Positions 1-64,000 of a stretch of 64,000 nt of DNA are shown piece by piece. The notes beneath the pieces are model-generated. The model searched no databases. It saw nothing but the letters and a program-made list of their open reading frames with translations, and was not told the DNA's origin. Source of the DNA: Micromonospora sp. WMMD1102. GTDB taxonomy: Bacteria; Actinomycetota; Actinomycetes; Mycobacteriales; Micromonosporaceae. The translations under genes and the position numbers were made by a program. The first letter of the stretch is position 1. Each line of letters starts with the position of its first letter. The stretch lies in the NCBI RefSeq assembly GCF_029626265.1, contig NZ_JARUBN010000001.1, forward strand, positions 5,335,001 to 5,399,000. The letters run 5' to 3'.

Positions 1-135
1 GTTGATGTCGGCGTCGATGGCGAGCAGCGGCGGCGGGCCGCCGTCGGCCGGGTCCGCTGCGGCGAGGTGCCGGGCGAAGAGGGCGGCCAGGGTGGTCTTG
101 CCACTGCCGCCCTTGCCGACGAACGAGATTTTCAC
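1..135 (-). CDS. ParA/CooC-like P-loop ATPase, N-terminal fragment
   Basis: Only the first 45 codons are in the window; the gene runs off the left edge. The N-terminus carries a deviant Walker A motif, GKGGSGKTT, at about residues 7-15, followed by a helix and then a LLAIDAD segment, as in the MinD/ParA/CooC family of ATPases. Such proteins drive partitioning, or load metals into enzymes (CooC, nickel). GTG at 135 is chosen because GGAGG (complement of 145-149) lies 9 nt upstream. It is divergent from the membrane protein at 253. The family is clear; the specific role is not, because the C-terminus is missing. Confidence 0.75.
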   Translation of the reverse strand, partial: MKISFVGKGGSGKTTLAALFARHLAAADPADGGPPPLLAIDADIN

Positions 136-169
136 GGTACGGGTCCTCCGGTGCACTCTGCGACGTTAA

Positions 170-189
170 TCCAATTGGAAATCATTTCC
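170..189. promoter_or_regulatory. overlapping palindromes in divergent promoter region
   Basis: TCCAATTGGA (170-179) is a perfect palindrome, and it overlaps GGAAAT-C-ATTTCC (177-189), a second perfect dyad. They sit in an AT-rich patch between two divergent genes. The second dyad resembles actinobacterial Zur-type boxes (GAAAATnATTTTC-like), which is an inference only. Confidence 0.35.
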
Positions 190-252
190 GTGAGATCAGT
201 CAAGTTGACCACTTCCTCGGCGTGTCGGGGCCGGGTTGGTAACCTCCGGCCC

Positions 253-2160
253 GTGCCGCTCTCCCCGCCCGCACTCGCCGGGCCGACCCCACCCCCGTCG
301 CCCCCGCCCTCCGGTGCCGGCCGGATCCGCCGCCGGACCGACCTGCTCGTCGCGCTGGTCGCGATCGTCGGCGCGGGCTGGGTCACCAGCGGCCTCTGGC
401 TCGACCCGAACGGGCGGGCGATCACCGTCAACTCCAGCGACCAGGCCCTCTTCGAATGGCTGCTCGCCTACGGCGCACACGCCCTCACCCACGGGCAGAA
501 CCCGTTCTTCACCGACCTGGTGAACGTGCCGGACGGGGTCAACCTGGCCGTCAACACCTCGGTCACCGTCTACGCCGTCGTCTTCGCCCCGCTCACCTAC
601 ACCGTCGGCGCCCCGGCCACCTTCCTGGTGATCCTCACCGGCAACATCGCCGCCACCGCCTTCGGCTGGTACTGGCTGCTCTCCCGCAAACTCCTCCGGA
701 ACACGGCGGCGGCGGTCCTCGGCGGGCTGTTCATCGGCTTCGCGCCCGGCCTCGTCGCGCACGCCAACGCGCACCTGAACTGGAGCGCCGGCTGGGTCGT
801 CCCGATGCTGCTCTGGGGCGTACTCCGGCTGCGTCAGCCCGGCCGGTGGCTACGCAACGGGCTGCTGCTCGGGCTGCTGGTCGCGGTCGCCTTCTCGATC
901 GCCGCCGAGGGACTCTTCTTCACCGCGCTGGCCTGCGCGGTCTTCTTCGGCACCTGGGCCACCGACCGGCACCGTCGGGCCGAGGCACGGGCCGCACTGC
1001 CGGACTTCCTGCGCGGGCTCGGCGTCACCGCACTCGTGGCGTTCGCGCTGCTGTCGTATCCGCTCTGGCTGCACTTCCTCGGCCCGCAGCGGTTCCACGG
1101 CACCGGCTTCGACCCGGTGATCCACGCCGAGGACATCGCCGCGTACGGGGCGTACCCGCAGCGCTCCCTGGCCGGCGAACTCGGGCTGGGCACCTCGCTG
1201 GCGCCGAACCCGACCGAGGAGAACTCCTTCCTCGGGCTGCCCCTGCTGCTCCTGGCCGTGGTCTGCTTCGTCGTGCTGTGGCGACGCACCGACCCGACCC
1301 GCCGGGCCACGCTGCGGGCGATCGGGGTGACCACACTGGTCTTCGCCGTACTCTCCTGGGGTCCCCGGGTGAAGATCTTCGGTACCCACACCGACGTGCC
1401 GCTGCCGTACGCCCTGCTCGGGCACCTGCCGGTCTTCAACGCCGCCCTGCCGTCCCGGCTCGCCCTGGTGGTGGGACCACTGGTCGGGCTGCTGCTGGCA
1501 CACACCGTCGACCTGCTCCGCGCCGGGCGGGACAGCCGACAGGCCGAAGCGTCCCCCGGAGGAGCCGGCCCGGTCTCCGGAGGGGCCGCCCCGCCGTCGG
1601 GTCGGGCGCGGGCCGGCTGGCTGGCCGGATTCGCCGTGGCACTCCTGCCGCTGCTGCCGGTGCCGCTGCTCACCAGCGCCCGGGAGCCGATCCCGGAGTT
1701 CGTCACCGCCGGCACCTGGCGGCAGTACGTCTCCCCCGGCGGGACGCTCACCCCGCTGCCGCTCACCCTCGACCTGGCTCCGGACGGGCAACGCTGGCAG
1801 GCGTACGCGCTGAGCCACCGGCAGGGCGAGTTCGGCATCCCGTCCGGCTTCTTCCTCGGCCCCGGCGGGCCGGACGGCCGGGGCCGGATCGGGCCGGTGC
1901 CCCGGGCCACCGACGCGCTGCTGTTGCGGGTGGCCGAGACCGGCGAACGGCCGGTGATCACCGACGCCGACCGGGCCGCCGCCCGAGCCGACCTGCGCTA
2001 CTGGCGGGTCGAGGCGGTGGTGCTCGCCGACCGGGTACACGGCGCCAAGTTCCCGATCCACACCGACGCGCTGCTCGACGTCACCACCGCACTCCTCGGC
2101 CCTCCGGAACGGGTCGCCGACGTCCACCTCTGGCGCCTCCCGCCGGAGCGCGCCTCGTGA
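253..2160 (+). CDS. polytopic membrane protein, possible GT-C type glycosyltransferase
   Basis: About 635 residues with many hydrophobic segments: a first span near residues 30-50, then a luminal-type loop rich in Asp and Asn, then about ten more spans, and a soluble C-terminal part after residue 480. The layout (short cytoplasmic N-terminus, one span, large polar loop, many spans) resembles GT-C membrane glycosyltransferases and other lipid-linked-sugar enzymes, but I see no diagnostic active-site motif. GTG at 253 starts just before a Pro-rich tail and the first span; GTG at 190 is a possible alternative. It converges on the CopD-like gene, with a strong hairpin between them. Function is not established. 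Confidence 0.6.
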   Translation: MPLSPPALAGPTPPPSPPPSGAGRIRRRTDLLVALVAIVGAGWVTSGLWLDPNGRAITVNSSDQALFEWLLAYGAHALTHGQNPFFTDLVNVPDGVNLAVNTSVTVYAVVFAPLTYTVGAPATFLVILTGNIAATAFGWYWLLSRKLLRNTAAAVLGGLFIGFAPGLVAHANAHLNWSAGWVVPMLLWGVLRLRQPGRWLRNGLLLGLLVAVAFSIAAEGLFFTALACAVFFGTWATDRHRRAEARAALPDFLRGLGVTALVAFALLSYPLWLHFLGPQRFHGTGFDPVIHAEDIAAYGAYPQRSLAGELGLGTSLAPNPTEENSFLGLPLLLLAVVCFVVLWRRTDPTRRATLRAIGVTTLVFAVLSWGPRVKIFGTHTDVPLPYALLGHLPVFNAALPSRLALVVGPLVGLLLAHTVDLLRAGRDSRQAEASPGGAGPVSGGAAPPSGRARAGWLAGFAVALLPLLPVPLLTSAREPIPEFVTAGTWRQYVSPGGTLTPLPLTLDLAPDGQRWQAYALSHRQGEFGIPSGFFLGPGGPDGRGRIGPVPRATDALLLRVAETGERPVITDADRAAARADLRYWRVEAVVLADRVHGAKFPIHTDALLDVTTALLGPPERVADVHLWRLPPERAS

Positions 2161-2164
2161 TCAG

Positions 2165-2205
2165 AGGTAGCCGCCGGCCGGCCCAGAGCAGGCCGGCTGC
2201 TACCT
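2165..2205. terminator. bidirectional hairpin between convergent genes
   Basis: AGGTAGC-c-GCCGGCC (2165-2179) pairs with GGCCGGC-t-GCTACCT (2191-2205) around an 11-nt loop. It sits directly after the stop of the membrane protein at 2160 and just before the stop of the CopD-like gene on the other strand, so it can serve both. Confidence 0.7.
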
Positions 2206-2207
2206 GA

Positions 2208-2696
2208 TCACGTGACGGCCGGATGTGCCGCGACGATGCCGAGGGTGAAGGCGGTGGCTACGAGGGCGAGCATCAGCAGCGCCACCCGGCGGAACCGGCA
2301 GGCCAGTCCCGGCAGTTCGGCCGGCAGGGCGAAGACCCGGCGCGGCCAGCCCCGCCAGGAGACCCACCAGAACAGGCCGGTGGCGGCGGCCAGCAGCACC
2401 GCCTTGGCGGCGACCAGCGCCCACCAGCCGGCCGGCCGCTCCCCGGCCAGCAGCACCAGGCCGAGCCCGCTGCCCCAGAGCACCCCGATCAGCCCGACCA
2501 CCGGCCACCGGTTGCCGTGCGCCAACACCCGCTGCGCCTCCTCCACCCGCTGCGCCGCTGTCGGTCCGTCGGGGTCGGTGGCGAGCATGCGGGGCAGTTT
2601 CGGCGCCACCACGAAGAGGCTGTAGGCCATCGAGCCCAGCCAGAGCGCCGAGACCCCGACGTGCAGCAGGATCGTCATGATCAGCAACGTCTCCAT
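2208..2696 (-). CDS. CopD-like four-helix membrane protein
   Basis: 162 residues with four hydrophobic helices (about residues 5-28, 62-82, 88-110, 135-158). The first helix has the HVGVSALWLGS pattern seen in CopD-domain and related DUF4149-type proteins, which are linked to copper import or heme-like binding in membranes. No CopC domain or copper gene is adjacent, so a copper role is not shown. ATG at 2696 begins right at the first helix. It converges on the upstream membrane-protein gene. Confidence 0.55.
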   Translation of the reverse strand: METLLIMTILLHVGVSALWLGSMAYSLFVVAPKLPRMLATDPDGPTAAQRVEEAQRVLAHGNRWPVVGLIGVLWGSGLGLVLLAGERPAGWWALVAAKAVLLAAATGLFWWVSWRGWPRRVFALPAELPGLACRFRRVALLMLALVATAFTLGIVAAHPAVT

Positions 2697-2863
2697 CGGG
2701 GCATCATCCCCGCCCCGCGCCTGGCCGGCGCACCCGTGAGCCCCGTCATGAGCCCGGTCAGCCCGGCGTTGCGCCCGGCCAGCCCAGCATCGAGCCGGCC
2801 ACCGGCACTGCCGGCTCGGCGGTGAGCCCTGCCACGAAGCGGAGCGACTCGCCGGTAGCGAAC

Positions 2864-2869
2864 TAAGCT
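2864..2869 (+). promoter_or_regulatory. leaderless promoter -10 of lipB (TAAGCT)
   Basis: TAAGCT ends 6 nt before the GTG start of lipB at 2876. A transcript would then begin at or next to the start codon, which explains the lack of a properly spaced ribosome binding site. Confidence 0.6.
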
Positions 2870-2875
2870 GGAGCG

Positions 2876-3532
2876 GTGACCAGCACTGTTGCCGGGTTGA
2901 CCAGCGTCCGACTCGGGACCGTCGACTATCTGGCGGCCTGGGACGAGCAACGTCGGGTACACGAGGCGGTGGTCGCCGGAGAGCGGCCGGACACCGTACT
3001 CCTGCTCGAACATCCGAACGTCTACACCGCCGGCAAGCGCACCGAGCCCTGGGACCGGCCGATGGACGGCACGCCGGTGATCGACGTCGACCGGGGCGGC
3101 AAGATCACCTGGCACGGGCCGGGGCAGCTCGTCGGCTATCCGATCCTCAAGCTTCCGGGGGCGGACACCGGGCTGCCGGTGGACGTCGTCGCCTTCGTCC
3201 GGCGTACCGAGCAACTGCTGCTCGACGTCTGCGCCGAACTCGGACTGTCCAGCGTGATGCTGGTGGAGGGGCGCAGCGGCGTCTGGGTGCCCGCCGACGA
3301 GCGCGGGCCGGAACGCAAGGTGGCCGCCATCGGCATCCGGGTGGCCCGGGGCGTGACCCAGCACGGGTTCTCGATCAACTGCGACTGCGACCTGGCGGCG
3401 TACGACCGGATCGTCGCCTGCGGGCTGCGCGACGTCGGCGTCACCTCACTCAGCGCCGAACTGGGCCGCCCGGTCACCGTCGCCGAGGTCCTCCCGGTGG
3501 TCGAACGCCACCTCCCCGCCCTGCTCCCCTGA
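2876..3532 (+). CDS. lipB: octanoyltransferase LipB
   Basis: Transfers the octanoyl group from acyl carrier protein to the lipoyl domains of 2-oxoacid dehydrogenases and GcvH in the cytoplasm; LipA then inserts sulfur. The 218 residues match the family length. Visible signatures are the [17 protein letters not shown] block (about residues 72-88), the catalytic Lys in RKVAAIG (about 148) and the catalytic Cys in the IVACG block (about 182). GTG at 2876 follows a TAAGCT -10 box at leaderless spacing. In most actinomycetes lipA follows directly; here an aspartyl-tRNA synthetase on the opposite strand lies between the two. Confidence 0.95.
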
Positions 3533-3570
3533 GCCATCCACCCTCCGGCAGCCAGATCTGGCGCCGCAGC

Positions 3571-3622
3571 CAGATCTTGACGACTTGTTGCGGTCGGAAC
3601 GACCAGAAGTCGTCAAGATCTG
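3571..3622. terminator. long inverted repeat between convergent lipB and aspS
   Basis: Perfect 16-bp arms, 3571-3586 and 3607-3622, flank a 20-nt loop that itself holds a GGTCG-gaa-CGACC hairpin (3592-3604). It lies between the stops of lipB and the aspartyl-tRNA synthetase gene. A bidirectional terminator is the simple reading. The low-GC arms and nested design also fit a dispersed palindromic element. Confidence 0.6.
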
Positions 3623-3652
3623 CCTGCGATCCGTTCGTGCCGGGCAGCGCGG

Positions 3653-4945
3653 TCAGGGAGTGAGGCGGTGCAGGTCGCGGGGGAAGGCGGTGACCTCGCG
3701 GACATTGCCGGCCCCGAGCAGCCGGGCCACCAATCGCTCCAGCCCGATCGCGAAACCGCCGTGCGGCGGCATGCCGTGCCGGAACGCGTCCAGGTAACCG
3801 GCGTACGGCTCGACGGGTTCGCCCCGCTGCGCCAGCGCGGACAGATAGTCGGCGTACCGGTGCAGCCGCTGCCCGCCGGTGACCAGCTCCACTCCCCGGA
3901 ACAGCAGGTCGAACCCGTTCGAGTACTCCCCCGCCGGCCCGCCGGACGGCGGGTCGTCGGTGGCCGGGTGCGTGTAGAAGGGGCGTTTCGCCAGCGGATA
4001 GCCGGTGACGAAGAGGAAGTCGGAGCCGTGCTCGACCCGCGCCCACTCGCCGAGTGCCCGCTCGTGCGCCGGGGCGAGGTCGGGCTCGTCCGGCGGCGCT
4101 CCCGCGATCGCCAGCGCCTCGGCGAAGTGCACCGCCGGAATCTCCACCGGCACGACCGGGATCCGCGCGGGTGCGTTCGGACGGTCCGCGAGTCCGTCCA
4201 GCATTCCGGCGAGTACGTCGCGGAGCAGCCGCATCACGTCCCGGTGGTCGGTGACGAAGCCGAACTCGACGTCCAGCGAGGTGTACTGCGCCAGGTGCCG
4301 GGTGGTGTCGTGCGGCTCGGCCCGGAACACCGGCCCGACCTCGTAGACCCGTTCCAGCACCCCGACCAGCATCTGCTTGTAGAACTGCGGGGACTGGGCG
4401 AGATAGCCGGGCCGGCCGAAGTAGTCCAGGGCGAAGACGTTCGCGCCGCTCTCGGTGGCGGCGGCGACGATCTTCGGGGTGTGCACCTCGACGAAGCCGA
4501 GCCCGTCCAGGGTGGCCCGGAAGCCGGCGACCAGGGCGGCCGAGATCCGCAGCGCCGCCGAGCGGCCGGGATGCCGTAACGCCACCGCCGCGTGGTCGAG
4601 CTGGGTGGGCAGGGCCGCGGTCAGCTCCGGGCGGTACACGTCGAACGGTGGTGGCACGGCGGGGTCGCCGAGTGGGCGTACCGTCGGGTCGACCAGCTCG
4701 ACCCCGGCGGGCGCGGCGGGGTTGCCGACCGCCCGGCCGGTCACCTCGACCACCGACTCCTCGGGCAGCTCGGCCAGCCGGGCCCGCAGGCCGGCGTCGG
4801 TCACCACCACCTGGGCCAGCCCGGCGGCGTCCCGCAGGATCAGGAACGTCACCGACTTGAGCTGCCGGCGGCGGTGTACCCAGCCGGCGACGGTCACCGC
4901 GCTGCCGACCCGCGCGGGCAGCGACGTGGAAAGGACCCGTGGCAC
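3653..4945 (-). CDS. aspS: archaeal-type aspartyl-tRNA synthetase (AspRS2-like)
   Basis: Charges tRNA(Asp), and possibly tRNA(Asn), with aspartate. The 430 residues match AspRS2 and archaeal AspRS (about 420-440) rather than bacterial AspRS (about 590). An N-terminal OB-fold carries the GWVHRRR motif. The class II core shows motif 2 FRAEPHDTTRHL, an RPFYTHP block, the FDLLFRGVELVTGGQRLHRY segment and motif 3 GFAIGLERL. The FD..RG block argues for AspRS over AsnRS. GTG at 4945 is chosen because the OB-fold starts here and an AGGGGTG ribosome site lies upstream. Expression is probably set by the T-box in its leader. Whether it is discriminating cannot be told; it is likely a second copy beside a housekeeping AspRS. 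Confidence 0.88.
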   Translation of the reverse strand: MPRVLSTSLPARVGSAVTVAGWVHRRRQLKSVTFLILRDAAGLAQVVVTDAGLRARLAELPEESVVEVTGRAVGNPAAPAGVELVDPTVRPLGDPAVPPPFDVYRPELTAALPTQLDHAAVALRHPGRSAALRISAALVAGFRATLDGLGFVEVHTPKIVAAATESGANVFALDYFGRPGYLAQSPQFYKQMLVGVLERVYEVGPVFRAEPHDTTRHLAQYTSLDVEFGFVTDHRDVMRLLRDVLAGMLDGLADRPNAPARIPVVPVEIPAVHFAEALAIAGAPPDEPDLAPAHERALGEWARVEHGSDFLFVTGYPLAKRPFYTHPATDDPPSGGPAGEYSNGFDLLFRGVELVTGGQRLHRYADYLSALAQRGEPVEPYAGYLDAFRHGMPPHGGFAIGLERLVARLLGAGNVREVTAFPRDLHRLTP

Positions 4946-5240
4946 CTGGTTGCACCCCTGTCGTGTGTCGCGGCACGTCCGAGGCGGAACGCGCCGTGAA
5001 GGCCCCGGGGGATGTGGGCGAGCGGGAACTCGCGGTGCCACCACACCTTCACCACCGGCGGTGTCACGGCCGGCGGCCTCGTTCGCGGTCCCTGACGCGG
5101 GCCGGTCGGCGGGTTCTACTGGGCGTGGGTACGCCGTTCTTCCCGCAGCTCGGGAGGGTCTTCCCAGCCCGGTCGGAGATCACCTTCCAGCAGCTCGGTG
5201 ACTCTCTGGACTCCGGTGGTCGGGCTGGTACTCGGCTCCG
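4946..5240 (-). promoter_or_regulatory. T-box riboswitch leader, Asp specifier (GAC)
   Basis: Read on the minus strand, the leader has the elements of T-box RNAs in the right order. An AGTA motif (complement of 5229-5232) is followed by CCAGCCCG (5228-5221), which pairs perfectly with CGGGCTGG (5171-5164). Next come GAA and GAC (5163-5158), exactly the specifier-loop layout, with GAC as an Asp codon. Within the stem lie an AGAGAG segment (near 5205) and an apical GTCACC/GGTGAT helix. Downstream is TGGCACCGCG (5040-5031), the T-box sequence that binds the tRNA acceptor end. The remaining 85 nt include C-rich stretches that could mask the AGGGGTG ribosome site, so translational control is likely. 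The specifier matches the amino acid of the downstream synthetase. Confidence 0.85.
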
Positions 5241-5257
5241 TCGACGCTCTGCCCCGG

Positions 5258-5288
5258 AGCCTAGCCGGCCCCGCCGCCACGCCGACAA
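5258..5288 (-). promoter_or_regulatory. candidate promoter of the T-box/aspS transcript
   Basis: On the minus strand, TTGTCG (complement of 5283-5288) and TAGGCT (complement of 5258-5263) are separated by 19 bp. Transcription would start about 20 nt upstream of the T-box AGTA motif. Confidence 0.45.
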
Positions 5289-5409
5289 CAGATTTTCGGG
5301 TACGCCGTGGCCGGGGGCAGGTCGGACGGCGAGCGACGGCGTGAGTGGTATCACCTGGTCCGGCACGTGAGTCCGGTCGCTGCCGGTCGATCGGTCGAAG
5401 CCTGGCGCG

Positions 5410-5415
5410 TAGGCT
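5410..5415 (+). promoter_or_regulatory. leaderless promoter -10 of lipA (TAGGCT)
   Basis: TAGGCT ends 7 nt before GTG at 5423, the spacing expected for transcription starting on the start codon. The same arrangement is seen at lipB and several other genes in this window. Confidence 0.55.
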
Positions 5416-5422
5416 CGGATTC

Positions 5423-6529
5423 GTGACCATCGAGCACTCCGCGCCATCCTCCGCCGCCGAAGCCGGAGGGGTGGGCGTCGTGACCGCACCGGAGATCCGT
5501 CCCGGCCATCCCGTCGCGCCGGAGGGGCGCCGGCTGCTGCGGGTCGAGGCCCGCAACGCGGCGACGCCGATCGAGCGCAAGCCGCCGTGGATCAAGGTCA
5601 AGGCGAAGATGGGCCCCGAGTACACCCAGCTCCGTGGGCTGGTCTCCCGGGAGGGGCTGCACACCGTCTGCCAGGAGGCCGGCTGCCCCAACATCTACGA
5701 GTGCTGGGAAGACCGGGAGGCGACCTTCCTGATCGGCGGTGACCAGTGCACCCGCCGGTGCGACTTCTGCCAGATCGACACCGGCAAACCGGCCGACTTC
5801 GACGCCGACGAGCCGCGCCGGGTCGCCGAGTCCGTGGTCGCGATGGGTCTGCGGTACGCCACCGTCACCGGGGTGGCCCGGGACGACCTGCCGGACGGCG
5901 GTGCCTGGCTCTACGCCGAGACGGTCCGGCAGATCCACGCGCTGACCCGCCGGGACGGCGTCGGTGGCGCCGGGACTGCCGACGGGGTCGACCCGACCGC
6001 CGACGGCACCCTGGACGGGCTGTCGCACTGCGGGGTCGAGCTGCTGATCCCGGACTTCACCGGCAACCCGGACCAGCTCGCCGAGGTCTTCGGTGCCCGC
6101 CCGGAGGTGCTGGCGCACAACGTCGAGACGGTACCCCGAATCTTCAAGCGGATCCGGCCCGCGTTCCGCTACGAGCGCTCGCTCGACGTGCTCACCCAGG
6201 CCCGCGCCGCCGGGCTGGTGACGAAGTCCAACCTGATCCTCGGGCTCGGCGAGGAGCGTGCCGAGATCTCCCAGGCGCTGCGCGACCTGCACGCGGCCGG
6301 CTGCGAGCTGGTGACCATCACGCAGTACCTGCGCCCGACGCCCCGGCACCACCCGGTCGAGCGGTGGGTGCGCCCGGAGGAGTTCGTGGAGCTGCGCGAG
6401 GAGGCCGAGGAGATCGGCTTCGCCGGGGTGCTGAGCGGGCCGCTGGTGCGCTCGTCCTACCGGGCCGGCCGCCTCTACCGGCAGGCCGTCGAGGCGCGCG
6501 AACTGCCGGCCGCCACCGCCGCCCGGTAG
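5423..6529 (+). CDS. lipA: lipoyl synthase LipA
   Basis: Radical SAM enzyme that inserts two sulfurs into protein-bound octanoyl chains made by LipB. The auxiliary cluster cysteines (CxxxxCxxxxxC) are at about residues 83-94, the radical SAM motif CTRRCDFC at about 109-116, and the C-terminal RSSY motif near 350. At 368 residues it is longer than typical, partly from a Gly/Asp-rich insert near residues 175-195. GTG at 5423 is leaderless behind TAGGCT. GTG at 5480, preceded by GGAGGGG, is an equally reasonable start and would remove 19 residues. It is divergent from the T-box/aspS transcript. Confidence 0.95.
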
Positions 6530-6730
6530 CCCAGGACCAGAACCATCGGGTACGCCGGAAACGGTCTTCCGCCCGTCCTTCCACCTTCACCCGGCTCGTG
6601 CACGCTCGGCCCCGGCAGGGCAGGCCCCGGCTTGGCTACGCCCCGTGACGAACCGGAGGCCGACCTGTCGCAGCGGGTTAGATTTCCGGCCGCCAGCCGG
6701 GAGGACCTTGCCGATGACACGTCGAAGGTG

Positions 6731-8229
<1,499 letters not shown>

Positions 8230-8230
<1 letters not shown>

Positions 8231-8279
8231 GAAGGGCCCCCGCTACCACAGAAAACGATAAGCGGGGGCCCTTCCTTAC
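8230..8279. repeat. dispersed palindromic element, copy 1
   Basis: Perfect 15-bp arms, 8230-8244 and 8261-8275, around a 16-nt A-rich loop. It lies exactly between two convergent genes: the last G of the upstream TAG stop is its first base, and the TAA stop of the LuxR-type gene (8276-8278) lies in its right end. Two related copies are at 25617 and 39181. It could end transcription from both sides. Confidence 0.85.
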
Positions 8280-11194
8280 ACGTCGTCGTGGGGCTCAGGG
8301 TTGAGCAGGCCGAGCCGGTGCGCGACCGCCGCCGCCTCGATCCGGTTCGCCACGTCCAGCTTGGCGATGATCCGGGAGACGTGCACGCTCGCCGTCTTCG
8401 GCGAGATGTAGAGCCGCTGCGCGATCCGGCTGTTGCTGTGCCCCTCGGCGACCAGCCGCAGCACCTCCTGCTCCCGGGCGGTGAGCAGTTCGGTGCCGGG
8501 CGCCGCGCCGGGCGCGGGCCGCAACCCGAGCCGCCGGGCCAGCGTCGCCGCCTGCTCCCCGAGGGGTACGGCCGCAAGCTCGCCCGCGACCGCCGCCGCC
8601 TCCTCCAGCGCCTCCGCCGCCAGCGTCCGGTCCCCGGCCGAGGCAGCCGACTCGGCCAGCCCGTACAGGGCCCGGCCGAGCGGATAGCGCTGGCCGTCGA
8701 CCCGCCAGGCGGCCACGGTCTCCCGCCAGCACGGCACCGCCTCGGGCCCGGTGGCGAGCGTCGCCGTCACCTGGGCCGCGTACGCCTGCTCGGCCGGGTA
8801 CCGGACGGCCACCCCGCCGGCCGCCGACCGTACCCGCTCGGCGAGTTCCCGGTCGCCGGCCGTGCTGGCGGCCCGGGCGGCGGCGGCCAGCGCCGGCCAG
8901 GCGTACCGGGGGTCGGTTTCGAGCGGCCGGCCGAGCAGGGTCCGGGCGGCCTCCACGGCCAGCGGTACGTCCCCGGCGGCCAGTGCCGCCGCCACCCGCA
9001 GCTCGTACAGCGGCAACTCCAGCGGCAGGTACGGCCGGCGCAGGAAGCCCAGCGCCCGGGCGACCAGCTCGTCGGCGCCCGCCTGCCCGCGGGCCAGCCG
9101 CAGCCCGGCCCGCAACTGCAACCAGTGGTAACTGTTGATGCCGGGCAGGTCGAGCCGGGCCGCCTGCCCGCACAACTCGTCGGCCTCGTCCCAGCGGCCG
9201 AGCGCGATCAGTGCCTCGGCCTGGTTGGAGAGCAGGAACGCGCCGGTGGAGCGGCTGATCCCGAACCGCCTCGCCTCGGCGTACCCGGTGGCGGCGGCCT
9301 CGGCCGACTCGGCGTACCGGCCGACCTCGCAGAGCGCGTCGGAGCTGACCACCAGCGCGGTCACCAGGGCGGCCGAGTCACCCGCCGCCCGGGCCAGGTC
9401 GACCGCGCGGCGCAGGTCGGCAAGCGCGGCGTCCGGCGAGACCGCCCGGCTGCACACCCAGCCGGCGGCGAGCGTCGCGCTCAGCACCGCGTCCTCGTCG
9501 GCGAGTGTGGTCGCGGCGGCCACCGCCTCGGCGGCGATCCGCCCGCCCTCGGCCCGGTCCACCCGGGCGACCTGGAAGGCGATGTCGGCCAGCAACCGCA
9601 CCCGCTGCGGGTCACCGTCCACCTCCGCGACCAGCGCGTACGCCTCGCGCAGGTCGTCGGCGCCGTCGGACTTGCCGAGGATCCGCAGCAGCCGGCCGCG
9701 CAGCACCCGCACCCGGGCCGCCCGCACCGGTTCGGCCGCGGCGTCCAGCTCGGCGAGCAACGCCCGGGTCAGCGCCAGCGCCCGGCTGTAGTCGCCGGCG
9801 GTCGAGGTCGCCGAGAGGGTCGCCTCCAGCAGTGCCACGTGGTCCCGGCCGAGCAGCTCCGCCGGGTCCGGCACCTGCTCCCAGAGTTCGAGTACCCGCT
9901 CCAGCAGCCGCCCCTGCTCGGCGTACGCGTACCGGGAACCGGCCGCCTCGGCGGCGGCCCAGGCGGCGGTGAGGGCCCGGGGGTAGTCGTGTGCCGCGTA
10001 CCAGTGGTGGGCCAGTTCGGTCGGGGCCCGCCCGTCGGCGACGAGCTGCGGCTGCGCCTCGATCGCGGCGGCGTACCGGGCGTGCAGCCGGGCGTGCTCG
10101 CCGGGGAGCAGGTCCTCGTGCACCGCCTCGCGGACCAGCGCGTGCCGGAACTCGTAGCCGCCGTCCGGGTCGGCGACCACCAGCTGGGCGGCGACGGCGG
10201 CCCGGAGCGCCTCCTCCAGCTCGGTCTCCGGCACCCCGGCCACCTCGGCGAGCAGTTCGTGCGCGATCCGGGTACCGCCGGCGCCGGCGATCCGGAGGAC
10301 CCGCTGGGCCGACTCGGGCAGCCGGTCGACCCGGGCCAGCAGCAGGTCGCGGAGCGTGTCCGGCAGGTCGGCGCAGCCGCTCGGGTCGCTGGCGGCGGCG
10401 AGTTCCTCGACGAAGAACGGGTTGCCCTGGGTCCGGCCGTGGATGGTGTCGATAGCCCGGTCGCTCGGCTCGTAGCCGAACAGGTCGGCCAGTACCTGAC
10501 CGGTGCCCTCCCGGTCCAGCCGGTCCAGTTCGAGTCGCTCGACGCCCCGGGCCCGGTCCAGTTCGGCCAGGAAGGGGCGGAGCGGATGCCCCCGGTGCAG
10601 CTCGTCGGAGCGGTAGGTGCAGATCAGCAGTACCCGGGCCGGCCGGACCGCGCGGGCGAGGAAGGAGATCAGGTCCCGGGTCGACCGGTCGGCCCAGTGC
10701 AGGTCCTCGATCACCAGCACCAGCGGGCGCTGCGCGGCGAGCCGGGTGAAGAGCCCCGCCACCAGCTCGAAGAGGTAGCCCCGGTGCGGGTCCAGGGAGA
10801 GTCCCGGCCCGTCGGAGGCGGTCCGGGTGTCGGCGCCGGTCGGCACGCCCTGGAGCCGGGCCAGTTCGGGCAGCAGGCGGGCGAACTCCCGCTCGTACCC
10901 CTCGAAGGCCGCCGCCCCGTCGCGGCGCAGCACCTGGCGGAGCGCGGCGGCGAACGGCGCGAAGGGCAGACCCTGCTCGCCGAGTTCCAGGCACTGCCCG
11001 ACGAGGAGCTGGCTGCCGTCGGCGCCGGCCTGCCGGCCGAACTCCTCGATCAGCCGGCTCTTGCCGACACCGGCCTCGCCGCCGACGAGCAGCGCGACCG
11101 GCTCGTCGGCCCGGACCCGCTTGAGCGCGTCGTGCAGGACGGCGAGTTCGGACTGGCGGCCGACGAGAACGCTGCTGGCGGCACGAGTGGTCAC
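8276..11194 (-). CDS. LAL-type LuxR family transcriptional regulator
   Basis: Large ATP-binding LuxR (LAL, MalT-like) regulator of about 972 residues. The N-terminal AAA/ATPase domain shows Walker A GGEAGVGKS (about residues 31-39) and Walker B LVLVIEDLHWAD (about 150-160). A long helical TPR-like middle follows. The C-terminal LuxR helix-turn-helix begins with LTAREQEVLRLVAEG and ends in RLGLL. GTG at 11194 is chosen because the VGRQSEL block that opens such ATPase domains follows within ten residues. GTG at 11434 would overlap the stop of the 58-residue ORF upstream as GTGA and add an 80-residue Pro/Gly-rich tail. The inducer and target genes are unknown. The stop codon lies inside the palindromic element. 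Confidence 0.88.
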   Translation of the reverse strand: MTTRAASSVLVGRQSELAVLHDALKRVRADEPVALLVGGEAGVGKSRLIEEFGRQAGADGSQLLVGQCLELGEQGLPFAPFAAALRQVLRRDGAAAFEGYEREFARLLPELARLQGVPTGADTRTASDGPGLSLDPHRGYLFELVAGLFTRLAAQRPLVLVIEDLHWADRSTRDLISFLARAVRPARVLLICTYRSDELHRGHPLRPFLAELDRARGVERLELDRLDREGTGQVLADLFGYEPSDRAIDTIHGRTQGNPFFVEELAAASDPSGCADLPDTLRDLLLARVDRLPESAQRVLRIAGAGGTRIAHELLAEVAGVPETELEEALRAAVAAQLVVADPDGGYEFRHALVREAVHEDLLPGEHARLHARYAAAIEAQPQLVADGRAPTELAHHWYAAHDYPRALTAAWAAAEAAGSRYAYAEQGRLLERVLELWEQVPDPAELLGRDHVALLEATLSATSTAGDYSRALALTRALLAELDAAAEPVRAARVRVLRGRLLRILGKSDGADDLREAYALVAEVDGDPQRVRLLADIAFQVARVDRAEGGRIAAEAVAAATTLADEDAVLSATLAAGWVCSRAVSPDAALADLRRAVDLARAAGDSAALVTALVVSSDALCEVGRYAESAEAAATGYAEARRFGISRSTGAFLLSNQAEALIALGRWDEADELCGQAARLDLPGINSYHWLQLRAGLRLARGQAGADELVARALGFLRRPYLPLELPLYELRVAAALAAGDVPLAVEAARTLLGRPLETDPRYAWPALAAAARAASTAGDRELAERVRSAAGGVAVRYPAEQAYAAQVTATLATGPEAVPCWRETVAAWRVDGQRYPLGRALYGLAESAASAGDRTLAAEALEEAAAVAGELAAVPLGEQAATLARRLGLRPAPGAAPGTELLTAREQEVLRLVAEGHSNSRIAQRLYISPKTASVHVSRIIAKLDVANRIEAAAVAHRLGLLNPEPHDDV

Positions 11195-11430
11195 GGCTTC
11201 GAGGATGCCACGCCGGGCGGAATCCCCGAAGATCCGAACTCCGCTCCCGGTCCCGCCGCCGGGGTGGGGACCGGAACCGTCGCCGGTCTGGCGACCGGTC
11301 CCGCCGCCACCGGCCGCCGGACCGGGGACACCGGCCGCCCCCGAGGCATCGGCCGGGGTGCTGTCGGTCCGGTCGGCCGGCGGCCGGGCGGACCGCCCGG
11401 CCGGCGGGGCGAGCAGGGTGACGTCCCGGC

Positions 11431-11607
11431 TCACCGGGCGGCCGGGCCGGCCGGCGCGGACTGCCGGCCGTGCGCGGCACGGGCCCGGTGCCGCCGGGAC
11501 CGCCGGGGCACCAGGCGGGCGAGCCGTGCCGAGTCGGCCTCCGCCCGCAGTTCGTCGGCGTGGGTACGGTGCAGGGTGAGCAGGAAGTGTGCGTCGGGGC
11601 TGAACAT
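11431..11607 (-). CDS. small Arg-rich hypothetical protein (58 aa)
   Basis: A 58-residue, strongly basic protein starting at ATG 11607, with GGAG 8 nt upstream (spacing good for this genome). The N-terminal half looks helical (MFSPDAHFLLTLHRTHADEL) and the C-terminal half is Arg/Ala-rich. Small proteins of this style are common next to regulators in actinomycetes; none has a role I know. Its stop overlaps a possible GTG start of the LuxR-type gene (11434), so the two may be translationally coupled. Confidence 0.5.
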   Translation of the reverse strand: MFSPDAHFLLTLHRTHADELRAEADSARLARLVPRRSRRHRARAAHGRQSAPAGPAAR

Positions 11608-11804
11608 CGCTGAGCTCCAATCGGATGTGGTTCTCTTCGCTGATGTCCACTCTTCGCCGGAAGGCACCCCGGGCACATTGGTGCGCCGCCTGATCTCCGC
11701 CCGGCCACCCTCCTTAGTTCCGCCCTCCGGAGGCATCTCAGCCTCGTAAGGTCCTTACCTCGGAAGCAGCCCGGGCGGGCACCGGGGACGCGGCGCGGGG
11801 CTAC

Positions 11805-11810
11805 TAGACT
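11805..11810 (+). promoter_or_regulatory. leaderless promoter -10 (TAGACT) of DUF4191 gene
   Basis: TAGACT ends 7 nt before ATG at 11818; no ribosome binding site precedes the ATG. Confidence 0.6.
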
Positions 11811-11817
11811 CCGTGGA

Positions 11818-12510
11818 ATGGCAAAGGCGCAGGAGAAGGTGTCGTTCGGCCAGCGGCTGAAGCAGATCGGGATGGTGTTCTCGTTCACCGCCAAACGCGA
11901 CAAGTGGTTCGTGCCGCTCGCCGTCGTCGCGGTGCTGGTCCCGATCGCGCTCACCGTGGTCGCGGTGCTGGAGTGGGGCTGGCTGTGGCTGCCGATCGGC
12001 ATCCTGCTCGCCCTGCTCGCCCTGTTGATCGTGCTCAACCTGCGTTCCAACCGGGCGATGATGAACGCCGCCGAGGGGCAGCCCGGGGCGGCGGCCTCGA
12101 TCCTGGAGAGCATGCGGGGTGACTGGCGGGTCACCCCGGCGGTCAGCTCCACGACCCAGATGGACATGGTGCACCTGGTCGTCGGCAAGCCCGGGGTGAT
12201 CCTGCTCGGCGAGGGCAACCCGCAGCGGACCAGGAGCCTGCTCGGCCAGGAGAAGCGGCGGCTCGCCAAGGTGATCGGCACCGCCCCGCTCTACGACTAC
12301 ATGATCGGCCAGGGCGAGGACGAACTGTCGCTGCGCAAGCTGCGTACGACTCTGCTGCGGCTGCCGCCGAACCTCAAGGGCAAGGACGTGAACGCCCTGG
12401 ACAAGCGGCTCAAGGCACTCTCGGCGGCCCGGCCGCAACTGCCGAAGGGCGCGATCCCGAAGAACATGCGCCCGCCCAAGGGCGCCTTCCGGCAGATGCG
12501 CGGCCGGTAG
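11818..12510 (+). CDS. DUF4191 family membrane protein
   Basis: 230 residues: a short basic N-terminus, two adjacent membrane helices (about residues 30-50 and 54-72), then a soluble domain with GKPGVILLGEG and a basic, Pro-rich C-terminus. It matches the conserved actinobacterial DUF4191 protein that follows lipA in Mycobacterium (Rv2219), in the same lipB-lipA-DUF4191-RDD-glnA order. Function unknown. The start is leaderless behind TAGACT. Confidence 0.85.
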   Translation: MAKAQEKVSFGQRLKQIGMVFSFTAKRDKWFVPLAVVAVLVPIALTVVAVLEWGWLWLPIGILLALLALLIVLNLRSNRAMMNAAEGQPGAAASILESMRGDWRVTPAVSSTTQMDMVHLVVGKPGVILLGEGNPQRTRSLLGQEKRRLAKVIGTAPLYDYMIGQGEDELSLRKLRTTLLRLPPNLKGKDVNALDKRLKALSAARPQLPKGAIPKNMRPPKGAFRQMRGR

Positions 12511-12529
12511 CCGCAGGTCGGTCGGGAGG

Positions 12530-12546
12530 CCGGGCTGGTAGCCCGG
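12530..12546. terminator. short GC hairpin between convergent genes
   Basis: CCGGGCT (12530-12536), loop GGT, AGCCCGG (12540-12546). It lies between the stop of the DUF4191 gene and the stop of the 75-residue ORF on the other strand. Confidence 0.45.
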
Positions 12547-12547
12547 G

Positions 12548-12775
12548 TCACGAGGTGCAGGGCCGGGGGTTCGATCCGGACGGCGCGGCCGGCTGGGCCG
12601 GGGCGAGCCGGTCCGCGACCTGCCGCAGCATCGCCGCGGTGCTCCGCCGGAGCAGCCCTGGACGGCCGCCCGGGGTCGGCTCCGGGTCCGGCCGCCGGAC
12701 CGGCGCGCCCGGACGGGCGGAGCGGACGTGCCGCTCGGTCGCACCGAGCGCGAGGTTGTAGCCCACGGGGTCCAT
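12548..12775 (-). CDS. small hypothetical protein coupled to LacI regulator (75 aa)
   Basis: 75 residues, start ATG 12775, only 2 nt after the stop of the LacI-type gene, with GGAAG just upstream inside that gene's end. The N-terminus (MDPVGYNLALGATERHVRSA) is followed by a basic region and a helix with LRQVADRL. I recognise no domain. The tight spacing implies an operon with the regulator and probably translational coupling. Genuine expression is an inference from spacing and ribosome site. Confidence 0.55.
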   Translation of the reverse strand: MDPVGYNLALGATERHVRSARPGAPVRRPDPEPTPGGRPGLLRRSTAAMLRQVADRLAPAQPAAPSGSNPRPCTS

Positions 12776-12777
12776 GG

Positions 12778-13851
12778 TCACTTCCTTTCGACGGGACCGG
12801 TCGAGGCGCGGACGACCAGTTCGGTGGGGAGGAGCACCTGACGGGCGGCGGGGTCCTCGGGCGGGTCCAGCAGCAGCCGACCGGCGATCGCGCCCTTCCG
12901 CACGGCCGGTTGCCGGATAGTGGTGAGCCCGGCGGCGGCCGCCTCCGGGATGTCGTCGAAGCCGGTGACCGAGACGTCCCCGCCGGGTCGCAGTCCCCGC
13001 GCGGCGAGCGCGTCGAGCACCCCGAGCGCGAGCAGGTCGGTAACGGCCAGCACCGCCGTCGGCCGGTCCGCGCGATCGAGGGCGTACCCGGCGGCGCGCG
13101 CCCCCTCGGCCCGGCTGTTCGCCGCGGCGTGGATCAGGAGCAGGTCGCTCCAGCCGACACCGCCCTCGGCCAGCCCCTCGGCGAAACCGCGCACCCGTTC
13201 CCGGGTGACGTCGACGTCGTACCGGATGTCCGCCGGCCCGGCGAGGGTGACCGGACCGGTCCGGTGCTCGGCGACCAGGAGATCGGAGACCAACGCGACC
13301 CGGCGATGGCCCAGCCGGGCCAGGTGGCTGCCGACGTTCCGGGCGGCGCCGGCCTCGTCGATGCCCACGTACATGCTGTCCGGCCCGGCCTTCACCGGGC
13401 GTTCGGCGGCCACCAGTGGTAGGCCACGAGCCCGGGTCACGGCCAGCGCCCCGTGCGAGGCGGGTACACAGTAGACGCAGAACCCGTCGACGGCCGCGTT
13501 CCGGACCGCCTCGACGCCGGCCTGCTCGTCCGCCTCGGAGAGCGGGACCAGCAGCAGGCCGCTGCCATGCCGCTCGGCGGACTCGGCGACGCCCCGGAGG
13601 AACTGCACCGCGTACGGGTCGGTGAAGGCGTAGGAGAGTGCCGAGGTGAAGAGCACGCCGATCGCACCGACCCGGCCCCGCCGCAGTGACCGGGCCGTCG
13701 GGTCCGGACCCGGGTAACCCAGTCGGCGGGCCGCCTCGTGGATCTTCTCCCGCAGCGCCGGTGACAACTGGTCCGGCCGGCTGTACGCGTTGGAGACCGT
13801 ACTGCGGGAGACGCCTACGGCGTCGGCCACGGTCTGCAGTGTCGGCTTCAC
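12778..13851 (-). CDS. LacI family transcriptional regulator
   Basis: 357 residues. The N-terminal LacI helix-turn-helix is clear: TLQTVADAVGVSRSTVSNAYSRPDQLS, then a hinge helix (ARRLGYPGPDPTARSLRRG). The effector domain follows, with GAIGVLF at its start and GFDDIPEAAAAGLTTIRQP near the end, as in sugar-responsive LacI/GalR proteins. GTG at 13851 is chosen because the helix-turn-helix begins three residues later and GGCGGA lies upstream. Two LacI-type operators sit immediately upstream, so autoregulation is likely. The target sugar system is not visible here, apart from the coupled 75-residue gene. Confidence 0.9.
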   Translation of the reverse strand: MKPTLQTVADAVGVSRSTVSNAYSRPDQLSPALREKIHEAARRLGYPGPDPTARSLRRGRVGAIGVLFTSALSYAFTDPYAVQFLRGVAESAERHGSGLLLVPLSEADEQAGVEAVRNAAVDGFCVYCVPASHGALAVTRARGLPLVAAERPVKAGPDSMYVGIDEAGAARNVGSHLARLGHRRVALVSDLLVAEHRTGPVTLAGPADIRYDVDVTRERVRGFAEGLAEGGVGWSDLLLIHAAANSRAEGARAAGYALDRADRPTAVLAVTDLLALGVLDALAARGLRPGGDVSVTGFDDIPEAAAAGLTTIRQPAVRKGAIAGRLLLDPPEDPAARQVLLPTELVVRASTGPVERK

Positions 13852-13862
13852 CGATCCGCCTT

Positions 13863-13898
13863 CTGTATCGATCCAGTAGCCCTTCTGGATCGATACAG
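13863..13898. promoter_or_regulatory. double LacI-type operator
   Basis: A 14-bp perfect inverted repeat (13863-13876 and 13885-13898, 8-nt spacer). Each arm itself contains a LacI-type 12-mer with central CG: TGTATCGATCCA (13864-13875) and TGGATCGATACA (13886-13897). Centres are 22 bp apart, two helical turns. It lies 12 nt upstream of the regulator's start. Confidence 0.75.
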
Positions 13899-13992
13899 TA
13901 CGCCCCCACAGCACACTCCGCCAGGCACATTCCGGACAGAATTCGACGCCCCGCGCCCGACACACCTCCACCGCGAGCCGCCGCACGCTCGA

Positions 13993-14043
13993 CCTGGACA
14001 CCAGAGGCGTTACGCAGGGCCGGTAACGCCTCTGGTGTCCAGG
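13993..14043 (-). terminator. strong hairpin downstream of RDD gene
   Basis: Perfect 21-bp arms (13993-14013 and 14023-14043) around a 9-nt loop, about 60 nt after the stop of the RDD gene. It separates that gene from the LacI-type gene on the same strand. Confidence 0.75.
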
Positions 14044-14106
14044 TGAGCGGTCAGGCAACCGCGAGCGGCGGACCAGCGAGCGCGGGGCGGGCAGCGGGTG
14101 GGGCGG

Positions 14107-14526
14107 TCAGCGGGTGGGGCGGGTTGACGGGATCGTCAGCACGATCGAGCCGGCCGCCCGGTCGTGCAGGCCACGGTTGCGCTCGTCCATGATCAGTGCC
14201 GGTATCACCAGCCCGAGCAGGGCGCCCCGGAGCAGCGCGCGGAGCACGCCGATCCGGCCGCCGTCGGCGTACCGGACGCAGTGCAGCCGGCACACCCACA
14301 TGCCCGGCGTCTGCGCGAAGAGGCCGATGAAGAAGCCGTACACCACGACGAGGGTGAGGACCGGCGCCCAGCCGTCGGAGATCGGGTCGGCATAGAGGTT
14401 GGTGGCCAGGAGGCAGAGAATCCAGTCGATGCTCAGCGCGGCGAACCGGCGAGCCAGGGTCGGCGGCGGGCCGGTCGGGTCGACCGCCGGGCCGGGCGGG
14501 ACGGGGCTGTGCTGCTGAGCTGCCAC
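14107..14526 (-). CDS. RDD family membrane protein
   Basis: 139 residues. The name-giving motif is seen as LARRFAALSIDWILC at about residues 22-36, opening the first membrane helix. A second helix (VLTLVVVYGFFIGLF) is followed by the TPGMWVCRLHCVR motif and a third helix. RDD proteins are small polytopic membrane proteins of mostly unknown, possibly transport, function. It occupies the same place before glnA as Rv2219A in Mycobacterium. GTG at 14526 lies 8 nt after TACCCT (complement of 14535-14540), so it may be leaderless. Confidence 0.85.
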   Translation of the reverse strand: MAAQQHSPVPPGPAVDPTGPPPTLARRFAALSIDWILCLLATNLYADPISDGWAPVLTLVVVYGFFIGLFAQTPGMWVCRLHCVRYADGGRIGVLRALLRGALLGLVIPALIMDERNRGLHDRAAGSIVLTIPSTRPTR

Positions 14527-14717
14527 GGTCAACCAGGGTAGCGGCCAGCGGCGGCGCCCTGGCGCGGCTCCACCGACCGGGACCCCGGTCACCTGCCCGG
14601 ACAGTGCTATCCCGACGGCGACGACCGGAGAAGACAAACTGGGCCAACCGGCTAAACCGGAGTATCATCCCACCAGGCCCGAGCGACCACCTGCGGGGAT
14701 CACGCTCCGCAGATGAC

Positions 14718-14733
14718 GTAACACGGCAGAAAC
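14718..14733 (+). promoter_or_regulatory. GlnR box upstream of glnA
   Basis: GTAAC (14718-14722), 6 nt, GAAAC (14729-14733) matches the established actinomycete GlnR consensus gTnAc-n6-GaAAc. It lies 80 nt before the glnA start, where GlnR activates glnA in Streptomyces. Confidence 0.75.
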
Positions 14734-14812
14734 ATCAGAGACATGCTCGGGCAATCGCATGGCCATAGCGTCGCCACCAGCCTAGCCATCAGTGGACGTG
14801 CCAGGAGGACGT

Positions 14813-16237
14813 GTGTTCGCCAACCCCGAGGAACTCCTGCGATACCTCAAGAACGAGGACGTGCGGTTCGTCGATGTACGTTTTTGTGACCTGCCCGGCG
14901 TGATGCAGCACTTCAACCTGCCGGTCGAGTCGTTCGACGAATCGGTCTTCACCGACGGTCTCGCCTTCGACGGATCGTCGATCCGTGGCTTCCAGGCGAT
15001 CCACGAGTCGGACATGCTGCTGCTGCCCGACGTCGCCACCGCCTTCATCGATCCCTTCCGGACGCAGAAGACGCTGGCGCTGAACTTCTTCATCCACGAC
15101 CCGTTCACCCGCGAGGCGTACTCGCGGGACCCGCGCAACGTGGCGAAGAAGGCGGAGGCGTACCTCGCCGCCAGCGGCATCGCCGACACCGCGTACTTCG
15201 GCCCGGAGGCCGAGTTCTACATCTTCGACTCCGTCCGGCACGAGACCTCGGCGCACCAGGCGTTCTACTACATCGACTCGATCGAGGGTGCCTGGAACAC
15301 CGGCCGCGAGGAGGAGGGCGGCAACCGGGGCTACAAGACGCCGTACAAGGGCGGCTACTTCCCGGTCCCGCCGGTCGACCACTACGCCGACCTGCGCGAC
15401 CAGATCGTCCAGCAGCTGCTGGGCGCCGGGTTCACCGTCGAGCGCTCGCACCACGAGGTGGGCACCGCCGGCCAGGCTGAGATCAACTACAGGTTCTCCA
15501 CCCTGCTGCACGCGGGCGACCAGCTCCAGCTCTTCAAGTACATCGTGAAGAACACCGCCTGGGCGGCCGGCAAGACGGCGACCTTCATGCCCAAGCCGCT
15601 CTTCGGCGACAACGGCTCCGGCATGCACACCCACCAGAGCCTGTGGCTGAACGGCGAGCCGCTGTTCTACGACGAGACCGGGTACGCCGGCCTGTCGGAC
15701 ACCGCCCGCTGGTACATCGGTGGCCTGCTGCACCACGCCCCGTCGCTGCTGGCCTTCACCAACCCGACGGTCAACTCGTACCGCCGGCTGGTGCCGGGCT
15801 TCGAGGCCCCGGTCAACCTGGTCTACTCGCAGCGGAACCGCTCCGCCTGCACCCGGATCCCGGTCACCGGCAGCAACGCCAAGGCCAAGCGGGTCGAGTT
15901 CCGGGTGCCGGACCCGTCCGCCAACGTCTACCTGGCCTTCTCGGCCATGATGATGGCCGGCCTGGACGGCATCAAGAGCAAGATCGAGCCGCCGGAGCCG
16001 ATCGACAAGGACCTCTACGACCTCCCGCCGGAGGAGTGGGGCTCGGTCAAGCAGGTCCCGGGCTCGCTGCCCGAGGTGCTGGACTCGCTGGAGGCCGACC
16101 ACGACTTCCTGCTGGAGGGTGGCGTCTTCACCCCCGACCTGATCTCCACCTGGGTCGAGTGGAAGCGGGCGAACGAGGTCGACCCGGTCCGGCTCCGGCC
16201 GACCCCGCACGAGTTCGCGATGTACTTCGACGTCTGA
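14813..16237 (+). CDS. glnA: glutamine synthetase type I
   Basis: Makes glutamine from glutamate, ammonia and ATP; the main ammonium-assimilation enzyme. 474 residues, normal for type I-beta. Visible blocks are the FDGSSIRGF beta-grasp/latch region, ATP/Mg site [26 protein letters not shown], the [18 protein letters not shown] loop and the adenylylation loop [10 protein letters not shown] (Tyr near residue 402), the target of GlnE encoded downstream. GTG at 14813 follows AGGAGG (14803-14808). Control by GlnR is implied by the box at 14718, and activity by GlnE. It ends in a strong hairpin at 16303. Confidence 0.97.
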
Positions 16238-16302
16238 TCCCGGACGTCGGCCCGGTCCCGTGCCTCTCGCACGGACCCGGGCAGTGCGGCACCGACACGT
16301 CC

Positions 16303-16350
16303 GACGCGCCGCCGACCAAGCCCCGCCCGGGGCCCGGTCGGCGGCGCGTC
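16303..16350 (+). terminator. glnA terminator hairpin
   Basis: Perfect 15-bp arms (16303-16317 and 16336-16350) with a C/G-rich 18-nt loop, 65 nt after the glnA stop. Confidence 0.75.
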
Positions 16351-16449
16351 CGCGTTTCCAGCGCCGGTCAGGGTGCAGACCGGTAGCGCCGGACAGCCGG
16401 ACCGCCGGTGTGGACGGGACGGCAAGGCGACGCGCCGATAGCTTTCCCA

Positions 16450-16479
16450 CCGATATAGCTCGGCTACCGATATATTCGG
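16450..16479 (+). promoter_or_regulatory. PadR promoter with paired CCGATATA sites
   Basis: CCGATATAGCTCGG (16450-16463) and CCGATATATTCGG (16467-16479) are imperfect dyads in tandem, centred 17 bp apart. The second contains the likely -10 box TATATT (16471-16476), 6 nt before the ATG of the PadR gene. Binding by PadR would block its own promoter. Confidence 0.55.
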
Positions 16480-16482
16480 GTC

Positions 16483-16896
16483 ATGACCACACCCGTTCCG
16501 CTACGGGAACCCACGTTCCTGATCCTCACCGCCCTGGCCCGGGAGCCGATGCACGGCTACGGCATCGTCACCGAGGTCGCCGCGCTCTCCGACGGCCGCC
16601 TTACGCTGCGCCCCGGCACCCTCTACGGTGCCCTCGACCGGCTCACCGACGAGGGCCTGGTCGAGCCGGACCGGGAGGAGGTCGTGGGCGGCCGGCTGCG
16701 CCGCTACTACCGGCTGACCGACTCCGGCGGCACCGTGCTGGCCGCCGAGACCGAACGGCTGCGCCGCAACGTCGAGGCGGCCAGCCAACGCCTACGAGCC
16801 CGTGACGCCCGAGCCTCGGAGGACTCGGCTGTCGTCCCTGTCCGTGAAGCGCCGGCGATCCGCCCCGCCATCCGGCTCGCGGGAGGCGCGGCATGA
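16483..16896 (+). CDS. PadR family transcriptional regulator
   Basis: 137 residues. The PadR winged helix is clear: PTFLILTALAREPMHGYGIV, then LRPGTLYGALDRLTDEGLVE and GRLRRYYRLTDSGG. The family represses nearby membrane or transport genes and often itself. ATG at 16483 follows TATATT at leaderless spacing, within tandem dyads that are candidate operators. The next gene starts inside the last codon (ATGA overlap), so the two are co-translated. Confidence 0.92.
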   Translation: MTTPVPLREPTFLILTALAREPMHGYGIVTEVAALSDGRLTLRPGTLYGALDRLTDEGLVEPDREEVVGGRLRRYYRLTDSGGTVLAAETERLRRNVEAASQRLRARDARASEDSAVVPVREAPAIRPAIRLAGGAA

Positions 16897-18014
16897 CCGA
16901 GCAGCCCGGAAGGACCGAGCAGCCCGGCGGGCCTGAACACCCCGCCGGGACCGCGCAGGACGGTACGACCGCCGAGGCGGGTCCGCTGGAGCGGCGCTAC
17001 CGGCGACTGCTGTACGCGTACCCGAACCGCTACCGGTCGAGCCGGGGCGACGAACTGGTCGGGACGTACCTCGATCTGGTGGAACCGGATCGGCGCTGGC
17101 CCTCACCGCGCGACGCCGTCGACATGTTGCGTGGCGGGCTGCGGCAGCGGCTGCGCGAGCAGGGCGCCCTCGGACTCGCCGCCGGCCTGCCGGTCGCCGC
17201 GACGACCGCGCTGAGCATGCTCGCGGCGCTGGCGGCGTTCCTGCTCGTCCAGGTCGAGTTCACGAACATGCCGGCCGACGTGCTGCCCGCGCTGGTCGGT
17301 CCGGCGCAGACCCTCGGCGTCTTCCTCTGGGCCGGCTGGCTACTGGCCGCGCTCGCCACGGCGGTGCTGCCGGCCCGCTGGGCGCGTCGGGGTGTCGCCG
17401 CCGCCGTCCTGCTGACGCTGATCCTGATTCCGGCCGCACCGCTGGCCGGGCTGCCCCGGCCACCGCTCTACGTGCTCGTCCCGGTGTTGGCATTCGGCCT
17501 TACGGCGCTGGCGCTGCCCGCCCACCCCGGCTGGGCGGGCCGGATCCTGCCACCGCTCGGGGCGCTGACCGGGATGGCCGTGGCCGCGCTGTTCGAGGTC
17601 GCCGAAGGCGGCGGAAACTGGTTCACCAGCTACAACTCCACGGTCGAGGTCCTCGGCATGGCGGGTGTTGGGTTGGTCGGGCTGGCGCTGGCCCTCGGGC
17701 TCGTCCGGGCGGTCACCGGTGACAGCCGGGCCCTGTGGTCGGTCGTCCTGCTGGTGACCCCGGCCGGTCTGCTCGCGATCCGACCGATCACCGAGTGGTA
17801 CTGGGGCGGCGCCCCCACCTGGTCCGAACTCGCCGCCACCACCGTCGTGCTCGCGCTGGTCGGCGCGGGCGTGCTACTTGCCGTGGTCGCCTGGCACGGC
17901 GCCCGGTACCGGGCGGTCCGGGCACGCTCTGCCGGCAACCCGTGCCCGACCTGCGGACACGTCTCCGAGGTCGGGCAGCAGGCCGACGCCGGAAGAGGCT
18001 GGGCAGCGCCCTGA
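16893..18014 (+). CDS. membrane protein cotranscribed with PadR
   Basis: 373 residues. A Glu/Gly/Pro-rich N-terminal tail (1-35) leads to a basic helix, LERRYRRLLYAYPNRYR, and GDELVGTYLDL, an amphipathic region common in membrane proteins paired with PadR regulators. About seven to eight hydrophobic segments follow, and the C-terminus carries CPTCGH, half of a zinc-ribbon-like knuckle. It overlaps the PadR gene by 4 nt. Likely the target of PadR; function unknown. Confidence 0.7.
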   Translation: MTEQPGRTEQPGGPEHPAGTAQDGTTAEAGPLERRYRRLLYAYPNRYRSSRGDELVGTYLDLVEPDRRWPSPRDAVDMLRGGLRQRLREQGALGLAAGLPVAATTALSMLAALAAFLLVQVEFTNMPADVLPALVGPAQTLGVFLWAGWLLAALATAVLPARWARRGVAAAVLLTLILIPAAPLAGLPRPPLYVLVPVLAFGLTALALPAHPGWAGRILPPLGALTGMAVAALFEVAEGGGNWFTSYNSTVEVLGMAGVGLVGLALALGLVRAVTGDSRALWSVVLLVTPAGLLAIRPITEWYWGGAPTWSELAATTVVLALVGAGVLLAVVAWHGARYRAVRARSAGNPCPTCGHVSEVGQQADAGRGWAAP

Positions 18015-18468
18015 TCAGCTCGGCGCCTCGGACAACCCGGGCGCCCCTGGAGCGGAGCCGGACCACCGCGCCCGACTCTGCGGGCAATCCCCGTTCAGGG
18101 GTGGAAATGGAGTACTCGCCTGTCCCCGACCGGTTCACCAGGCCGGTCGGGGACTTCGGCGCGCCGTCGCTGCAACGGCGGCGCGCAGGGCCCGGACGTC
18201 GACCCTCACCCCTCACTCACTACTGCGACCGATCGACAGGTGTGGCTCTTGGCTTCCGGCACGTCCCGGACAGTCGAGTCGCGGGTGTCGCGTGCGTGTT
18301 TCGAGCGGCCCGCGCAGCCGTACGTCGGCGGGCTGAAGACCGAGACTGGCTGACGCCGGGAGATGTCCCAGCTCGCGTCAGTGCCGCACCGAGCCGGCGG
18401 CTGAGGTCGTCCAGCTCACTCGAACGTCGTTGCGTGTGCCGGATCGCCCGGATGGGAAGAGGACAGCG
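18015..18468. other. intergenic region, no gene supported
   Basis: The region contains the hairpin at 18122-18154 and, just before 18469, the ribosome site of the YihY-type gene. I see no conserved protein in any frame between them. Confidence 0.5.
18122..18154 (+). terminator. terminator of PadR operon
   Basis: GTCCCCGACCGG (18122-18133) pairs perfectly with CCGGTCGGGGAC (18143-18154), 9-nt loop, about 110 nt after the stop of the PadR-linked membrane protein. Confidence 0.6.
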
Positions 18469-19296
18469 ATGGGCGGCAGATGGCAGACGGCAAAGCGGAT
18501 CACCAGGGCGGCGTTCCGGCCGATCCGGGACAGTGATCTCTCCCTGCACGCCGCCGCGATCACGTTCTTCGGGGCGATCGCGGTGGTACCCGTGGCGCTG
18601 CTGGCCATCTGGCTGACCGGCCGGGCAGCCGGGGCCGACCGGGTCCGCCAGCTCACCGCGTACGCGGTGGAGACCCTGCCGACCGCGATCGGCGCGCCCG
18701 GGGCGGTGGCCGCGCTGGTCGAGGCCGGGCTGGGCCTCACCCCGCTGCTGGCGCTCGCCTCGCTGCTGCCCGCCTCGCTGTACGGCGAAGGGCTGCGTCG
18801 GGCGTTCGTCTCGGTGGTGGCCCACCAGGACGAGTCGGCCGCCCTGGTCGGCTGGCGGGGGCGGCTGCTCCTGCTACCACTGCTCGCCCCCGCGCCGGCG
18901 CTGCTGCTGTTCGTCCTGATGGCCCTGCCGACCACCACCCGACTGGTCCGGCAGGGCGGTCTGATCGGCACGGTAGGCGTCGTGCTCTCCTTCCTGGCGG
19001 TCTGGTTGGTGCTCACCCCGGTGCTGCTCTGGGTGTTCCGGGTGGTCGGGCCGGCCTCCCCGGACTGGCTCTCCGCCCTCGGGGTGGGGTCGTTCACCGC
19101 CGCGAACCTCTCCGGATTCCTGCACGGCTTCGTGCTGTTCTGCTCGCTGCCACTCGACCTGGGCGTGCCGTTCGGCGGGTTCGACGAGATCGGCGCCGGG
19201 GTGGCGGTGCTGCTGTGGCTGTACCTGTTCCACGTGATCGTGCTGTCCGGCTATTCCGCCACCCTCGCGCTGAGCCGCTGGCGGGCCCGAAAATGA
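18469..19296 (+). CDS. YihY/BrkB family inner membrane protein
   Basis: 275 residues with about six membrane helices. The N-terminal LSLHAAAITFFGAIAVVPVALLAIW matches the conserved first helix of the YihY/BrkB family (usually HAAALTFFALLSLPPLLL), and ASLYGEGLRRAF corresponds to the second conserved block. The family's function is unsettled; older names suggest ribonuclease BN or serum resistance, neither supported here. ATG at 18469 has AGAGGA 7 nt upstream; GTG at 18430 is less likely. It converges on the decarboxylase gene with only 10 nt between stops. Confidence 0.82.
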   Translation: MGGRWQTAKRITRAAFRPIRDSDLSLHAAAITFFGAIAVVPVALLAIWLTGRAAGADRVRQLTAYAVETLPTAIGAPGAVAALVEAGLGLTPLLALASLLPASLYGEGLRRAFVSVVAHQDESAALVGWRGRLLLLPLLAPAPALLLFVLMALPTTTRLVRQGGLIGTVGVVLSFLAVWLVLTPVLLWVFRVVGPASPDWLSALGVGSFTAANLSGFLHGFVLFCSLPLDLGVPFGGFDEIGAGVAVLLWLYLFHVIVLSGYSATLALSRWRARK

Positions 19297-19306
19297 AGCC
19301 GTCGGG

Positions 19307-20791
19307 TCAACTCGTCGCGGTCGGCCCGTCAGCGAGTTTGGCGGTCAGTTCGCGTACCACGTCGACAAGCAGGTCGATGTCGGCCTCCGTGGTGCGCCAG
19401 TTCACGATCGCCGGGCGGAGCGCGATCCGGCCGTCGTAGACGGTGGTGCCGACGAAGACCCGGCCGTCGTCGAGCAGTGCCGCGCCGAGCCGCCGGTTGA
19501 GGTCGTCGAGTTCGTCCGCCGACACGTGCGGCGGGGCGGCCCGGAAGCAGACGATGCAGAGTGGCACCTCGGCCAACCGTTCCAGCTCCGGCGCCTCGTC
19601 GACAAGTCGGGCGAGCCGCTGGGCCAGGTCGAGTTGCCGCTCCACCATCGCCCGGTGCCCCTCCCGCCCGTACGCGGCCAGGGTCGCCCAGATCGGCATC
19701 GACCGGGCCCGGCGGGACGACTCCGGCCCGTGCAGGGCGTAGTCGACCGGTCCCGGCTGCCCACCGGACCACAGTGGACTTCCCGGCCCCGGCAGGTACG
19801 TCGTACCGGGCATCCCGAACGCGACCGGCAGCCGGGCCGGCTCGCGGAGGAAGGCGAAACCGCTCTCGTACGGCACGTTCAGCCACTTGTGCGCGTCACA
19901 GGCGATCGAGTCGGCCCGCTCGATCCCGCGCAGCAGCCCGGCGGTCCGGGGCGAGAGTGCGGCGAACATCCCGAACGCCGCGTCCACGTGCAGCCAGGCG
20001 CCGTACCGCTCGGCGAGGTCGGCGAGCGCGTCGACCGGGTCGAAGTCGCCCGCGTTCACCTCACCGGCGTTGGCGATCAGCACCGCCGGCCCGTCGATAG
20101 CGGCGAGCCGCCGCTCGATCGCCGACAGGTCGACCCGGCCCACCCGGTCCCGGGCGTACACCTGGGCGGTGTCCCGGCCGTGGCCGAGCATCTGCAACGC
20201 CTTGCGCGAGCTGGCGTGCAGGTAGCCGCCGGAGAGCACCGGCATCCGGGGCAGCGTGACCAGGCCGTCCGCCGCGACGTCCACGCCGTGCTGCTCGGCC
20301 CACCAGTGCGTGGCGACGGCCAGCGAGGTGAAGTTCGCGAAGGTGGCGCTGGCGACCAGCGCCCCGCCGTACCCGTCGGGTAGGCCGAACAGTTCGCGCA
20401 GCCAGCGCAGCGCGATCGTCTCCAGCTCGGCGGCGAGCGCGGAGGAGGCCCGGAAGGCGGCGTTCTGGTCGAGCAGCGCGGCGGTCCAGTCACCGGCCAG
20501 GGCCGCCGGGGTGGCGCCGCCGATGACGAAGTGGAAGAAGCGCGGACCGGCCGAGTGGGTCGCGGCGGTGGTGCCGACCCGGAGCAGCCGGTCCAGGGCG
20601 GCGGCCGAGCCGACGCCGCGCTCCGGCAGGCCGCCGTCGCCTGCGCCCACCTCGGCGAGTTCCCGCAACAGGTGTTCGGTGGCCGGGTCGCGCACCGGGC
20701 GGTCGGCAAGCGAGTCCAGGTACGGGCCGGCGGCGGCCCAGACCTGCTCCAGCGCCGCCGTCCGGTCCCGATCGTGCAGCGGATCACCCAT
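19307..20791 (-). CDS. PLP-dependent decarboxylase (group II amino acid decarboxylase family)
   Basis: 494 residues. The pyridoxal phosphate site DAHKWLNVPYESG (Lys near residue 301) and the upstream HVDAAFG block place it in the group II aromatic-amino-acid/glutamate/tyrosine decarboxylase family. FFHFVIGG near the N-terminus is another family block. Likely substrates are aromatic or acidic amino acids; the sequence does not let me choose. ATG at 20791 has a perfect GGAGGT 5-6 nt upstream. It is divergent from the NACHT gene and convergent with the YihY-type gene; no metabolic partner is adjacent. Confidence 0.88.
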   Translation of the reverse strand: MGDPLHDRDRTAALEQVWAAAGPYLDSLADRPVRDPATEHLLRELAEVGAGDGGLPERGVGSAAALDRLLRVGTTAATHSAGPRFFHFVIGGATPAALAGDWTAALLDQNAAFRASSALAAELETIALRWLRELFGLPDGYGGALVASATFANFTSLAVATHWWAEQHGVDVAADGLVTLPRMPVLSGGYLHASSRKALQMLGHGRDTAQVYARDRVGRVDLSAIERRLAAIDGPAVLIANAGEVNAGDFDPVDALADLAERYGAWLHVDAAFGMFAALSPRTAGLLRGIERADSIACDAHKWLNVPYESGFAFLREPARLPVAFGMPGTTYLPGPGSPLWSGGQPGPVDYALHGPESSRRARSMPIWATLAAYGREGHRAMVERQLDLAQRLARLVDEAPELERLAEVPLCIVCFRAAPPHVSADELDDLNRRLGAALLDDGRVFVGTTVYDGRIALRPAIVNWRTTEADIDLLVDVVRELTAKLADGPTATS

Positions 20792-21067
20792 GCCAACCTC
20801 CGGAACCGATCTCGCGGGCAGTGCCACGGGCCAGCCTGCCATCGACCTAGCCAGTTGGGCACAGCCAATCAGCGCGCGGTGGCCGCCCGGAACAGCCTGC
20901 GGCGTCGTTGTGCGAAACAGCACAGCACCGGCACGGCGGCGCGGTGCCGATGCTTGCCGCCGATCCGCTGAGTCGCGTAACCGACTCGGCTTTGTCACGC
21001 CGACGGCGGAACACCGGACGTACGATGTGCGTCGCTGTCTCGCTGCCGACGGGCGGGAGGACGACCG

Positions 21068-24000
21068 ATGCCGGTGCTGGAAAGCGCGGTGGCCAGCCTG
21101 GCGAAGGCCGTGGCCACTCAGGCGGCGATCCAATGGCTCGCCGCCCGCCGGGATCGGGGTGACAGCTCCCGTGCCCTGTCCGAGTTGCTGACGCTGAGTT
21201 TCCGGGACCGGTTAGTGCGTCGGAAGGTCGAATCCCAGATCGAGAGCGTCGCGACGGACATCGCCAGCCGGATCGAGCGCCTTTTCGAGGCGGATGGCGT
21301 CGACCTGCCGGATCACGAGTCGACGGCGGCGCTGGAGGCGGTCGCCCGGACGTTCACCGCCGAAGCCCTCAGCGACGAGACGCTGCTCGCCGCCGACGCC
21401 GACCCCGCCGAACTGATCCGGCGGCTGCGTCCGGTACTGGCGAGCAAGATGCGGGTGGCCGGCCTGAGCGAGGCTGCGGAGCGGCTGGCCGCACGGGTGT
21501 TGGAGGATTGCGTACCCTGCTATGTGCAGATGGTCCGCCATTTGCCGCAGTTCACCAACCGGGCCAGCCAGGAAAGCCTGGTCCGGCTCTCCCGGATCTC
21601 GTTCGACCTGGCCGAGATCCTGGCCCGGCTGCCGGCGCCGAGAGCTGGCGAGCCCACGCCGGACGACGACGAGTTCGTCTCACGCTACCTGCGGTTCGTG
21701 TCGGAGCACTACGACCAACTCGAACTCTTCGGCGTGGACGTGCGCAACTACGCGCCGGAGACGACGCTGAGCATCGCGTACCTGAGCTTGGCCGTCTCCG
21801 ACCTCGACGGCGCGCGCCCGGCGCCGCGACCCCGGCAGCCGGCGGGCGTCCCGCCAGGACGGGGTTCGTTCTTCCGGAGCGGCCGCAAGGACGACGAGCA
21901 CGACGGACGGACCGGGCTGCGGGTGGAGAGCGCGCTCGGCCGGGCCCGGCGCATCCTGATCCGGGGAGCGGCCGGCTCCGGCAAGAGCACCCTGCTGCGC
22001 TGGCTGGCGGTCACCGCTGCCCGCCAGGGTTTCACCGGCGAGTTGCGAGACTGGAATGGGCGGACCCCCTTCCTGGTGAAGCTGCGTAGCTACGCCGCCC
22101 GTCCGTTGCCGCCCGTCGGGGCGCTGCTCGGCGATGACATCGCGCAGTTCGCCGCCGAAGCACCCGATGGCCTGGTCGAACGGATCTTCGCCGCCGGCCG
22201 AGCGCTGCTGCTGGTCGACGGAGTCGACGAGTTGGTCCGCGCCCAGCGCACCCAGGTACGCCAGTGGCTGCGCCGCCTTCTCGACCGGTACCCGAACGTG
22301 ATCGTGGTGGTGACCTCCCGGCCGAGTGGCGCACCGGCCCGCTGGCTCACCAACGAGGGCTTCCTCGCGGTCATGTTGGAGCGGATGAGCCCGGCCGACA
22401 TCGTCGAGTTCGTCCGGCGCTGGCATCGGGCGACCAGCGGCGCCCGGCATCTGCCGTGTGAGCCGGCGAAGCTCCCCCGCTATCAGCGCCGGCTGCTCGC
22501 CCGGCTGGACGCCAACCACCACCTGCGGGGTCTGGCGACGAATCCCCTGATGTGCGCGATGCTCTGCGCGCTGAACCTGGACCGACGCGACGACCTGCCG
22601 CACGACCGGATCAACCTCTACCGGGCCGCGTTGGAGATGCTGCTCGAGCGTCGGGACACCGCCCGGAACGTGCCGGCCTACCAGCGGGTCGGGCTCGGTG
22701 CCCGGGACGCCATGTTGCTGTTGCAGGACCTCGCCTGGCGACTCACCCTCGCCAACCACTCCGAGCTGGACACTACCCAAGCGCAGGCACACATACGCCG
22801 CAAGCTGGCAACCATGCCGAACGTGACCGCCGAGCCAGACGACGTCTTCGAGCACCTGCTCGATCGCAGTGGCGTACTGAAGGACGTGGCCGAGGACCGG
22901 ATTTCTTTTGTACACCGGACCTTCCAGGAATACCTGGCTGCGAAGGAGGTCGCCGAGGAGAACTACATCGACGTACTGGCCGAGCACGCCACCCGGGACA
23001 TGTGGCGGGAGACGGTGGTGATGACCGCCGGGCTGGCCAACAGCGAATACCGGCAGCGGCTGGTCAACCGGCTGCTCGACCGGGCCGATACGGGGTCCGG
23101 CCGGCGCGCCCGCTGGCTGCGGCTACTCGCCGGGGCCTGCGTGGAGACCGCCCCCGCACTGCCGGTCCGCACGCTCGACCGGATCGATGCCAGCCTGGCC
23201 GAGCTGGTGCCGCCGAGGAGCGCGATCGAGTCCCGGTCGCTGGCACTGGCCGGGGAACGCGTCCTCCATCTCCTTCCCGACGACCTCGGCCCGCTCTCGG
23301 AGAGCGTTGCCGCCGCCACCGTCGACACCGCCGCCTTCGTCGGCGGGCCGGCCGCACTCCGCAAACTCGGCCGCTATGGCCGGGACGAGCGGCCTCGGGT
23401 GGTGAAGAGCCTGATCGAGGCAGCGAAGCACTTCGAACCCGACGAGTACGGAAGGCTCGTCCTTGCCGACTCGCCTCTGCAGGACGGCTGGGTAGAGGTA
23501 GACGACTGGACGATGCCCATGCTGAACTCCCTGCGCAAACTTCAGAAGGTCACCATCACGACGGAAGACCCAGCGAGCGCCGTACGTGAACTACCGGATC
23601 TGCGGGGACTGCTCCTGTTGTCTCCGCGTACGACGTTCGTCGACGAACGGATCGAGCTCGATTTCCTGGATCGGCACCCGGCCATGGAGACGTTGGCCCT
23701 GCGTTGGGCCTGCGCTCCCCGACACTTGCCGGCCACCATGAATGCGCTGAGCGAACTCGAGCTGTGGCTCGGGAGTTCAGAGGAGCTGATGCCGGACCTC
23801 GAATGGGTAGACCGCTTTCCGCGCCTGAGGACGCTCAGCCTTCAGGGCCTCGGGCATGTTCCCTACCACTTTCATCTCCTAGCCCAACTGCCGGAGCTCA
23901 ACACACTCGCACTCAGTGTTCCCACCGGCGCAGGGATATTGAACGACACGGAATTCCTAGGCTCACTACCGAAGCTGACAGCCCTGTACCTCGACGACTG

Positions 24001-24388
24001 TTCGGATCCTCGGGTACTTCACCACATAGCCACACACCAAGGCAGCCTGACCATTCTGCGTCTGATGTACCTGGACGTACCCACTCTCGACTTGACGACC
24101 ATGGCCGAACTACCACTCGTCAGCCTCGACCTCTACGGCCACAAAGGCACTCTGGACCTCCGACCACTGGCCAACCATCCAACCCTTACCACCCTCAACA
24201 TCGGCGGATTGAGTCAATCGACTGACCTGTCACCACTTGCATCCGTACCTCAGCTCGCATCCCTGTCGTTGCACGCTACCCCGCAACTGGACCTGGCACC
24301 CTTGGCCGGGAACCGCCGGCTGATCGTGATGGCAAATTCCGACCAGACAATCCGTAACGCCGCGGGGGTACGTATCAAGCGGCAATGA
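21068..24388 (+). CDS. NACHT NTPase with C-terminal leucine-rich repeats (bNACHT-like)
   Basis: 1106 residues. An N-terminal helical domain (about 1-240) resembles the NNH helical domains found before bacterial NACHT modules. The NACHT shows Walker A GAAGSGKST (about 299-307), Walker B LLLVDGVDEL (about 379-388) and the VVVTSRPSG sensor segment (about 417). A helical region with FVHRTFQEYLAAKEVAEE follows, a strongly conserved motif of NACHT and NLR-like proteins. The last 280 residues are leucine-rich repeats (LxxLxLxxL pattern). Bacterial NACHT proteins of this kind are known anti-phage sensors. ATG at 21068 has GGGAGG upstream. It is monocistronic. Codon 49 is TTA (21212), a rare leucine codon, and the 3' third looks less GC-rich than its neighbours. 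Confidence 0.88.
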   Translation: MPVLESAVASLAKAVATQAAIQWLAARRDRGDSSRALSELLTLSFRDRLVRRKVESQIESVATDIASRIERLFEADGVDLPDHESTAALEAVARTFTAEALSDETLLAADADPAELIRRLRPVLASKMRVAGLSEAAERLAARVLEDCVPCYVQMVRHLPQFTNRASQESLVRLSRISFDLAEILARLPAPRAGEPTPDDDEFVSRYLRFVSEHYDQLELFGVDVRNYAPETTLSIAYLSLAVSDLDGARPAPRPRQPAGVPPGRGSFFRSGRKDDEHDGRTGLRVESALGRARRILIRGAAGSGKSTLLRWLAVTAARQGFTGELRDWNGRTPFLVKLRSYAARPLPPVGALLGDDIAQFAAEAPDGLVERIFAAGRALLLVDGVDELVRAQRTQVRQWLRRLLDRYPNVIVVVTSRPSGAPARWLTNEGFLAVMLERMSPADIVEFVRRWHRATSGARHLPCEPAKLPRYQRRLLARLDANHHLRGLATNPLMCAMLCALNLDRRDDLPHDRINLYRAALEMLLERRDTARNVPAYQRVGLGARDAMLLLQDLAWRLTLANHSELDTTQAQAHIRRKLATMPNVTAEPDDVFEHLLDRSGVLKDVAEDRISFVHRTFQEYLAAKEVAEENYIDVLAEHATRDMWRETVVMTAGLANSEYRQRLVNRLLDRADTGSGRRARWLRLLAGACVETAPALPVRTLDRIDASLAELVPPRSAIESRSLALAGERVLHLLPDDLGPLSESVAAATVDTAAFVGGPAALRKLGRYGRDERPRVVKSLIEAAKHFEPDEYGRLVLADSPLQDGWVEVDDWTMPMLNSLRKLQKVTITTEDPASAVRELPDLRGLLLLSPRTTFVDERIELDFLDRHPAMETLALRWACAPRHLPATMNALSELELWLGSSEELMPDLEWVDRFPRLRTLSLQGLGHVPYHFHLLAQLPELNTLALSVPTGAGILNDTEFLGSLPKLTALYLDDCSDPRVLHHIATHQGSLTILRLMYLDVPTLDLTTMAELPLVSLDLYGHKGTLDLRPLANHPTLTTLNIGGLSQSTDLSPLASVPQLASLSLHATPQLDLAPLAGNRRLIVMANSDQTIRNAAGVRIKRQ

Positions 24389-24401
24389 CCTGGCATGTCG
24401 T

Positions 24402-26261
24402 TCAGTCGAAACAGCGCGGTCCCGCCCCGGGCAGGCTGCCGCTGATCGAGTACCGGCCGGGCCGGGCCACCCGGAGCACGGTCCAGTCGCCGTACGGGGC
24501 GAGGCAGGCGCCCGGCCCGCCGTCCACCCGGAGCCACCGCGACCAGCGGACCCGGACCAGGATCTCCCCCGCCTCCGGAACGTCGACAGTCAACTCCGCC
24601 GAGTCGGCCCGCACCAACTCCACCCCCGGGGTGCCGGGACCCGGCCCGTCCACCCCGCCCGGCGGGTCACCTCCGCCCGGCGGGTCACCTCCGCCCGGCG
24701 GGTCACCTCCGCCCGGCGGGTCACCTCCGCCCGGCGCGGCCGGACCCGACCCGAGAGCCTCCACGATGGACGGTGTGCCGGTGACGGCGTACACGGTCCA
24801 GTCCGGGTGCTGCCAGACGGGCGTGAGATAGGGCAGCCCGGCCCGGATCAGTTCCGCCTCCCGGCGGCCGACCCAGGACGGCTCCGCCCCGGCCAGCGCC
24901 ACGTACGCCACCCCGTTGTCCCGCAGCCAGCGGCCGTACGACTCCGCGTCGACGCTGCCGTCCAGGAAGAGCCGGTGGTGTGCCTGGTCGGCCTGGCGCA
25001 GCCAGCCCCGGGCCAGCGGGGCAACCTCCGGGACGTACGCCGCCTCCCAGTAGTTCGCCGTCGGCACCACCTCGACCCGGCCGGGCGGGCGCCGACCCAA
25101 CTCGGCCAGCAGCGGCGCGAAGTAACTCCGGGACGCCGTCGGGTCGCCGGCCGCCCGCAGGTCCGGCACCGAGACCGGCGGCTCCACAAGCGCCGCCAAC
25201 GCCACCACGGCGGCCAGCGCGATTGCCCGGCGCCGGTGGCCGGGAGCCGATGCGCCGGCCCCCCGGCGGGCCCACCGGGCGGCCAGCCCGGCCGGCAGCG
25301 TCCCGTAGCCGACCAGCACCGGCACGGCGAACATCGCGGCCAGCCGGGTGGCGTTCAGCCCCACCGGGGTCCGGACCGCGAACGCCAGCAACACGCCCAG
25401 GGTGGCGAGCCCGGCCCCGATCCGCAGCACCGGCCGGGGCACCACCGCCACGACCAGCGCACTCGCCAGCATCGCGGTCAGGGTGTCGGCCAGGCTGATA
25501 TTCATCCATCCACCCGCGCCGAACGCCAACCCCAGTCCGGCCGTCGGCACGCCCGCACCCACCACCAGCACGAGCCCGTCGAGGATCCCGCGCCGCGCCG
25601 CCGGTCCGAGGTGTTTGGAAGGGCCCCTTCTGCTACAAAAAGCGATAAGCGGGGGCCCTTCCTTACCGAGCAGGGCGGTGCCGGCGAGGGCGACGAAGAG
25701 GCCCGCGACCGGGCTCGCCGCGCCGGCCAGCACAGCGGCGACGCCGGCCAGGCACCACCGCACCGCCGGTCGGAAATTGCCGGTCAGGGCGGTCAGGGCG
25801 AGCAGGCCGAAGGCGACCCCGATCGCGTAGGTGATCCGGCCGGAGACCAGGTTGCCGGCGATGCAGACGGCGCCGGCAATACCGCCGAGCAATGGGCGGC
25901 GGGCACCGGTGCGCAGCATCAGCAGCGCCAGCGCCGCCGCCGAGACCGGCAACGCGAGCGCACCCGACAGCCGGGGACCGAGGGTGCCGCCGCCGAGCCA
26001 GTGCATCAGCGCCGGGGTCAGCGGACTGTAGCCGTACGGGGAGATGCCGGCGTACCAGCCGAGGTCCAGCGGGGCCCAGCCGTGTCGGCCGAAAAAGTCG
26101 GCGCGGGCGACCTGTGCGGAGAGGTCGGTGCCGAGCGGCGGGGCGAGCAGGAAGGCGACCGCCAGGACAACGGCCACCGCCGCCACGACGGCCACCGCCG
26201 GCACGACGGCCGGGCCGACCGTGCCGGAGAGCACCCGCGGGACGCCGCGCCGGTCAGGCAT
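24402..26261 (-). CDS. polytopic membrane protein with C-terminal extracytoplasmic domain
   Basis: 619 residues. A first span at about 17-40 is followed by a polar loop (LGWYAGISPYGYSPLTP), then about ten spans to residue 355, then a soluble domain. A (GGDPPG)n linker near residues 510-540 leads to a beta-rich tail. The pattern resembles GT-C-like or YfhO-like membrane glycosyltransferases of actinomycetes; no active-site motif is certain. ATG 26261 overlaps the end of glnE (ATGCCTGA), so the two are translationally coupled. The palindromic element at 25617-25666 lies in the reading frame and encodes about 17 extra residues between two spans. Confidence 0.65.
   Translation of the reverse strand: MPDRRGVPRVLSGTVGPAVVPAVAVVAAVAVVLAVAFLLAPPLGTDLSAQVARADFFGRHGWAPLDLGWYAGISPYGYSPLTPALMHWLGGGTLGPRLSGALALPVSAAALALLMLRTGARRPLLGGIAGAVCIAGNLVSGRITYAIGVAFGLLALTALTGNFRPAVRWCLAGVAAVLAGAASPVAGLFVALAGTALLGKEGPPLIAFCSRRGPSKHLGPAARRGILDGLVLVVGAGVPTAGLGLAFGAGGWMNISLADTLTAMLASALVVAVVPRPVLRIGAGLATLGVLLAFAVRTPVGLNATRLAAMFAVPVLVGYGTLPAGLAARWARRGAGASAPGHRRRAIALAAVVALAALVEPPVSVPDLRAAGDPTASRSYFAPLLAELGRRPPGRVEVVPTANYWEAAYVPEVAPLARGWLRQADQAHHRLFLDGSVDAESYGRWLRDNGVAYVALAGAEPSWVGRREAELIRAGLPYLTPVWQHPDWTVYAVTGTPSIVEALGSGPAAPGGGDPPGGGDPPGGGDPPGGGDPPGGVDGPGPGTPGVELVRADSAELTVDVPEAGEILVRVRWSRWLRVDGGPGACLAPYGDWTVLRVARPGRYSISGSLPGAGPRCFD
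24657..24736. repeat. 18-bp tandem repeat in linker
   Basis: Four identical 18-bp units (24657-24674, 24675-24692, 24693-24710, 24711-24728) plus 8 nt of a fifth. They encode a six-residue Gly/Asp/Pro linker in the membrane protein. Confidence 0.9.
25617..25666. repeat. dispersed palindromic element, copy 2, inside a coding region
   Basis: The right half (25646-25666) is identical to that of copy 1. The left arm keeps GGAAGGGCCCC (25617-25627) and then diverges. It lies within the membrane-protein gene without breaking the frame, in a loop between hydrophobic segments. A terminator function is unlikely here unless it reduces expression, which supports an element that moves or spreads. Confidence 0.85.
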
Positions 26262-29200
26262 TCAGCACGCGCTCCGCCGCCGCCCGGGACCGTCGGGTCG
26301 TCCGCAGGTAGTGGTCCAGGAACTCGCCCGGGTCGTCGCCGCCGAGCAGGCGTACCACCCCGGCGAGTTCGACGCCGTGCCGGGGCAGCTGGTCGCCGGC
26401 CCGGCCGCGGACCAGCATCAGCGCGTTGCGGACCTGGGCGGCCATGCACCAGCCGGCGGCCATCGCGGCGGCGTCGGCGCCGTCGACCACCCCGGCCTCC
26501 CGGGCGGCGGCCAGCGCGTCGAGGGTACGCGTGCAGCGCAGCTCGGGCAGCCGACCGGCGTGCCGGAGCTGGCTGAGCTGCACCGCCCACTCCACGTCGG
26601 CCAGTCCGCCCCGGCCCAGTTTGGTGTGCGTAGCCGGGTCGGCGTTCCGCGGCAGCCGTTCGGTCTCCACCCGAACCTTGATCCGCCGGATCTCCACCAC
26701 CTGCTCCCGGCTCAGCCCCTGCTCCGGATAGCGCACCGGGTCGGCGATCGCCTCGAACTCCCGCCCGAGGTCGGCGTCGCCGCAGACGTACCTGGCCCGC
26801 AGCAGTGCCTGGGCCTCCCAGACCTTCGACCAGCGGGCGTAGTACTGCGCGTAGGCGCCGAGGCTGCGCACCAGCGGTCCCTGCCGGCCCTCCGGGCGCA
26901 GGTCGGCGTCGACCCCGAGCGGCGGGTCGGCGGCCGGCATGCCGAGCAGCCGGCGCAGCTCCTCGGCGATCGCCCTGGCCGCCGCGCTGGCCGTGTCCTC
27001 GGCCACCCCGGCGGGCGGGTCGTAGACGAAGAGCACGTCGGCGTCGGAGAGGTAGTTCATCTCGTACCCGCCGAGCCGGCCCACCCCGATCACCGCGAAC
27101 CGCAGTCCCGGCAGCTCCGGCTGGGTGGCCCGGGCCACCCGCAGCGCCGCACCCAGGGTGGCGTCGGTGACGGCGGAGAGCGCCGCGCCGACGGCGAGCA
27201 CGTCGGAGTCGCCGACGACGCCGGCCGGGGCGGGTTCCGGTGCGACGGTGGTGGCCATCCCGGTCTGGCCGACCGGGGCCAGCGAGCCGGCCCGGTAGAG
27301 CACGTCGGCGCAGGCGATCCGGACCAGTTCCCGGCCGCGCAGCGCCCGGACCGAGCGGATCGCCTCGGTCGGGTCGGCCGGTCGCGGCCCCCGGCCGACG
27401 AGGTAGCGGTCGGCGGCGGCCACGAACCCGTCCCGGAGCACCTCGGTGTCCCGGGGGGTCAGCTCGGCGTCCTCGGCGAGCAGCCGGAGCGCCTCTGGAT
27501 CCCGGGCCAGCAGGTCGGCGACGTACCGGGAGACGGCCAGGGTACGGGCCAGCCGGCGGGCCACCGGCCCCTCGTCGCGAAGCAGCCGCAGATACCACGG
27601 GGTGCCGCCGAGCTTGTCGGAGACCTGCCGGTAGTTGAGCAGTCCACGGTCCGGCTCGGGCGCGTCGGCGAACTCCTGGAGCAGCACCGGCAGCAGGGTG
27701 CGTTGGATCGCCGAGGTCCGGGTCACCCCGCCGGTGAGCGCCTCCAGGTGCCGCAGTGCCCGGGTCGGGTCGGCGAAGCCGAGGATCTCCAGCCGGTTCC
27801 GGGCCGCCTCCGGGGTCAGCCGCAGCCCGTCGGCGGGTACCCGGGCGACCGCCTCCAGCAGCGGACGGTAGAGCAGTTTGGCGTGCAGCCGGCGTACCTC
27901 GGTGGCGTGGCCGACCCAGTCGGCCCGGAACGCCTCGACGGCCTCCCGGCCCGGCAGCGCGGTGTAGCCGAGCGCGTGGGCCAGCCAGCGCAGCGCCGCC
28001 GGCTCGGCCGGGACGGTGTGGGTACGCCGCAGCGCCTGCAACTGGAGCCGGTGCTCCACCCCGCGCAGGAAGCGGTACCCGCGCAGCAGCGCCTCCCCGT
28101 CGGCCCGCCCGACGTAGCCGCCGGCGACCAGGGCGCGCAGGGCCGGGATGGTGCCCGGCGCCCGCAGCGAATCGTCGACCCGGCCGTGCACGAGTTGCAG
28201 CAGCTGCACCGCGAACTCGATGTCCCGCAGCCCGCCCGGCCCGCGCTTGATCTCCCGCTCCAGTTCGCGCGGCGGGATGTTGTCGATGATCTTCCGGCGC
28301 ATCGCCCGGACGTCCTCGACCGCCTCCGACCGCTCAGCCGCCCGCCAGACCAGCGGGGCGAGCGCGTCGATCCACTCCTGGGCCAGCTCGACGTCCCCGG
28401 CCGCCGGGCGGGCCTTGAGCAGCGCCTGGAACTCCCAGGTCCGGGCCCAGCGTCGGTAGTAGGCGAGGTGGCTGGCGAGGGTACGCACCAGCGGCCCCCG
28501 GTTGCCCTCCGGGCGCAACGCGGCGTCCACCGGCCAGGCCACCAGTCCGCAGATCTGGATCAGCCGGGTCGCCACCTGGGTGGCCGCCGGCAGGTCCTCG
28601 TCGGTCGCGGCCACGAAGATGACGTCGACGTCGGAGACGTAGTTCAGCTCGTTGCCGCCGCACTTGCCCATCGCCACCACCGCCAGCCGGGGCACCGGGG
28701 TCCCCGCCGGCAGCTCGCCGAGCGCGATCCCGTACGCGTCGGCCAGGGTGGCGTCGGCCAGTGCCGACAGCGCCGCCATGGTCTGCTCCAGGCCGCGCCC
28801 GCCGGTCAGGTCGGCCGCCGCGATCCGCAGCAGGGCCAGCCGGTACGCCTGGCGCAGCGCCGCCACCACCGGCAGTCCGTCGGTCCCGCCGTCGATTCCG
28901 CCGTCGGCCCCGGTGGCCTCCGGGTGCAGCAGCCCCTCGGCGTTCGGCGGCAGCCCGTCGCCGCCGGTGCGCAGGGCCCGCCACTGCTCCGGGTTGGCCA
29001 CCAGGTGGTCACCGAGCGCCGACGAGGCACCCAGCACGGCCACCACCCGCCGCCGCAGCCCGGGATCGGCGTGCAGCGCGGCGAGCAACGTCTCCCGGCC
29101 GTCGTCCGCCGCCGAGCCGGCCCGCGCCCCCACCGAACCGGCCCGCGCCCCCACCGAACCGGCCCGCGCCCCCGTCGAGCCGGCCCGCGCTCCCGCCGAG

Positions 29201-29484
29201 CCAGCGGCCGAGCCTGCGGGGGCGGACGAGCGGCGTTCGGCCTCGACGATCCGGTGCAGTTGGCGCAGGGCCAGGTCCGGGTCGGCAGCCCGGGCGAGTG
29301 CGGTGAGCAACTCCCCGGCCGAGGAGTCGACCGGCTCCTGGGCCTCGGCGTCCCAGAGTCCGAGCCCGTCCGGCCCGAGCAGCTCGGCGGCCCGGCTCAC
29401 GCCGTCGCCGTCGGCCCGCTCCCCGTCTCCCACTCCGAAGCCGTACCGGGCGAGCCGGCGGGGCGCGCTTGTCGGTCTGCTCAT
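26254..29484 (-). CDS. glnE: bifunctional glutamine synthetase adenylyltransferase/deadenylase GlnE
   Basis: Adds AMP to, and removes it from, the adenylylation-loop Tyr of GlnA according to nitrogen status. 1076 residues with two nucleotidyltransferase domains. The N-terminal deadenylase domain has GGNELNYVSDVDVIFV (about 274-289) and the C-terminal adenylyltransferase domain has GGYEMNYLSDADVLFVYD (about 802-818). Both keep the DxD metal ligands. ATG at 29484 has GGGAG 9 nt upstream; ATG 29511 is less likely. A four-unit 7-residue Ala/Gly/Arg repeat interrupts the N-terminal region. The downstream membrane-protein gene overlaps its stop. Position and direction relative to glnA2 follow the actinomycete norm. 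Confidence 0.95.
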   Translation of the reverse strand: MSRPTSAPRRLARYGFGVGDGERADGDGVSRAAELLGPDGLGLWDAEAQEPVDSSAGELLTALARAADPDLALRQLHRIVEAERRSSAPAGSAAGSAGARAGSTGARAGSVGARAGSVGARAGSAADDGRETLLAALHADPGLRRRVVAVLGASSALGDHLVANPEQWRALRTGGDGLPPNAEGLLHPEATGADGGIDGGTDGLPVVAALRQAYRLALLRIAAADLTGGRGLEQTMAALSALADATLADAYGIALGELPAGTPVPRLAVVAMGKCGGNELNYVSDVDVIFVAATDEDLPAATQVATRLIQICGLVAWPVDAALRPEGNRGPLVRTLASHLAYYRRWARTWEFQALLKARPAAGDVELAQEWIDALAPLVWRAAERSEAVEDVRAMRRKIIDNIPPRELEREIKRGPGGLRDIEFAVQLLQLVHGRVDDSLRAPGTIPALRALVAGGYVGRADGEALLRGYRFLRGVEHRLQLQALRRTHTVPAEPAALRWLAHALGYTALPGREAVEAFRADWVGHATEVRRLHAKLLYRPLLEAVARVPADGLRLTPEAARNRLEILGFADPTRALRHLEALTGGVTRTSAIQRTLLPVLLQEFADAPEPDRGLLNYRQVSDKLGGTPWYLRLLRDEGPVARRLARTLAVSRYVADLLARDPEALRLLAEDAELTPRDTEVLRDGFVAAADRYLVGRGPRPADPTEAIRSVRALRGRELVRIACADVLYRAGSLAPVGQTGMATTVAPEPAPAGVVGDSDVLAVGAALSAVTDATLGAALRVARATQPELPGLRFAVIGVGRLGGYEMNYLSDADVLFVYDPPAGVAEDTASAAARAIAEELRRLLGMPAADPPLGVDADLRPEGRQGPLVRSLGAYAQYYARWSKVWEAQALLRARYVCGDADLGREFEAIADPVRYPEQGLSREQVVEIRRIKVRVETERLPRNADPATHTKLGRGGLADVEWAVQLSQLRHAGRLPELRCTRTLDALAAAREAGVVDGADAAAMAAGWCMAAQVRNALMLVRGRAGDQLPRHGVELAGVVRLLGGDDPGEFLDHYLRTTRRSRAAAERVLNA
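29120..29203. repeat. 21-bp tandem repeat in glnE linker
   Basis: Four 21-bp units (from 29120, 29141, 29162 and 29183; the first two identical, the others with small changes). They encode a 7-residue Ala-Gly-Arg-Ser repeat before the deadenylase core. Confidence 0.85.
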
Positions 29485-29531
29485 CGGCGGCGGCTCCCGG
29501 TCTGGCGTCATCGGCGCTGGTGTCTGGGCGT

Positions 29532-30365
29532 CTAGTGTCCGAGCAGCGGCAGCGTCGGCCGGGGCGGTACGCCGTCCAGCCGGCCCTGCGCCAGGGCCGC
29601 GAACCGGGCCGCGAACGGCTGCCACACCTCTTCGATGTCGGGCAGCACCTCGGCGCAGGCCGCCACCACCAGCTCGGGGTCGTAGCCCAGTCCGGCAAGC
29701 GTCACCGAGTCGGTCGACCAGTCGGCGATCATCGCGGCGTCGCACTCGATGTGGAACTGGAGTCCCCAGGCCCGGTCGCCGAGCCGGAACGCCTGGTGCG
29801 GATAGCGGGTCGAGGCGGCCAGCAGGGTCGCGCCGTGCGGCAACTCGGTGATCTCGTCGACGTGCCACTGGAGCACGTCCGGGATCATCGGCACGTACCG
29901 GAACAGCGGATCGTGCTCGGCTGCGTCCCGCTTGCCGACCACGCTCGGCCCGACCTCCGGCCCGGCCGCGCTCCGCTCGACCGTCCCGGCGTGCGCGGTG
30001 GCCAGCAGCTGGGCGCCGAGGCAGATCGCCAGGGTCGGCACCCGGTACCGGACCGCCTTGCGGAGCAGCCCTTCCAGCGCCGCGAACCACGGCGCCCCGG
30101 GAGTGCCGTCGGGTGCCGGGTACGGATGCTGGTAGCCGCCGAGCACCACCAGTGCGGCGTACCCCGTCAGGTCGTCGGGGAGCGCGTCCCCGGCGTACGG
30201 CCGGAGCACCGTCAGGTCGAGGCCGGCCTCGGTGAGCCACTCCCCCAGCCGGCGGACGTCGTCCGTCGGGTCGTTCTCGATCACAAGCGCGGTCGCCGAC
30301 ACCTCCGGGACCGTGCCGCCGTCGTCGCTGTCGGTTCCGGTCTCGTGCCCGCTCTCGGTTGCCAC
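29532..30365 (-). CDS. type 1 glutamine amidotransferase domain protein
   Basis: 277 residues with a class I GATase fold. The nucleophile Cys is in LAICLGAQLLA, and the His and Glu of the triad are in GLQFHIECD. It resembles stand-alone GATase1 proteins (GMP-synthase-like amidotransferases, sometimes gamma-glutamyl hydrolases), which release ammonia from glutamine or cleave glutamyl bonds; the acceptor is unknown. GTG at 30365 follows TAGCCT (complement of 30373-30378) at leaderless spacing; GTG 30302 is a shorter alternative. It lies upstream of glnE in the same direction with a gap of 47 nt, so it may share the nitrogen theme. Confidence 0.82.
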   Translation of the reverse strand: MATESGHETGTDSDDGGTVPEVSATALVIENDPTDDVRRLGEWLTEAGLDLTVLRPYAGDALPDDLTGYAALVVLGGYQHPYPAPDGTPGAPWFAALEGLLRKAVRYRVPTLAICLGAQLLATAHAGTVERSAAGPEVGPSVVGKRDAAEHDPLFRYVPMIPDVLQWHVDEITELPHGATLLAASTRYPHQAFRLGDRAWGLQFHIECDAAMIADWSTDSVTLAGLGYDPELVVAACAEVLPDIEEVWQPFAARFAALAQGRLDGVPPRPTLPLLGH

Positions 30366-30372
30366 GGTGTCG

Positions 30373-30378
30373 AGGCTA
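30373..30378 (-). promoter_or_regulatory. leaderless promoter -10 (TAGCCT) of amidotransferase gene
   Basis: On the minus strand, TAGCCT ends 7 nt before GTG at 30365. A TAGGCT about 25 bp away on the plus strand may serve the divergent LD-carboxypeptidase gene. Confidence 0.5.
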
Positions 30379-30437
30379 TCCGGTGGCCCCACCGCCCACC
30401 GATAGGCTCGGTGCGCAGCGGGGAAAGGAGACCGAGG

Positions 30438-31367
30438 GTGCCCGACGAGCAGACGGTACGACCACCGGCACTGCGGCCCGGCGACACGGTGCTGCTGGTG
30501 TCGCCGTCCGGGCCGACCCGGCCGGAACGGGTCGCCCGTGGGGTGGAACTGCTCACCGGCTGGGGCCTTCGTCCCGTCCTCGCCCCGAACGCGTACGCCC
30601 GGCGCGGCTACCTGGCCGGTGACGACGCGCTGCGGGCCGCCGACCTCAACGCCGCCTTCACCGACCCGGCGGTCCGCGGCGTGCTCTGCACCCGGGGCGG
30701 CTACGGCGTGCAGCGGGTAGTCGACGCGATCGACATGGCGGCGGTCCGCCGCGACCCGAAGGTGGTGGCCGGATTCTCCGACATCACCGCACTGCAACTC
30801 GCGCTCTGGCGCGGCGCCCGGCTGGCCGGTGTGCACGGCCCGGGAGCCGCCTGGCTCGACGAGCGCACCCCGGCGGTCTCGGCCGAGTCGCTGCGCGCCG
30901 CGCTGATGTGCCCGGAGCCGGTGGTGGTGCACCGGCTGCCGACCGAGGAGACGGCGAAGGTGCTGGTCCCGGGGACCGCCACCGGGCGGCTGATCGGCGG
31001 CAACCTCTGCCTGCTGACGCACTCCGTCGGCACCCCGGACATGCCGGACCTGACCGGCGCGGTGCTGCTGGTCGAGGATGTCGGGGAGCCGCCGTACAAG
31101 GTCGACCGGATGCTCACCCACCTGCGCCGGGCCGGAGTGCTCGCCGGGGTGGCCGGGGTGGCGGTGGGCCAGTTCACCGACTGCGCGGACGGCTGGGCGG
31201 TCGGCGTCGCCGACGTGCTCGCCGAGCGCCTCGGCGACCTGGGCGTACCGGTGCTCGGCGGGTTGCCGGTCGGGCACGGCGTCGGGCAGCTCACCGTGCC
31301 GGTGGGGGTACCGGCGACGCTCGACGCCGACGCCGGCACCCTGACCGTCTCCCCCGCCGTCCGCTGA
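30438..31367 (+). CDS. LD-carboxypeptidase (peptidase family S66)
   Basis: 309 residues. Cleaves the L-D bond before the terminal D-Ala in peptidoglycan-derived tetrapeptides (LdcA) or related peptides such as microcin C (MccF group). Family blocks are DTVLLVSPSG at the N-terminus, CTRGGYGVQR, GFSDITAL with the catalytic Ser region, EDVGEPPYKVDRML with the catalytic Glu, and GLPVGHG with the catalytic His. GTG at 30438 has AAAGGAG 7 nt upstream. Divergent from the amidotransferase gene. A microcin-C-type immunity role is conceivable because an AspRS is the target of microcin C, but that is speculation. Confidence 0.9.
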   Translation: MPDEQTVRPPALRPGDTVLLVSPSGPTRPERVARGVELLTGWGLRPVLAPNAYARRGYLAGDDALRAADLNAAFTDPAVRGVLCTRGGYGVQRVVDAIDMAAVRRDPKVVAGFSDITALQLALWRGARLAGVHGPGAAWLDERTPAVSAESLRAALMCPEPVVVHRLPTEETAKVLVPGTATGRLIGGNLCLLTHSVGTPDMPDLTGAVLLVEDVGEPPYKVDRMLTHLRRAGVLAGVAGVAVGQFTDCADGWAVGVADVLAERLGDLGVPVLGGLPVGHGVGQLTVPVGVPATLDADAGTLTVSPAVR

Positions 31368-31368
31368 C

Positions 31369-31422
31369 CCGGCCGCTCAGAGAACCGCTGCCGCCCCGGC
31401 CGCTCAGAGAACCGCTGCCGCC
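31369..31422. repeat. 27-bp tandem duplication at a gene end
   Basis: Two exact 27-bp units (31369-31395 and 31396-31422). Each contains the stop codon complement and the last codons of the minus-strand gene that ends at 31404, so the gene's 3' end is duplicated just past its stop. Confidence 0.9.
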
Positions 31423-33059
31423 CCGGCCGGATGCCGGAGTACCCGGTCGAGCAGGTTGCTTGTCGCCCGCTGCAGGCGGGAGTCGACGAATCCGGTGGCG
31501 TACAGGGCCCGGGTCCAGCCGAGCGAGCCGGCGTCGAAGACCCAGGCCCCGGAGTCGGTCCGGTAGAGCGAGGTCTGTTGCCGGTAGGTGCGGCCGCCGC
31601 GCCGGTAAGGCGAGTCGGAGAGCAGGATCCGGTCTGCGGCCCGGGGACCTCGCAGGCTCCGTTGCACCCGGTCGGCCTCGCCGTACACGACCCGGGGGAT
31701 CTGGTCGCCGTCGCGTACGCCGGTGCCGGCCCAGAACCAGTGCCGGCTCTCGCGCACCACCAGCGGCACCTGCCCGTCGACGATGCTGACGTACTGTCCG
31801 CCGAGTAGTTGCTGCTCGGGGCTGCCCGCGTTGCGCCACCGGGTCGTCAGCGGGACCTCGCCGAGCCACGGCGGCAGGGTCTTGGCGCACTCGACCACCC
31901 GTTCCGGGGTACGGCTGTCCGCGCCGCCGTACCGGATGCGCCAGTAGCAGTTGTTCGCGGCGAGGAAGACGAGGCTCGTCCCGGCGTCCCGGGCGGCGGC
32001 CGCGGCCCGGCGCATCTCGACGGACCAGTACTCGTCGTGCCCGCAGAAGACCACCGCCCAGTAGCGCCGTGGGTCGACCCGGCCGGTGTGCAGGTCCTCG
32101 CTGGTGGCATAGGTCACGTCGTAGCCGTGCTCCTCCATCCACCGTACGAAGCCGATGTCGTTGCGGGCCTGTCTCGGCAGCCCGCTGTCGTGGTACGGCC
32201 GGTCGTGGCAGACCGCCGTCGCCCGCAGCTCCGAGTCGAGCTGGCCGGCCGGGTCGAAGCCCCGGTAGAGACTGGTGCCGGTGCGGCCGTCGTTCGGCCA
32301 GAGGTTGTACGCCTGGTAGGTGCCGGTCGGCACGACCACCAGTCCGGCCGCGAGCCGTTTCGGGTCGCGGACCACGAACGGGATCCACCGGGACCAGCCG
32401 GCGGCGTTCGTCAACAGCGCCAGGTAGTAGCCGCTGACCCAGTCCCGGCCCACCCGCGCCCGCCAGCCGACCGGCCAGTCGCAGTGCACCATCCGGGTCT
32501 GCGCCGCCACGGTCGGCGGCGGCTGCCGGCGCCCGGCCAGCCAGGGGCTGGTCGCGACGAGCCGTCCGCCGAGTCCGCCGTAGTGGCCCACCCGGTAGAG
32601 CTGGATCCGGTACTGCTGCGCCGGTGCGACCGAGACGTGGAAGCCCAGTTCGGCACCGATCTCGACCCCGCTGGACGAGGTGTAGCCGGCGATCTGGCCG
32701 TGCACGTCGTCGCCGAACCGGTGTTGCTCGGTGCCGAACCCGGCCGTTCCGGGCCGGGAGTTCTCCCGGCCGACCGGCGACGGCCCGCCTCCGGAGGCAC
32801 GTCGCGGGGCCGGGCCGGCCGGCCCGGGTTCCGCGTCACCGGGATAGTAGGGGTCGCTCACCGCGACGGCAGAGGCGGTGCCGCCGGATCCGCTGGCGGC
32901 GGCCGGCGCCGACCCTCCCCAGGCACCCGCCCGGGTCAGGTCCGCCGCGCTGTCGGTCCGGAGAATCCCGTAACCGGCGGTTCCCAGCGCACCCAGCGCA
33001 CCGGCCCCGAACACCGTCAGCGTCGTCCGCCGTGACCACCGGACCGACCGATCCGCCAT
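31404..33059 (-). CDS. Tat-exported protein of the N,N-dimethylformamidase large-subunit family
   Basis: 551 residues. The twin-arginine signal RWSRRTTLTVFGAGALGAL (about 7-25) is followed by a Gly/Ser/Pro-rich stretch. A beta domain and then a C-terminal domain with YQAYNLWPNDGRTGTSLYRG, SEDLHTG and GHDEYWS follow; these blocks are typical of secreted actinobacterial proteins related to the large subunit of N,N-dimethylformamidase. In that enzyme Tyr and Glu residues bind iron. No small-subunit gene is nearby, so formamidase activity is unproven. ATG at 33059 has GGGAGG upstream. The extreme 3' end is part of a 27-bp tandem duplication. Confidence 0.72.
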   Translation of the reverse strand: MADRSVRWSRRTTLTVFGAGALGALGTAGYGILRTDSAADLTRAGAWGGSAPAAASGSGGTASAVAVSDPYYPGDAEPGPAGPAPRRASGGGPSPVGRENSRPGTAGFGTEQHRFGDDVHGQIAGYTSSSGVEIGAELGFHVSVAPAQQYRIQLYRVGHYGGLGGRLVATSPWLAGRRQPPPTVAAQTRMVHCDWPVGWRARVGRDWVSGYYLALLTNAAGWSRWIPFVVRDPKRLAAGLVVVPTGTYQAYNLWPNDGRTGTSLYRGFDPAGQLDSELRATAVCHDRPYHDSGLPRQARNDIGFVRWMEEHGYDVTYATSEDLHTGRVDPRRYWAVVFCGHDEYWSVEMRRAAAAARDAGTSLVFLAANNCYWRIRYGGADSRTPERVVECAKTLPPWLGEVPLTTRWRNAGSPEQQLLGGQYVSIVDGQVPLVVRESRHWFWAGTGVRDGDQIPRVVYGEADRVQRSLRGPRAADRILLSDSPYRRGGRTYRQQTSLYRTDSGAWVFDAGSLGWTRALYATGFVDSRLQRATSNLLDRVLRHPAGAAAVL

Positions 33060-33285
33060 CTGTCCCCTCCCTACCGACCGTGCTGCCCGCGCGGCGACCA
33101 GCGCCGGGGCGCTTCCGCGGTGGCCCCGATCGGGCACCCGGTTCGACGGCGTTCCTCGCCGGACGGCCGGCGACGGGAGCGTCGGTGCGCGGGGCGGATC
33201 GGGTGGGCGCGGGAGAGCATATTGGCCGCCCGCGAAGACCACTGTCCGCAGCCGCCTTCCCGACAGGAGCGACAATCGTCGCAGA
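33060..33285. other. upstream region of Tat-exported protein, no gene supported
   Basis: 226 nt holding the minus-strand ribosome site (next to 33060) and probably promoters in both directions. No conserved reading frame is seen. The 25-bp repeats follow at 33286. Confidence 0.4.
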
Positions 33286-33385
33286 GCGGGAGGTTCATCC
33301 AGCCCGCTGTGCGGGAGGTTCATCCAGCCCGCTGTGCGGGAGGTTCATCCAGCCCGCTGTGAGCGAAGGTCACCCAGCCCGCTGT
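33286..33385. repeat. 25-bp tandem repeats, each a small hairpin
   Basis: Three identical units (33286-33310, 33311-33335, 33336-33360) and one degenerate unit (33361-33385). Each unit opens with GCGGG and closes with CCCGC, and a preceding A/T extends this to AGCGGG/CCCGCT, so each can fold separately. They lie about 165 nt upstream of the secreted-protein gene at 33550. There are no spacers, so this is not a CRISPR array. Confidence 0.9.
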
Positions 33386-33549
33386 CCCCGGATTCTCGCG
33401 TCGTCTCAGCGGATTGCCAGGTGGCCGGGAGATTTTCAGTCGGCTGCCAGGTCTCTCCGGGCTCCGCTCCAGGTGGATGCCGCAGTCTGGGCGGATTGGT
33501 ACCGGTACGCGTCCCGTCGACGCGCGGACAACAGGGGGTAATCCGCACT

Positions 33550-34101
33550 ATGAACAGCATGTTTTCCCGGAAGAGGGTCGTCGGCGGCCTGGTCGCCGCC
33601 GGGGTGCTCACGGTGGGTCTCGCGGCGCCGGCGGTGGCGTTCGCCGAGGACGGGGCGACGCCCGCCCCGGCGCCGTCGAGCTCGACCTCGGCCGACAGCG
33701 GCAGGACCGGACCCAAGCACACGAAGGACTGGGCAGAGCAGCGCGGCAAGCTGGCCGGGCAGCTCGCCGAGGAGTTGGGCGTGCCGCAGGAGAAGGTCGA
33801 GGCGGCCCTGGCGAAGATCAGGGAGCAGCATCGGGCCGACTGGAAGGGCCGGGCCGAGCAGCGCGGGGACAGGCCCGACGCACGGTCGAAGGTTGACCGC
33901 GAGGCGATGCTGAAGGAGCGGCTCGACAAGGCGGTCGCGGACGGCAAGCTGACCCGGGAGCAGGCCGACGCCATCCTCGCGGCGGCCGAGGCGGGCGTCT
34001 TCCCGGCCTGGGGCGGCGGGCACCGGGGCGGCCCGATGCACGGCGGTCCGGCCGGTGCCCCGGCCGACGGCGCCGGGTCGGACAGCCCGGCCGCGAAGTA
34101 G
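33550..34101 (+). CDS. secreted helical hypothetical protein
   Basis: 183 residues. The signal peptide (RKRVVGGLVAAGVLTVGLAAPAVAFA) is probably cut after AFA near residue 32. The mature part has a Ser/Pro/Thr-rich segment, two charged amphipathic helical stretches (LAEELGVPQEKVEAALAKIREQ and LDKAVADGKLTREQADAILAAAE) and a Gly/His/Pro-rich end. Similar helix pairs occur in secreted actinobacterial proteins of unknown function. ATG 33550 or ATG 33559 could be the start; GGGGG lies 12 nt before the first. Extracytoplasmic location is well supported, function is not. Confidence 0.65.
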   Translation: MNSMFSRKRVVGGLVAAGVLTVGLAAPAVAFAEDGATPAPAPSSSTSADSGRTGPKHTKDWAEQRGKLAGQLAEELGVPQEKVEAALAKIREQHRADWKGRAEQRGDRPDARSKVDREAMLKERLDKAVADGKLTREQADAILAAAEAGVFPAWGGGHRGGPMHGGPAGAPADGAGSDSPAAK

Positions 34102-34205
34102 TTACACCGGTCGCCCGGGTCGGGTGCCTCGTCCGGCGTCCGGCCCGGGTCACCCGGGAAAAGGAGTGCGAGCCCAGGCGGTGCGGGAGCCCAGGCGGTG
34201 CGGCG

Positions 34206-34631
34206 TCAGGCGATGCAGGCGCAGACGATGAGCGCGGCGCCGAAGTGGGTGGCGGCACTTACCCGGGCGGCCGGGTGCGGTTCGTCGGTGCAGATCACCT
34301 CGCCGAGCCGGCCCGGGGTGAGCCAGTCCAGCACCAAGAAGCCGAGCGCCATCACGCCGAGCCCGACCACTCCGAACACGACGGTCGAGGCGAGCCCCTT
34401 GGCGAAGTCGGTGTAGCTGGTCAGGATCGCGGTGAAGACGATCGCCGCGATACCGAGTTGGTTGGCGAGCAGCAGCAGCGCGGCGTTGCCGTTGCGGCGT
34501 ACCCAGATCAGCTCGCGCAGCCGGCCTGGGGTGAGCAGGTCGATCAGCCCGAAACCGGCTGCCATCAAGGCGATGCCGACCGCGCCGAACACGATGCTCT
34601 GCCAGGCTCCCACGAGCAGGTCCTCGACCAC
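34206..34631 (-). CDS. DUF350 domain membrane protein
   Basis: 141 residues with four membrane helices arranged as two repeats; each repeat has the pattern GxxGxxLMAxGFxxxDxLTPGRL, visible twice (about residues 17-38 and 87-108). This is the DUF350 repeat, a small membrane family of unknown function often found near spermidine-synthase-like or nitrogen genes. GTG at 34631 has GGGAG upstream. It stands alone between the secreted-protein gene and glnA2. Confidence 0.85.
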   Translation of the reverse strand: MVEDLLVGAWQSIVFGAVGIALMAAGFGLIDLLTPGRLRELIWVRRNGNAALLLLANQLGIAAIVFTAILTSYTDFAKGLASTVVFGVVGLGVMALGFLVLDWLTPGRLGEVICTDEPHPAARVSAATHFGAALIVCACIA

Positions 34632-34741
34632 CGACTGTCTCCCATCGGGTGTGGGCGGCCGTAGGAGGGGGCCGCGTCGTCAGGGACGATAACGCGGCCC
34701 GACAACCGTGGTTGACCCGTACCGACGCGGGCGGCCGGTGC

Positions 34742-36094
34742 CTAGAGCAGTCCCAGGTAACGCTGCCGCTCGTACGGGGTGACCTCGCGGCGGTACTGCT
34801 CCCACTCGGCGCGCTTGTTGCGCAGGAAGAAGTCGAAGACGTGCTCGCCGAGCACCTCCGCCACCAGTTCGGAGCCGGCCATCACGTCGATCGCCTCGGC
34901 GAGGTTCTCCGGCAGCGACTCGTACCCCATCGCCTTGCGTTCGGCGTTGGACAGCGACCAGACGTCGTCCTCGGCGCCCGGCGGCAGCTCGTAGCCCTCC
35001 TCGATGCCCTTGAGCCCGGCGCCGAGCAGCACCGCGAACGCCAGGTAGGGGTTGGTCGCGGAGTCGGGTGAGCGCACCTCGACCCGGGCCGAGTTCGGCT
35101 TGCCGTACGCGGGGACGCGGACCAGCGCGGAGCGGTTCAGGTGCCCCCAGCAGACGTACGCCGGGGACTCGGTGATCCGGTCCGGCAGCGCCTGCGGGAA
35201 GAGCCGCTTGTAGGAGTTGACCCACTGGTTGGTGACCGCGGTGTACTCCCGGGCGTGCACCAGCAGCCCGGCGATGAAGGCGCGGCCGACCTTGGAGAGC
35301 TTCATCGGGTCGCTGGCGTCGTGGAAGGCGTTGCGCTCCCCCTCGAAGAGGGAGAGGTGGGTGTGCATCCCGCTGCCCGGCTGGTCGGTGAAGGGCTTGG
35401 GCATGAAGCTGGCGCGTACCCCGGTGGAGAGCGCCACCTCCTTGACCATGTGCCGGAAGGTCATGATGTTGTCGGCGGTGGTCAGCGCGTCGGCGTAGCG
35501 CAGGTCGATCTCCTGCTGGCCGGGCGCGACCTCGTGGTGGCTGAACTCGACCGAGATGCCGATCCGCTCCAGCGCCAGCACCGCCTGCCGGCGGAAGTCC
35601 CGGGCGACGGCGTGGGTGGTGTGCTCGAAGTAGCCGCCGTCGTCGACCGGCACCGGCAGCGAGCCGTCGTTGGGGCCGTTCTCCAGCAGGAAGAACTCGA
35701 TCTCGGGGTGGGTGTAGAAGGTGAAGCCCTTCTCGGCGGCCCGGGACAGCGCCCGGCGCAGCACGTGCCGGGGGTCGGCCCAGGACGGACTGCCGTCCGG
35801 AAGGAGGATGTCGCAGAACATCCTGGCGCTCTCGCCGGAGACCCCGCCCTCGAACGGGAAGACCTGGAAGGTGGTGGGGTCGGGCATCGCCACCATGTCC
35901 GACTCGAAGACCCGGGCGAAGCCCTCGATGGCGGAACCGTCGAAGCCGATCCCCTCGTCGAAGGCGGCCTCCAGCTCGGCGGGAGCCACCGAAACGCTCT
36001 TCAGCGTGCCAAGTACGTCGGTGAACCACAACCGGACGAAACGGATGTCACGCTCTTCCAGCGTGCGGAGCACGAACTCCTGCTGACGGTCCAC
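34742..36094 (-). CDS. glnA2: glutamine synthetase-like protein GlnA2
   Basis: 450 residues, a shorter glutamine-synthetase fold. Seen are FDGSAIEGF, the Mg site HPEIEFFLLENG, the ATP block KPFTDQPGSGMHTHLS, NSYKRL and RVEVRSPDSATNPYLAFA. The usual adenylylation loop Tyr is not evident (the segment reads EGYELPPGAEDDV), so GlnE control is unlikely. In Streptomyces the GlnA2 at this conserved locus acts as a gamma-glutamylpolyamine synthetase; the same role here is inferred from position. GTG at 36094 follows an AGGGG ribosome site. Divergent from nadE with a GlnR-like site upstream. Confidence 0.88.
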   Translation of the reverse strand: MDRQQEFVLRTLEERDIRFVRLWFTDVLGTLKSVSVAPAELEAAFDEGIGFDGSAIEGFARVFESDMVAMPDPTTFQVFPFEGGVSGESARMFCDILLPDGSPSWADPRHVLRRALSRAAEKGFTFYTHPEIEFFLLENGPNDGSLPVPVDDGGYFEHTTHAVARDFRRQAVLALERIGISVEFSHHEVAPGQQEIDLRYADALTTADNIMTFRHMVKEVALSTGVRASFMPKPFTDQPGSGMHTHLSLFEGERNAFHDASDPMKLSKVGRAFIAGLLVHAREYTAVTNQWVNSYKRLFPQALPDRITESPAYVCWGHLNRSALVRVPAYGKPNSARVEVRSPDSATNPYLAFAVLLGAGLKGIEEGYELPPGAEDDVWSLSNAERKAMGYESLPENLAEAIDVMAGSELVAEVLGEHVFDFFLRNKRAEWEQYRREVTPYERQRYLGLL

Positions 36095-36168
36095 CTCAAC
36101 CCCTCGCACACTCTGTCCGGACCGGCCCAGCCTGAGCACGGCCTAGCGGTCCAGTCTTCACCGGTTCC

Positions 36169-36184
36169 GTTACGCAGACGTTAC
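36169..36184 (-). promoter_or_regulatory. GlnR-like site upstream of glnA2
   Basis: On the minus strand GTAAC (36184-36180), 6 nt, GTAAC (36173-36169). The first half matches the GlnR consensus and the second half differs in one base from GAAAC. It lies 23 bp upstream of a TAGGCC -10-like box (complement of 36140-36145). Confidence 0.4.
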
Positions 36185-36360
36185 GTGAACTAGACCGGGA
36201 CCGATGCGCGGGGTGGCCCGGCCTGCGTACTCGCTCGGCGTTCGTCCCAAAGATAGCCCGACGACCGACTCGGAGGAGGCGCGCGGGAGGTGAGCGGCGC
36301 CACGGCCGGAGCCGCCCGCCGCGCCGAGCCGGCTCCGGCCGGCTGGGGCAAGATGGAAGC

Positions 36361-38187
36361 ATGCCGAGCTTGCGCATCGCCCTGGCCCAGGTCAACCCCA
36401 CCGTCGGCGACATCGCCGGCAACGCGGCCCTGATCCGGCAGCGGTCCCGGACAGCCGCCGGAGCCGGCGCACAGCTGGTCGCCTTCCCGGAGATGATGCT
36501 GACCGGCTATCCGGTCGAGGACCTGGTCTTCCGGGACTCCTTCGTCGCCGCCTCCCGGGCCGCCCTCGACCGGCTCGCCGCCGACCTCGCCGCGGACGGG
36601 CTCGGCGAACTGCCGGTGCTTGTCGGCTATCTCGACGCCGACGGCCCGGCCAGCGCCAACGCCGAGGCCACCCCGGCCCGGGGGCCGCGTAACGCGCTCG
36701 GCGTGCTGCACGGCGGGCGGGTGATGGCCCGCTACTTCAAGCACCACCTGCCGAACTACGGGGTCTTCGACGAGGACCGCTACTTCGTGCCCGGTGACAC
36801 GCTCACGGTGGTCCGGGTCGGCGGTGTCGACGTCGCGCTGACCATCTGCGAGGACCTGTGGCAGGCCGGCGGTCCGTTCACCGTCGCCCGCCGCGCCGGG
36901 GTCGGGCTGGTCGTCAACATCAACGGCTCGCCGTACGAGCTGAACAAGGACGACGTACGCCTGCCGCTGGTCCGCCGCCGGGCCGCCGAGGCCGACGCGA
37001 CGGTGGCGTACGTCAACATGGTCGGCGGCCAGGACGAGCTGGTCTTCGACGGCGACTCGATGATCGTGGCCGCCGACGGCACCCTGCTGGCCCGCGCCCC
37101 GCAGTTCGTCGACCACCTGCTGCTGCACGACCTCGACCTGCCCGAGGCCCGCACCGAGTCCTCCGACGGCGGCACCGACCTGCCCGAGGGCCGGGCCGGA
37201 ACGCCCACCGGTTCCGAGTCGACCCGGGCGGAGCCGGCCGACGCCCCGGAGCGGATGGCGGTCACCCGGATCCGGATCGGCGACGCCCTCCCCGCCCCGG
37301 CCGGCCCCCCGGCCACCGGCGGGATCACCGAGCCGGTGGTCGACGAGGGCGAGGTGTGGCAGGCCCTCGTCCTCGGACTGCGCGACTACGTCGACAAGAA
37401 CGGCTTCCGCTCGGTGGTGCTCGGCCTCTCCGGCGGGATCGACTCGTCGCTGGTCGCCGCGATCGCGGTGGACGCGCTCGGCCCGGAGCGGGTGGTCGGG
37501 GTCTCGATGCCGAGCCAGCACTCGTCCGAGCACTCCCGGGACGACGCCGCCGAACTCGCCAAGCGGACCGGCCTGGAATACCGGGTCGAGCCGATCCAGC
37601 CGATGGTCGACGGCTTCCTGGCCAACCTGTCGCTGTCCGGGATGTCGGTGGAGAACCTCCAGGCCCGGGTACGCGGCGTGCTGCTGATGGCGCTGTCGAA
37701 CCAGGATGGCCACCTCGTCCTCACCACCGGCAACAAGAGTGAACTCGCGGTCGGCTACTCCACCCTCTACGGCGACTCGGTCGGCGGCTTCAACCCGCTC
37801 AAGGACGTCTGGAAGAGCCTGGTCTGGAAGCTGGCGAACTGGCGCAACGCGGAGGCGGTACGCCGCGGCGAGACGCCGCCGATCCCGGAGAACTCGATCC
37901 GCAAGCCGCCGAGCGCCGAGCTGAGCCCCGGCCAGCTCGACAGCGACACCCTGCCGGACTACTCGGTGCTGGACGCGATCCTGGTCGGCTACGTCGACGG
38001 CGACCAGGGCCGGGACGACCTGGTGGCAGCCGGGCACGACCCGGAGGTGGTGGACAAGGTGCTCCGGATGGTGGACATCGCGGAGTACAAGCGCCGGCAG
38101 TCCGCGCCCGGCTCGAAGATCTCGATCAAGGCGTTCGGTCGGGACCGCCGGCTGCCGATCACCAACCGGTGGCGCGAACGTCCCTGA
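36361..38187 (+). CDS. nadE: glutamine-dependent NAD+ synthetase
   Basis: Last step of NAD synthesis: amidates nicotinic acid adenine dinucleotide using glutamine. 608 residues in two domains. An N-terminal nitrilase-type glutaminase has the triad regions FPEMMLTGY (Glu), FKHHLPNYGVFDE (Lys) and LTICEDLW (Cys). A C-terminal synthetase has the ATP pyrophosphatase motif LGLSGGIDSSL (about residues 355-365) and TGNKSELAVGYSTLYGD. A Gly/Pro/Glu-rich linker of about 60 residues joins the domains. ATG at 36361 follows GGAAG closely. The gene sits between glnA2 and panB as in related genomes. Confidence 0.95.
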   Translation: MPSLRIALAQVNPTVGDIAGNAALIRQRSRTAAGAGAQLVAFPEMMLTGYPVEDLVFRDSFVAASRAALDRLAADLAADGLGELPVLVGYLDADGPASANAEATPARGPRNALGVLHGGRVMARYFKHHLPNYGVFDEDRYFVPGDTLTVVRVGGVDVALTICEDLWQAGGPFTVARRAGVGLVVNINGSPYELNKDDVRLPLVRRRAAEADATVAYVNMVGGQDELVFDGDSMIVAADGTLLARAPQFVDHLLLHDLDLPEARTESSDGGTDLPEGRAGTPTGSESTRAEPADAPERMAVTRIRIGDALPAPAGPPATGGITEPVVDEGEVWQALVLGLRDYVDKNGFRSVVLGLSGGIDSSLVAAIAVDALGPERVVGVSMPSQHSSEHSRDDAAELAKRTGLEYRVEPIQPMVDGFLANLSLSGMSVENLQARVRGVLLMALSNQDGHLVLTTGNKSELAVGYSTLYGDSVGGFNPLKDVWKSLVWKLANWRNAEAVRRGETPPIPENSIRKPPSAELSPGQLDSDTLPDYSVLDAILVGYVDGDQGRDDLVAAGHDPEVVDKVLRMVDIAEYKRRQSAPGSKISIKAFGRDRRLPITNRWRERP

Positions 38188-38316
38188 GCGGCCAGGAGTC
38201 TCCTCCCCCGGTGTGAAAACCCGCACTCTTCCCTGCCGTGGCCGCCCCGAGCGGTGGGACGATCGGCGCAGGACCCGGGGACCGCGAACGCGGCCTCGAG
38301 GCGAGAGGAGACGACG

Positions 38317-39174
38317 ATGTCCGAGCACCAGATGGCGTCCGCCCCGGCCGAGGTGGCGACGCTGTACGGCGGTCCGGCGACCCGGCGGGTACGCGCCCGT
38401 GACCTGGTCGCCGCCAAGGAGCGCGGCGAGCGGTGGCCGATGCTCACCTCGTACGACCAGTACACGGCCGCGATCTTCGAGCAGGCCGGAATTCCGGTAC
38501 TGCTGGTCGGCGACTCGGCGGCGAACAACGTCTTCGGGCACGAGACGACGGTGCCGGTCACCGTCGACGACCTGCTCCCGCTGGTCCGCGCGGTGGTACG
38601 CGCGACCAGTTATCCCCTGGTCGTCGGCGACCTGCCGTTCGGCTCGTACGAGGAGGGGCCGACCCAGGCACTGCGCACCGCCGTACGGTTCATGAAGGAG
38701 GGCGGCTGCCACGCGGTGAAGCTGGAGGGCGGCCGGCAGGTGGCGGAGCAGGTCCGGGCGATAAGCGGCGCCGGCATCCCGGTGATGGCGCACGTCGGGT
38801 TCACCCCGCAGCGGGAGCACACCATCGGCGGCTACCGGGTGCAGGGCCGGGGCGACGCCGCCGACGAGGTGCTGGCGGACGCGCTGGCGGTCGCCGAGGC
38901 GGGCGCCTTCTCGGTCGTCCTGGAGATGGTGCCGGGCGAGGTGGCCAAGCGGATCACGCACGAGCTGGCGATCCCCACCATCGGGATCGGGGCCGGGCCG
39001 GACACCGACGCGCAGGTGCTGGTCTGGCAGGACATGGCCGGGCTGCGGTCCGGCCGGATGCCCCGGTTCGTGAAGCGGTACGCCGACCTGTCCGGCACGC
39101 TCACCGAGGCGACCCGGCAGTTCGCCGCCGAGGTCCGGGGCGGCGAGTTCCCCACCGCCGAACACACCTTCTGA
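38317..39174 (+). CDS. panB: 3-methyl-2-oxobutanoate hydroxymethyltransferase PanB
   Basis: First committed step of pantothenate synthesis: transfers a hydroxymethyl group from methylene-tetrahydrofolate to 2-oxoisovalerate. 285 residues. Family blocks: [34 protein letters not shown] in two stretches near the N-terminus (metal-binding Asp in GDS), [16 protein letters not shown], and the catalytic Glu region VLEMVP. ATG at 38317 has GAGAGGAG upstream. It ends next to palindromic element copy 3, which separates it from the convergent F420 reductase gene. Confidence 0.96.
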
Positions 39175-39180
39175 GCGGTG

Positions 39181-39234
39181 TAAGGAAGGGCCCCCGCTAC
39201 AACAGAAAACGCTATGCGGGGGGCCTTCCTTGCA
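39181..39234. repeat. dispersed palindromic element, copy 3
   Basis: Left arm GGAAGGGCCCCCGC (39184-39197) is identical to copy 1, the loop keeps the CAGAAAACG core, and the right arm has small changes. It starts 7 nt after the panB stop and ends 24 nt before the stop of the convergent F420 reductase gene, so it is placed like a two-way terminator. Confidence 0.85.
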
Positions 39235-39258
39235 CGCGGGTGCGGCGTTGCCGGCGGC

Positions 39259-39957
39259 TCAGACGTCGGTGACGCGGACTCCCGCGTGCGCCTTGTAGCG
39301 CTTGTTGACCGCGATCAGGTTGGCGGTGAACGCCTCTATCTGGTGCGCGTTGCGCAACCGCCCGGCGTAGATGCCACGCATGCCGGGGATCCGCGCGGCG
39401 AGTGCGGCGACCAACCCGACCAGCTCGCGGTCCTCGGTGCAGATCAGCACGTCCAGGTCGATCCGGTCGACCTCGGGGTCGGCCAGCAGCGGCGCGCTGA
39501 CGTGGTTGAAGGCCGCGCAGACCCGGGACTCCGGCAACAGCGCCGCCGCCTGCTGCACGGCGCTGCCCTCCTCGACCGGCAACGGGTACGGCCCCTGCTT
39601 GTCGAAGCCGAGCGGATTGACGCAGTCGACGACCACCTTGCCGGCCAGTGGTTCGCGCAGTCCGGCGACGGTGTCCCGGTGCCCGTCCCAGGGAACCGCG
39701 ATGACGACCACGTCCGACCGGCCCGCCACGTCGGCGTTGTCGCCGCCGGAGATCCTCGCGTCGGCCGGCATCCCGGGCAGGTTACGTAGTTCCTCGGCCA
39801 CCTGCTCCGCCCGGTCCGCCGACCGGGAGCCGAGAAGAACCGGCTGACCCGCGCGGGCCAGCCGGTAGGCCAGTCCCCGTCCCTGGTCGCCGGTGCCGCC
39901 GATGATGCCGACGGTCAGGCCGGTGACGTCCGGCAGCACGCTCGCGTCGTATGCCAT
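39259..39957 (-). CDS. npdG: NADPH-dependent F420 reductase
   Basis: 232 residues. Moves hydride between NADPH and the deazaflavin F420, supplying reduced F420 in actinomycetes. A Rossmann motif GIIGGTGDQGRGLAYRL lies at about residues 16-32, followed by LGSRSADRAEQ, VVIAVPWDGH, VVDCVNPLGFD and RVCAAFNHVSA, the characteristic blocks of the Npd/FNO family. ATG at 39957 has GAGGAT 7 nt upstream. It converges on panB. F420 use supports an actinobacterial host. Confidence 0.9.
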   Translation of the reverse strand: MAYDASVLPDVTGLTVGIIGGTGDQGRGLAYRLARAGQPVLLGSRSADRAEQVAEELRNLPGMPADARISGGDNADVAGRSDVVVIAVPWDGHRDTVAGLREPLAGKVVVDCVNPLGFDKQGPYPLPVEEGSAVQQAAALLPESRVCAAFNHVSAPLLADPEVDRIDLDVLICTEDRELVGLVAALAARIPGMRGIYAGRLRNAHQIEAFTANLIAVNKRYKAHAGVRVTDV

Positions 39958-40067
39958 GCCGGAATCCTCGCAGATCGTTCGTCGTACCGGCGGTGGCGGG
40001 CCGGGCGGGGTGGCGTACCCGGATCGTCACCGCACCGGAACGCCCCGCGGGGCGTTCCGGTGGAAGC

Positions 40068-40775
40068 TCAACCCATCGTCTTCCGCGCGGTCGACCTGGT
40101 GGCCTTTCGCGCCGGCGCCTTCGCCGGAGCCTTCCGCGCCGCGGCCTGCTTGCCGGGCGCCTTCCGGGCGGTGACCTTCTTCGCCGCCGTACCGCTCCGC
40201 TTCGTCGCCGCGGTCGTCCGCTTCGCCGGCGCCCGCTTGGCCGGGGCCTTCTTCGCCGTCGTCCGCTTGGCCGGCGCCTTCTGCGCCGCTGTCGTGCGCT
40301 TGGCCGGGGCCTTCTTCGCGGGTGCCTTGCGGCCGGTGACCTTCTTGGCCGCCGCCGAGGTGGTCCGCTTCGCCGCCGCGGCCGTCTTGCGCACCGCCGC
40401 GGTGGCCTTCTTGCCGGGCGTGGTCCGCTTCGCCGCCGCGGTGGTCTTCTTACCCGCCGGGCTGGTCCGCTTCGCCGGGCTGGTCCGCTTCGCGGTGCCG
40501 GCGCGGGCGGTCGCCGCCCGCGTGGTCGTCTTCTTCGCGGTGGCCTTCTTCGCCGGCGCCCGCTTGGCCGGCGACTTCTTCGCCGGTGCCTTCTTCGCCG
40601 CCGTCGCGCGCTTGGCCGGGGCCTTCTTCGCGGGTGCCTTCCTGGCCACCGACGAACTGGCGGCCTTGCGGGCCGCGGTGCCCTTGCTGGCACCCACGGT
40701 CCGGCTGCGCGCCGCGGTCTTCTTGCCGGCAGCACTTCTCGCTACCGTGCGGGTGGCCCTGGTTGCTTCGGCCAT
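40068..40775 (-). CDS. histone H1-like Lys/Ala-rich DNA-binding protein
   Basis: 235 residues, almost entirely Lys, Ala, Pro, Thr and Arg in irregular KKAPAKR / AAKR(T/A)T repeats, like eukaryotic H1 tails and bacterial histone-like proteins (HC1/HC2 type) or the tail of actinobacterial HU. It has no folded N-terminal HU domain, so it is a free tail-type protein. It likely binds nucleic acid without sequence preference. ATG at 40775 has AAGGAGG 8 nt upstream; ATG 40799 is possible but lacks this. The codon-level repetition makes long frames appear on the other strand. Confidence 0.8.
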   Translation of the reverse strand: MAEATRATRTVARSAAGKKTAARSRTVGASKGTAARKAASSSVARKAPAKKAPAKRATAAKKAPAKKSPAKRAPAKKATAKKTTTRAATARAGTAKRTSPAKRTSPAGKKTTAAAKRTTPGKKATAAVRKTAAAAKRTTSAAAKKVTGRKAPAKKAPAKRTTAAQKAPAKRTTAKKAPAKRAPAKRTTAATKRSGTAAKKVTARKAPGKQAAARKAPAKAPARKATRSTARKTMG

Positions 40776-40863
40776 CTCGTGTTCCTCCTTGCGGGACATG
40801 CTCTCGGGGGTCTCCTCGCGGAGCACCACGGAGTGTGTCGACGCGGGCTGTCGCCGCGCCGGT

Positions 40864-41067
40864 CTAGCGCTCCTCCCCGGCCCAGCGGGCGTCCTCGGCG
40901 TCCCACGCTTCGTTGCGCTGCTGCACCCGCTGCAACGCCTGCTCCGCGTCGGCCGCCGAGACGTACGGGCCGAGCACGTACCTCGCCGGACAGACGTCGG
41001 CACTGGTCTCGACCCGGTGATGGCGGATGCACCAGAAGTACCGCACATCACTCCCGCTGTCGCTCAT
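40864..41067 (-). CDS. small conserved actinobacterial protein (67 aa)
   Basis: 67 residues with YFWCIRHHRVET, a Cys (CPARYVLGPY) and a C-terminal helix ending in RNEAWDAEDARWAGEER. Proteins with this WC.HHRVE...LGPY...RNEAWD layout are, as I recall, conserved in actinomycetes and of unknown function; the Cys and His residues could bind metal. ATG at 41067 is the natural start. It lies upstream of the histone-like gene in the same direction with an 88-nt gap. Confidence 0.75.
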   Translation of the reverse strand: MSDSGSDVRYFWCIRHHRVETSADVCPARYVLGPYVSAADAEQALQRVQQRNEAWDAEDARWAGEER

Positions 41068-41357
41068 GGGGTAACTGTGCACGGCGAACCGCCCAGGCGC
41101 TACCGTTTCGCGCAAAAAGGCGGAAGGACTTCCACTGTAGAGCCCGTCGGATAACCGGTACCGGGGAAACGGCAAAGTCCCGCCGTTCGGTGGAAAGCAT
41201 TCTGCGGCAAGGGATTCACCGCCGTCAGCGGCCCGCGAGACGGCCGTGGACCCGCCGGACGGACGGCGGAAAAATTTCCTCCGCCAGTCCGCCCCGATCG
41301 GCGCATCATCGCCCTGACCTGCCACTTCGCCGCGAGTAATGGAGCACAATTCGCGGT

Positions 41358-41879
41358 GTGGGCGGCATGCGATCAGCAGGTGGGACGGGACGGCTCGGCC
41401 GGGTTCTGTCAATCGTCGTGTCGGCCATTCTGCTGCTGCTCGTCGGCAGTGCCGCGCACACCATTCTGCGTATGGCGACCGAACCCTCGATCGAGGAGCG
41501 CGCCCGACAGGAAGCGGTACGCCAGGCCGCTCTGATCGGTGACGCACTCGTGCACGGCGTCGGCGACACCGCCGCCGAACTCGGGCAGGCCGCCGCGCGC
41601 GACGGGCGGGCCGAGGTGATAAGTGTCGACGGCACCGACCGGCGCCGCTCGCCCGGCGTACGGATGGTGTTCCGGGTGCGCGTGGCGATGTCCCGGCCGG
41701 CGATGGCCGGAAGCCGGCAGACCGAGGTGCGGATCTGTTTCCGCCAGGTCGTCGACCACGAGCGGGCGGACTTCTCCCGGGTCGAGGTGCCCTGCCCGGA
41801 CAGCCTGCTGCCCGGGATGACACCGTCGGCACCGCCGAGCGGGACGGTCGACGCACCGGCCTCGCCGGCCGGTGACTGA
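41358..41879 (+). CDS. membrane-anchored hypothetical protein
   Basis: About 173 residues. A basic N-terminus leads to a single hydrophobic helix (VLSIVVSAILLLLVGSAAHTIL, about 16-37, read as one span), then a helical polar part and a beta-like region with two cysteines (ICFRQVV and EVPCPDS) that could form a disulfide outside the membrane. A single-span exported protein is the best description. The start is GTG 41358 or ATG 41367. No family recognised. Confidence 0.6.
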   Translation: MGGMRSAGGTGRLGRVLSIVVSAILLLLVGSAAHTILRMATEPSIEERARQEAVRQAALIGDALVHGVGDTAAELGQAAARDGRAEVISVDGTDRRRSPGVRMVFRVRVAMSRPAMAGSRQTEVRICFRQVVDHERADFSRVEVPCPDSLLPGMTPSAPPSGTVDAPASPAGD

Positions 41880-41965
41880 AGGTGCGGGAGGTCTTCGCGG
41901 CAGCGGCGTACGGGGTGCCGCCGGAGCGGCGGGAAAACTCGGTGGCGGGGCGGACCGGGGTGCCG

Positions 41966-42200
41966 TAGCCTCGCGACGTCCGACTCTTCGAGGAGGTCGA
42001 CGATGACGAGCACCGTTCTTGGCGCAGTAGCCATCACCGCTGCGACGCGCGGCCGCGCCGCGGACTGACCTCCGCAGGCTCGCTCCAGCGGCTCACGCCG
42101 GCCTCCGACGCCGGACGAGCCGTCCACTCCTCGTGTCGTAGCGGTCCCGCTGGCCGCGCGGTCCTTCGCGCCGCCAGCTTCGGCGCCGGTGATCCGGCGC
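41966..42200 (+). promoter_or_regulatory. candidate attenuator leader of phosphotransferase-like gene
   Basis: TAGCCT (41966-41971) is a likely -10 box. A 21-codon ORF with strong ribosome site follows, then two hairpins: a composite one at 42089-42122 (CGGCTC/GAGCCG outside, CCGGC/GCCGG inside) and a tight one at 42183-42200 (GCGCCGG-tgat-CCGGCGC). The coding gene begins at 42256. The layout matches ribosome-mediated attenuation leaders of actinomycete resistance genes; this is inference from architecture. Confidence 0.45.
42003..42068 (+). CDS. short upstream ORF (21 aa leader peptide candidate)
   Basis: ATG 42003 to TGA 42066, preceded by AGGAGG (41991-41996) at ideal spacing. The peptide is hydrophobic in the middle (VLGAVAIT) with an Arg-containing end. 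Its ribosome site is stronger than that of the gene it precedes, which suggests it is translated for regulation rather than for a product. Confidence 0.45.
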   Translation: MTSTVLGAVAITAATRGRAAD

Positions 42201-42255
42201 TCCGCCGCACCGCATATCGCGGTCACCGCTTCTTGCGCTGAACCGAGGAGAACCA

Positions 42256-43059
42256 GTGGATTCCGTGACATCCTTCGTGCCGCTGAGCGCGGCCGAGGGC
42301 GGACCGAGTTCTGTCGTCCGTACCGGCCAGATCGTGCGGCGTGCCGCGCGGCCCTGGACGCGTACGGTGCACGCCCTGCTGCACCACCTGGAGGAGGTCG
42401 GGTTCACCGGCTCGCCGTGGGTGGTCGGTACCGGCACCGACGGCGACGGGAACGAGATGCTGACGTACGTCGAGGGCGAGATCGTCCACCCCCGGGCCTG
42501 GACGGACGAGGGGATCTGGCAGGTCGGCAGGCTGCTGCGCGACCTGCACGCCGCCACCGCGAGTTTCCGGCCGCCGCCGGGCGCGGTGTGGCAGCCGTGG
42601 TGGATGCACCGGGAGGGTCCCGACTCGGTGATCGGGCACTGCGACGCCGGGCCGTGGCACATCGTGGCCCGGGCCGGCCGACCGGTGGCGTTCGTCGACT
42701 GGACCCTGGCCGGGCCGGTGGACCGGCTCGACGAGGTGGTCGGCACCGCCTGGTGGAACGCCCAGTTGCACGACGACGACATCGCCGAACGCCACCAGTT
42801 GCCGGCACCGGCCGACCGGGCCCGGCAGCTACGGCTGTTCCTGGACGGCTACGAACTGCCGGCGGCGGACCGGGTCGGCCTCGTCGACCGGATGGTCGAG
42901 TTCGCCGTCCGGGACTGTGCCGCCGAGGCGGCCCGGGCCCGGATCACACCGGAGTCGACCGACCCGACGCCGCTCTGGGCACTCGCCTGGCGGGCGCGGG
43001 CCGCCGGCTGGATGATCCGGCACCGTACCCTGCTCGAACGCGCCGTCTCCGGCGGCTGA
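42256..43059 (+). CDS. phosphotransferase (APH/choline kinase-like) family protein
   Basis: 267 residues. The C-terminal kinase-like lobe has GHCDAGPWHIV (about residues 126-136) and VAFVDWTLAG, the APH catalytic loop HxD and the metal Asp region. In most members the loop reads D-x4-N; here the Asn position is His (GPWH), so metal binding may be altered. LLRDLHAAT upstream is the usual helix before the loop. It may phosphorylate an aminoglycoside or other small alcohol, or be inactive. GTG at 42256 has GAGGAG 5 nt upstream. A short ORF and hairpins precede it. Confidence 0.8.
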   Translation: MDSVTSFVPLSAAEGGPSSVVRTGQIVRRAARPWTRTVHALLHHLEEVGFTGSPWVVGTGTDGDGNEMLTYVEGEIVHPRAWTDEGIWQVGRLLRDLHAATASFRPPPGAVWQPWWMHREGPDSVIGHCDAGPWHIVARAGRPVAFVDWTLAGPVDRLDEVVGTAWWNAQLHDDDIAERHQLPAPADRARQLRLFLDGYELPAADRVGLVDRMVEFAVRDCAAEAARARITPESTDPTPLWALAWRARAAGWMIRHRTLLERAVSGG

Positions 43060-43079
43060 GCGACGCCGAGCAACCCGGG

Positions 43080-43109
43080 GCCGTCGGCGCGTCGTCGCGC
43101 GCCGACGGC
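43080..43109. terminator. hairpin between convergent genes
   Basis: GCCGTCGGCGCG (43080-43091) pairs perfectly with CGCGCCGACGGC (43098-43109), 6-nt loop. It lies between the stop of the phosphotransferase-like gene and that of the acetyltransferase gene. Confidence 0.65.
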
Positions 43110-43137
43110 CTCCGGCCCGCCGGTCGGTGGTCGACCC

Positions 43138-43680
43138 TCAGCGGGTGGGCGCCGCCGCGATCGGCTTGCGCATCCGGACCAGCCGCACGGGTACGCCGTC
43201 AGCCGGCTCCTCGACCTGCTCGACCGGCACGAAGCCGGTCCTCTCGTAGAGCGGCCGGCCGGCGAGCGTCGACATCAGTTCGAGGGTGCGGAAGCCCTCG
43301 GCCGCGGCGGCGGCCTCGCAACGGGCGAGGATCAGCCGACCGACGCCCCGGCGTGCCCAGTCCGGGTGGGTGTACATCGCGCGCACCTTGGCCGGCTGCC
43401 GGGCCGGGTCGAGCAACGCGGGGTCCCGCCCCCGCGAGTGGTCCCCGCCGTAGAGGGTGGCCCGGCGGCTCCAGCCGCCGCAGCCGGCGAGCCGGCCGGC
43501 CGACTCGACCACGAAGTACGTCCCGTCGTCGATCAACTGGGTGTCGATGCCCATTATCGAGCGGCTGGAGGCGATCTGCGCCTCGTCCAGGAAGCCCCGC
43601 TGCAACTCGGTGATCGCGGCGTCGATCAGCGGCAGCAGCTCGGGTACGTCCGCGTGCCGGGCGAGACGGCTGGTGAGCAT
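43138..43680 (-). CDS. GNAT family N-acetyltransferase
   Basis: 180 residues. The acetyl-CoA pyrophosphate loop is seen as WARRGVGRLIL (about 110-120), followed by a helix (ARCEAAAAAEGFRTLEL) and the C-terminal PLYERTGFVPVEQVE strand-helix of GNAT enzymes. VRAMYTHPDWARRG before the loop is typical. The substrate is unknown. ATG at 43680 has GAGGAGGG upstream. It converges on the phosphotransferase-like gene. Confidence 0.9.
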   Translation of the reverse strand: MLTSRLARHADVPELLPLIDAAITELQRGFLDEAQIASSRSIMGIDTQLIDDGTYFVVESAGRLAGCGGWSRRATLYGGDHSRGRDPALLDPARQPAKVRAMYTHPDWARRGVGRLILARCEAAAAAEGFRTLELMSTLAGRPLYERTGFVPVEQVEEPADGVPVRLVRMRKPIAAAPTR

Positions 43681-44042
43681 CTTGCGCCCTCCTCGCGGGT
43701 GGCCGGTGTCCGCCGTCATTGAACCAGCCCGACAGCATGCTGGTCGGAGCCGGTGCCGGCCCGGGGCGCCGGGATGCCGGTGGTGCGGGCGGCCGGGGCG
43801 GACATGTCCCGTCCGGCGACTGTCGAGCTGCCCCGGCTGTGCTCCCGGTCCGGCCGACACACCCGGAACGTCACTCCTCGGCCGAGGAGCCACGGGACGA
43901 CCGGCCTGGTCAGCGCCCCGGCCGACGACAGCCGGAGTCGCACGCCGCACCCGTGCCTCCGGTCGACCCGTCCGGGCGAGACGCGGCGGTGGATGATGGG
44001 ACGCGTCGATCGTCGGTAATGAACGCATTCGGGGGGATCAGA

Positions 44043-45440
44043 ATGGACACCGCCCACTCCGTCCACTCACCACCCGAATCGGTGTCTTCCGCCCCGCCAC
44101 GGTCGCCCGGTCCCGGCGCCGCCTCCCGGGCCTCCCGGTTGGGCTGGCTGGACGCGTTGCGGGGGATCGCGGCACTCGTCGTCGTCTTCGACCACTCGTC
44201 GTACGCCTTCCTGGCGGAACTGCGCCCCCAGGTGATGGCGCACCTCAACACCAGCAGGTACGGCATCCTGGTGTTCTTCCTCGTCAGCGGTTACATCATC
44301 CCCGCCTCGCTGGAACGCAGGGGCTGCGTCCGGACGTTCTGGATCGGCCGGGTGTTCCGGATCTACCCGCTGTGGGTGGCGGTCGTCGTCGCGGTCCTCG
44401 TCGGCGGCCTGCTCGGCGTCGCCCACATCCGCGACTTCGGCGAGCAGAGCGTGGCCACGGTGGCCCTGGCCCACGTCAGCATGCTGCAGGAACTGCTCGG
44501 GACGCCGAACCTGCTCCTCGTGCTCTGGACGCTCTCCTACGAGATGGCGTTCTACCTGCTGGTCGTGGCGCTCTTCACCGTCCGCCTGAACCGGGGGTCG
44601 ACGACGGTCGCCGCCCTGCTGGCCGTACTCGCCGCCGTGAGCGTGGCGGCCGGGCTCACCCTGCCCGCGTCGGCCCTCTCCGACAGGGTCGGCACCGGTC
44701 CGCTGGTCGCGGTGGCCTCGGTCGCCATGCTGGTGGCGATCTGCTGCGCCAGTGCCCGGCCGCGCCCGCTCCGCCTCTTCGGTGCCCTGCTGGGCGGCGT
44801 ACTCGCGCTCGTCCTGGTCCTCTTCAACGGCACGGTGCCGATGTGGGAGGGCCTGGTCATCCTCGCCGTCATGTTCCTCGGCACCGCGATCTACCGGGCC
44901 GAGCACGGGCAGAGCGACTGGCGGGTCGTCGCCGGCGCCGCCGCCGTGGTGCTCGGCTGCGGAGTGGGCAGCGCGTACGCGTTCGGCGACGGGACACAGT
45001 TCACCCGACGCGGCTGGATCGCGGGCTTCCTGTTGGCGATGCTCACCTTCGGGATCGGGCTGGCGTTGCGACACCGCCGGATACCGGGCTGGTTGACCGG
45101 CCTGGGAACCATCAGCTACTCGGTCTACCTGGTGCACCCGGCACTGCTGGCGGTGACCGACGGCACCATCGGCCGCTGGCAGCAGAACAACCCGGTACTC
45201 GAAGTGGCGTTCTACGCCGTCCTGATCCCGCTCTGCGTGCTGACCTACCGCTACGTCGAGTCGCCCGGCCAGGCGTGGGGTCGAAGGCTGGCCCGCCGCT
45301 TCCGACCGCCCGCCGGAACCCGCAGCGCAGCTCGCGGGCGCGCTCCTCGTGGGCGGTGCCGGGAATGCGGTGTGGTCGGAGCCTGCCGAGCGGCACACTG
45401 CACGGATGACCGCCCCACCACCGGTGCCGACCGAGCATGA
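44043..45440 (+). CDS. acyltransferase family 3 membrane protein
   Basis: 465 residues. The OafA-type acyltransferase_3 fold begins with LGWLDALRGIAALVVVFDHSSY (motif with the key His, about residues 38-58), then R..RIYPLW, and in all about ten helices. These enzymes move acetyl or other acyl groups onto sugars, lipids or natural products outside the membrane. ATG at 44043 has GGGGGGA 6 nt upstream; ATG 44019 has none. The last 45 residues are Arg/Cys-rich, unlike the family, and overlap the next gene, so an earlier natural end may have been lost. Confidence 0.85.
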   Translation: MDTAHSVHSPPESVSSAPPRSPGPGAASRASRLGWLDALRGIAALVVVFDHSSYAFLAELRPQVMAHLNTSRYGILVFFLVSGYIIPASLERRGCVRTFWIGRVFRIYPLWVAVVVAVLVGGLLGVAHIRDFGEQSVATVALAHVSMLQELLGTPNLLLVLWTLSYEMAFYLLVVALFTVRLNRGSTTVAALLAVLAAVSVAAGLTLPASALSDRVGTGPLVAVASVAMLVAICCASARPRPLRLFGALLGGVLALVLVLFNGTVPMWEGLVILAVMFLGTAIYRAEHGQSDWRVVAGAAAVVLGCGVGSAYAFGDGTQFTRRGWIAGFLLAMLTFGIGLALRHRRIPGWLTGLGTISYSVYLVHPALLAVTDGTIGRWQQNNPVLEVAFYAVLIPLCVLTYRYVESPGQAWGRRLARRFRPPAGTRSAARGRAPRGRCRECGVVGACRAAHCTDDRPTTGADRA

Positions 45441-45834
45441 CGACCGCTGGATCCTCCCGTTCCGGGGCCTGGTGGTCACTCGGATCAGGGTCGGTTCCGC
45501 GTTCGGGCTCGACCTTGGTGAGGTGGCCGGGGTGCGGATCAGCAACGTCGCCAGACTGGGCTGGGTCAACCTCGCCGACCGGCCGGACGAGGTCCGGCTC
45601 GACCCGGAGCACCAGGACGTCGCGGCAGGTCTCGTGCTGTTCGGCAGCACCGTGCTGTCGGCCGTCGCGTTCAAGTCCGGCGGACTGCGGCTCGTGTTCG
45701 GCGACGGCCACCTGCTCCGGGTCGCGCCCCATCCGGGCCGTGCGGCGTGGACCGCCACGGGACCGGACCGGACGCTCGTGACGAGCATGCCAGGCGGCGA
45801 CCTCGCCGTCCGCCGAGACTTCCGGGCGACCTGA
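45406..45834 (+). CDS. DUF6188-like small beta protein
   Basis: 142 residues. Starts at ATG 45406, overlapping the acyltransferase gene by 35 nt in another frame. The sequence alternates short strands (RWILPFRGLVVTRIRVGSAFGLDL, then LRLVFGDGHLLRVAPHPG and AAWTATGPDRTLVTSMPGGDLAV, separately) with a C-terminal Pro/Gly-Gly-Asp end; this pattern is what I know from DUF6188-type actinobacterial proteins. Function unknown. A start in the overlapping region is supported by the conserved-looking domain beginning at once after it. Confidence 0.65.
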   Translation: MTAPPPVPTEHDDRWILPFRGLVVTRIRVGSAFGLDLGEVAGVRISNVARLGWVNLADRPDEVRLDPEHQDVAAGLVLFGSTVLSAVAFKSGGLRLVFGDGHLLRVAPHPGRAAWTATGPDRTLVTSMPGGDLAVRRDFRAT

Positions 45835-45843
45835 TCAGGGGTC

Positions 45844-45874
45844 TTGTATCTCAAGCCCCTTGAGATCGCATAGT
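45844..45874 (+). promoter_or_regulatory. MerR-type promoter with 19-bp spacer
   Basis: TTGTAT (45844-45849) and CATAGT (45869-45874) are separated by 19 bp, the over-long spacing used by MerR regulators. The dyad ATCTCAAG-CCC-CTTGAGAT (45848-45866) fills the spacer. The GTG start follows 7 nt after the -10. Confidence 0.8.
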
Positions 45875-45881
45875 GGGCGTC

Positions 45882-46874
45882 GTGGACATGAACGAGCTGT
45901 ACGGCATCGGGGATGTCGCCCGGCGGACCGGCCTCAGCGTCAGCGCCGTCCGGTACTACGCGGACGTCGGCGTCGTCACGCCGGCCGTCAGCACTCCGGC
46001 CGGTCACCGCCGGTACGACGTGGCTGCCATCGCCCGGCTGGAACTGGTCCGGACGCTACGGGAGCTGGACGCCGGCCTGGACGAGATCAGGCGGGTGCTG
46101 GCCGGCGAGGCGACACTGCGCGAGCTGGCCGCCACCCACCTGGCCCTGCTGGCGCGGCAGGAGGCGCGGCTGCGCAGCCGTCGCGCGGTGCTGTCGGCCA
46201 TCCTGCGGCAGGACTCCACGGCCGAGCAGGTCACCCTGATGCACAAGCTGGTCGGCATGTCGGACGAGGAGCGCGACCGGCTGATCGACGGTTTCTGGAC
46301 CGAGGTTTCCACCGGCTGGGAGCCGCCGGAGCGGATGGTCGAGTGGTGGCGAGCGGCCCGCCCGGAGCTGCCCGAACATCCCACCGCGGCACAGTTGGAG
46401 GCGTGGATAGAGCTGGCCGAGCTGGTCCGGGACACCGAGGTCCGGCAGGCCGTGCGCCGTGAGCTGTCCGAGGTGTGCTCCACCGGGGCCGGGCCGCTGA
46501 TGACCTCGTCGCCGATGTTGGACACCCTGGAGGCGGCCACGCCGATCGGTCAGGCGGCGATGGACGCGGCACGGGAGCGGGTGCCGCCGGACTCGCCGCG
46601 GGCGCGGGAGGTCGCCGACCGGTGGATCGGGTGGCTGACCGGCATCTTCGCGACACCGGACAGCCCCGGGATGCCGGACACGCCCGAGTTCCGCCGACAG
46701 GCGGCCGAGCACATGCTGACGGCCGCGGAGTGGGACCGTACGCCGCCGGAGCCGGCGGGACCGTTCGACCGGTACATGGCGCTGGTAGCCGCCGTGAACG
46801 ACGTGCCGCCGGAGCGGTTCCCGTTCGAGTGGCTGGCCGCCGCGCTGCGTGCGTCCGTCCCACCGGCTCCCTGA
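45882..46874 (+). CDS. MerR family transcriptional regulator
   Basis: 330 residues. The N-terminal MerR winged helix is clear: YGIGDVARRTGLSVSAVRYYADVGVVTP, then AGHRRYDVAAIARLELVRTLRELDAGLDEI with the dimerisation helix. A long C-terminal region of about 200 residues, helical and Trp/Glu-rich, resembles TipAS-like or antibiotic-sensing domains but is not identified. GTG 45882 lies 7 nt after the -10 of an ideal MerR promoter, so a leaderless start is chosen; ATG 45888 is an alternative. Autoregulation at the dyad is very likely. No other gene follows on this strand, so it may only control itself or distant genes. Confidence 0.9.
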   Translation: MDMNELYGIGDVARRTGLSVSAVRYYADVGVVTPAVSTPAGHRRYDVAAIARLELVRTLRELDAGLDEIRRVLAGEATLRELAATHLALLARQEARLRSRRAVLSAILRQDSTAEQVTLMHKLVGMSDEERDRLIDGFWTEVSTGWEPPERMVEWWRAARPELPEHPTAAQLEAWIELAELVRDTEVRQAVRRELSEVCSTGAGPLMTSSPMLDTLEAATPIGQAAMDAARERVPPDSPRAREVADRWIGWLTGIFATPDSPGMPDTPEFRRQAAEHMLTAAEWDRTPPEPAGPFDRYMALVAAVNDVPPERFPFEWLAAALRASVPPAP

Positions 46875-46977
46875 TCGGCGGTACACGGCTAAGCCGGTCG
46901 GCCTACCCCTGGTCAGCTGCTCAACCGCCATCGATCGAGTCGTCGGTGCACGCGGAAAGCCGGCCGCGAGGTGCGAC

Positions 46978-47613
46978 TCAGGAGCTCCGGCCGGCCACTG
47001 CCTCGACGGCTTTTCCGGCAGGCGGATAGGCGTCGCGCAGACGTTGCACGGTCGCCGTCACAACGGCACGGACGTCCGTTTCGCGCAACGGGGCGGAGAC
47101 CAGCGCCGAACTGAACGAGAAGCCCTCGACCAGTGCGAACAGCAGGAGTGCCTCGCGGTGCAGCGCCTCCTCGTCGATCGTGCGGTCGGCCAGCGCGTCG
47201 CGCAGCAAGGAGCGGATCACCTCCGCGCCCGTGAAGGACGTCGCGGCGATCTCGGCCGCGAGCTCCGGGTCCGTGCGCGCCATCACACGGTATTCCACGA
47301 AAGCGGTGTGCTCCCGGCGCTCCTGCTCGCTTGTCGGCGCGGCGAATGCGATCACGTCCGTGATCCGGACCACCGGGTCGTCGGACATCGTCGTGGCGCG
47401 ACGCACGATGCGCTGCACGAGGACGTCCAACGTGAAGCGCATGACCTCGCGGACAGTGTCGCCGAAGTAGTGCCGGATGCTCCCGATGGCCAGGCCGGTG
47501 CGTGCGGCGATCCGGGCGAGGGTCACCGAGCGGATCCCGTGCGCGACGATCTCGTCGATCACCGCGTCGGCGATCTGCTCTCGGCGGACATCCGGGTCGA
47601 CTCTCTTGGGCAT
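46978..47613 (-). CDS. TetR family transcriptional regulator
   Basis: 211 residues. The N-terminal helix-turn-helix (IADAVIDEIVAHGIRSVTLARIAARTGLAIGSIRHYFGD, read in two parts) is typical TetR; the C-terminal helical domain ends in a Gly/Arg tail. Helix 3 SIRHYF matches the family's consensus. ATG 47613 opens it. Two TetR-like 16-mers lie in the intergenic region shared with the divergent membrane-protein gene, so it probably represses both itself and that gene. Confidence 0.92.
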   Translation of the reverse strand: MPKRVDPDVRREQIADAVIDEIVAHGIRSVTLARIAARTGLAIGSIRHYFGDTVREVMRFTLDVLVQRIVRRATTMSDDPVVRITDVIAFAAPTSEQERREHTAFVEYRVMARTDPELAAEIAATSFTGAEVIRSLLRDALADRTIDEEALHREALLLFALVEGFSFSSALVSAPLRETDVRAVVTATVQRLRDAYPPAGKAVEAVAGRSS

Positions 47614-47634
47614 GATCCCATCCTAGTCTCTTTC

Positions 47635-47673
47635 TAGCATTACCGTGCTACACTTTTTAGCATGAGCATGCTA
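47635..47673. promoter_or_regulatory. tandem TetR operators
   Basis: TAGCATTACCGTGCTA (47635-47650) and TAGCATGAGCATGCTA (47658-47673) share TAGCAT...(A/G)TGCTA; the second is a 7-bp perfect inverted repeat. Centres are 23 bp apart. A TACACT -10 box (47649-47654) for the plus strand lies between them. Confidence 0.7.
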
Positions 47674-47749
47674 GAGAGGCTCGCTGCAGCGCACACGATT
47701 CGCGATCGGCCTTCCCGATGCGTCGACTGCGACGGTCGATGTCGATCAC

Positions 47750-48229
47750 ATGTCGGGCCGGGCCTCGCTCTACCGGAACGACCGGCACGTGCAGACCTCC
47801 GACATGCCGGTCCGGTTCCCGCTCGGACCGGACCGCATCGAGGTCGCCGCGAGCAGGTACGGCATGCAGCGCATCCACCTGGTCAGCGCGGACGGCAGCC
47901 AGCGACGCCTCGATCCCGCGCCAGGGACGCCCGAACACTGGCGCACCCAACTCTCCCGCCGGTATCCCGGGGTCGGGCGCGCCCTCGCCAGGTTCGCCGT
48001 CATCGTGCTGACGACGAATCTGGTCCTCCTCGCCCCGCAGCTGCTCGAGGTGGTCACCCACCTGCCGCTCTGGGCTGACCGCTTCGCCCCGTTCGTCTCC
48101 CCCGTCGACCTGCCGGGATGGGCGAACACGGTGCTCACCGTCGCCGCCGGCCTCGCCGGGACCGAACGAGCACTCACCTTCCGCCGGCACCGGCTCCTGA
48201 ATGCCGAGACCGACGCGATCGGAAGCTGA
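47750..48229 (+). CDS. small membrane protein controlled by TetR
   Basis: 159 residues from ATG 47750. A beta-like N-terminal part (RASLYRNDRHVQTSDMPVRF) is followed by a polar region, a membrane helix (ARFAVIVLTTNLVLLAPQLL) and a weaker second hydrophobic stretch. The frame stays open upstream and reads a plausible strand-like segment (IGLPDASTATVDVDHM) back to a CTG at 47684 with GAGAGG before it, so the true start may be this non-standard codon. Promoter and operators lie just upstream. Function unknown; probably the target of the divergent TetR regulator. Confidence 0.65.
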   Translation: MSGRASLYRNDRHVQTSDMPVRFPLGPDRIEVAASRYGMQRIHLVSADGSQRRLDPAPGTPEHWRTQLSRRYPGVGRALARFAVIVLTTNLVLLAPQLLEVVTHLPLWADRFAPFVSPVDLPGWANTVLTVAAGLAGTERALTFRRHRLLNAETDAIGS

Positions 48230-48352
48230 CCCCCCGCACCGACCGGTCACGTCGCCGCCCTGTCGAGCATCTCGACGCCCACGCCCCGAGAACGATCCGT
48301 CAACCGCCGCCGCGCCCTCGTACCCGACCGCGGCCTGGCAGAGGAGAAACGC

Positions 48353-49921
48353 ATGCGATCACATCCCCGGCTCCCACATCGGTCCCGACATCTCGGAACC
48401 GTGCTCGCCGCGGCCGCCACGGCCGTACTCCTCCTACTCACCGGGTGCACAGCCGCTTCTTCGCCGGACCCGGGCGCGGACCTCGGCGGCTACCTCGGGC
48501 AGAAGCTCGACTGGGTCGCCTGCAAGGACACCGCTACGAGCCCGGCGGACGCCAAGCTGTTCGCGAACCCGGCGCTCGAGTGCGCCTCGGTCGAGGTTCC
48601 GCTCGACTACGACGAGCCGGAGGGCGAGCGGGCGCAGATCGCGCTCACGCGCCTCTCCGCCACGGGCGGGGCCGAGGGCTCACTGCTGGTCAACCCGGGC
48701 GGGCCCGGAGGGTCCGGCACCAGCTTGATCGCCTCCACCCTGCCACTGTGGCAGGCGAGCCCCGTAGCCAAGCGCTTCGACATCGTCGGCTTCGATCCTC
48801 GCGGGATCGGGTCGTCGACCCCGGCCCTCGACTGCTACACCGACAAGGAGTACGACACCGGCGACGTGCCGCGGTTCGGCGCGGTGTACGACATCACGAG
48901 CGCCGAGCAGGCGGTCGAGCTGGCCGAGCGCTGCGCGGACGGCTCCGGCGGCATCGCGAACCTGGTGAACGCCGGGTCCACGAGCGTGGTGCGCGACATG
49001 GACATCATCCGAGAGGTGCTCGGTGACGACAAGCTGAACTACCTCGGCTACAGCTACGGCTCCGAACTCGGCGCCATGTACGCCACGACGTTTCCCGAAA
49101 AGGTCCGCGCGATCGTGCTCGACGGGGCAGTCTCGCCCGCTCTGACGGCGAGCGGGTTCCGCGTCTCCCAGTTCGCCGGCCTGCAGGCACGGTTCGACGA
49201 CCTCGCCGCACTCTGCGCGGAATCGCCCGACTGCGTTCTCGGCCCCGACCCCGCGGCGGCGAACGACCGCCTGCACGAGATCGTCCAGCCGCTCGTCGAG
49301 GCACCGGCGGCGACCGCCGACGGCCGGTACCTGAGCGTCTGGGACGTCTACCTCGGCATCAGCGGTGGGCTGTACTCCGAAGCGAGATGGCCCGTACACA
49401 TCTCCGCCCTGACCGCGCTCGACGCGGGCAGAGCCGACGAGATGCTCGCGCTGCGCGACACCTTCTACGGCCGCACGGCGGACGGCGCCTACAGCCTGGA
49501 CTTCGACACGAACATCGCGGTGCGCTGCATGGACAGCCCTCGCCGGACGCCGGAGGAACAGACCGCGCTGGCACGCGAGATCGGAAAGGTCGCGCCGATG
49601 TTCGACCTCGACACGTTCACGGCGGGGAGCTACCACAGCGAATGCGAGGCGTGGCCCGCGCCGCCGACCCGCGGCGAGCCCTGGCTCGCCGATGTGGAAA
49701 GCCTCCCCGAGACGCTCGTCGTGTCGGTCACCGGCGATCCCGCGACGCCGCACGAGGGCGGCATCGCGATGGCGCAGGCTCTCGACGGAAGCCTGCTGAC
49801 GGTCGACGGCAAGCAGCACGGCGCCTACCTCCTCGGCGGCAGCGAGTGCGTCGACGACGTGGTCGACGCATATCTCCTCGACCTCGAATCCCCGCCCACC
49901 GGCGCCCGATGCAGCCTGTGA
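48353..49921 (+). CDS. secreted tripeptidyl aminopeptidase (alpha/beta hydrolase, S33)
   Basis: 522 residues. A lipoprotein signal with lipobox LTGC (Cys near residue 33) is followed by an alpha/beta hydrolase. Seen are LLVNPGGPGGSG (oxyanion region), GFDPRGIGSS, the nucleophile elbow GYSYGSELG, the acid region VTGDPATPHEGG and the His in KQHGAYL. This is the layout of Streptomyces SlpD/SlpE and tripeptidyl aminopeptidases, which trim peptides at the cell surface. ATG at 48353 has AGAGGAG upstream. It follows the TetR-controlled gene by 123 nt and could be read from the same promoter. Confidence 0.9.
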   Translation: MRSHPRLPHRSRHLGTVLAAAATAVLLLLTGCTAASSPDPGADLGGYLGQKLDWVACKDTATSPADAKLFANPALECASVEVPLDYDEPEGERAQIALTRLSATGGAEGSLLVNPGGPGGSGTSLIASTLPLWQASPVAKRFDIVGFDPRGIGSSTPALDCYTDKEYDTGDVPRFGAVYDITSAEQAVELAERCADGSGGIANLVNAGSTSVVRDMDIIREVLGDDKLNYLGYSYGSELGAMYATTFPEKVRAIVLDGAVSPALTASGFRVSQFAGLQARFDDLAALCAESPDCVLGPDPAAANDRLHEIVQPLVEAPAATADGRYLSVWDVYLGISGGLYSEARWPVHISALTALDAGRADEMLALRDTFYGRTADGAYSLDFDTNIAVRCMDSPRRTPEEQTALAREIGKVAPMFDLDTFTAGSYHSECEAWPAPPTRGEPWLADVESLPETLVVSVTGDPATPHEGGIAMAQALDGSLLTVDGKQHGAYLLGGSECVDDVVDAYLLDLESPPTGARCSL

Positions 49922-50015
49922 CACGCTCGACTCCAGGTGGCCGCCCGGCGGTGCTGGGGGATCGGGGTTCCTGTTCTGGCGCTGATCACTCCCGGAGCCG
50001 AGCCACCGGCGCGGG

Positions 50016-51098
50016 TCAGCGTTCGTCGACCCGTTCGGCGATCGCCCGCCCCAGCTCCGCCGTCGTCCCGGTGCCGTGCAGGTCGGGGGTCAGGGGCGCC
50101 TGTCCCGGCCCGTACGCCAGGACGTCCTCGACCGCGCCGAGCAGGTGGGCGGCGGCCTCCGGGTGGCCGAGGTGCTCGAGCATCATCGCGCCGCACCAGA
50201 TCTGGCCGACCGGGTTGGCGATGCCCCTGCCCGCGATGTCGGGGGCGGAGCCGTGCACGGGCTCGAAGAGACTCGGGTGCTTCCGCTCGGGATTGATGTT
50301 GGCGCTCGGGGCGATGCCGAGCGTGCCGGTGCAGGCCGGGCCGAGGTCGGAGAGGATGTCGCCGAACAGATTGCTGCCCACGACCACGTCGAACCACTCC
50401 GGGTGGAGCACGAACTGCGCCGCGAGCGCGTCGATGTGGAACCTGTCGACGCGGACGTCGGGGAACCGCTCGGCCATCGCGGCCACCCGCTCGTCCCAGT
50501 ACGGCATGGAGATGGAGATGCCGTTGCTCTTGGTGGCGGACGTCAGGTGCCGCTTCGGGCGGCGGCTCGCCTGCTCGAAGGCGAAGCGCAGGACCCGGTC
50601 GACGCCGACGCGCGTCATGACCGTCTCCTGGAGGACGGTTTCCCGGTCGGTGCCCTCGAAGATCCGCCCGCCCACGCTGGAGTACTCGCCCTCGGTGTTC
50701 TCCCGGACGACGACGAAGTCGATGTCGCCCGGTTCCCGGCCGGCCAGCGGGCTGCGGACCCCGGGCATCAGCCGGCAGGGGCGCAGGTTCACGTACTGGT
50801 CGAAGACCCGCCGGAACTGTATGAGGCTGCCCCAGAGTGAGACATGGTCGGGTACGACCGCCGGCCAGCCGACCGCGCCGAAGTAGATGGCGTCGTAGCC
50901 GCGCAGCGTCTGCTCCCAGTCGGGCGGCAGCATCGTGCCGTGCCGCTGCCAGTAGTCGGCGCTGGCGAAGTCGAAGCTGTCGAACGAGAGCGTCAGGCCG
51001 AACCGGGCGGCGGTGGCGCGCAGCGCGTCGAGGCCGGCGGGGACGACCTCCCGGCCGATGCCGTCGCCGGGGATGACGGCGATCCGGTGCGTGGTCAC
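50016..51098 (-). CDS. tartrate/D-malate dehydrogenase-type oxidative decarboxylase
   Basis: 360 residues of the isocitrate/isopropylmalate dehydrogenase fold. IAVIPGDGIGREVVPAGL begins the protein. RENTEGEYSSVGGR (about 127-140) is the signature of the tartrate dehydrogenase/D-malate dehydrogenase branch, and GSNLFGDILSDLG is the metal site. Such enzymes oxidise and decarboxylate tartrate, D-malate or 3-isopropylmalate-like acids with NAD. GTG at 51098 is used; GTG 51122 is in frame but both lie in a tandem repeat made from this very start region. It lies downstream of the GntR gene on the same strand. Confidence 0.88.
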   Translation of the reverse strand: MTTHRIAVIPGDGIGREVVPAGLDALRATAARFGLTLSFDSFDFASADYWQRHGTMLPPDWEQTLRGYDAIYFGAVGWPAVVPDHVSLWGSLIQFRRVFDQYVNLRPCRLMPGVRSPLAGREPGDIDFVVVRENTEGEYSSVGGRIFEGTDRETVLQETVMTRVGVDRVLRFAFEQASRRPKRHLTSATKSNGISISMPYWDERVAAMAERFPDVRVDRFHIDALAAQFVLHPEWFDVVVGSNLFGDILSDLGPACTGTLGIAPSANINPERKHPSLFEPVHGSAPDIAGRGIANPVGQIWCGAMMLEHLGHPEAAAHLLGAVEDVLAYGPGQAPLTPDLHGTGTTAELGRAIAERVDER

Positions 51099-51198
51099 GG
51101 CACGATCCGGCTGCGTGGTCACGGCAGCATCCGTTGCGTGGTCACGGCACGATCCGGTTGCGTGCTCGCGACACGATCCGGTCTCGCGGTCACGGCGC
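51081..51198. repeat. 23-24 bp tandem repeats over a translation start
   Basis: Five imperfect units (starting at 51081, 51104, 51128, 51151 and 51175). The first covers the GTG start region of the dehydrogenase gene, and the others repeat that GTGACCACGCA-like sequence upstream of it. The stop of the GntR gene (51190-51192) lies in the last unit. Confidence 0.85.
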
Positions 51199-51879
51199 CT
51201 CCCGGAGCGCCGCGAGACCGCCCTGCGAGTCCTCGACGGCGATCCGCTCCGCGGTGCCGGAGTCGCCCGCGCGCAGCGCGCGGACCAGGGCGCGGTGGCT
51301 GGTGTACCGCTCCAGGCCGAACGTGTCGTCCTCGGCCACCCGTCGCAGCAGCAGTTCGCGGCGCTGCGGGCGGGAGAACACCCGGCTCTGCTCGAGCATC
51401 CGGACCAGCACCGGGTTGTGCGCGCAGGCGCTGACCGTGTCGTTGAACTGCTGCATGGTGTCGAGCAGCTCGGTGAGGTGCCGCTCGACCGGTCGGCCCT
51501 GCGCGCCCCGCTCCTTGAGGAGGATCAGCAGGTCGTCGGCGCGGTCGAGGATGGCGTCCAGCGCGTCGAGCTGGTCGGCGGTGGCGTGTCGGGCGGCGAA
51601 GCGGGCGACGAGGCCGCGCAGGCCGACCTCCACCTCCGCGAGGTCGTCGATGGCCGCGTCGCGGATGGCGGCGACCAGCACCGTGCGCGGCCCGATCCGC
51701 TCGATCAGCCCGTCGAGCTCCAGCCGGCGCAGGGCCTCCCGGACCGGCGTGGGGCTGATCGCGAGCCGCTCGGCCATGCCGCGCTCGGTCACCTTCTCCC
51801 CCGGCGGAAGCTCGCCGGTGGCGATCGCGGTGCGAACTCGACGGTACGCCTGGTCGGCGAGCGTCCCGGCTGTGGTCAT
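51190..51879 (-). CDS. GntR family regulator (FCD domain)
   Basis: 229 residues. The N-terminal winged helix is ADQAYRRVRTAIATGELPPGEKVTERGMAERLAISPTPVREALRRLELDGLIERI (read in parts). It is followed by an all-helical FCD ligand-binding domain (FadR subgroup), which senses acids and often controls hydroxy-acid catabolism. ATG 51879 lies 7 nt after TAGAGT (complement of 51887-51892), so it is taken as leaderless; GTG 51888 lies inside that box. It faces the MFS operon across a short region with dyads, and so is the likely repressor of both directions. Confidence 0.9.
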   Translation of the reverse strand: MTTAGTLADQAYRRVRTAIATGELPPGEKVTERGMAERLAISPTPVREALRRLELDGLIERIGPRTVLVAAIRDAAIDDLAEVEVGLRGLVARFAARHATADQLDALDAILDRADDLLILLKERGAQGRPVERHLTELLDTMQQFNDTVSACAHNPVLVRMLEQSRVFSRPQRRELLLRRVAEDDTFGLERYTSHRALVRALRAGDSGTAERIAVEDSQGGLAALREAP

Positions 51880-51902
51880 GGATGGCACTCTAGCGCATGA
51901 GA

Positions 51903-51952
51903 TAGCAAGACTGTTTGCAACTGTTGACGAGTTTGCTACAGCAATTTAACGT
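51903..51952 (+). promoter_or_regulatory. promoter of catabolic operon with GntR operator
   Basis: TTGACG (51924-51929), 17 bp, TAACGT (51947-51952) is the best sigma70-like promoter in the window. TAGCAA (51903-51908) and TTGCTA (51933-51938) form an inverted repeat around it, a candidate site for the divergent GntR protein. Confidence 0.65.
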
Positions 51953-51977
51953 GACCGGGGACACAGGGGGTGGACGG

Positions 51978-53237
51978 GTGTCCAACCGGCGGATCACGTT
52001 CTTCATCGCCCTCGCGCTGTTCGCGCAGGAGTCGACGTGGAACTTCTATGACAATCAGGTGCCCGTCCTGCTCCGCGAGCACCTGGCGAGCGCGGCGCTG
52101 GTGGGCGCGCTGATGGGGATGGACAACCTGCTGGGGATCTTCGTCCAGCCCTGGATCGGCAACCGGTCGGACAACACCCGGACCCGGTGGGGGCGGCGCA
52201 TCCCGTACCTCGCGGTGGGCATGCCGCTGGCCGCGCTGGTCTTCGTACTGCTGCCGTGGACCACGTCGCTGGCCACGCTGGTCGCGGTGATGTTCTGTTA
52301 CGCGCTGATCGCCAACACCACCCGACCGCTGGCCGAGTCGCTGGTGCCGGACTTCCTGCCCCCGGAACGACGCGGCCGGGCGAACGCCGCCGTGAAGATT
52401 GCGACCGCGCTGACCATCATCGTCGCGTCGCTGATCAGTCTGCTCGTGGTGGACGAGCATCCGAAGGCGGCCTTCGTCCTCCCGTCAGTGATCATGCTGG
52501 CCGCCACCGTCGTGCTGCTCGCCAACGTGCGCGACAGCCGATCGAGGGGCTACCAGGCAGCGGTCGCCGAAGACGCGGCCGCCGGTCCCGCCCCGGCCGG
52601 CCCGGCGCTGCGGCAGATCGTCGCCGGTCTGGTCACCGACCAGGACCGCCGCCGGCTCCTGCTGCTGCTGACCGTCCTGCTCTTCGGCGGGGCATGGTTC
52701 GCCTCACGGTCGCTGATCACCCCGTACGGGATGGAGGCGCTGGGCCTGAGCCGCGGCGAGGCCGGCGGACTCACCCTGCCCAGCGGCATCGCCTACGTGG
52801 CCGCCGCCTATCCGGCCGCGCTGCTGGCCGAGCGCTTCGGACGGCTGCGGACCATCGCCGCCGGCATGATCGTCTTCGCCGCCGCGCTGGCGGCGGGCAC
52901 CGCCGCGCAGACGGCCACCGGCACGGTCGTCGCGTTCTGTCTGGCCTCCGTCGGCGCCGCCGCCTTCACGATCAACGCGGCGGTGGCGCTGTGGAACCTG
53001 GCGCCGTCCAGCCGGGTGTTCGGCGCCTACACCGGGCTGTACGCGGTCACCTGGTACCTGGGCGGCTTCGGCGGCCCCGCCCTGATCGGCGCGGTGGTCG
53101 ACCTCGTCGGCTGGGACGGGATGCTGCTCTACATCGCCGCGCTCGCCATGCTCGCCGTCCTCGTCGTCGTACGCCTCGGACGTCTCCAGCGCCTGCACCG
53201 GGCGGCCCGAGCCACCACCCTCAACGGAAGCGAATGA
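51978..53237 (+). CDS. MFS/GPH-like transporter
   Basis: 419 residues with about twelve membrane helices. The loop after helix 2 reads WIGNRSDNTRTRWGRRIPYL, the GPH/MelB-type signature (G..SD..R.RWGRRRP), so cation-linked uptake of a sugar or sugar acid is likely. The middle loop (GYQAAVAEDAAAGPAPAGPA) divides two halves. GTG at 51978 is chosen: the mapped-looking promoter starts transcription near 51959, and a GGGGGTGG ribosome site lies just before. It is the first gene of a five-gene operon; the next gene starts inside its stop (ATGA). Confidence 0.88.
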   Translation: MSNRRITFFIALALFAQESTWNFYDNQVPVLLREHLASAALVGALMGMDNLLGIFVQPWIGNRSDNTRTRWGRRIPYLAVGMPLAALVFVLLPWTTSLATLVAVMFCYALIANTTRPLAESLVPDFLPPERRGRANAAVKIATALTIIVASLISLLVVDEHPKAAFVLPSVIMLAATVVLLANVRDSRSRGYQAAVAEDAAAGPAPAGPALRQIVAGLVTDQDRRRLLLLLTVLLFGGAWFASRSLITPYGMEALGLSRGEAGGLTLPSGIAYVAAAYPAALLAERFGRLRTIAAGMIVFAAALAAGTAAQTATGTVVAFCLASVGAAAFTINAAVALWNLAPSSRVFGAYTGLYAVTWYLGGFGGPALIGAVVDLVGWDGMLLYIAALAMLAVLVVVRLGRLQRLHRAARATTLNGSE

Positions 53238-54289
53238 TGTCGACCATCCTCGTCACCACCGACTACCTCGCCCCCGGCGACGAGGTGGACACCTACCTGA
53301 CCGGCCTCGGCTTCACGACCCGACACGACCCCATGCGTGGCGCACGCCGGCCGGAGCAGCTGATCGCGGCGCTGGCCGGCGTCGAGGGGGCGCTGATCGC
53401 CAACGAGCCGATGACCGCCGAGGTACTTCGGCGGGCAACGGAGCTGCGCGCCGTCGTGCGTACCGGGGTCGGGTACGACTCCGTCGACGTGGCGGCGGCC
53501 GGCCGACTCGGGATCAGCGTGAGCAACCTGCCCGGGATCAACGCCAACGCGGTGGCCGAGTACACCATCGGGTTGCTGCTCGCCCAGGCCCGGTGCCTGG
53601 TGCCGATGGCCGCCGCGGTGGCCGCCGGCCGCTGGCCCCGCACCGACGGCCGCGAACTGCGCGGCAGGACGCTCGGCCTGATCGGGCGGGGGGCGGTGGC
53701 CCGGCAGGTGGCGCCACTTGCCGCCGCCTTCGGCATGACGGTGCTCTGCACCGGCAGCCTGCCCGCGCCGGTCACCCGGGTCCCGCTCGACCAGTTGCTG
53801 CGGGACTCCGACTTCGTCTCGGTGCACACCGCGCTGACCCCGCTCACCCACCACCTCGTCGACGCCGCGGCGCTGGCCCGCATGAAGCCGGGCGCACACC
53901 TGATCAACACCGCGCGCGGGCCGATCGTCGACGAGACCGCCCTGGTCGACGCCGTCCGGTCCGGCCGGCTGGCCGGTGCGGCCCTCGACGTCGTGGACGT
54001 GGAGCCACTGCCGGCCGACAGCATCCTGCGCGGCGTCGACGGCATCACGGTCTACTCGCACATGGCCGGGCAGACCGCCGAGGCCCGGCTGGCCGCCGGG
54101 ATGGAGGGCGCCAGGGAACTCGTCGCCGCCCTGGACGGCCGGCCCGCCCACTCGCGCACCGACCCGAACTCGCGCACCGACCGGAACTCGGGCACCGAAG
54201 CGAATCCACGCACCGAGCTGAACTCGCGCACCGAGCTGAACTCGCACACCGACCTGAACTCGCGCACCGACCTGAAGGAGCCGGCATGA
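53234..54289 (+). CDS. D-isomer 2-hydroxyacid dehydrogenase
   Basis: 351 residues. NAD(P)-dependent reduction or oxidation at a 2-hydroxy acid carbon. The Rossmann motif is RTLGLIGRGAVARQVA (about residues 139-154). NTARGPIVDETALVDAV holds the catalytic Arg, DVVDVEPLP the Glu, and VYSHMAGQT the His, all present. It resembles phosphoglycerate-dehydrogenase-like enzymes. The family end is followed by seven 6-residue Asn-Ser-Arg-Thr-Asp/Glu repeats (54149-54274). ATG 53234 overlaps the transporter stop, and its own stop overlaps the next ATG, so the genes are coupled. Confidence 0.9.
   Translation: MMSTILVTTDYLAPGDEVDTYLTGLGFTTRHDPMRGARRPEQLIAALAGVEGALIANEPMTAEVLRRATELRAVVRTGVGYDSVDVAAAGRLGISVSNLPGINANAVAEYTIGLLLAQARCLVPMAAAVAAGRWPRTDGRELRGRTLGLIGRGAVARQVAPLAAAFGMTVLCTGSLPAPVTRVPLDQLLRDSDFVSVHTALTPLTHHLVDAAALARMKPGAHLINTARGPIVDETALVDAVRSGRLAGAALDVVDVEPLPADSILRGVDGITVYSHMAGQTAEARLAAGMEGARELVAALDGRPAHSRTDPNSRTDRNSGTEANPRTELNSRTELNSHTDLNSRTDLKEPA
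54149..54274 (+). repeat. 18-bp tandem repeat in C-terminal tail
   Basis: Seven 18-bp units, starting at 54149, 54167, 54185, 54203, 54221, 54239 and 54257, encoding a six-residue N-S-R-T-D/E-x tail. An AAGGAG ribosome site for the next gene follows directly at 54275. Confidence 0.88.
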
Positions 54290-55950
54290 GCACGCGGACA
54301 GCGGACGCCGATGTACTGGTGATCGGCGCGGGCCTCGCCGGGCTGGTGGCCACCGCCGAACTCGTCGCCGCCGGCCGGTCCGTGCTGCTGCTCGACCAGG
54401 AGCCCGAGCAGAGCCTCGGCGGCCAGGCGTTCTGGTCGTTCGGCGGGCTGTTCCTGGTGGACTCGCCGGAGCAGCGCCGGATGGGCATCCGCGACTCCCC
54501 CGAGCTCGCCTGGCAGGACTGGCAGGGCAGCGCCGGGTTCGACCGACCCGAGGACGCGTGGCCACGGCGTTGGGCCGAGGCGTACGTCGACTTCGCCGCC
54601 GGTGAGAAGCGCGGCTGGCTGCGGGGCCTCGGCATCAAGCTGTTCCCCGTCGTCGGCTGGGCCGAGCGCGGAGGCTACGACGCCACCGGGCACGGCAACT
54701 CGGTGCCCCGCTTCCACGTCACCTGGGGTACCGGGCCGGGCGTCCTCGAACCCTTCGTCGCGACCGTGCGGGAGGCGGCCGGACGCGGCCTCGTCCGGTT
54801 CGCCTTCCGGCACCGGGTCGACGCGCTGACCACCAGCGGCGGTGCCGTGGTGGGCGCCTCGGGCCGCGTCCTGGAGCCGAGCGAGACCGCCCGCGGCACC
54901 GCCAGCTCGCGGACGGAGATCGGGGACTTCGCCTACACCGCGCAGGTCGTCATCGTGACCTCCGGCGGCATCGGCGGCAACCACGACCTGGTCCGCCGCA
55001 ACTGGCCGGAACGGCTCGGCACCCCGCCCGCACACATGATCAGCGGCGTACCCGCGCACGTGGACGGCCGGATGCTGACCATCACGCAGGACGCCGGCGG
55101 TGCCGTGATCAACCCCGACCGGATGTGGCACTACGTCGAGGGCATCCAGAACTGGAACCCGATCTGGGACGCGCACGGCATCCGCATCCTGCCCGGGCCG
55201 TCCTCCGTCTGGCTCGACGCGCGCGGACGCCGGCTGCCGGTGCCGCTCCATCCCGGATTCGACACCCTCGGCACGCTCGCCCACCTGCGCGGCACCGGCC
55301 ACGACCACAGCTGGTTCGTCCTCACCCAGAAGATAATCGAAAAGGAGTTCGCGCTCTCCGGCTCGGAACAGAACCCGGACCTGACCGGCCGCAGCGTCAG
55401 GCAGGTCCTCGGCCGCCTCCGTGCCGGCGCGCCGGCACCGGTGGAGGCATTCAAGCGGCACGGCGCCGACTTCGTCGTGGCCGACCGGCTGGACGAGCTG
55501 GTGAAGGGCATGAACGCGCTCACCGCCGAGCCGCTGCTGGACCCGGTCGACATCCGGCGCACGATCGAGGCCCGCGACCGGCAACTGACCAACAGCTTCA
55601 CCAAGGACATGCAGATCGCGGCCATCCGCAACTTCCGCAACTACCGGGGCGACCGGCTGATGCGTACCGCCGCGCCGCACCGGTTCCTCGACCCGTTGGC
55701 CGGGCCGCTGATCGCCGTACGCCTGCACGTGCTCACCCGCAAGACGCTGGGCGGCCTGCACACCGACCTCGACGGCCGGGTGCTGGACGGAGCCGGGCAG
55801 CCGGTGCCGGGACTCTACGCCGCCGGCGAGGTCAGCGGATTCGGCGGCGGCGGTATGCACGGCTACCGCGCGCTGGAAGGCACCTTCCTGGGCGGCTGCC
55901 TCTTCTCCGGACGCCAGGCAGGCCGCGCCGTGGCCAGCACCGTCGCATGA
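54286..55950 (+). CDS. FAD-binding dehydrogenase
   Basis: 554 residues. The N-terminal DVLVIGAGLAGLVATAEL FAD motif and GGQAFWSFGGLFLVDSPEQRR open it. TSGGIGGNHDLVRRNWP, GHGNSVPRFH, GTGPGV and the C-terminal GEVSGFGGGGMHGYRALEGTFLGG follow. This matches the flavoprotein dehydrogenase group related to fumarate reductase and 3-ketosteroid delta-1-dehydrogenase, which oxidises C-C bonds next to a carbonyl. The substrate is unknown. ATG 54286 overlaps the previous stop (ATGA) and has AAGGAG upstream. Third gene of the operon. Confidence 0.9.
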   Translation: MSTRTADADVLVIGAGLAGLVATAELVAAGRSVLLLDQEPEQSLGGQAFWSFGGLFLVDSPEQRRMGIRDSPELAWQDWQGSAGFDRPEDAWPRRWAEAYVDFAAGEKRGWLRGLGIKLFPVVGWAERGGYDATGHGNSVPRFHVTWGTGPGVLEPFVATVREAAGRGLVRFAFRHRVDALTTSGGAVVGASGRVLEPSETARGTASSRTEIGDFAYTAQVVIVTSGGIGGNHDLVRRNWPERLGTPPAHMISGVPAHVDGRMLTITQDAGGAVINPDRMWHYVEGIQNWNPIWDAHGIRILPGPSSVWLDARGRRLPVPLHPGFDTLGTLAHLRGTGHDHSWFVLTQKIIEKEFALSGSEQNPDLTGRSVRQVLGRLRAGAPAPVEAFKRHGADFVVADRLDELVKGMNALTAEPLLDPVDIRRTIEARDRQLTNSFTKDMQIAAIRNFRNYRGDRLMRTAAPHRFLDPLAGPLIAVRLHVLTRKTLGGLHTDLDGRVLDGAGQPVPGLYAAGEVSGFGGGGMHGYRALEGTFLGGCLFSGRQAGRAVASTVA

Positions 55951-55979
55951 CCGGCCCGTACCCGCGAAAGAAGGAAACC

Positions 55980-57353
55980 GTGACCCGCGACTCCGTACGC
56001 ATTCTCGTGCCCTCCGGCATGCTCGGCTCGGGATTCCCGCCCGAGATCGTCGACCGTGGACTGGACCTCGGCGCCGACGTCATCGCCCTGGACGGCGGGT
56101 CGACCGACTCCGGCCCGTACTATCTGGGCACCGGCACGGCCAAGACCACGGCGGCGGCGGTCGCCCGCGACCTGCGGCTGCTGCTGCGGGCGGTGGCGAA
56201 GGCGCGGATCCCGCTGATCGTCGGCTCCTGCGGCACCAGCGGCACCGACTCCGGGGTGGACTGGGTCGCCGGGATCGCCCACGGCATCCTGGCCGAGGAA
56301 GGGCTGGAGCTGCGGGTGGCCACCATCTACAGCGAGCAGCGGGCCACCGACCTCAAGGAACACCTCGGCCAGGGCCGGATCCGTCCGCTCCCGCCTGCCG
56401 TCGAGCTCGACCCGGCGACGCTGGAGAGCTGCGAGCACATCGTCGCGATGATGGGGCACGAGCCGATCGCGGAAGCGCTGGCGGGCGGGGCCGACGTGGT
56501 GCTGGCCGGGCGGGCCACCGACACCGCCGTCGCCGCCGCCTTTCCGCTGATGGCGGGCATGCCGGCCGGCCCGACCTGGCACGCCGCAAAGATCGTCGAG
56601 TGCGGCGCGCAGTGCACCACGAACCCGCGCTCCAGCGGGGTCTTCGCGACCGTCGATGCCACCGGCTTCACCATCGAGCCGCTCGACCCGGCCGTCGCCT
56701 GCACGCCCACCTCGGTCGCGGCGCACATGCTCTACGAGACCGCGGACCCGTTCTCGATGCGGGAGCCGGCCGGCACGCTGATGGTCGCCGACGCCACCTA
56801 CCGGGCCCTGGACGAGCGACGGATACGCGTGGAGGGTTCCCGGTTCGAGCCGGCCCCGTACACGAACAAGCTCGAGGGGGCCCGGATCACCGGCTACGAG
56901 ACGATGTCGTTCACCGCCATCCGCGACCCGCACATCCTCGGCCAGATCACCACCTGGGCGGAGCTGCTCCGCCGGGTCACCGTGGACCGGGTCACCCAGA
57001 CGCTCGGGCTGAGCACCGACGACTACGCCTTCGACATCCGGCTCTACGGCTACGACGCGGTGCTGGAGGCGGCAGACCCGGACACCCGGCCGCCCCGAGA
57101 GGTCGGCGTGATGCTGCTGGTCCGTGCCGCTGACCAGCAGACGGCCACGGCCGTCGCGAAGATCGCCAATCCGCTGATGCTGCACCTGCCCACGCCCGAC
57201 ATGGACTATCTGCCCAGCCTCGCGTTCCCGTTCTCACCCGCGGAGACCGAGCGCGGGGCGGCGTACGAGTTCGTCCTCAACCACGTCGTCGAGGTCGACT
57301 CGCCCACCAGCCTGTTCCGCATCCACCTTCCGGAGGGCAGCGATGTCCGGTAA
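55980..57353 (+). CDS. AtuA-like protein (acyclic terpene utilisation / DUF1446 family)
   Basis: 457 residues. Family features are RILVPSGMLGSGFPPEIVDRGLDLGADVIALDGGSTDSGP (in parts), VGSCGTSGTDSG and MMGHEPIAEALAGGADVVLAGRATDTAVAAA. AtuA was named from terpene (citronellol) catabolism, but its relatives occur in many acid-catabolic loci and the biochemical role is unclear. GTG 55980 follows AAAGAAGGAAA; ATG 55947, overlapping the previous stop, would add 11 residues. It overlaps the DUF4387 gene by 11 nt. Confidence 0.85.
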   Translation: MTRDSVRILVPSGMLGSGFPPEIVDRGLDLGADVIALDGGSTDSGPYYLGTGTAKTTAAAVARDLRLLLRAVAKARIPLIVGSCGTSGTDSGVDWVAGIAHGILAEEGLELRVATIYSEQRATDLKEHLGQGRIRPLPPAVELDPATLESCEHIVAMMGHEPIAEALAGGADVVLAGRATDTAVAAAFPLMAGMPAGPTWHAAKIVECGAQCTTNPRSSGVFATVDATGFTIEPLDPAVACTPTSVAAHMLYETADPFSMREPAGTLMVADATYRALDERRIRVEGSRFEPAPYTNKLEGARITGYETMSFTAIRDPHILGQITTWAELLRRVTVDRVTQTLGLSTDDYAFDIRLYGYDAVLEAADPDTRPPREVGVMLLVRAADQQTATAVAKIANPLMLHLPTPDMDYLPSLAFPFSPAETERGAAYEFVLNHVVEVDSPTSLFRIHLPEGSDVR

Positions 57354-57678
57354 CGCCAGTCCCCGTACCGTCGCCGATCTCGCCCTGGAGGTCCGGTCGA
57401 AGAACGCCGGCCCGTTCTGGGTGACGATGGAGCTGTTCATGCGCGACGCTGCCGGATACGCCGTGGTGGCCGACCCCAGCTTCCTGGACGCGACGGTGAT
57501 CGCGCGCCTGTACGGCGTACCGGCCGACACCGTCCGCATCTTCCGGATACCCGGACTGAACGTCGTCAAGATATCGTTCCCGCGTCCCGTGGCGCAGGGC
57601 AGCCTGCGCGACCGCGACATCCACGCCGGGCAGCATCACGTGCCCCTGGCCGTCCTTCCACTGCCGGAGATGTCCTGA
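57343..57678 (+). CDS. DUF4387 family protein
   Basis: 111 residues. RTVADLALEVRSKNAGPFWVTMELFMRD (two stretches) and GLNVVKISFPRPVAQGSLRDRDIHAGQHHVPL identify the DUF4387 family, a small partner almost always encoded next to AtuA-like proteins and possibly its second subunit. ATG 57343 overlaps the AtuA gene. Last gene of the operon. Confidence 0.88.
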   Translation: MSGNASPRTVADLALEVRSKNAGPFWVTMELFMRDAAGYAVVADPSFLDATVIARLYGVPADTVRIFRIPGLNVVKISFPRPVAQGSLRDRDIHAGQHHVPLAVLPLPEMS

Positions 57679-57983
57679 CGACGACGGCGGTGGGCGTGGT
57701 GGTGTGCCGGCGCGGAACGCGCGGAACGCTGACCGGCTTCGGGCCGGCGGTGTCAGCGGCTCGCCGACGACCCCGGCGAGTGGCCAGCCAGGGCAGCGAC
57801 GCTGGTCAGGAAGCTGGAGTTGCCTTCGGCGAGAGTGTCGGACGCTCGGTGCCCTGTGCGGTTCGAGGCAGTGACGTTGCCGCTGGAGTGGTCGCCGGAT
57901 GTTTTCGGAACCGGTGCTACCGGGTACAAATCGCTCCACCGCTGGTAACCGAAGCGCGTTGCCGAACGAAGGGGTAAGCAAGA
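57679..57983. other. intergenic region after catabolic operon, no gene supported
   Basis: About 300 nt, becoming AT-richer near 57900-57965, which probably holds the promoter of the next unit. An open frame at 57690-57977 has no protein-like pattern. Confidence 0.4.
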
Positions 57984-58049
57984 ATGAGCACGAGAAGTTC
58001 GTTCCGGGTCACCGCATCCGTTCGCGGCCAGGGCGAGGCGCGGCGATGA
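57984..58049 (+). CDS. short upstream ORF (21 aa) coupled to HPF-like gene
   Basis: ATG 57984, with GAAGGGG 6-12 nt upstream, runs to TGA 58047-58049. The ATG of the next gene (58046) lies in that stop as ATGA. The peptide is Ser/Arg-rich and resembles no domain. Translation through it would hand ribosomes directly to the next gene. Confidence 0.45.
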   Translation: MSTRSSFRVTASVRGQGEARR

Positions 58050-58504
58050 GCGGCGCTCGGGGAAACCCGGCCACGGTGGAAGACTGCCTGCGGGTCGGTG
58101 CCGGCTTCTCGCAGGGCGACCGGAACTGGATCGCCGCGGAGTTCACCCCGCTGGACGCGCGGCTGGCCGCCTTCCCGGCGGACGGGACCGAACTCGAGGT
58201 GTCGGTGAAGGACCGGGAGGCCAAGGGGCAGAAGATCACCCTGGAGTGTTGGATCGCCGGCCGCCCGAAGATCGTCACCACCTCGTCCGAGGAGGATCTG
58301 AAGGCCGGCCTGCACGACGTCCGGGACGACCTCCGACGTCGGCTCAACGACGCGAAGACCCGGCAGGAGCCCCGGCGCAACCGGCATCTGCGCGACACCG
58401 GGCTGCCCGAGCCCGAGCCGCTGGAAGAGACCGCCCTGTTGGCCGGTGACGAGCCGGCGGGCAAGACCGACGAGCCGGTGAGCAAGACCGAACCCACCGC
58501 CTGA
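58046..58504 (+). CDS. HPF/S30AE-like ribosome-associated protein
   Basis: 152 residues. The central part (LDARLAAFPADGTELEVSVKDRE, then ITLECWIAGRPKIVTTSSEEDLKAGLHDVRDDLRRRLNDAKT) has the strand-helix layout of hibernation-promoting factor-like proteins, which bind the ribosome A/P sites when cells stop growing. The C-terminal tail is disordered (Glu/Pro/Lys/Thr-rich). The N-terminus is atypical, so the assignment is moderate. ATG 58046 overlaps a 21-codon upstream ORF. A hairpin at 58517 ends the unit. Confidence 0.6.
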   Translation: MSGARGNPATVEDCLRVGAGFSQGDRNWIAAEFTPLDARLAAFPADGTELEVSVKDREAKGQKITLECWIAGRPKIVTTSSEEDLKAGLHDVRDDLRRRLNDAKTRQEPRRNRHLRDTGLPEPEPLEETALLAGDEPAGKTDEPVSKTEPTA

Positions 58505-58516
58505 AAACCTGCCGTT

Positions 58517-58541
58517 CCGCCGGTCACGCCGTGACCGGCGG
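58517..58541 (+). terminator. terminator of HPF-like gene
   Basis: CCGCCGGTCAC (58517-58527) pairs perfectly with GTGACCGGCGG (58531-58541), 3-nt loop, 13 nt after the stop. Confidence 0.65.
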
Positions 58542-58570
58542 GACGGCGGTAGGTCCGGCCCGGCGCGTCG

Positions 58571-59199
58571 TCAGACAAAGCGCCGTCTCGACCAGTCCGG
58601 GCACCCCGGACGGTGATATCGCCAACTGTTGACCATCAACGCCGAAAACGCCAGCGGCGCCGACCGGGGGACCCCCACTTTCGCGGCTCCGCGCACCAGC
58701 CGTAGCTTCGCGTCGTACCTGATCTTCTCGAATTGCCGAGCCGAGTTGCCATACTTGAAGAACCCGGCCCATCCGCGCAGGAACGCGTTGATGTCCTGCA
58801 CGATCCACTCCACCGACAGCAGCAACCGCGACCGGACCGTCAACGGCCGGACCCGGTCGCGGGCGTGCCGCATGGCCTTGTTCGCGGGCCAGCGGGCCAG
58901 GAAGGTGACTTGCTTGCCGCTCGTGCGGGCCCGGGCGCGCACCAGCCGGTGGTGGAAGCCGAGGAAGTCCACGCCTTCCCCACCGACGGCAAGGTACACG
59001 ATCCTGGTCTTGGCGTCCTCCGGCTTCAAACCCAGGTCGGCCAGCAGGTCCCGAAGCCGCGCCAATGCGGCCTCGGCCTGCGCCCGGGAGGCGCACATCA
59101 CCAGCAGATCGTCAGCGAACCGGACCAACACCCCATACGCTCGCACGTCCCACGCCCGATCGAGTCGGTGCAGGTAGACGTTACAGAGCAAAGGCGAGA
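58571..59199 (-). pseudogene. group II intron reverse transcriptase/maturase, 3' fragment
   Basis: About 210 residues of the C-terminal half of a group II intron-encoded protein: SPLLCNVYLHRLD, the catalytic core as VRFADDLLV (FADD instead of YADD), the FLGFH block and the maturase-type end INAFLRGWAGFFKYGN, then SWRYHRPGCPDWSRRRFV. The first half of the reverse transcriptase is missing. The frame continues directly into IS3-type transposase sequence near 59199, so the two elements were joined by deletion or recombination. Not expected to be functional. Confidence 0.8.
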
Positions 59200-59698
59200 T
59201 CAGCCGGGCGATCCGTTTGCGGGAGTGTCGCCGGCCCTGCGCGCGCAGTTCGGCGTGCACCCGTGGATAGCCGTAGGTGCCGGCCGAAGCGTCATGCACG
59301 TCAGCGATCCGTTCGGCCAGCTCGGTGTCGACCCGCCGGCGGGGCGACAGGCGACGGGCCGGCGGCGCGGTGCTGGTAGTAGGCGGCCCTCGAGACCTTC
59401 AACAGCTCACAGGCACGCTCCACGTTACCCTGCTGCGCCTTCTCCGCCTCGTTGAACGGGTACACGTTCACCGGGTCTCCTTCGCGAAGAAAGCCGTGGC
59501 CCGCTTGAGGATGTCCACGTCCTCGCGCAGCCGACGGTCCTCCTGCCGCAACCGCGCCAGCTCTTCGCGCTCCGCGCTGGCCAGCCCGTCGGTACGTGTG
59601 CCGGCGTCGAGGTCGGCCTGTTTGACCCAGTCCCGGACCGCCGTCTCGGTCAGGTCGAAGTCCTTCGCGACCTGACCGACCGTACGGTCGGCCCGCCG
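59196..59698 (-). pseudogene. IS3-family transposase remnant (orfA C-terminus plus orfB N-terminus)
   Basis: OrfA remnant from about 59698 to the stop at 59468: GQVAKDFDLTETAVRDWVKQAD and LARLRQEDRRLREDVDILKRATAFFAKE are the IS3 helix-turn-helix and leucine-zipper regions; the true N-terminus is lost. OrfB begins at GTG 59471 in a GTGA overlap with the OrfA stop (VNVYPFNEAEKAQQGN, VSRAAYYQHRA), is frameshifted near 59380, and resumes as ELAERIADVHDASAGTYGYPRVHAEL before it fuses to the intron maturase fragment near 59199. The DDE catalytic domain is gone. Confidence 0.78.
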
Positions 59699-59810
59699 AC
59701 AGCATCCCAGCGTCGAAGCCAAGAGGGCACTGGAACAAGCCCTCGACGACCATGACCGACACGTACAGAGCGAAGCGGAATGGCGGCTACGCACAACACG
59801 GAGTCATTAG
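59699..59810 (+). pseudogene. truncated C-terminus of an unknown protein at IS border
   Basis: Directly beyond the IS3 break, the plus strand reads about 35 codons of charged helical protein (SVEAKRALEQALDDHDRH, then QSEAEWRLRTTRSH) to a TAG at 59808-59810. It looks like the tail of a gene cut by the element. No family recognised; low certainty. Confidence 0.25.
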
Positions 59811-60050
59811 GTGATCTTAAAGAGGTCGAATCCACCCTGATCGCCGCCGCAGCATCCCAGGAACGCGATCCCGCAGGTCCGCCGGTCCGCCGGTCGGTGC
59901 CGCCCCCACAGCCGCAGCCGGGCGGCTCGGCTGTTCTCGACGGTACCGACAATGCGGTTCGCGCCGCTGGCGGCCGGGTAGCAGCGAGGGCCTGGGTCTG
60001 GAACTCGGTGAGTTCGTTGATCGTGTGCTCGGCTGTGCTGCCGATCGCCG

Positions 60051-60647
60051 TTACCGCAGCCGGGGCTCGACCAGGTGGGCCAACCGGGTCGCCAGCCGGC
60101 AGCCGAGTTCCGCTTCCCCGCCGACCGCTGTGACGTCCACCCGGGCCGACGTACCGACGCCGAGGCCCACCCGGCAGCCACCGGTCACGTCCCTCACCGT
60201 CGCGGCGGGATGTGTGCCGATCGTCGACGAGTCGCGCGGGCCATCCAGGTCGGCCAACCCGTGCTCGTCGAAGATCTCCACCCCGACCGAGAAGCTTCCC
60301 CGCAACGTCGTACCCTCGTGGCGCCAGCGACAGACCCGCGCCGCGCCGACCTTCTTCGCGGTGCCCCCGCTCAGGTCCAGTGTGCTCGCGGCGTCGGCCG
60401 AGACCAGCCCGCACGGGTCGACGTCGGCAAGCGGGCCGCTTCCGGCGTCCGGTGCTTCGGTGACGGGTTGGCCGCTCCGGTCTGCCGTCCGCGGCACGGC
60501 GTCGGTGGTGGCTTCCGGAACCGGAGCCGGGACATCGCCGATCGTGCAGCCTGCGAACAGCCACAGGGCCATCGCCGACACCAGCAGCGGCCGAGCCGAT
60601 CGCTTCACCGGAGCCGCAGCCCAGCGCAGGTAACCAGCGGTGTTCAT
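60051..60647 (-). CDS. DUF3558-like lipoprotein
   Basis: 198 residues. A lipoprotein signal ends at LFAGC (Cys near residue 34). The mature part starts with a Pro/Glu/Thr-rich stretch, then DPCGLVSADAASTL and RVCRWRH, the paired-Cys pattern of DUF3558-type actinobacterial lipoproteins, whose role is unknown. ATG 60647 overlaps the stop of the preceding gene (ATGA), so they form a translationally coupled pair on the cell surface. Confidence 0.72.
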   Translation of the reverse strand: MNTAGYLRWAAAPVKRSARPLLVSAMALWLFAGCTIGDVPAPVPEATTDAVPRTADRSGQPVTEAPDAGSGPLADVDPCGLVSADAASTLDLSGGTAKKVGAARVCRWRHEGTTLRGSFSVGVEIFDEHGLADLDGPRDSSTIGTHPAATVRDVTGGCRVGLGVGTSARVDVTAVGGEAELGCRLATRLAHLVEPRLR

Positions 60648-61189
60648 ACCGCCACGCACCAACTGCCGTCGCGTACGTTGAAGGGCGTCGGAACGCCCTC
60701 ACCCGTGCTGTCCGCGATGGCGATGACCACCGTTGCGAGGTCGGCGCGGATGATCTCCGTCCTGCCGATGGTCCAGGTCGCGTCCACGTCGCCCGCCGCG
60801 TCCCGGTTTGTTTCGAACAACACGCCAGGGCCGGTCTGCCTGCACGTCAGCTTCGTGGCCGCCGCCTCGTCACGGTTGTTCACCGCATCCACGTAAGCCT
60901 GTGCGGTGGTCTTGAGGTCCTCCGCCGAGGTAGCAGCGCCGGCCTGGTTGCCGCCTTCTGGCCCGGCGCCACCACCCGAGCCGCGGAACAGCAGGTACCC
61001 GCCGACCCCGACGACGCCGACGACAAGCAGCAGCATGACGGCCGCGGCACCGACGACCACGCCGATCCAACTCCGGGACTGCCGGGGAGGACTCTGCTGC
61101 CACGGTCCACCCGGCTGACCGGCGGGGCCGTAGGGGCCGCCCGGCCCGGGATACGGCTGATTCTGGTTGACCTGCGGCGGATAGCTCAC
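60644..61189 (-). CDS. single-span membrane protein with extracytoplasmic NTF2-like domain
   Basis: 181 residues. A Pro/Gly/Gln/Tyr-rich cytoplasmic tail (SYPPQVNQNQPYPGPGG) is followed by one membrane helix (about 42-66), a Gly-rich linker, and an outer domain with KTTAQAYVDAVNNRDEAAATKLTC and a second Cys near the end (GSWCVAV). This resembles actinobacterial proteins with a DUF4878/NTF2-like outer domain. GTG at 61189 has GGAG upstream. First gene of the two-gene unit with the lipoprotein. Confidence 0.7.
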   Translation of the reverse strand: MSYPPQVNQNQPYPGPGGPYGPAGQPGGPWQQSPPRQSRSWIGVVVGAAAVMLLLVVGVVGVGGYLLFRGSGGGAGPEGGNQAGAATSAEDLKTTAQAYVDAVNNRDEAAATKLTCRQTGPGVLFETNRDAAGDVDATWTIGRTEIIRADLATVVIAIADSTGEGVPTPFNVRDGSWCVAV

Positions 61190-61963
61190 GATTACTCCAT
61201 GACGTCGGGAAGAGCGGTTCCACACCGCTCCACGGCGCACCGGCCGGATCGACCCCCGTGCGGACGGCCTTCCTCGCAGAGAGCATGGAATGGCACGCTA
61301 GCCAAGCACGCACAGGCTTCTAATCAGCTTCAGGGGCAATCCAACTGGGTCTGCGGCAGGTGAGGCCGGCAGGAAGCCGCGATTGTCTATGCTGCGGTCG
61401 TGCTGGCTGATCCGAGTGTGCGGCGGGGAGACGGTGGCGACGCGGGCTGACCCTCCGCGAACAGCAGGTGCCTGCCCACCCGGGTATCCGGTCGTTCGCG
61501 ACGCGGTCGCAGGCGGACCTGGCCGCCCGGACCGTCACCCTGGGGCTGCATCAGCAACGGATCCCGGCTACAATGCCTGCCCCGGGCTCCGCAACCTGCT
61601 GGTGCCGGCAACGGAGTCGTAAGGACCCTGTCGCGGCGGCGGAACGGCGACCCGTCACCAAGCTTCTCCTGTCGGGGCGCATCCGGATGCCCTCGTCCCT
61701 CCAGCTCACATCGCCGTCCACACCGACCCGTAGTACCTGCCCGAGCCGCAGCCCGGCGCCGTAGGCCCTTCGGCAGAAGGCCCTCGCCCTGTGCTACCTC
61801 GGCGCCGCCGTGAGGAAAGCCTCGCGTCCGAGCTCCGGAAGGCCCCAGGAAGCGGAAGGTCGCTGGAGGAGGTCGTCGCCCTCGACCTGGCTGGCCGGCG
61901 GGATCGCCAACGGCGACTCTAGTCATCAGCCCGGGTGGGCTCTCGATGAAGGAGACTGTGCGA
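61190..61963. other. 770-nt region without a supported gene
   Basis: Contains the promoter region of the minus-strand pair and, near 61900-61960, that of the plus-strand membrane protein. Several open frames of 60-100 codons occur on both strands, but none has a conserved-looking protein or good ribosome site. It may be decayed sequence, in keeping with the remnants nearby. Confidence 0.4.
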
Positions 61964-62569
61964 ATGGAAAACACAGCCGTCGACGAGTTCGAGGTCGAAA
62001 TCGACCAGGATGCCGTAAGGCGGGCCAGGGCGAGGGTCCTGAGGGCGACGGCCCTGTCCGCGTGGGTGAGTCTGGTAGGCGCGGGGATCATCGCCGCCCT
62101 GACGGCCGGACTCCTCACGACCGCTGGCCCGGTCTTCCTGCTCAACGCGGTACCGGCGCTGCTTCTAGGCGCGAGTGGGGCGCACAACTTACGCAGGCGC
62201 CGCAACCTGCGCGCCACCTGGTCACGCCAGGGCATCGCGCCGGTGGCGATGCGGCTGTCCGGTGCCGGGCTGCGGCTCAGCATCGACGCGGCACCCGACT
62301 CGATCTTCCTGCCGTGGTCCACCGTGCAGGGCGTCCGCCTGGTTCGCCGGCGCGGTCAGCAGCTCCTTGTACTGGATCTCGCGCCGGGCGTCGGGCCCGG
62401 CTCTCCCGGGGTAACCGGCCTGGAGCACCCGGACGTCCAGCGCGTGCTGAATAGCAAGGTGCTGGGTGTCAAGGGGCTCCGGACCGCTGTACGGGTGCTA
62501 CGCCAACCGGTCTCCGCGATCGACCAGGCGCTGGCGGCCCGCACCGGTGGTCGGGTCCGCGTCCGTTAG
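61964..62569 (+). CDS. two-span membrane protein of unknown function
   Basis: About 201 residues. A short acidic N-terminus is followed by two membrane helices (about 28-50 and 55-72), a basic turn (NLRRRRNLRATW) and a soluble part with GLRLSIDAAPDSIFLPWSTVQGVRLVRRRGQQLLVLDL (in parts), which resembles the PH-like domains found in small membrane proteins. ATG 61964 has AAGGAG 9 nt upstream; ATG 61946 is in frame. No family is certain. Confidence 0.6.
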   Translation: MENTAVDEFEVEIDQDAVRRARARVLRATALSAWVSLVGAGIIAALTAGLLTTAGPVFLLNAVPALLLGASGAHNLRRRRNLRATWSRQGIAPVAMRLSGAGLRLSIDAAPDSIFLPWSTVQGVRLVRRRGQQLLVLDLAPGVGPGSPGVTGLEHPDVQRVLNSKVLGVKGLRTAVRVLRQPVSAIDQALAARTGGRVRVR

Positions 62570-62635
62570 CCCTGCTCGTTCAAGCGCCCAGCGCTCAGGG
62601 GGCGGTTGCCCAGCGGCCATGAGTGATCGGAAGCT

Positions 62636-62745
62636 CGGCGTCGCCTGCCGGTGTGAGTCCGGTCCGGGTAGTCGCCAGGGAGCCCGGTAGCAGGCTGGCG
62701 GCGTCGAGGGAAACGCTCGGCGTCGAAGCGAAGCGTCAAAGGCCT
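62636..62745 (+). other. possible group II intron RNA fragment
   Basis: The segment contains short paired motifs such as GCCGGTGTGAGTCCGG and GGCTGGCGGCG and the GAAGCGAAGC stretch, which I associate with the first domain of bacterial group II introns. It interrupts a transposase remnant on the other strand. Identification is from memory of the family and is tentative. Confidence 0.35.
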
Positions 62746-62956
62746 TCGTTCTGCCCACAGACGTGCTTCTTGCCGGCGTACAGGCCGTCGTAGTGCTCAC
62801 GTTCACCGACCGGGGCGACGAACCGTCGGCCAGGACGCCGTCACGCTGGGCACGTTCGAGCTGGTCGTCGACCTCGGGTCGGGTCACCCAGCGCAGGATC
62901 GGGCCCAGGATCTCGTGGTAGCGGGTGATCGTGGCCGCCTCTGACCACCCCCACAA
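62746..62956 (-). pseudogene. IS4/IS5-type transposase remnant, frameshifted
   Basis: From 62956 downward the minus strand reads WSEAATITRYHEILG and VTRPEVDDQLERAQ, ending VLADG near 62822. In a shifted frame it continues FVAPVGEREHYDGLYAG and KKHVCGQN to about 62746. DG.FV...G....YDG..SGKKH is the layout around the first catalytic Asp of DDE transposases. Both ends are missing and the frame is broken. Confidence 0.5.
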
Positions 62957-62989
62957 CCATCACTCACTGTGACATCTGGGAGCATCAAC

Positions 62990-63307
62990 TTACTTTTGAA
63001 TGACCCTCCTGGCGCGAGCCAAGATGCGGATTGATGTACGCCCGGATGAAGTCACGATAGGTCGACAGCCCCGTGAGAGGTCCAACTCACGCTCATCCAG
63101 CCATCGCTCCGACTCGGCCGCCACCGTGCCGTCCGCAGCCAACTCGACGCGGCCGAACTGCGCGAGCGCTTCCTGTTGCCGCGCACCGGCGGCCCGCTCG
63201 CTGGCAAAGCCGCGACGTCGCATCTGCCGCCGCCTGCCGTCCGGACTCGCCGGTAGATCAATGACGAAGTACCACGTCTTGCCCTTGGGATCACGACCAA
63301 CCGCCAC
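62990..63307 (-). pseudogene. tyrosine recombinase (phage integrase) N-terminal fragment, frameshifted
   Basis: GTG 63307, with GGGGAGG 5 nt upstream, begins KGKTWYFVIDLPASPDGRRRQMRRRGFASERAA, the AP2-like arm-binding start of actinobacterial integrases. After about 80 residues the frame shifts near 63070; in the next frame it reads GLSTYRDFIRAYINPHLGSRQ, the expected SAM-like core-binding segment. The sequence stops at about 62995 before the catalytic domain. It marks the edge of a former integrated element. Confidence 0.72.
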
Positions 63308-63319
63308 GACGACCTCCCC

Positions 63320-63372
63320 GTGGTCACAGAATGACGACTACCCCTACGACGGTAGTCGATCTCCGTGACCAC
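63320..63372. promoter_or_regulatory. compound inverted repeat upstream of integrase remnant
   Basis: Outer arms GTGGTCAC (63320-63327) and GTGACCAC (63365-63372); inner arms CGACTACC (63335-63342) and GGTAGTCG (63351-63358). All arms pair perfectly. It lies over the integrase start region and could be a promoter operator or part of an old attachment site. Confidence 0.5.
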
Positions 63373-63578
63373 GGATGTGACCACAAGATCAAGAGTCCAG
63401 AGAAACCGCAGATCAGCGGTAAGACGACGGACGAGTCGACCTGTACGCCGGATTATGAATGTGGAACCCGGTCTGACCAGGACCGGAGCCCGGCGACAAC
63501 CACTCTGGGCCGTCGCTGGGCCGTCAGACAGGCGACTGTCCGACCAGTGGCAGACTTCGCGTCAGCCGTTCATGACGA

Positions 63579-64000
63579 TCATCCGTAGGACGGGAACTCG
63601 CCGTTGAACAAAAGGCCCAGATAGTAGAACGCCTCCCAGGTCTTGCCCGCGCGATCTGCCTCGTAAGCGTTGTTTGCTCGGCTTATAGCGGTATCCAGCT
63701 TAGAAAGTGACTCTTCCTTTTGCACACTCGTTTTGCAAGCGTCAAACCGACCCGAAGCGCCAGTAGGGTCATTCATTGAAGCGAGACCACCGTCTCGCAA
63801 TTCGCGCAATAGGTACTTAAGGTCCATCAGCCAGAAAATCTGGCTCTCACCTGCAACATACTTGGCGGCTCGCATCTCGAGATAGAAGGAGGATACCGGG
63901 ACCGACCTGTAGTACTTCCAAGCCTTCAAAATCCGAGCCATCCCCTTGGCCTTACCAAGAGAAGGTTTTTTGTTGCAGTCGTTCACGTACGAGAGATGCG
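63579..64000 (-). CDS. CD-NTase/CBASS-like nucleotidyltransferase, C-terminal part
   Basis: About 140 C-terminal residues; the frame is open to the window edge (HLSYVNDCNKKPSLGK...). The segment ARILKAWKYYRSVPVSSFYLEMRAAKYVAG (in parts) matches the helical domain that follows the catalytic core in OAS-like/CD-NTase nucleotidyltransferases (the LIKxWK...SYxLE pattern). LDTAISRANNAYEADRAGKTWEAFYYLGLLFNGEFPSY closes the protein. Such enzymes make cyclic nucleotide signals in CBASS anti-phage defence. GC content is near one half, far below its neighbours, so it was probably acquired by transfer. The catalytic motifs lie outside the window. Confidence 0.6.
   Translation of the reverse strand, partial: HLSYVNDCNKKPSLGKAKGMARILKAWKYYRSVPVSSFYLEMRAAKYVAGESQIFWLMDLKYLLRELRDGGLASMNDPTGASGRFDACKTSVQKEESLSKLDTAISRANNAYEADRAGKTWEAFYYLGLLFNGEFPSYG

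Follow-up and report, generated by a model that had tools for sequence, protein, structure and literature searches.

An Asp-specific T-box leader, probably acting on translation, in front of a second, archaeal-type aspartyl-tRNA synthetase gene in Micromonospora

We report that the gene of a second, archaeal-type aspartyl-tRNA synthetase (aspS2, encoding AspRS2) in Micromonospora sp. WMMD1102 is preceded by a leader which is very likely a full-length, tRNA-Asp-specific T-box controlling translation of the synthetase. The leader is situated in a stretch of 64,000 nucleotides (contig NZ_JARUBN010000001.1, positions 5,335,001 to 5,399,000), referred to here as the window. T-box identity, the Asp specifier, its fit to the host tRNA, the lack of a terminator-like site and the conservation in relatives are all read from the sequence.

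The covariance model RF00230 matches the minus-strand leader from end to end (243 nt, 5253-5011, model positions 1-219 of 219; 50.8 bits, E 3.1e-10 in the search of the stretch). When the whole genome (8.9 Mb) was searched, the same leader gave E 1.2e-9 and was one of only two matches at E <=10; the other is the ileS leader L007 with 13.2 bits. The latter has a very short Stem I, the specifier AUC, a Stem II with AGTAGAA and the sequence GGTGGTACCGCG. It is thus of the known actinobacterial ileS type and serves as an internal control; the first 473 residues of the gene behind it match TIGR00392 ileS (483.5 bits, E 1e-144, for this piece only). An Rfam scan of the window at the gathering cut-off called no T-box. 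For RF00230 this cut-off is 93 bits, a curation threshold that marks no biological feature, and the 50.8 bits of the aspS2 leader fall short of it, probably as a result of the GC-rich sequence. Because the ileS T-box reaches only 13.2 bits, and because none of 200 genomes drawn from the order is above the cut-off versus 108 with a match at E <=0.001, the cut-off fails to tell true T-boxes from others in these genomes. On the minus strand the motifs follow one another as AGTA, CCAGCCCG, AGAGAG, CGGGCTGG, GAA, GAC and TGGCACCGCG, then the GTG start of the AspRS (Table 1). The sequence-only reading had proposed a T-box with its motifs in this order in front of an AspRS gene, and both the motif order and the model match bear it out. 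The AGAGAG motif belongs to the distal Stem I module, to which the literature assigns the binding of the tRNA elbow. Upstream, a TAnnnT hexamer precedes the aligned leader start by 12-15 nt in each of the 29 leaders, compared with 4.6% in letter shuffles, and from the TAGGCT in the window we predict a transcription start near 5250. No -35 element was identified at the aspS2 leader, and a sigma-70 consensus scan gave nothing.

Table 1. Features of the aspS2 leader and gene in the window (positions of the window)
Feature	Position	Strand	Evidence
Candidate -10 element TAGGCT	5258..5263	-	TAnnnT conserved upstream of leaders
T-box leader (RF00230 1-219)	5011..5253	-	model match and covariation
AGTA, specifier loop, S-turn 5' side	5229..5232	-	invariant in 29/29 aligned leaders
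Upper Stem I	5164..5228	-	CCAGCCCG 5228-5221 / CGGGCTGG 5171-5164 at base; CGGAG/CTCCG; TCACC/GGTGA; double-sided changes in 12/17 pairs (helices 3, 4, 5)
AGAGAG, distal Stem I module	5202..5207	-	first five bases invariant in 29/29; last G >=90%
GAA, just before specifier	5163-5161	-	GAAGAC invariant in 29/29 aligned leaders
Specifier GAC (Asp)	5158..5160	-	in register in 48/54 distinct actinobacterial leaders; register from ileS AUC and clostridial AAC leaders
Stem II with GAA/AGTA internal loop (GCGGG...CCCGC; GGCG...CGCC)	5109..5146	-	sequence and alignment
CGTCA, candidate F-box of Stem IIA/B region	5093..5097	-	sequence and RF00230 alignment
Stem III (CCGCCGG/CCGGTGG)	5052..5076	-	helix 7: double-sided changes in 5/6 pairs
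TGGCACCGCG, T-box sequence	5040-5031	-	sequence
T-box bulge UGGC, complement of tRNA-Asp GCCA end	5037..5040	-	TGGC in 50/54, TGGT in 4/54 distinct leaders (pattern admitted C or T only)
Antisequestrator	5011..5047	-	A1 GGTGTGG 5047-5041 / CCACATC 5017-5011; A2 GCGAG 5033-5029 / CTCGC 5022-5018; helices 8, 9: 100% of cells paired, double changes in 4/12 pairs
Anti-Shine-Dalgarno CATCCC, overlaps A1 3' strand	5009..5014	-	pairs with GGGGTG 4958-4953, probabilities 0.79-0.91 in free fold
Shine-Dalgarno GGGGTG of aspS2, just 5' of GTG start	4953..4958	-	GGGG unpaired probability 0.00 free, 0.47 with antisequestrator forced
aspS2, archaeal-type (predicted non-discriminating) AspRS, 430 aa	3653..4945	-	GTG start 4945-4943; NF003483, PDB 1n9w

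Comparison of the leaders confirmed the fold. We prepared 32 leaders after dropping those with long Stem II inserts, those lacking a long Stem I and a number of near-copies; the 29 actinobacterial ones form the alignment, from which the non-actinobacterial L057, L061 and L062 were left out. RNAalifold, run on the 29 leaders without guidance, recovered Stem I, Stem III and the A1/A2 antisequestrator. In the aligned structure 97.1% of the cells are paired, versus 36-48% when the partners are slid by 1-3 columns, and double-sided changes were seen in 22 of the 46 pairs; many rows are close Micromonospora relatives, so that the cells do not count as independent events. The covariation score of 0.334 compares with 0.154 in shuffles (as high in 0 of 500) and with at most 0.074 for slid partners. 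Together with the model match, this covariation identifies the aspS2 leader as a T-box. Stem II is missing or shorter in the Kribbella, Asanoa and Nonomuraea leaders, and RNAalifold gave no prediction for it over the whole set of 29. CGTCA of the Stem IIA/B region is present in the window, whereas Kribbella and Asanoa leaders lack this region. Several Micromonospora-type leaders (L016/L037, L026, L028/L049, L040, L053 and L063) have a palindromic repeat of the AAGGAAGGGCCCCCTGTTAACGCC... type, some 60 nt long, in the region of the Stem II loop.

The protein behind the leader consists of an OB-fold and a class II core. It matches the NCBIfam model NF003483, aspartate--tRNA(Asn) ligase, with 502.9 bits (cut-off 353), remains with 323.2 bits short of the cut-off of TIGR00458 aspS_nondisc (368.4), and has AspRS2 1n9w as its best PDB match (E 4e-108), in line with the archaeal-type AspRS2 that the sequence-only reading had assigned. 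The best solved relative is thus Thermus thermophilus AspRS2 (1n9w, 3kfu), likewise an archaeal-type AspRS next to a bacterial-type one; this likeness concerns the proteins only. A bacterial-type enzyme, AspRS1, is encoded elsewhere in the genome of the window, and no RF00230 match was found at its gene aspS1 in that genome at E <=10. AspRS1 was likewise kept in all 35 genomes of the order that have AspRS2, although in G033, a genome of 74% completeness, it is represented by fragments that fall short of the cut-off. We had considered AspRS2 as a replacement of AspRS1 and rejected this since AspRS1 is there in 35 of 35. The host genome contains no AsnRS above the TIGR00457 cut-off and does contain GatB, so that Asn-tRNA is presumably made by amidation. 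This gene set fits a charging of tRNA-Asn by AspRS2, but AspRS1 alone could do so as well. Divergent from the aspS2 leader lies lipA, the lipoyl synthase gene (5345-6529, plus strand). Far from this locus, the window also holds a match to Group II intron D1-D4-4 (RF02003, 62.7 bits) at 62645-62793 on the plus strand.

At which level does the leader act? Between 4900 and 5500 we found no terminator-like site and no T-run. The 3' strand of A1 runs into CACAUCCCC in the window, where its partner is the Shine-Dalgarno sequence (SD) GGGGUG; in Micromonospora it runs into CACACCUCC, the partner being GGAGGU, and in the Nonomuraea-like family the strand reads GCACUCC and the partner GGAGU. Within the genus, L196 has CACUCC/GGAGUG versus CAUCCC/GGGGUG in the window, so that, from L196 to the window, one U-A pair is replaced by C-G through a double change and one C-G pair by U-G. 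In the predicted free fold of the window the GGGG of the SD is paired and becomes partly accessible upon forcing A1 (Table 1). Of 14 leaders picked by hand, five of which are genus-mates or the window itself, 10 gained more than 0.1 in SD access when A1 was forced, and the other four changed little (L055 from 0.72 to 0.79; no gain in L030, L033 and L062). With the accessibility taken over 11-nt segments in 16 leaders, three gained more than 0.1, L029, L030 and L064 gained nothing, and L051 and L061 lost access. When anti-SD and SD were swapped between families, 2324, 780 and 1421 of 20000 permutations (12, 7 and 17 leaders, respectively) did at least as well as the true pairing. This test is weak, and most of the complementarity is thus that of any CCUCC with any GGAGG. 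A further contact is predicted at the start codon itself: on the minus strand, the T-box bases GUGGCACC (5041-5034) and the start region GGUGCCAC (4946-4939) are complementary without mismatch over 8 bases, and the two are paired in the free fold. By eye, GUGCCAC at the start also occurs in the genus-mates L196, L198 and L199, but not in L197.

The main competing explanation is that the same T-box acts on transcription, by intrinsic or Rho-dependent termination, and not on ribosome access. The majority of annotated T-boxes are transcriptional, according to the part of PMC7583486 used here. Besides, the leader of the Chloroflexia locus L057 carries a terminator-like hairpin, CCCCCUCG...CGAGGGGGUUUU, with UUUU after the T-box and little anti-SD match, so that the ancestor may have been transcriptional and the mode of control may have changed along the lineage; several leaders also show, by eye, a UCCC/GGGGA pairing at the place of the terminator. 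Against these points stand the missing terminator-like site and T-run in the window and an SD that is complementary to the 3' strand of A1, with a compensatory change inside the genus. We consider control of transcription unlikely, and translational control of aspS2 is the likely mode. The proposal of the sequence-only reading, a translational switch whose C-rich 3' end masks the ribosome site, is thereby partly upheld: the lack of a terminator-like site, the predicted SD sequestration and the change in L196 speak for it, but the swap test adds weak support and the 11-nt accessibilities little.

We next turn to the relatives. AspRS2 is present in 35 of the 200 genomes drawn from the order, that of the window included, and the T-box core GGTGG[CT]ACCGCG stands upstream of aspS2 in all 35 (30 loci and five further ones that were read). 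At E <=0.001, RF00230 finds the leader beside aspS2 in 32 of these genomes and misses it in G073, G101 and G108, which belong to one genus and have ultrashort leaders. Among the best 30 matches in the order, 19 lie before an ileS relative, 10 before aspS2 and one before neither. The GC-rich, actinobacterial-looking T-box L208 (G171:C12), near the end of its stretch, is followed by neither ileS nor aspS2. Across the phylum 153 of 296 genomes gave an RF00230 match, whatever the gene behind it. Among at least 80 loci from named genomes 23 are actinobacterial, and these have the core in 20 cases and a variant core in L053 and L054; the stretch of L060 ends before the gene start. In an AspRS2 tree of 55 proteins, on which the specifier labels were set by hand and 19 rows carry none, the 17 actinobacterial rows group together (96/86), beside Chloroflexi, Sulfobacillus and two Bacillota MAGs. 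Of these five neighbours three have GAC in register, Sulfobacillus L064 has GAU (by eye) and L058 lacks the core. The Lachnospiraceae, with AAC, sit on another branch, and four Firmicutes of a third branch have GAC. More than one T-box core in a row is found in the Firmicutes aspS2 leaders L075, L094 and L106, and apparently also in L078, whose second core would be a variant. Most Micromonosporaceae loci have lipA next to aspS2, and lipB is often near (both in 28 loci); the Nonomuraea-like family, Kribbella and others have neither beside aspS2. Leader and aspS2 therefore stay together in different surroundings.

The length of Stem I varies among these leaders. In L046, L056/L238, L059, L237 and L239 it has shrunk to a small hairpin whose loop holds GAC; letter shuffles of these stretches gave GAC in a loop 103-149 times in 1000, and AUC takes the same place in the ileS leader. 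L046, L056 and L059 stand apart in the AspRS2 tree, which suggests that the long Stem I was shortened repeatedly. L040, L053 and L063 have no Stem I left, and L053 additionally has a core mutated to GGTGGCATCGCG. Decay thus does occur among aspS2 leaders, and the leader of the window could likewise be a decayed relic without regulatory function. All its elements other than the Stem IIA/B pseudoknot are intact, however, and the helices covary across genera, which makes such a relic highly improbable.

The specifier was assigned by its register. From 56 actinobacterial loci with the core we obtained 54 distinct leaders. GAAGAC is in register in 48 of them; among the other six, three (L046, L056 and L059) have an ultrashort Stem I whose loop contains GAC, and three are without Stem I. 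The specifier is followed by 6 nt and GAG, be it AUC in the ileS leader of the same genome, GAC in the aspS2 leaders or AAC in the clostridial ones, and this constant spacing fixes the register. AAC occupies the place in 22 of the 48 loci L069-L116, mostly Lachnospiraceae, in a search for GAC and AAC only. We located the host tRNAs with RF00005 and ARAGORN. The host tRNA-Asp has the anticodon GTC and the 3' end GCCA, which fits the UGGC of the T-box, just as tRNA-Ile with A73 fits the UGGU of the ileS T-box. Because tRNA-Asn shares G73, the UGGC bulge cannot tell Asp from Asn, and the discrimination falls to the specifier. Among the tRNA genes of the genome there is a dense array of 14 (L157, G000:C1:4922745-4925832) with a matching set on contig C2; the array may be part of a mobile element.

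Could the leader read something other than GAC? One may think of ACC (Thr), which shares two bases with GAC, or of a leader that responds above all to tRNA-Asn, which a non-discriminating AspRS takes as its second substrate. The latter is hinted at by the name of NF003483, aspartate--tRNA(Asn) ligase, and by the AAC (Asn) that clostridial relatives have at the same place. The fixed 6-nt spacing to GAG in ileS, aspS2 and clostridial leaders argues against both; moreover, the host tRNA-Thr(GGU) has U73 and would want UGGA, on which grounds we rejected the out-of-register ACC, and the anticodon GUU cannot read GAC by standard pairing. We regard a different specifier as extremely improbable. The Asp specifier, already named in the sequence-only reading, is supported by the register, the GAG spacing and G73 of tRNA-Asp, and in the homologous leaders GAC was not found to lie outside the specifier loop. 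As for a chance assembly of GC-rich motifs, stems are cheap in such sequence, but the genome-wide E-value of 1.2e-9, the covariation and the core in 35 of the 35 genomes of the order with the gene already refute it and leave it a negligible probability.

In the literature consulted here, the T-boxes of Actinomycetia are those of ileS, acting on translation, and of a his operon. The portion of Seliverstov 2005 (PMC1262725) considered here places them at ileS only and proposes SD sequestration. In the excerpt of Wels 2008 (PMC2494555) that we cite, ileS is again the example for Actinobacteria; 32 T-boxes, whose genes are not all named there, are counted in 12 of 19 actinobacterial genomes, and T-box control of one aspS copy in C. 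acetobutylicum is mentioned. Passages from PMC9413887 name a T-box of the Corynebacterium glutamicum his operon, while those from PMC7583486 state that a few translational T-boxes retain a long Stem I and cite structures of the Mycobacterium and Nocardia ileS T-boxes. According to the section of the TBDB paper (PMC7778990) used here, Actinobacteria were scanned with the class II model. In the literature we searched, which did not extend to the TBDB tables, no report of an aspS2 T-box in Actinomycetia was found; aspS2 loci may already be in those tables. What appears to be new is thus that aspS2 of Actinomycetia carries a T-box specific for Asp, and that this one gene has it both with a long and with an ultrashort Stem I. 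Asn T-boxes on the clostridial aspS2 of C. acetobutylicum are reportedly the subject of work by Saad from 2012 and 2013.

The aspS2 leader resembles the translational ileS T-boxes of the same phylum in that it has no terminator, an antisequestrator strand that is predicted here to pair with the SD, and a Stem II with S-turn. It differs from the ileS T-box of its own genome, with the very short Stem I, by the full-length Stem I with AGAGAG, by the Asp specifier and by the gene, a second AspRS; a few aspS2 leaders (L046, L056, L059, L237 and L239) do share the ultrashort Stem I of the ileS type. With the clostridial aspS2 Asn T-boxes it has in common the homologous archaeal-type AspRS and the same 6-nt spacing from specifier to GAG, but those have AAC, mostly UGGU and a separate AspRS2 branch, compared with GAC and UGGC here. 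Like the canonical class I T-box (RF00230) it shows a Stem I with AGTA/GAA specifier loop, Stem III, an antiterminator-like fold and the T-box sequence; unlike it, it has no terminator and scores below the Rfam cut-off.

From these data we infer the following switch. Transcription would start close to 5250, and Stem I would offer the specifier GAC to the anticodon GUC. When bound in the uncharged state, tRNA-Asp would pair through its GCCA end with the bulge UGGC and hold A1 (GGUGUGG/CCACAUC); this would leave the SD GGGGUG free, and AspRS2 would be made. With charged tRNA-Asp, A1 would open, its 3' strand CAUCCC would pair with the SD, and the gene would be shut. A tRNA-Asp T-box on the extra gene, AspRS1 in 35 of 35 genomes and no T-box at the host aspS1 suggest an on-demand standby enzyme: AspRS2 would be produced when the housekeeping, bacterial-type AspRS fails to keep tRNA-Asp charged.

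One may speculate further, and we put forward only tentatively, as a possible but rather doubtful combination, that three things hold together: a standby AspRS2, a double lock in the genus of the window, and a Stem I that shrank more than once with the Asp specifier kept. AspRS2 would then be retained beside AspRS1 in several actinomycete families and be turned on only when tRNA-Asp is uncharged, for example because AspRS1 is poisoned by an inhibitor of the aspartyl-adenylate type. The second lock would be the pairing of GUGGCACC with GGUGCCAC, whose GUG-CCA would mimic the GCCA end of the tRNA, so that the start codon would be a rival of the tRNA for the same T-box bases. The long Stem I would have become ultrashort more than once along the lineage, with the Asp specifier unchanged.

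In summary, the leader extends the ileS and his T-boxes of Actinomycetia by aspartate, by a second AspRS and by a full-length Stem I combined with probable control of translation. It also illustrates that the Rfam cut-off hides GC-rich T-boxes, given that 0 of 200 genomes of the order are over it. One synthetase family has an Asp specifier in one branch and an Asn specifier in another, and the long and ultrashort Stem I on an orthologous gene form a natural series in which to ask what purpose the long Stem I serves. For these bacteria, the T-box predicts undercharging of tRNA-Asp as the condition under which the extra archaeal-type AspRS would be made, and this opens the role of the enzyme to testing.
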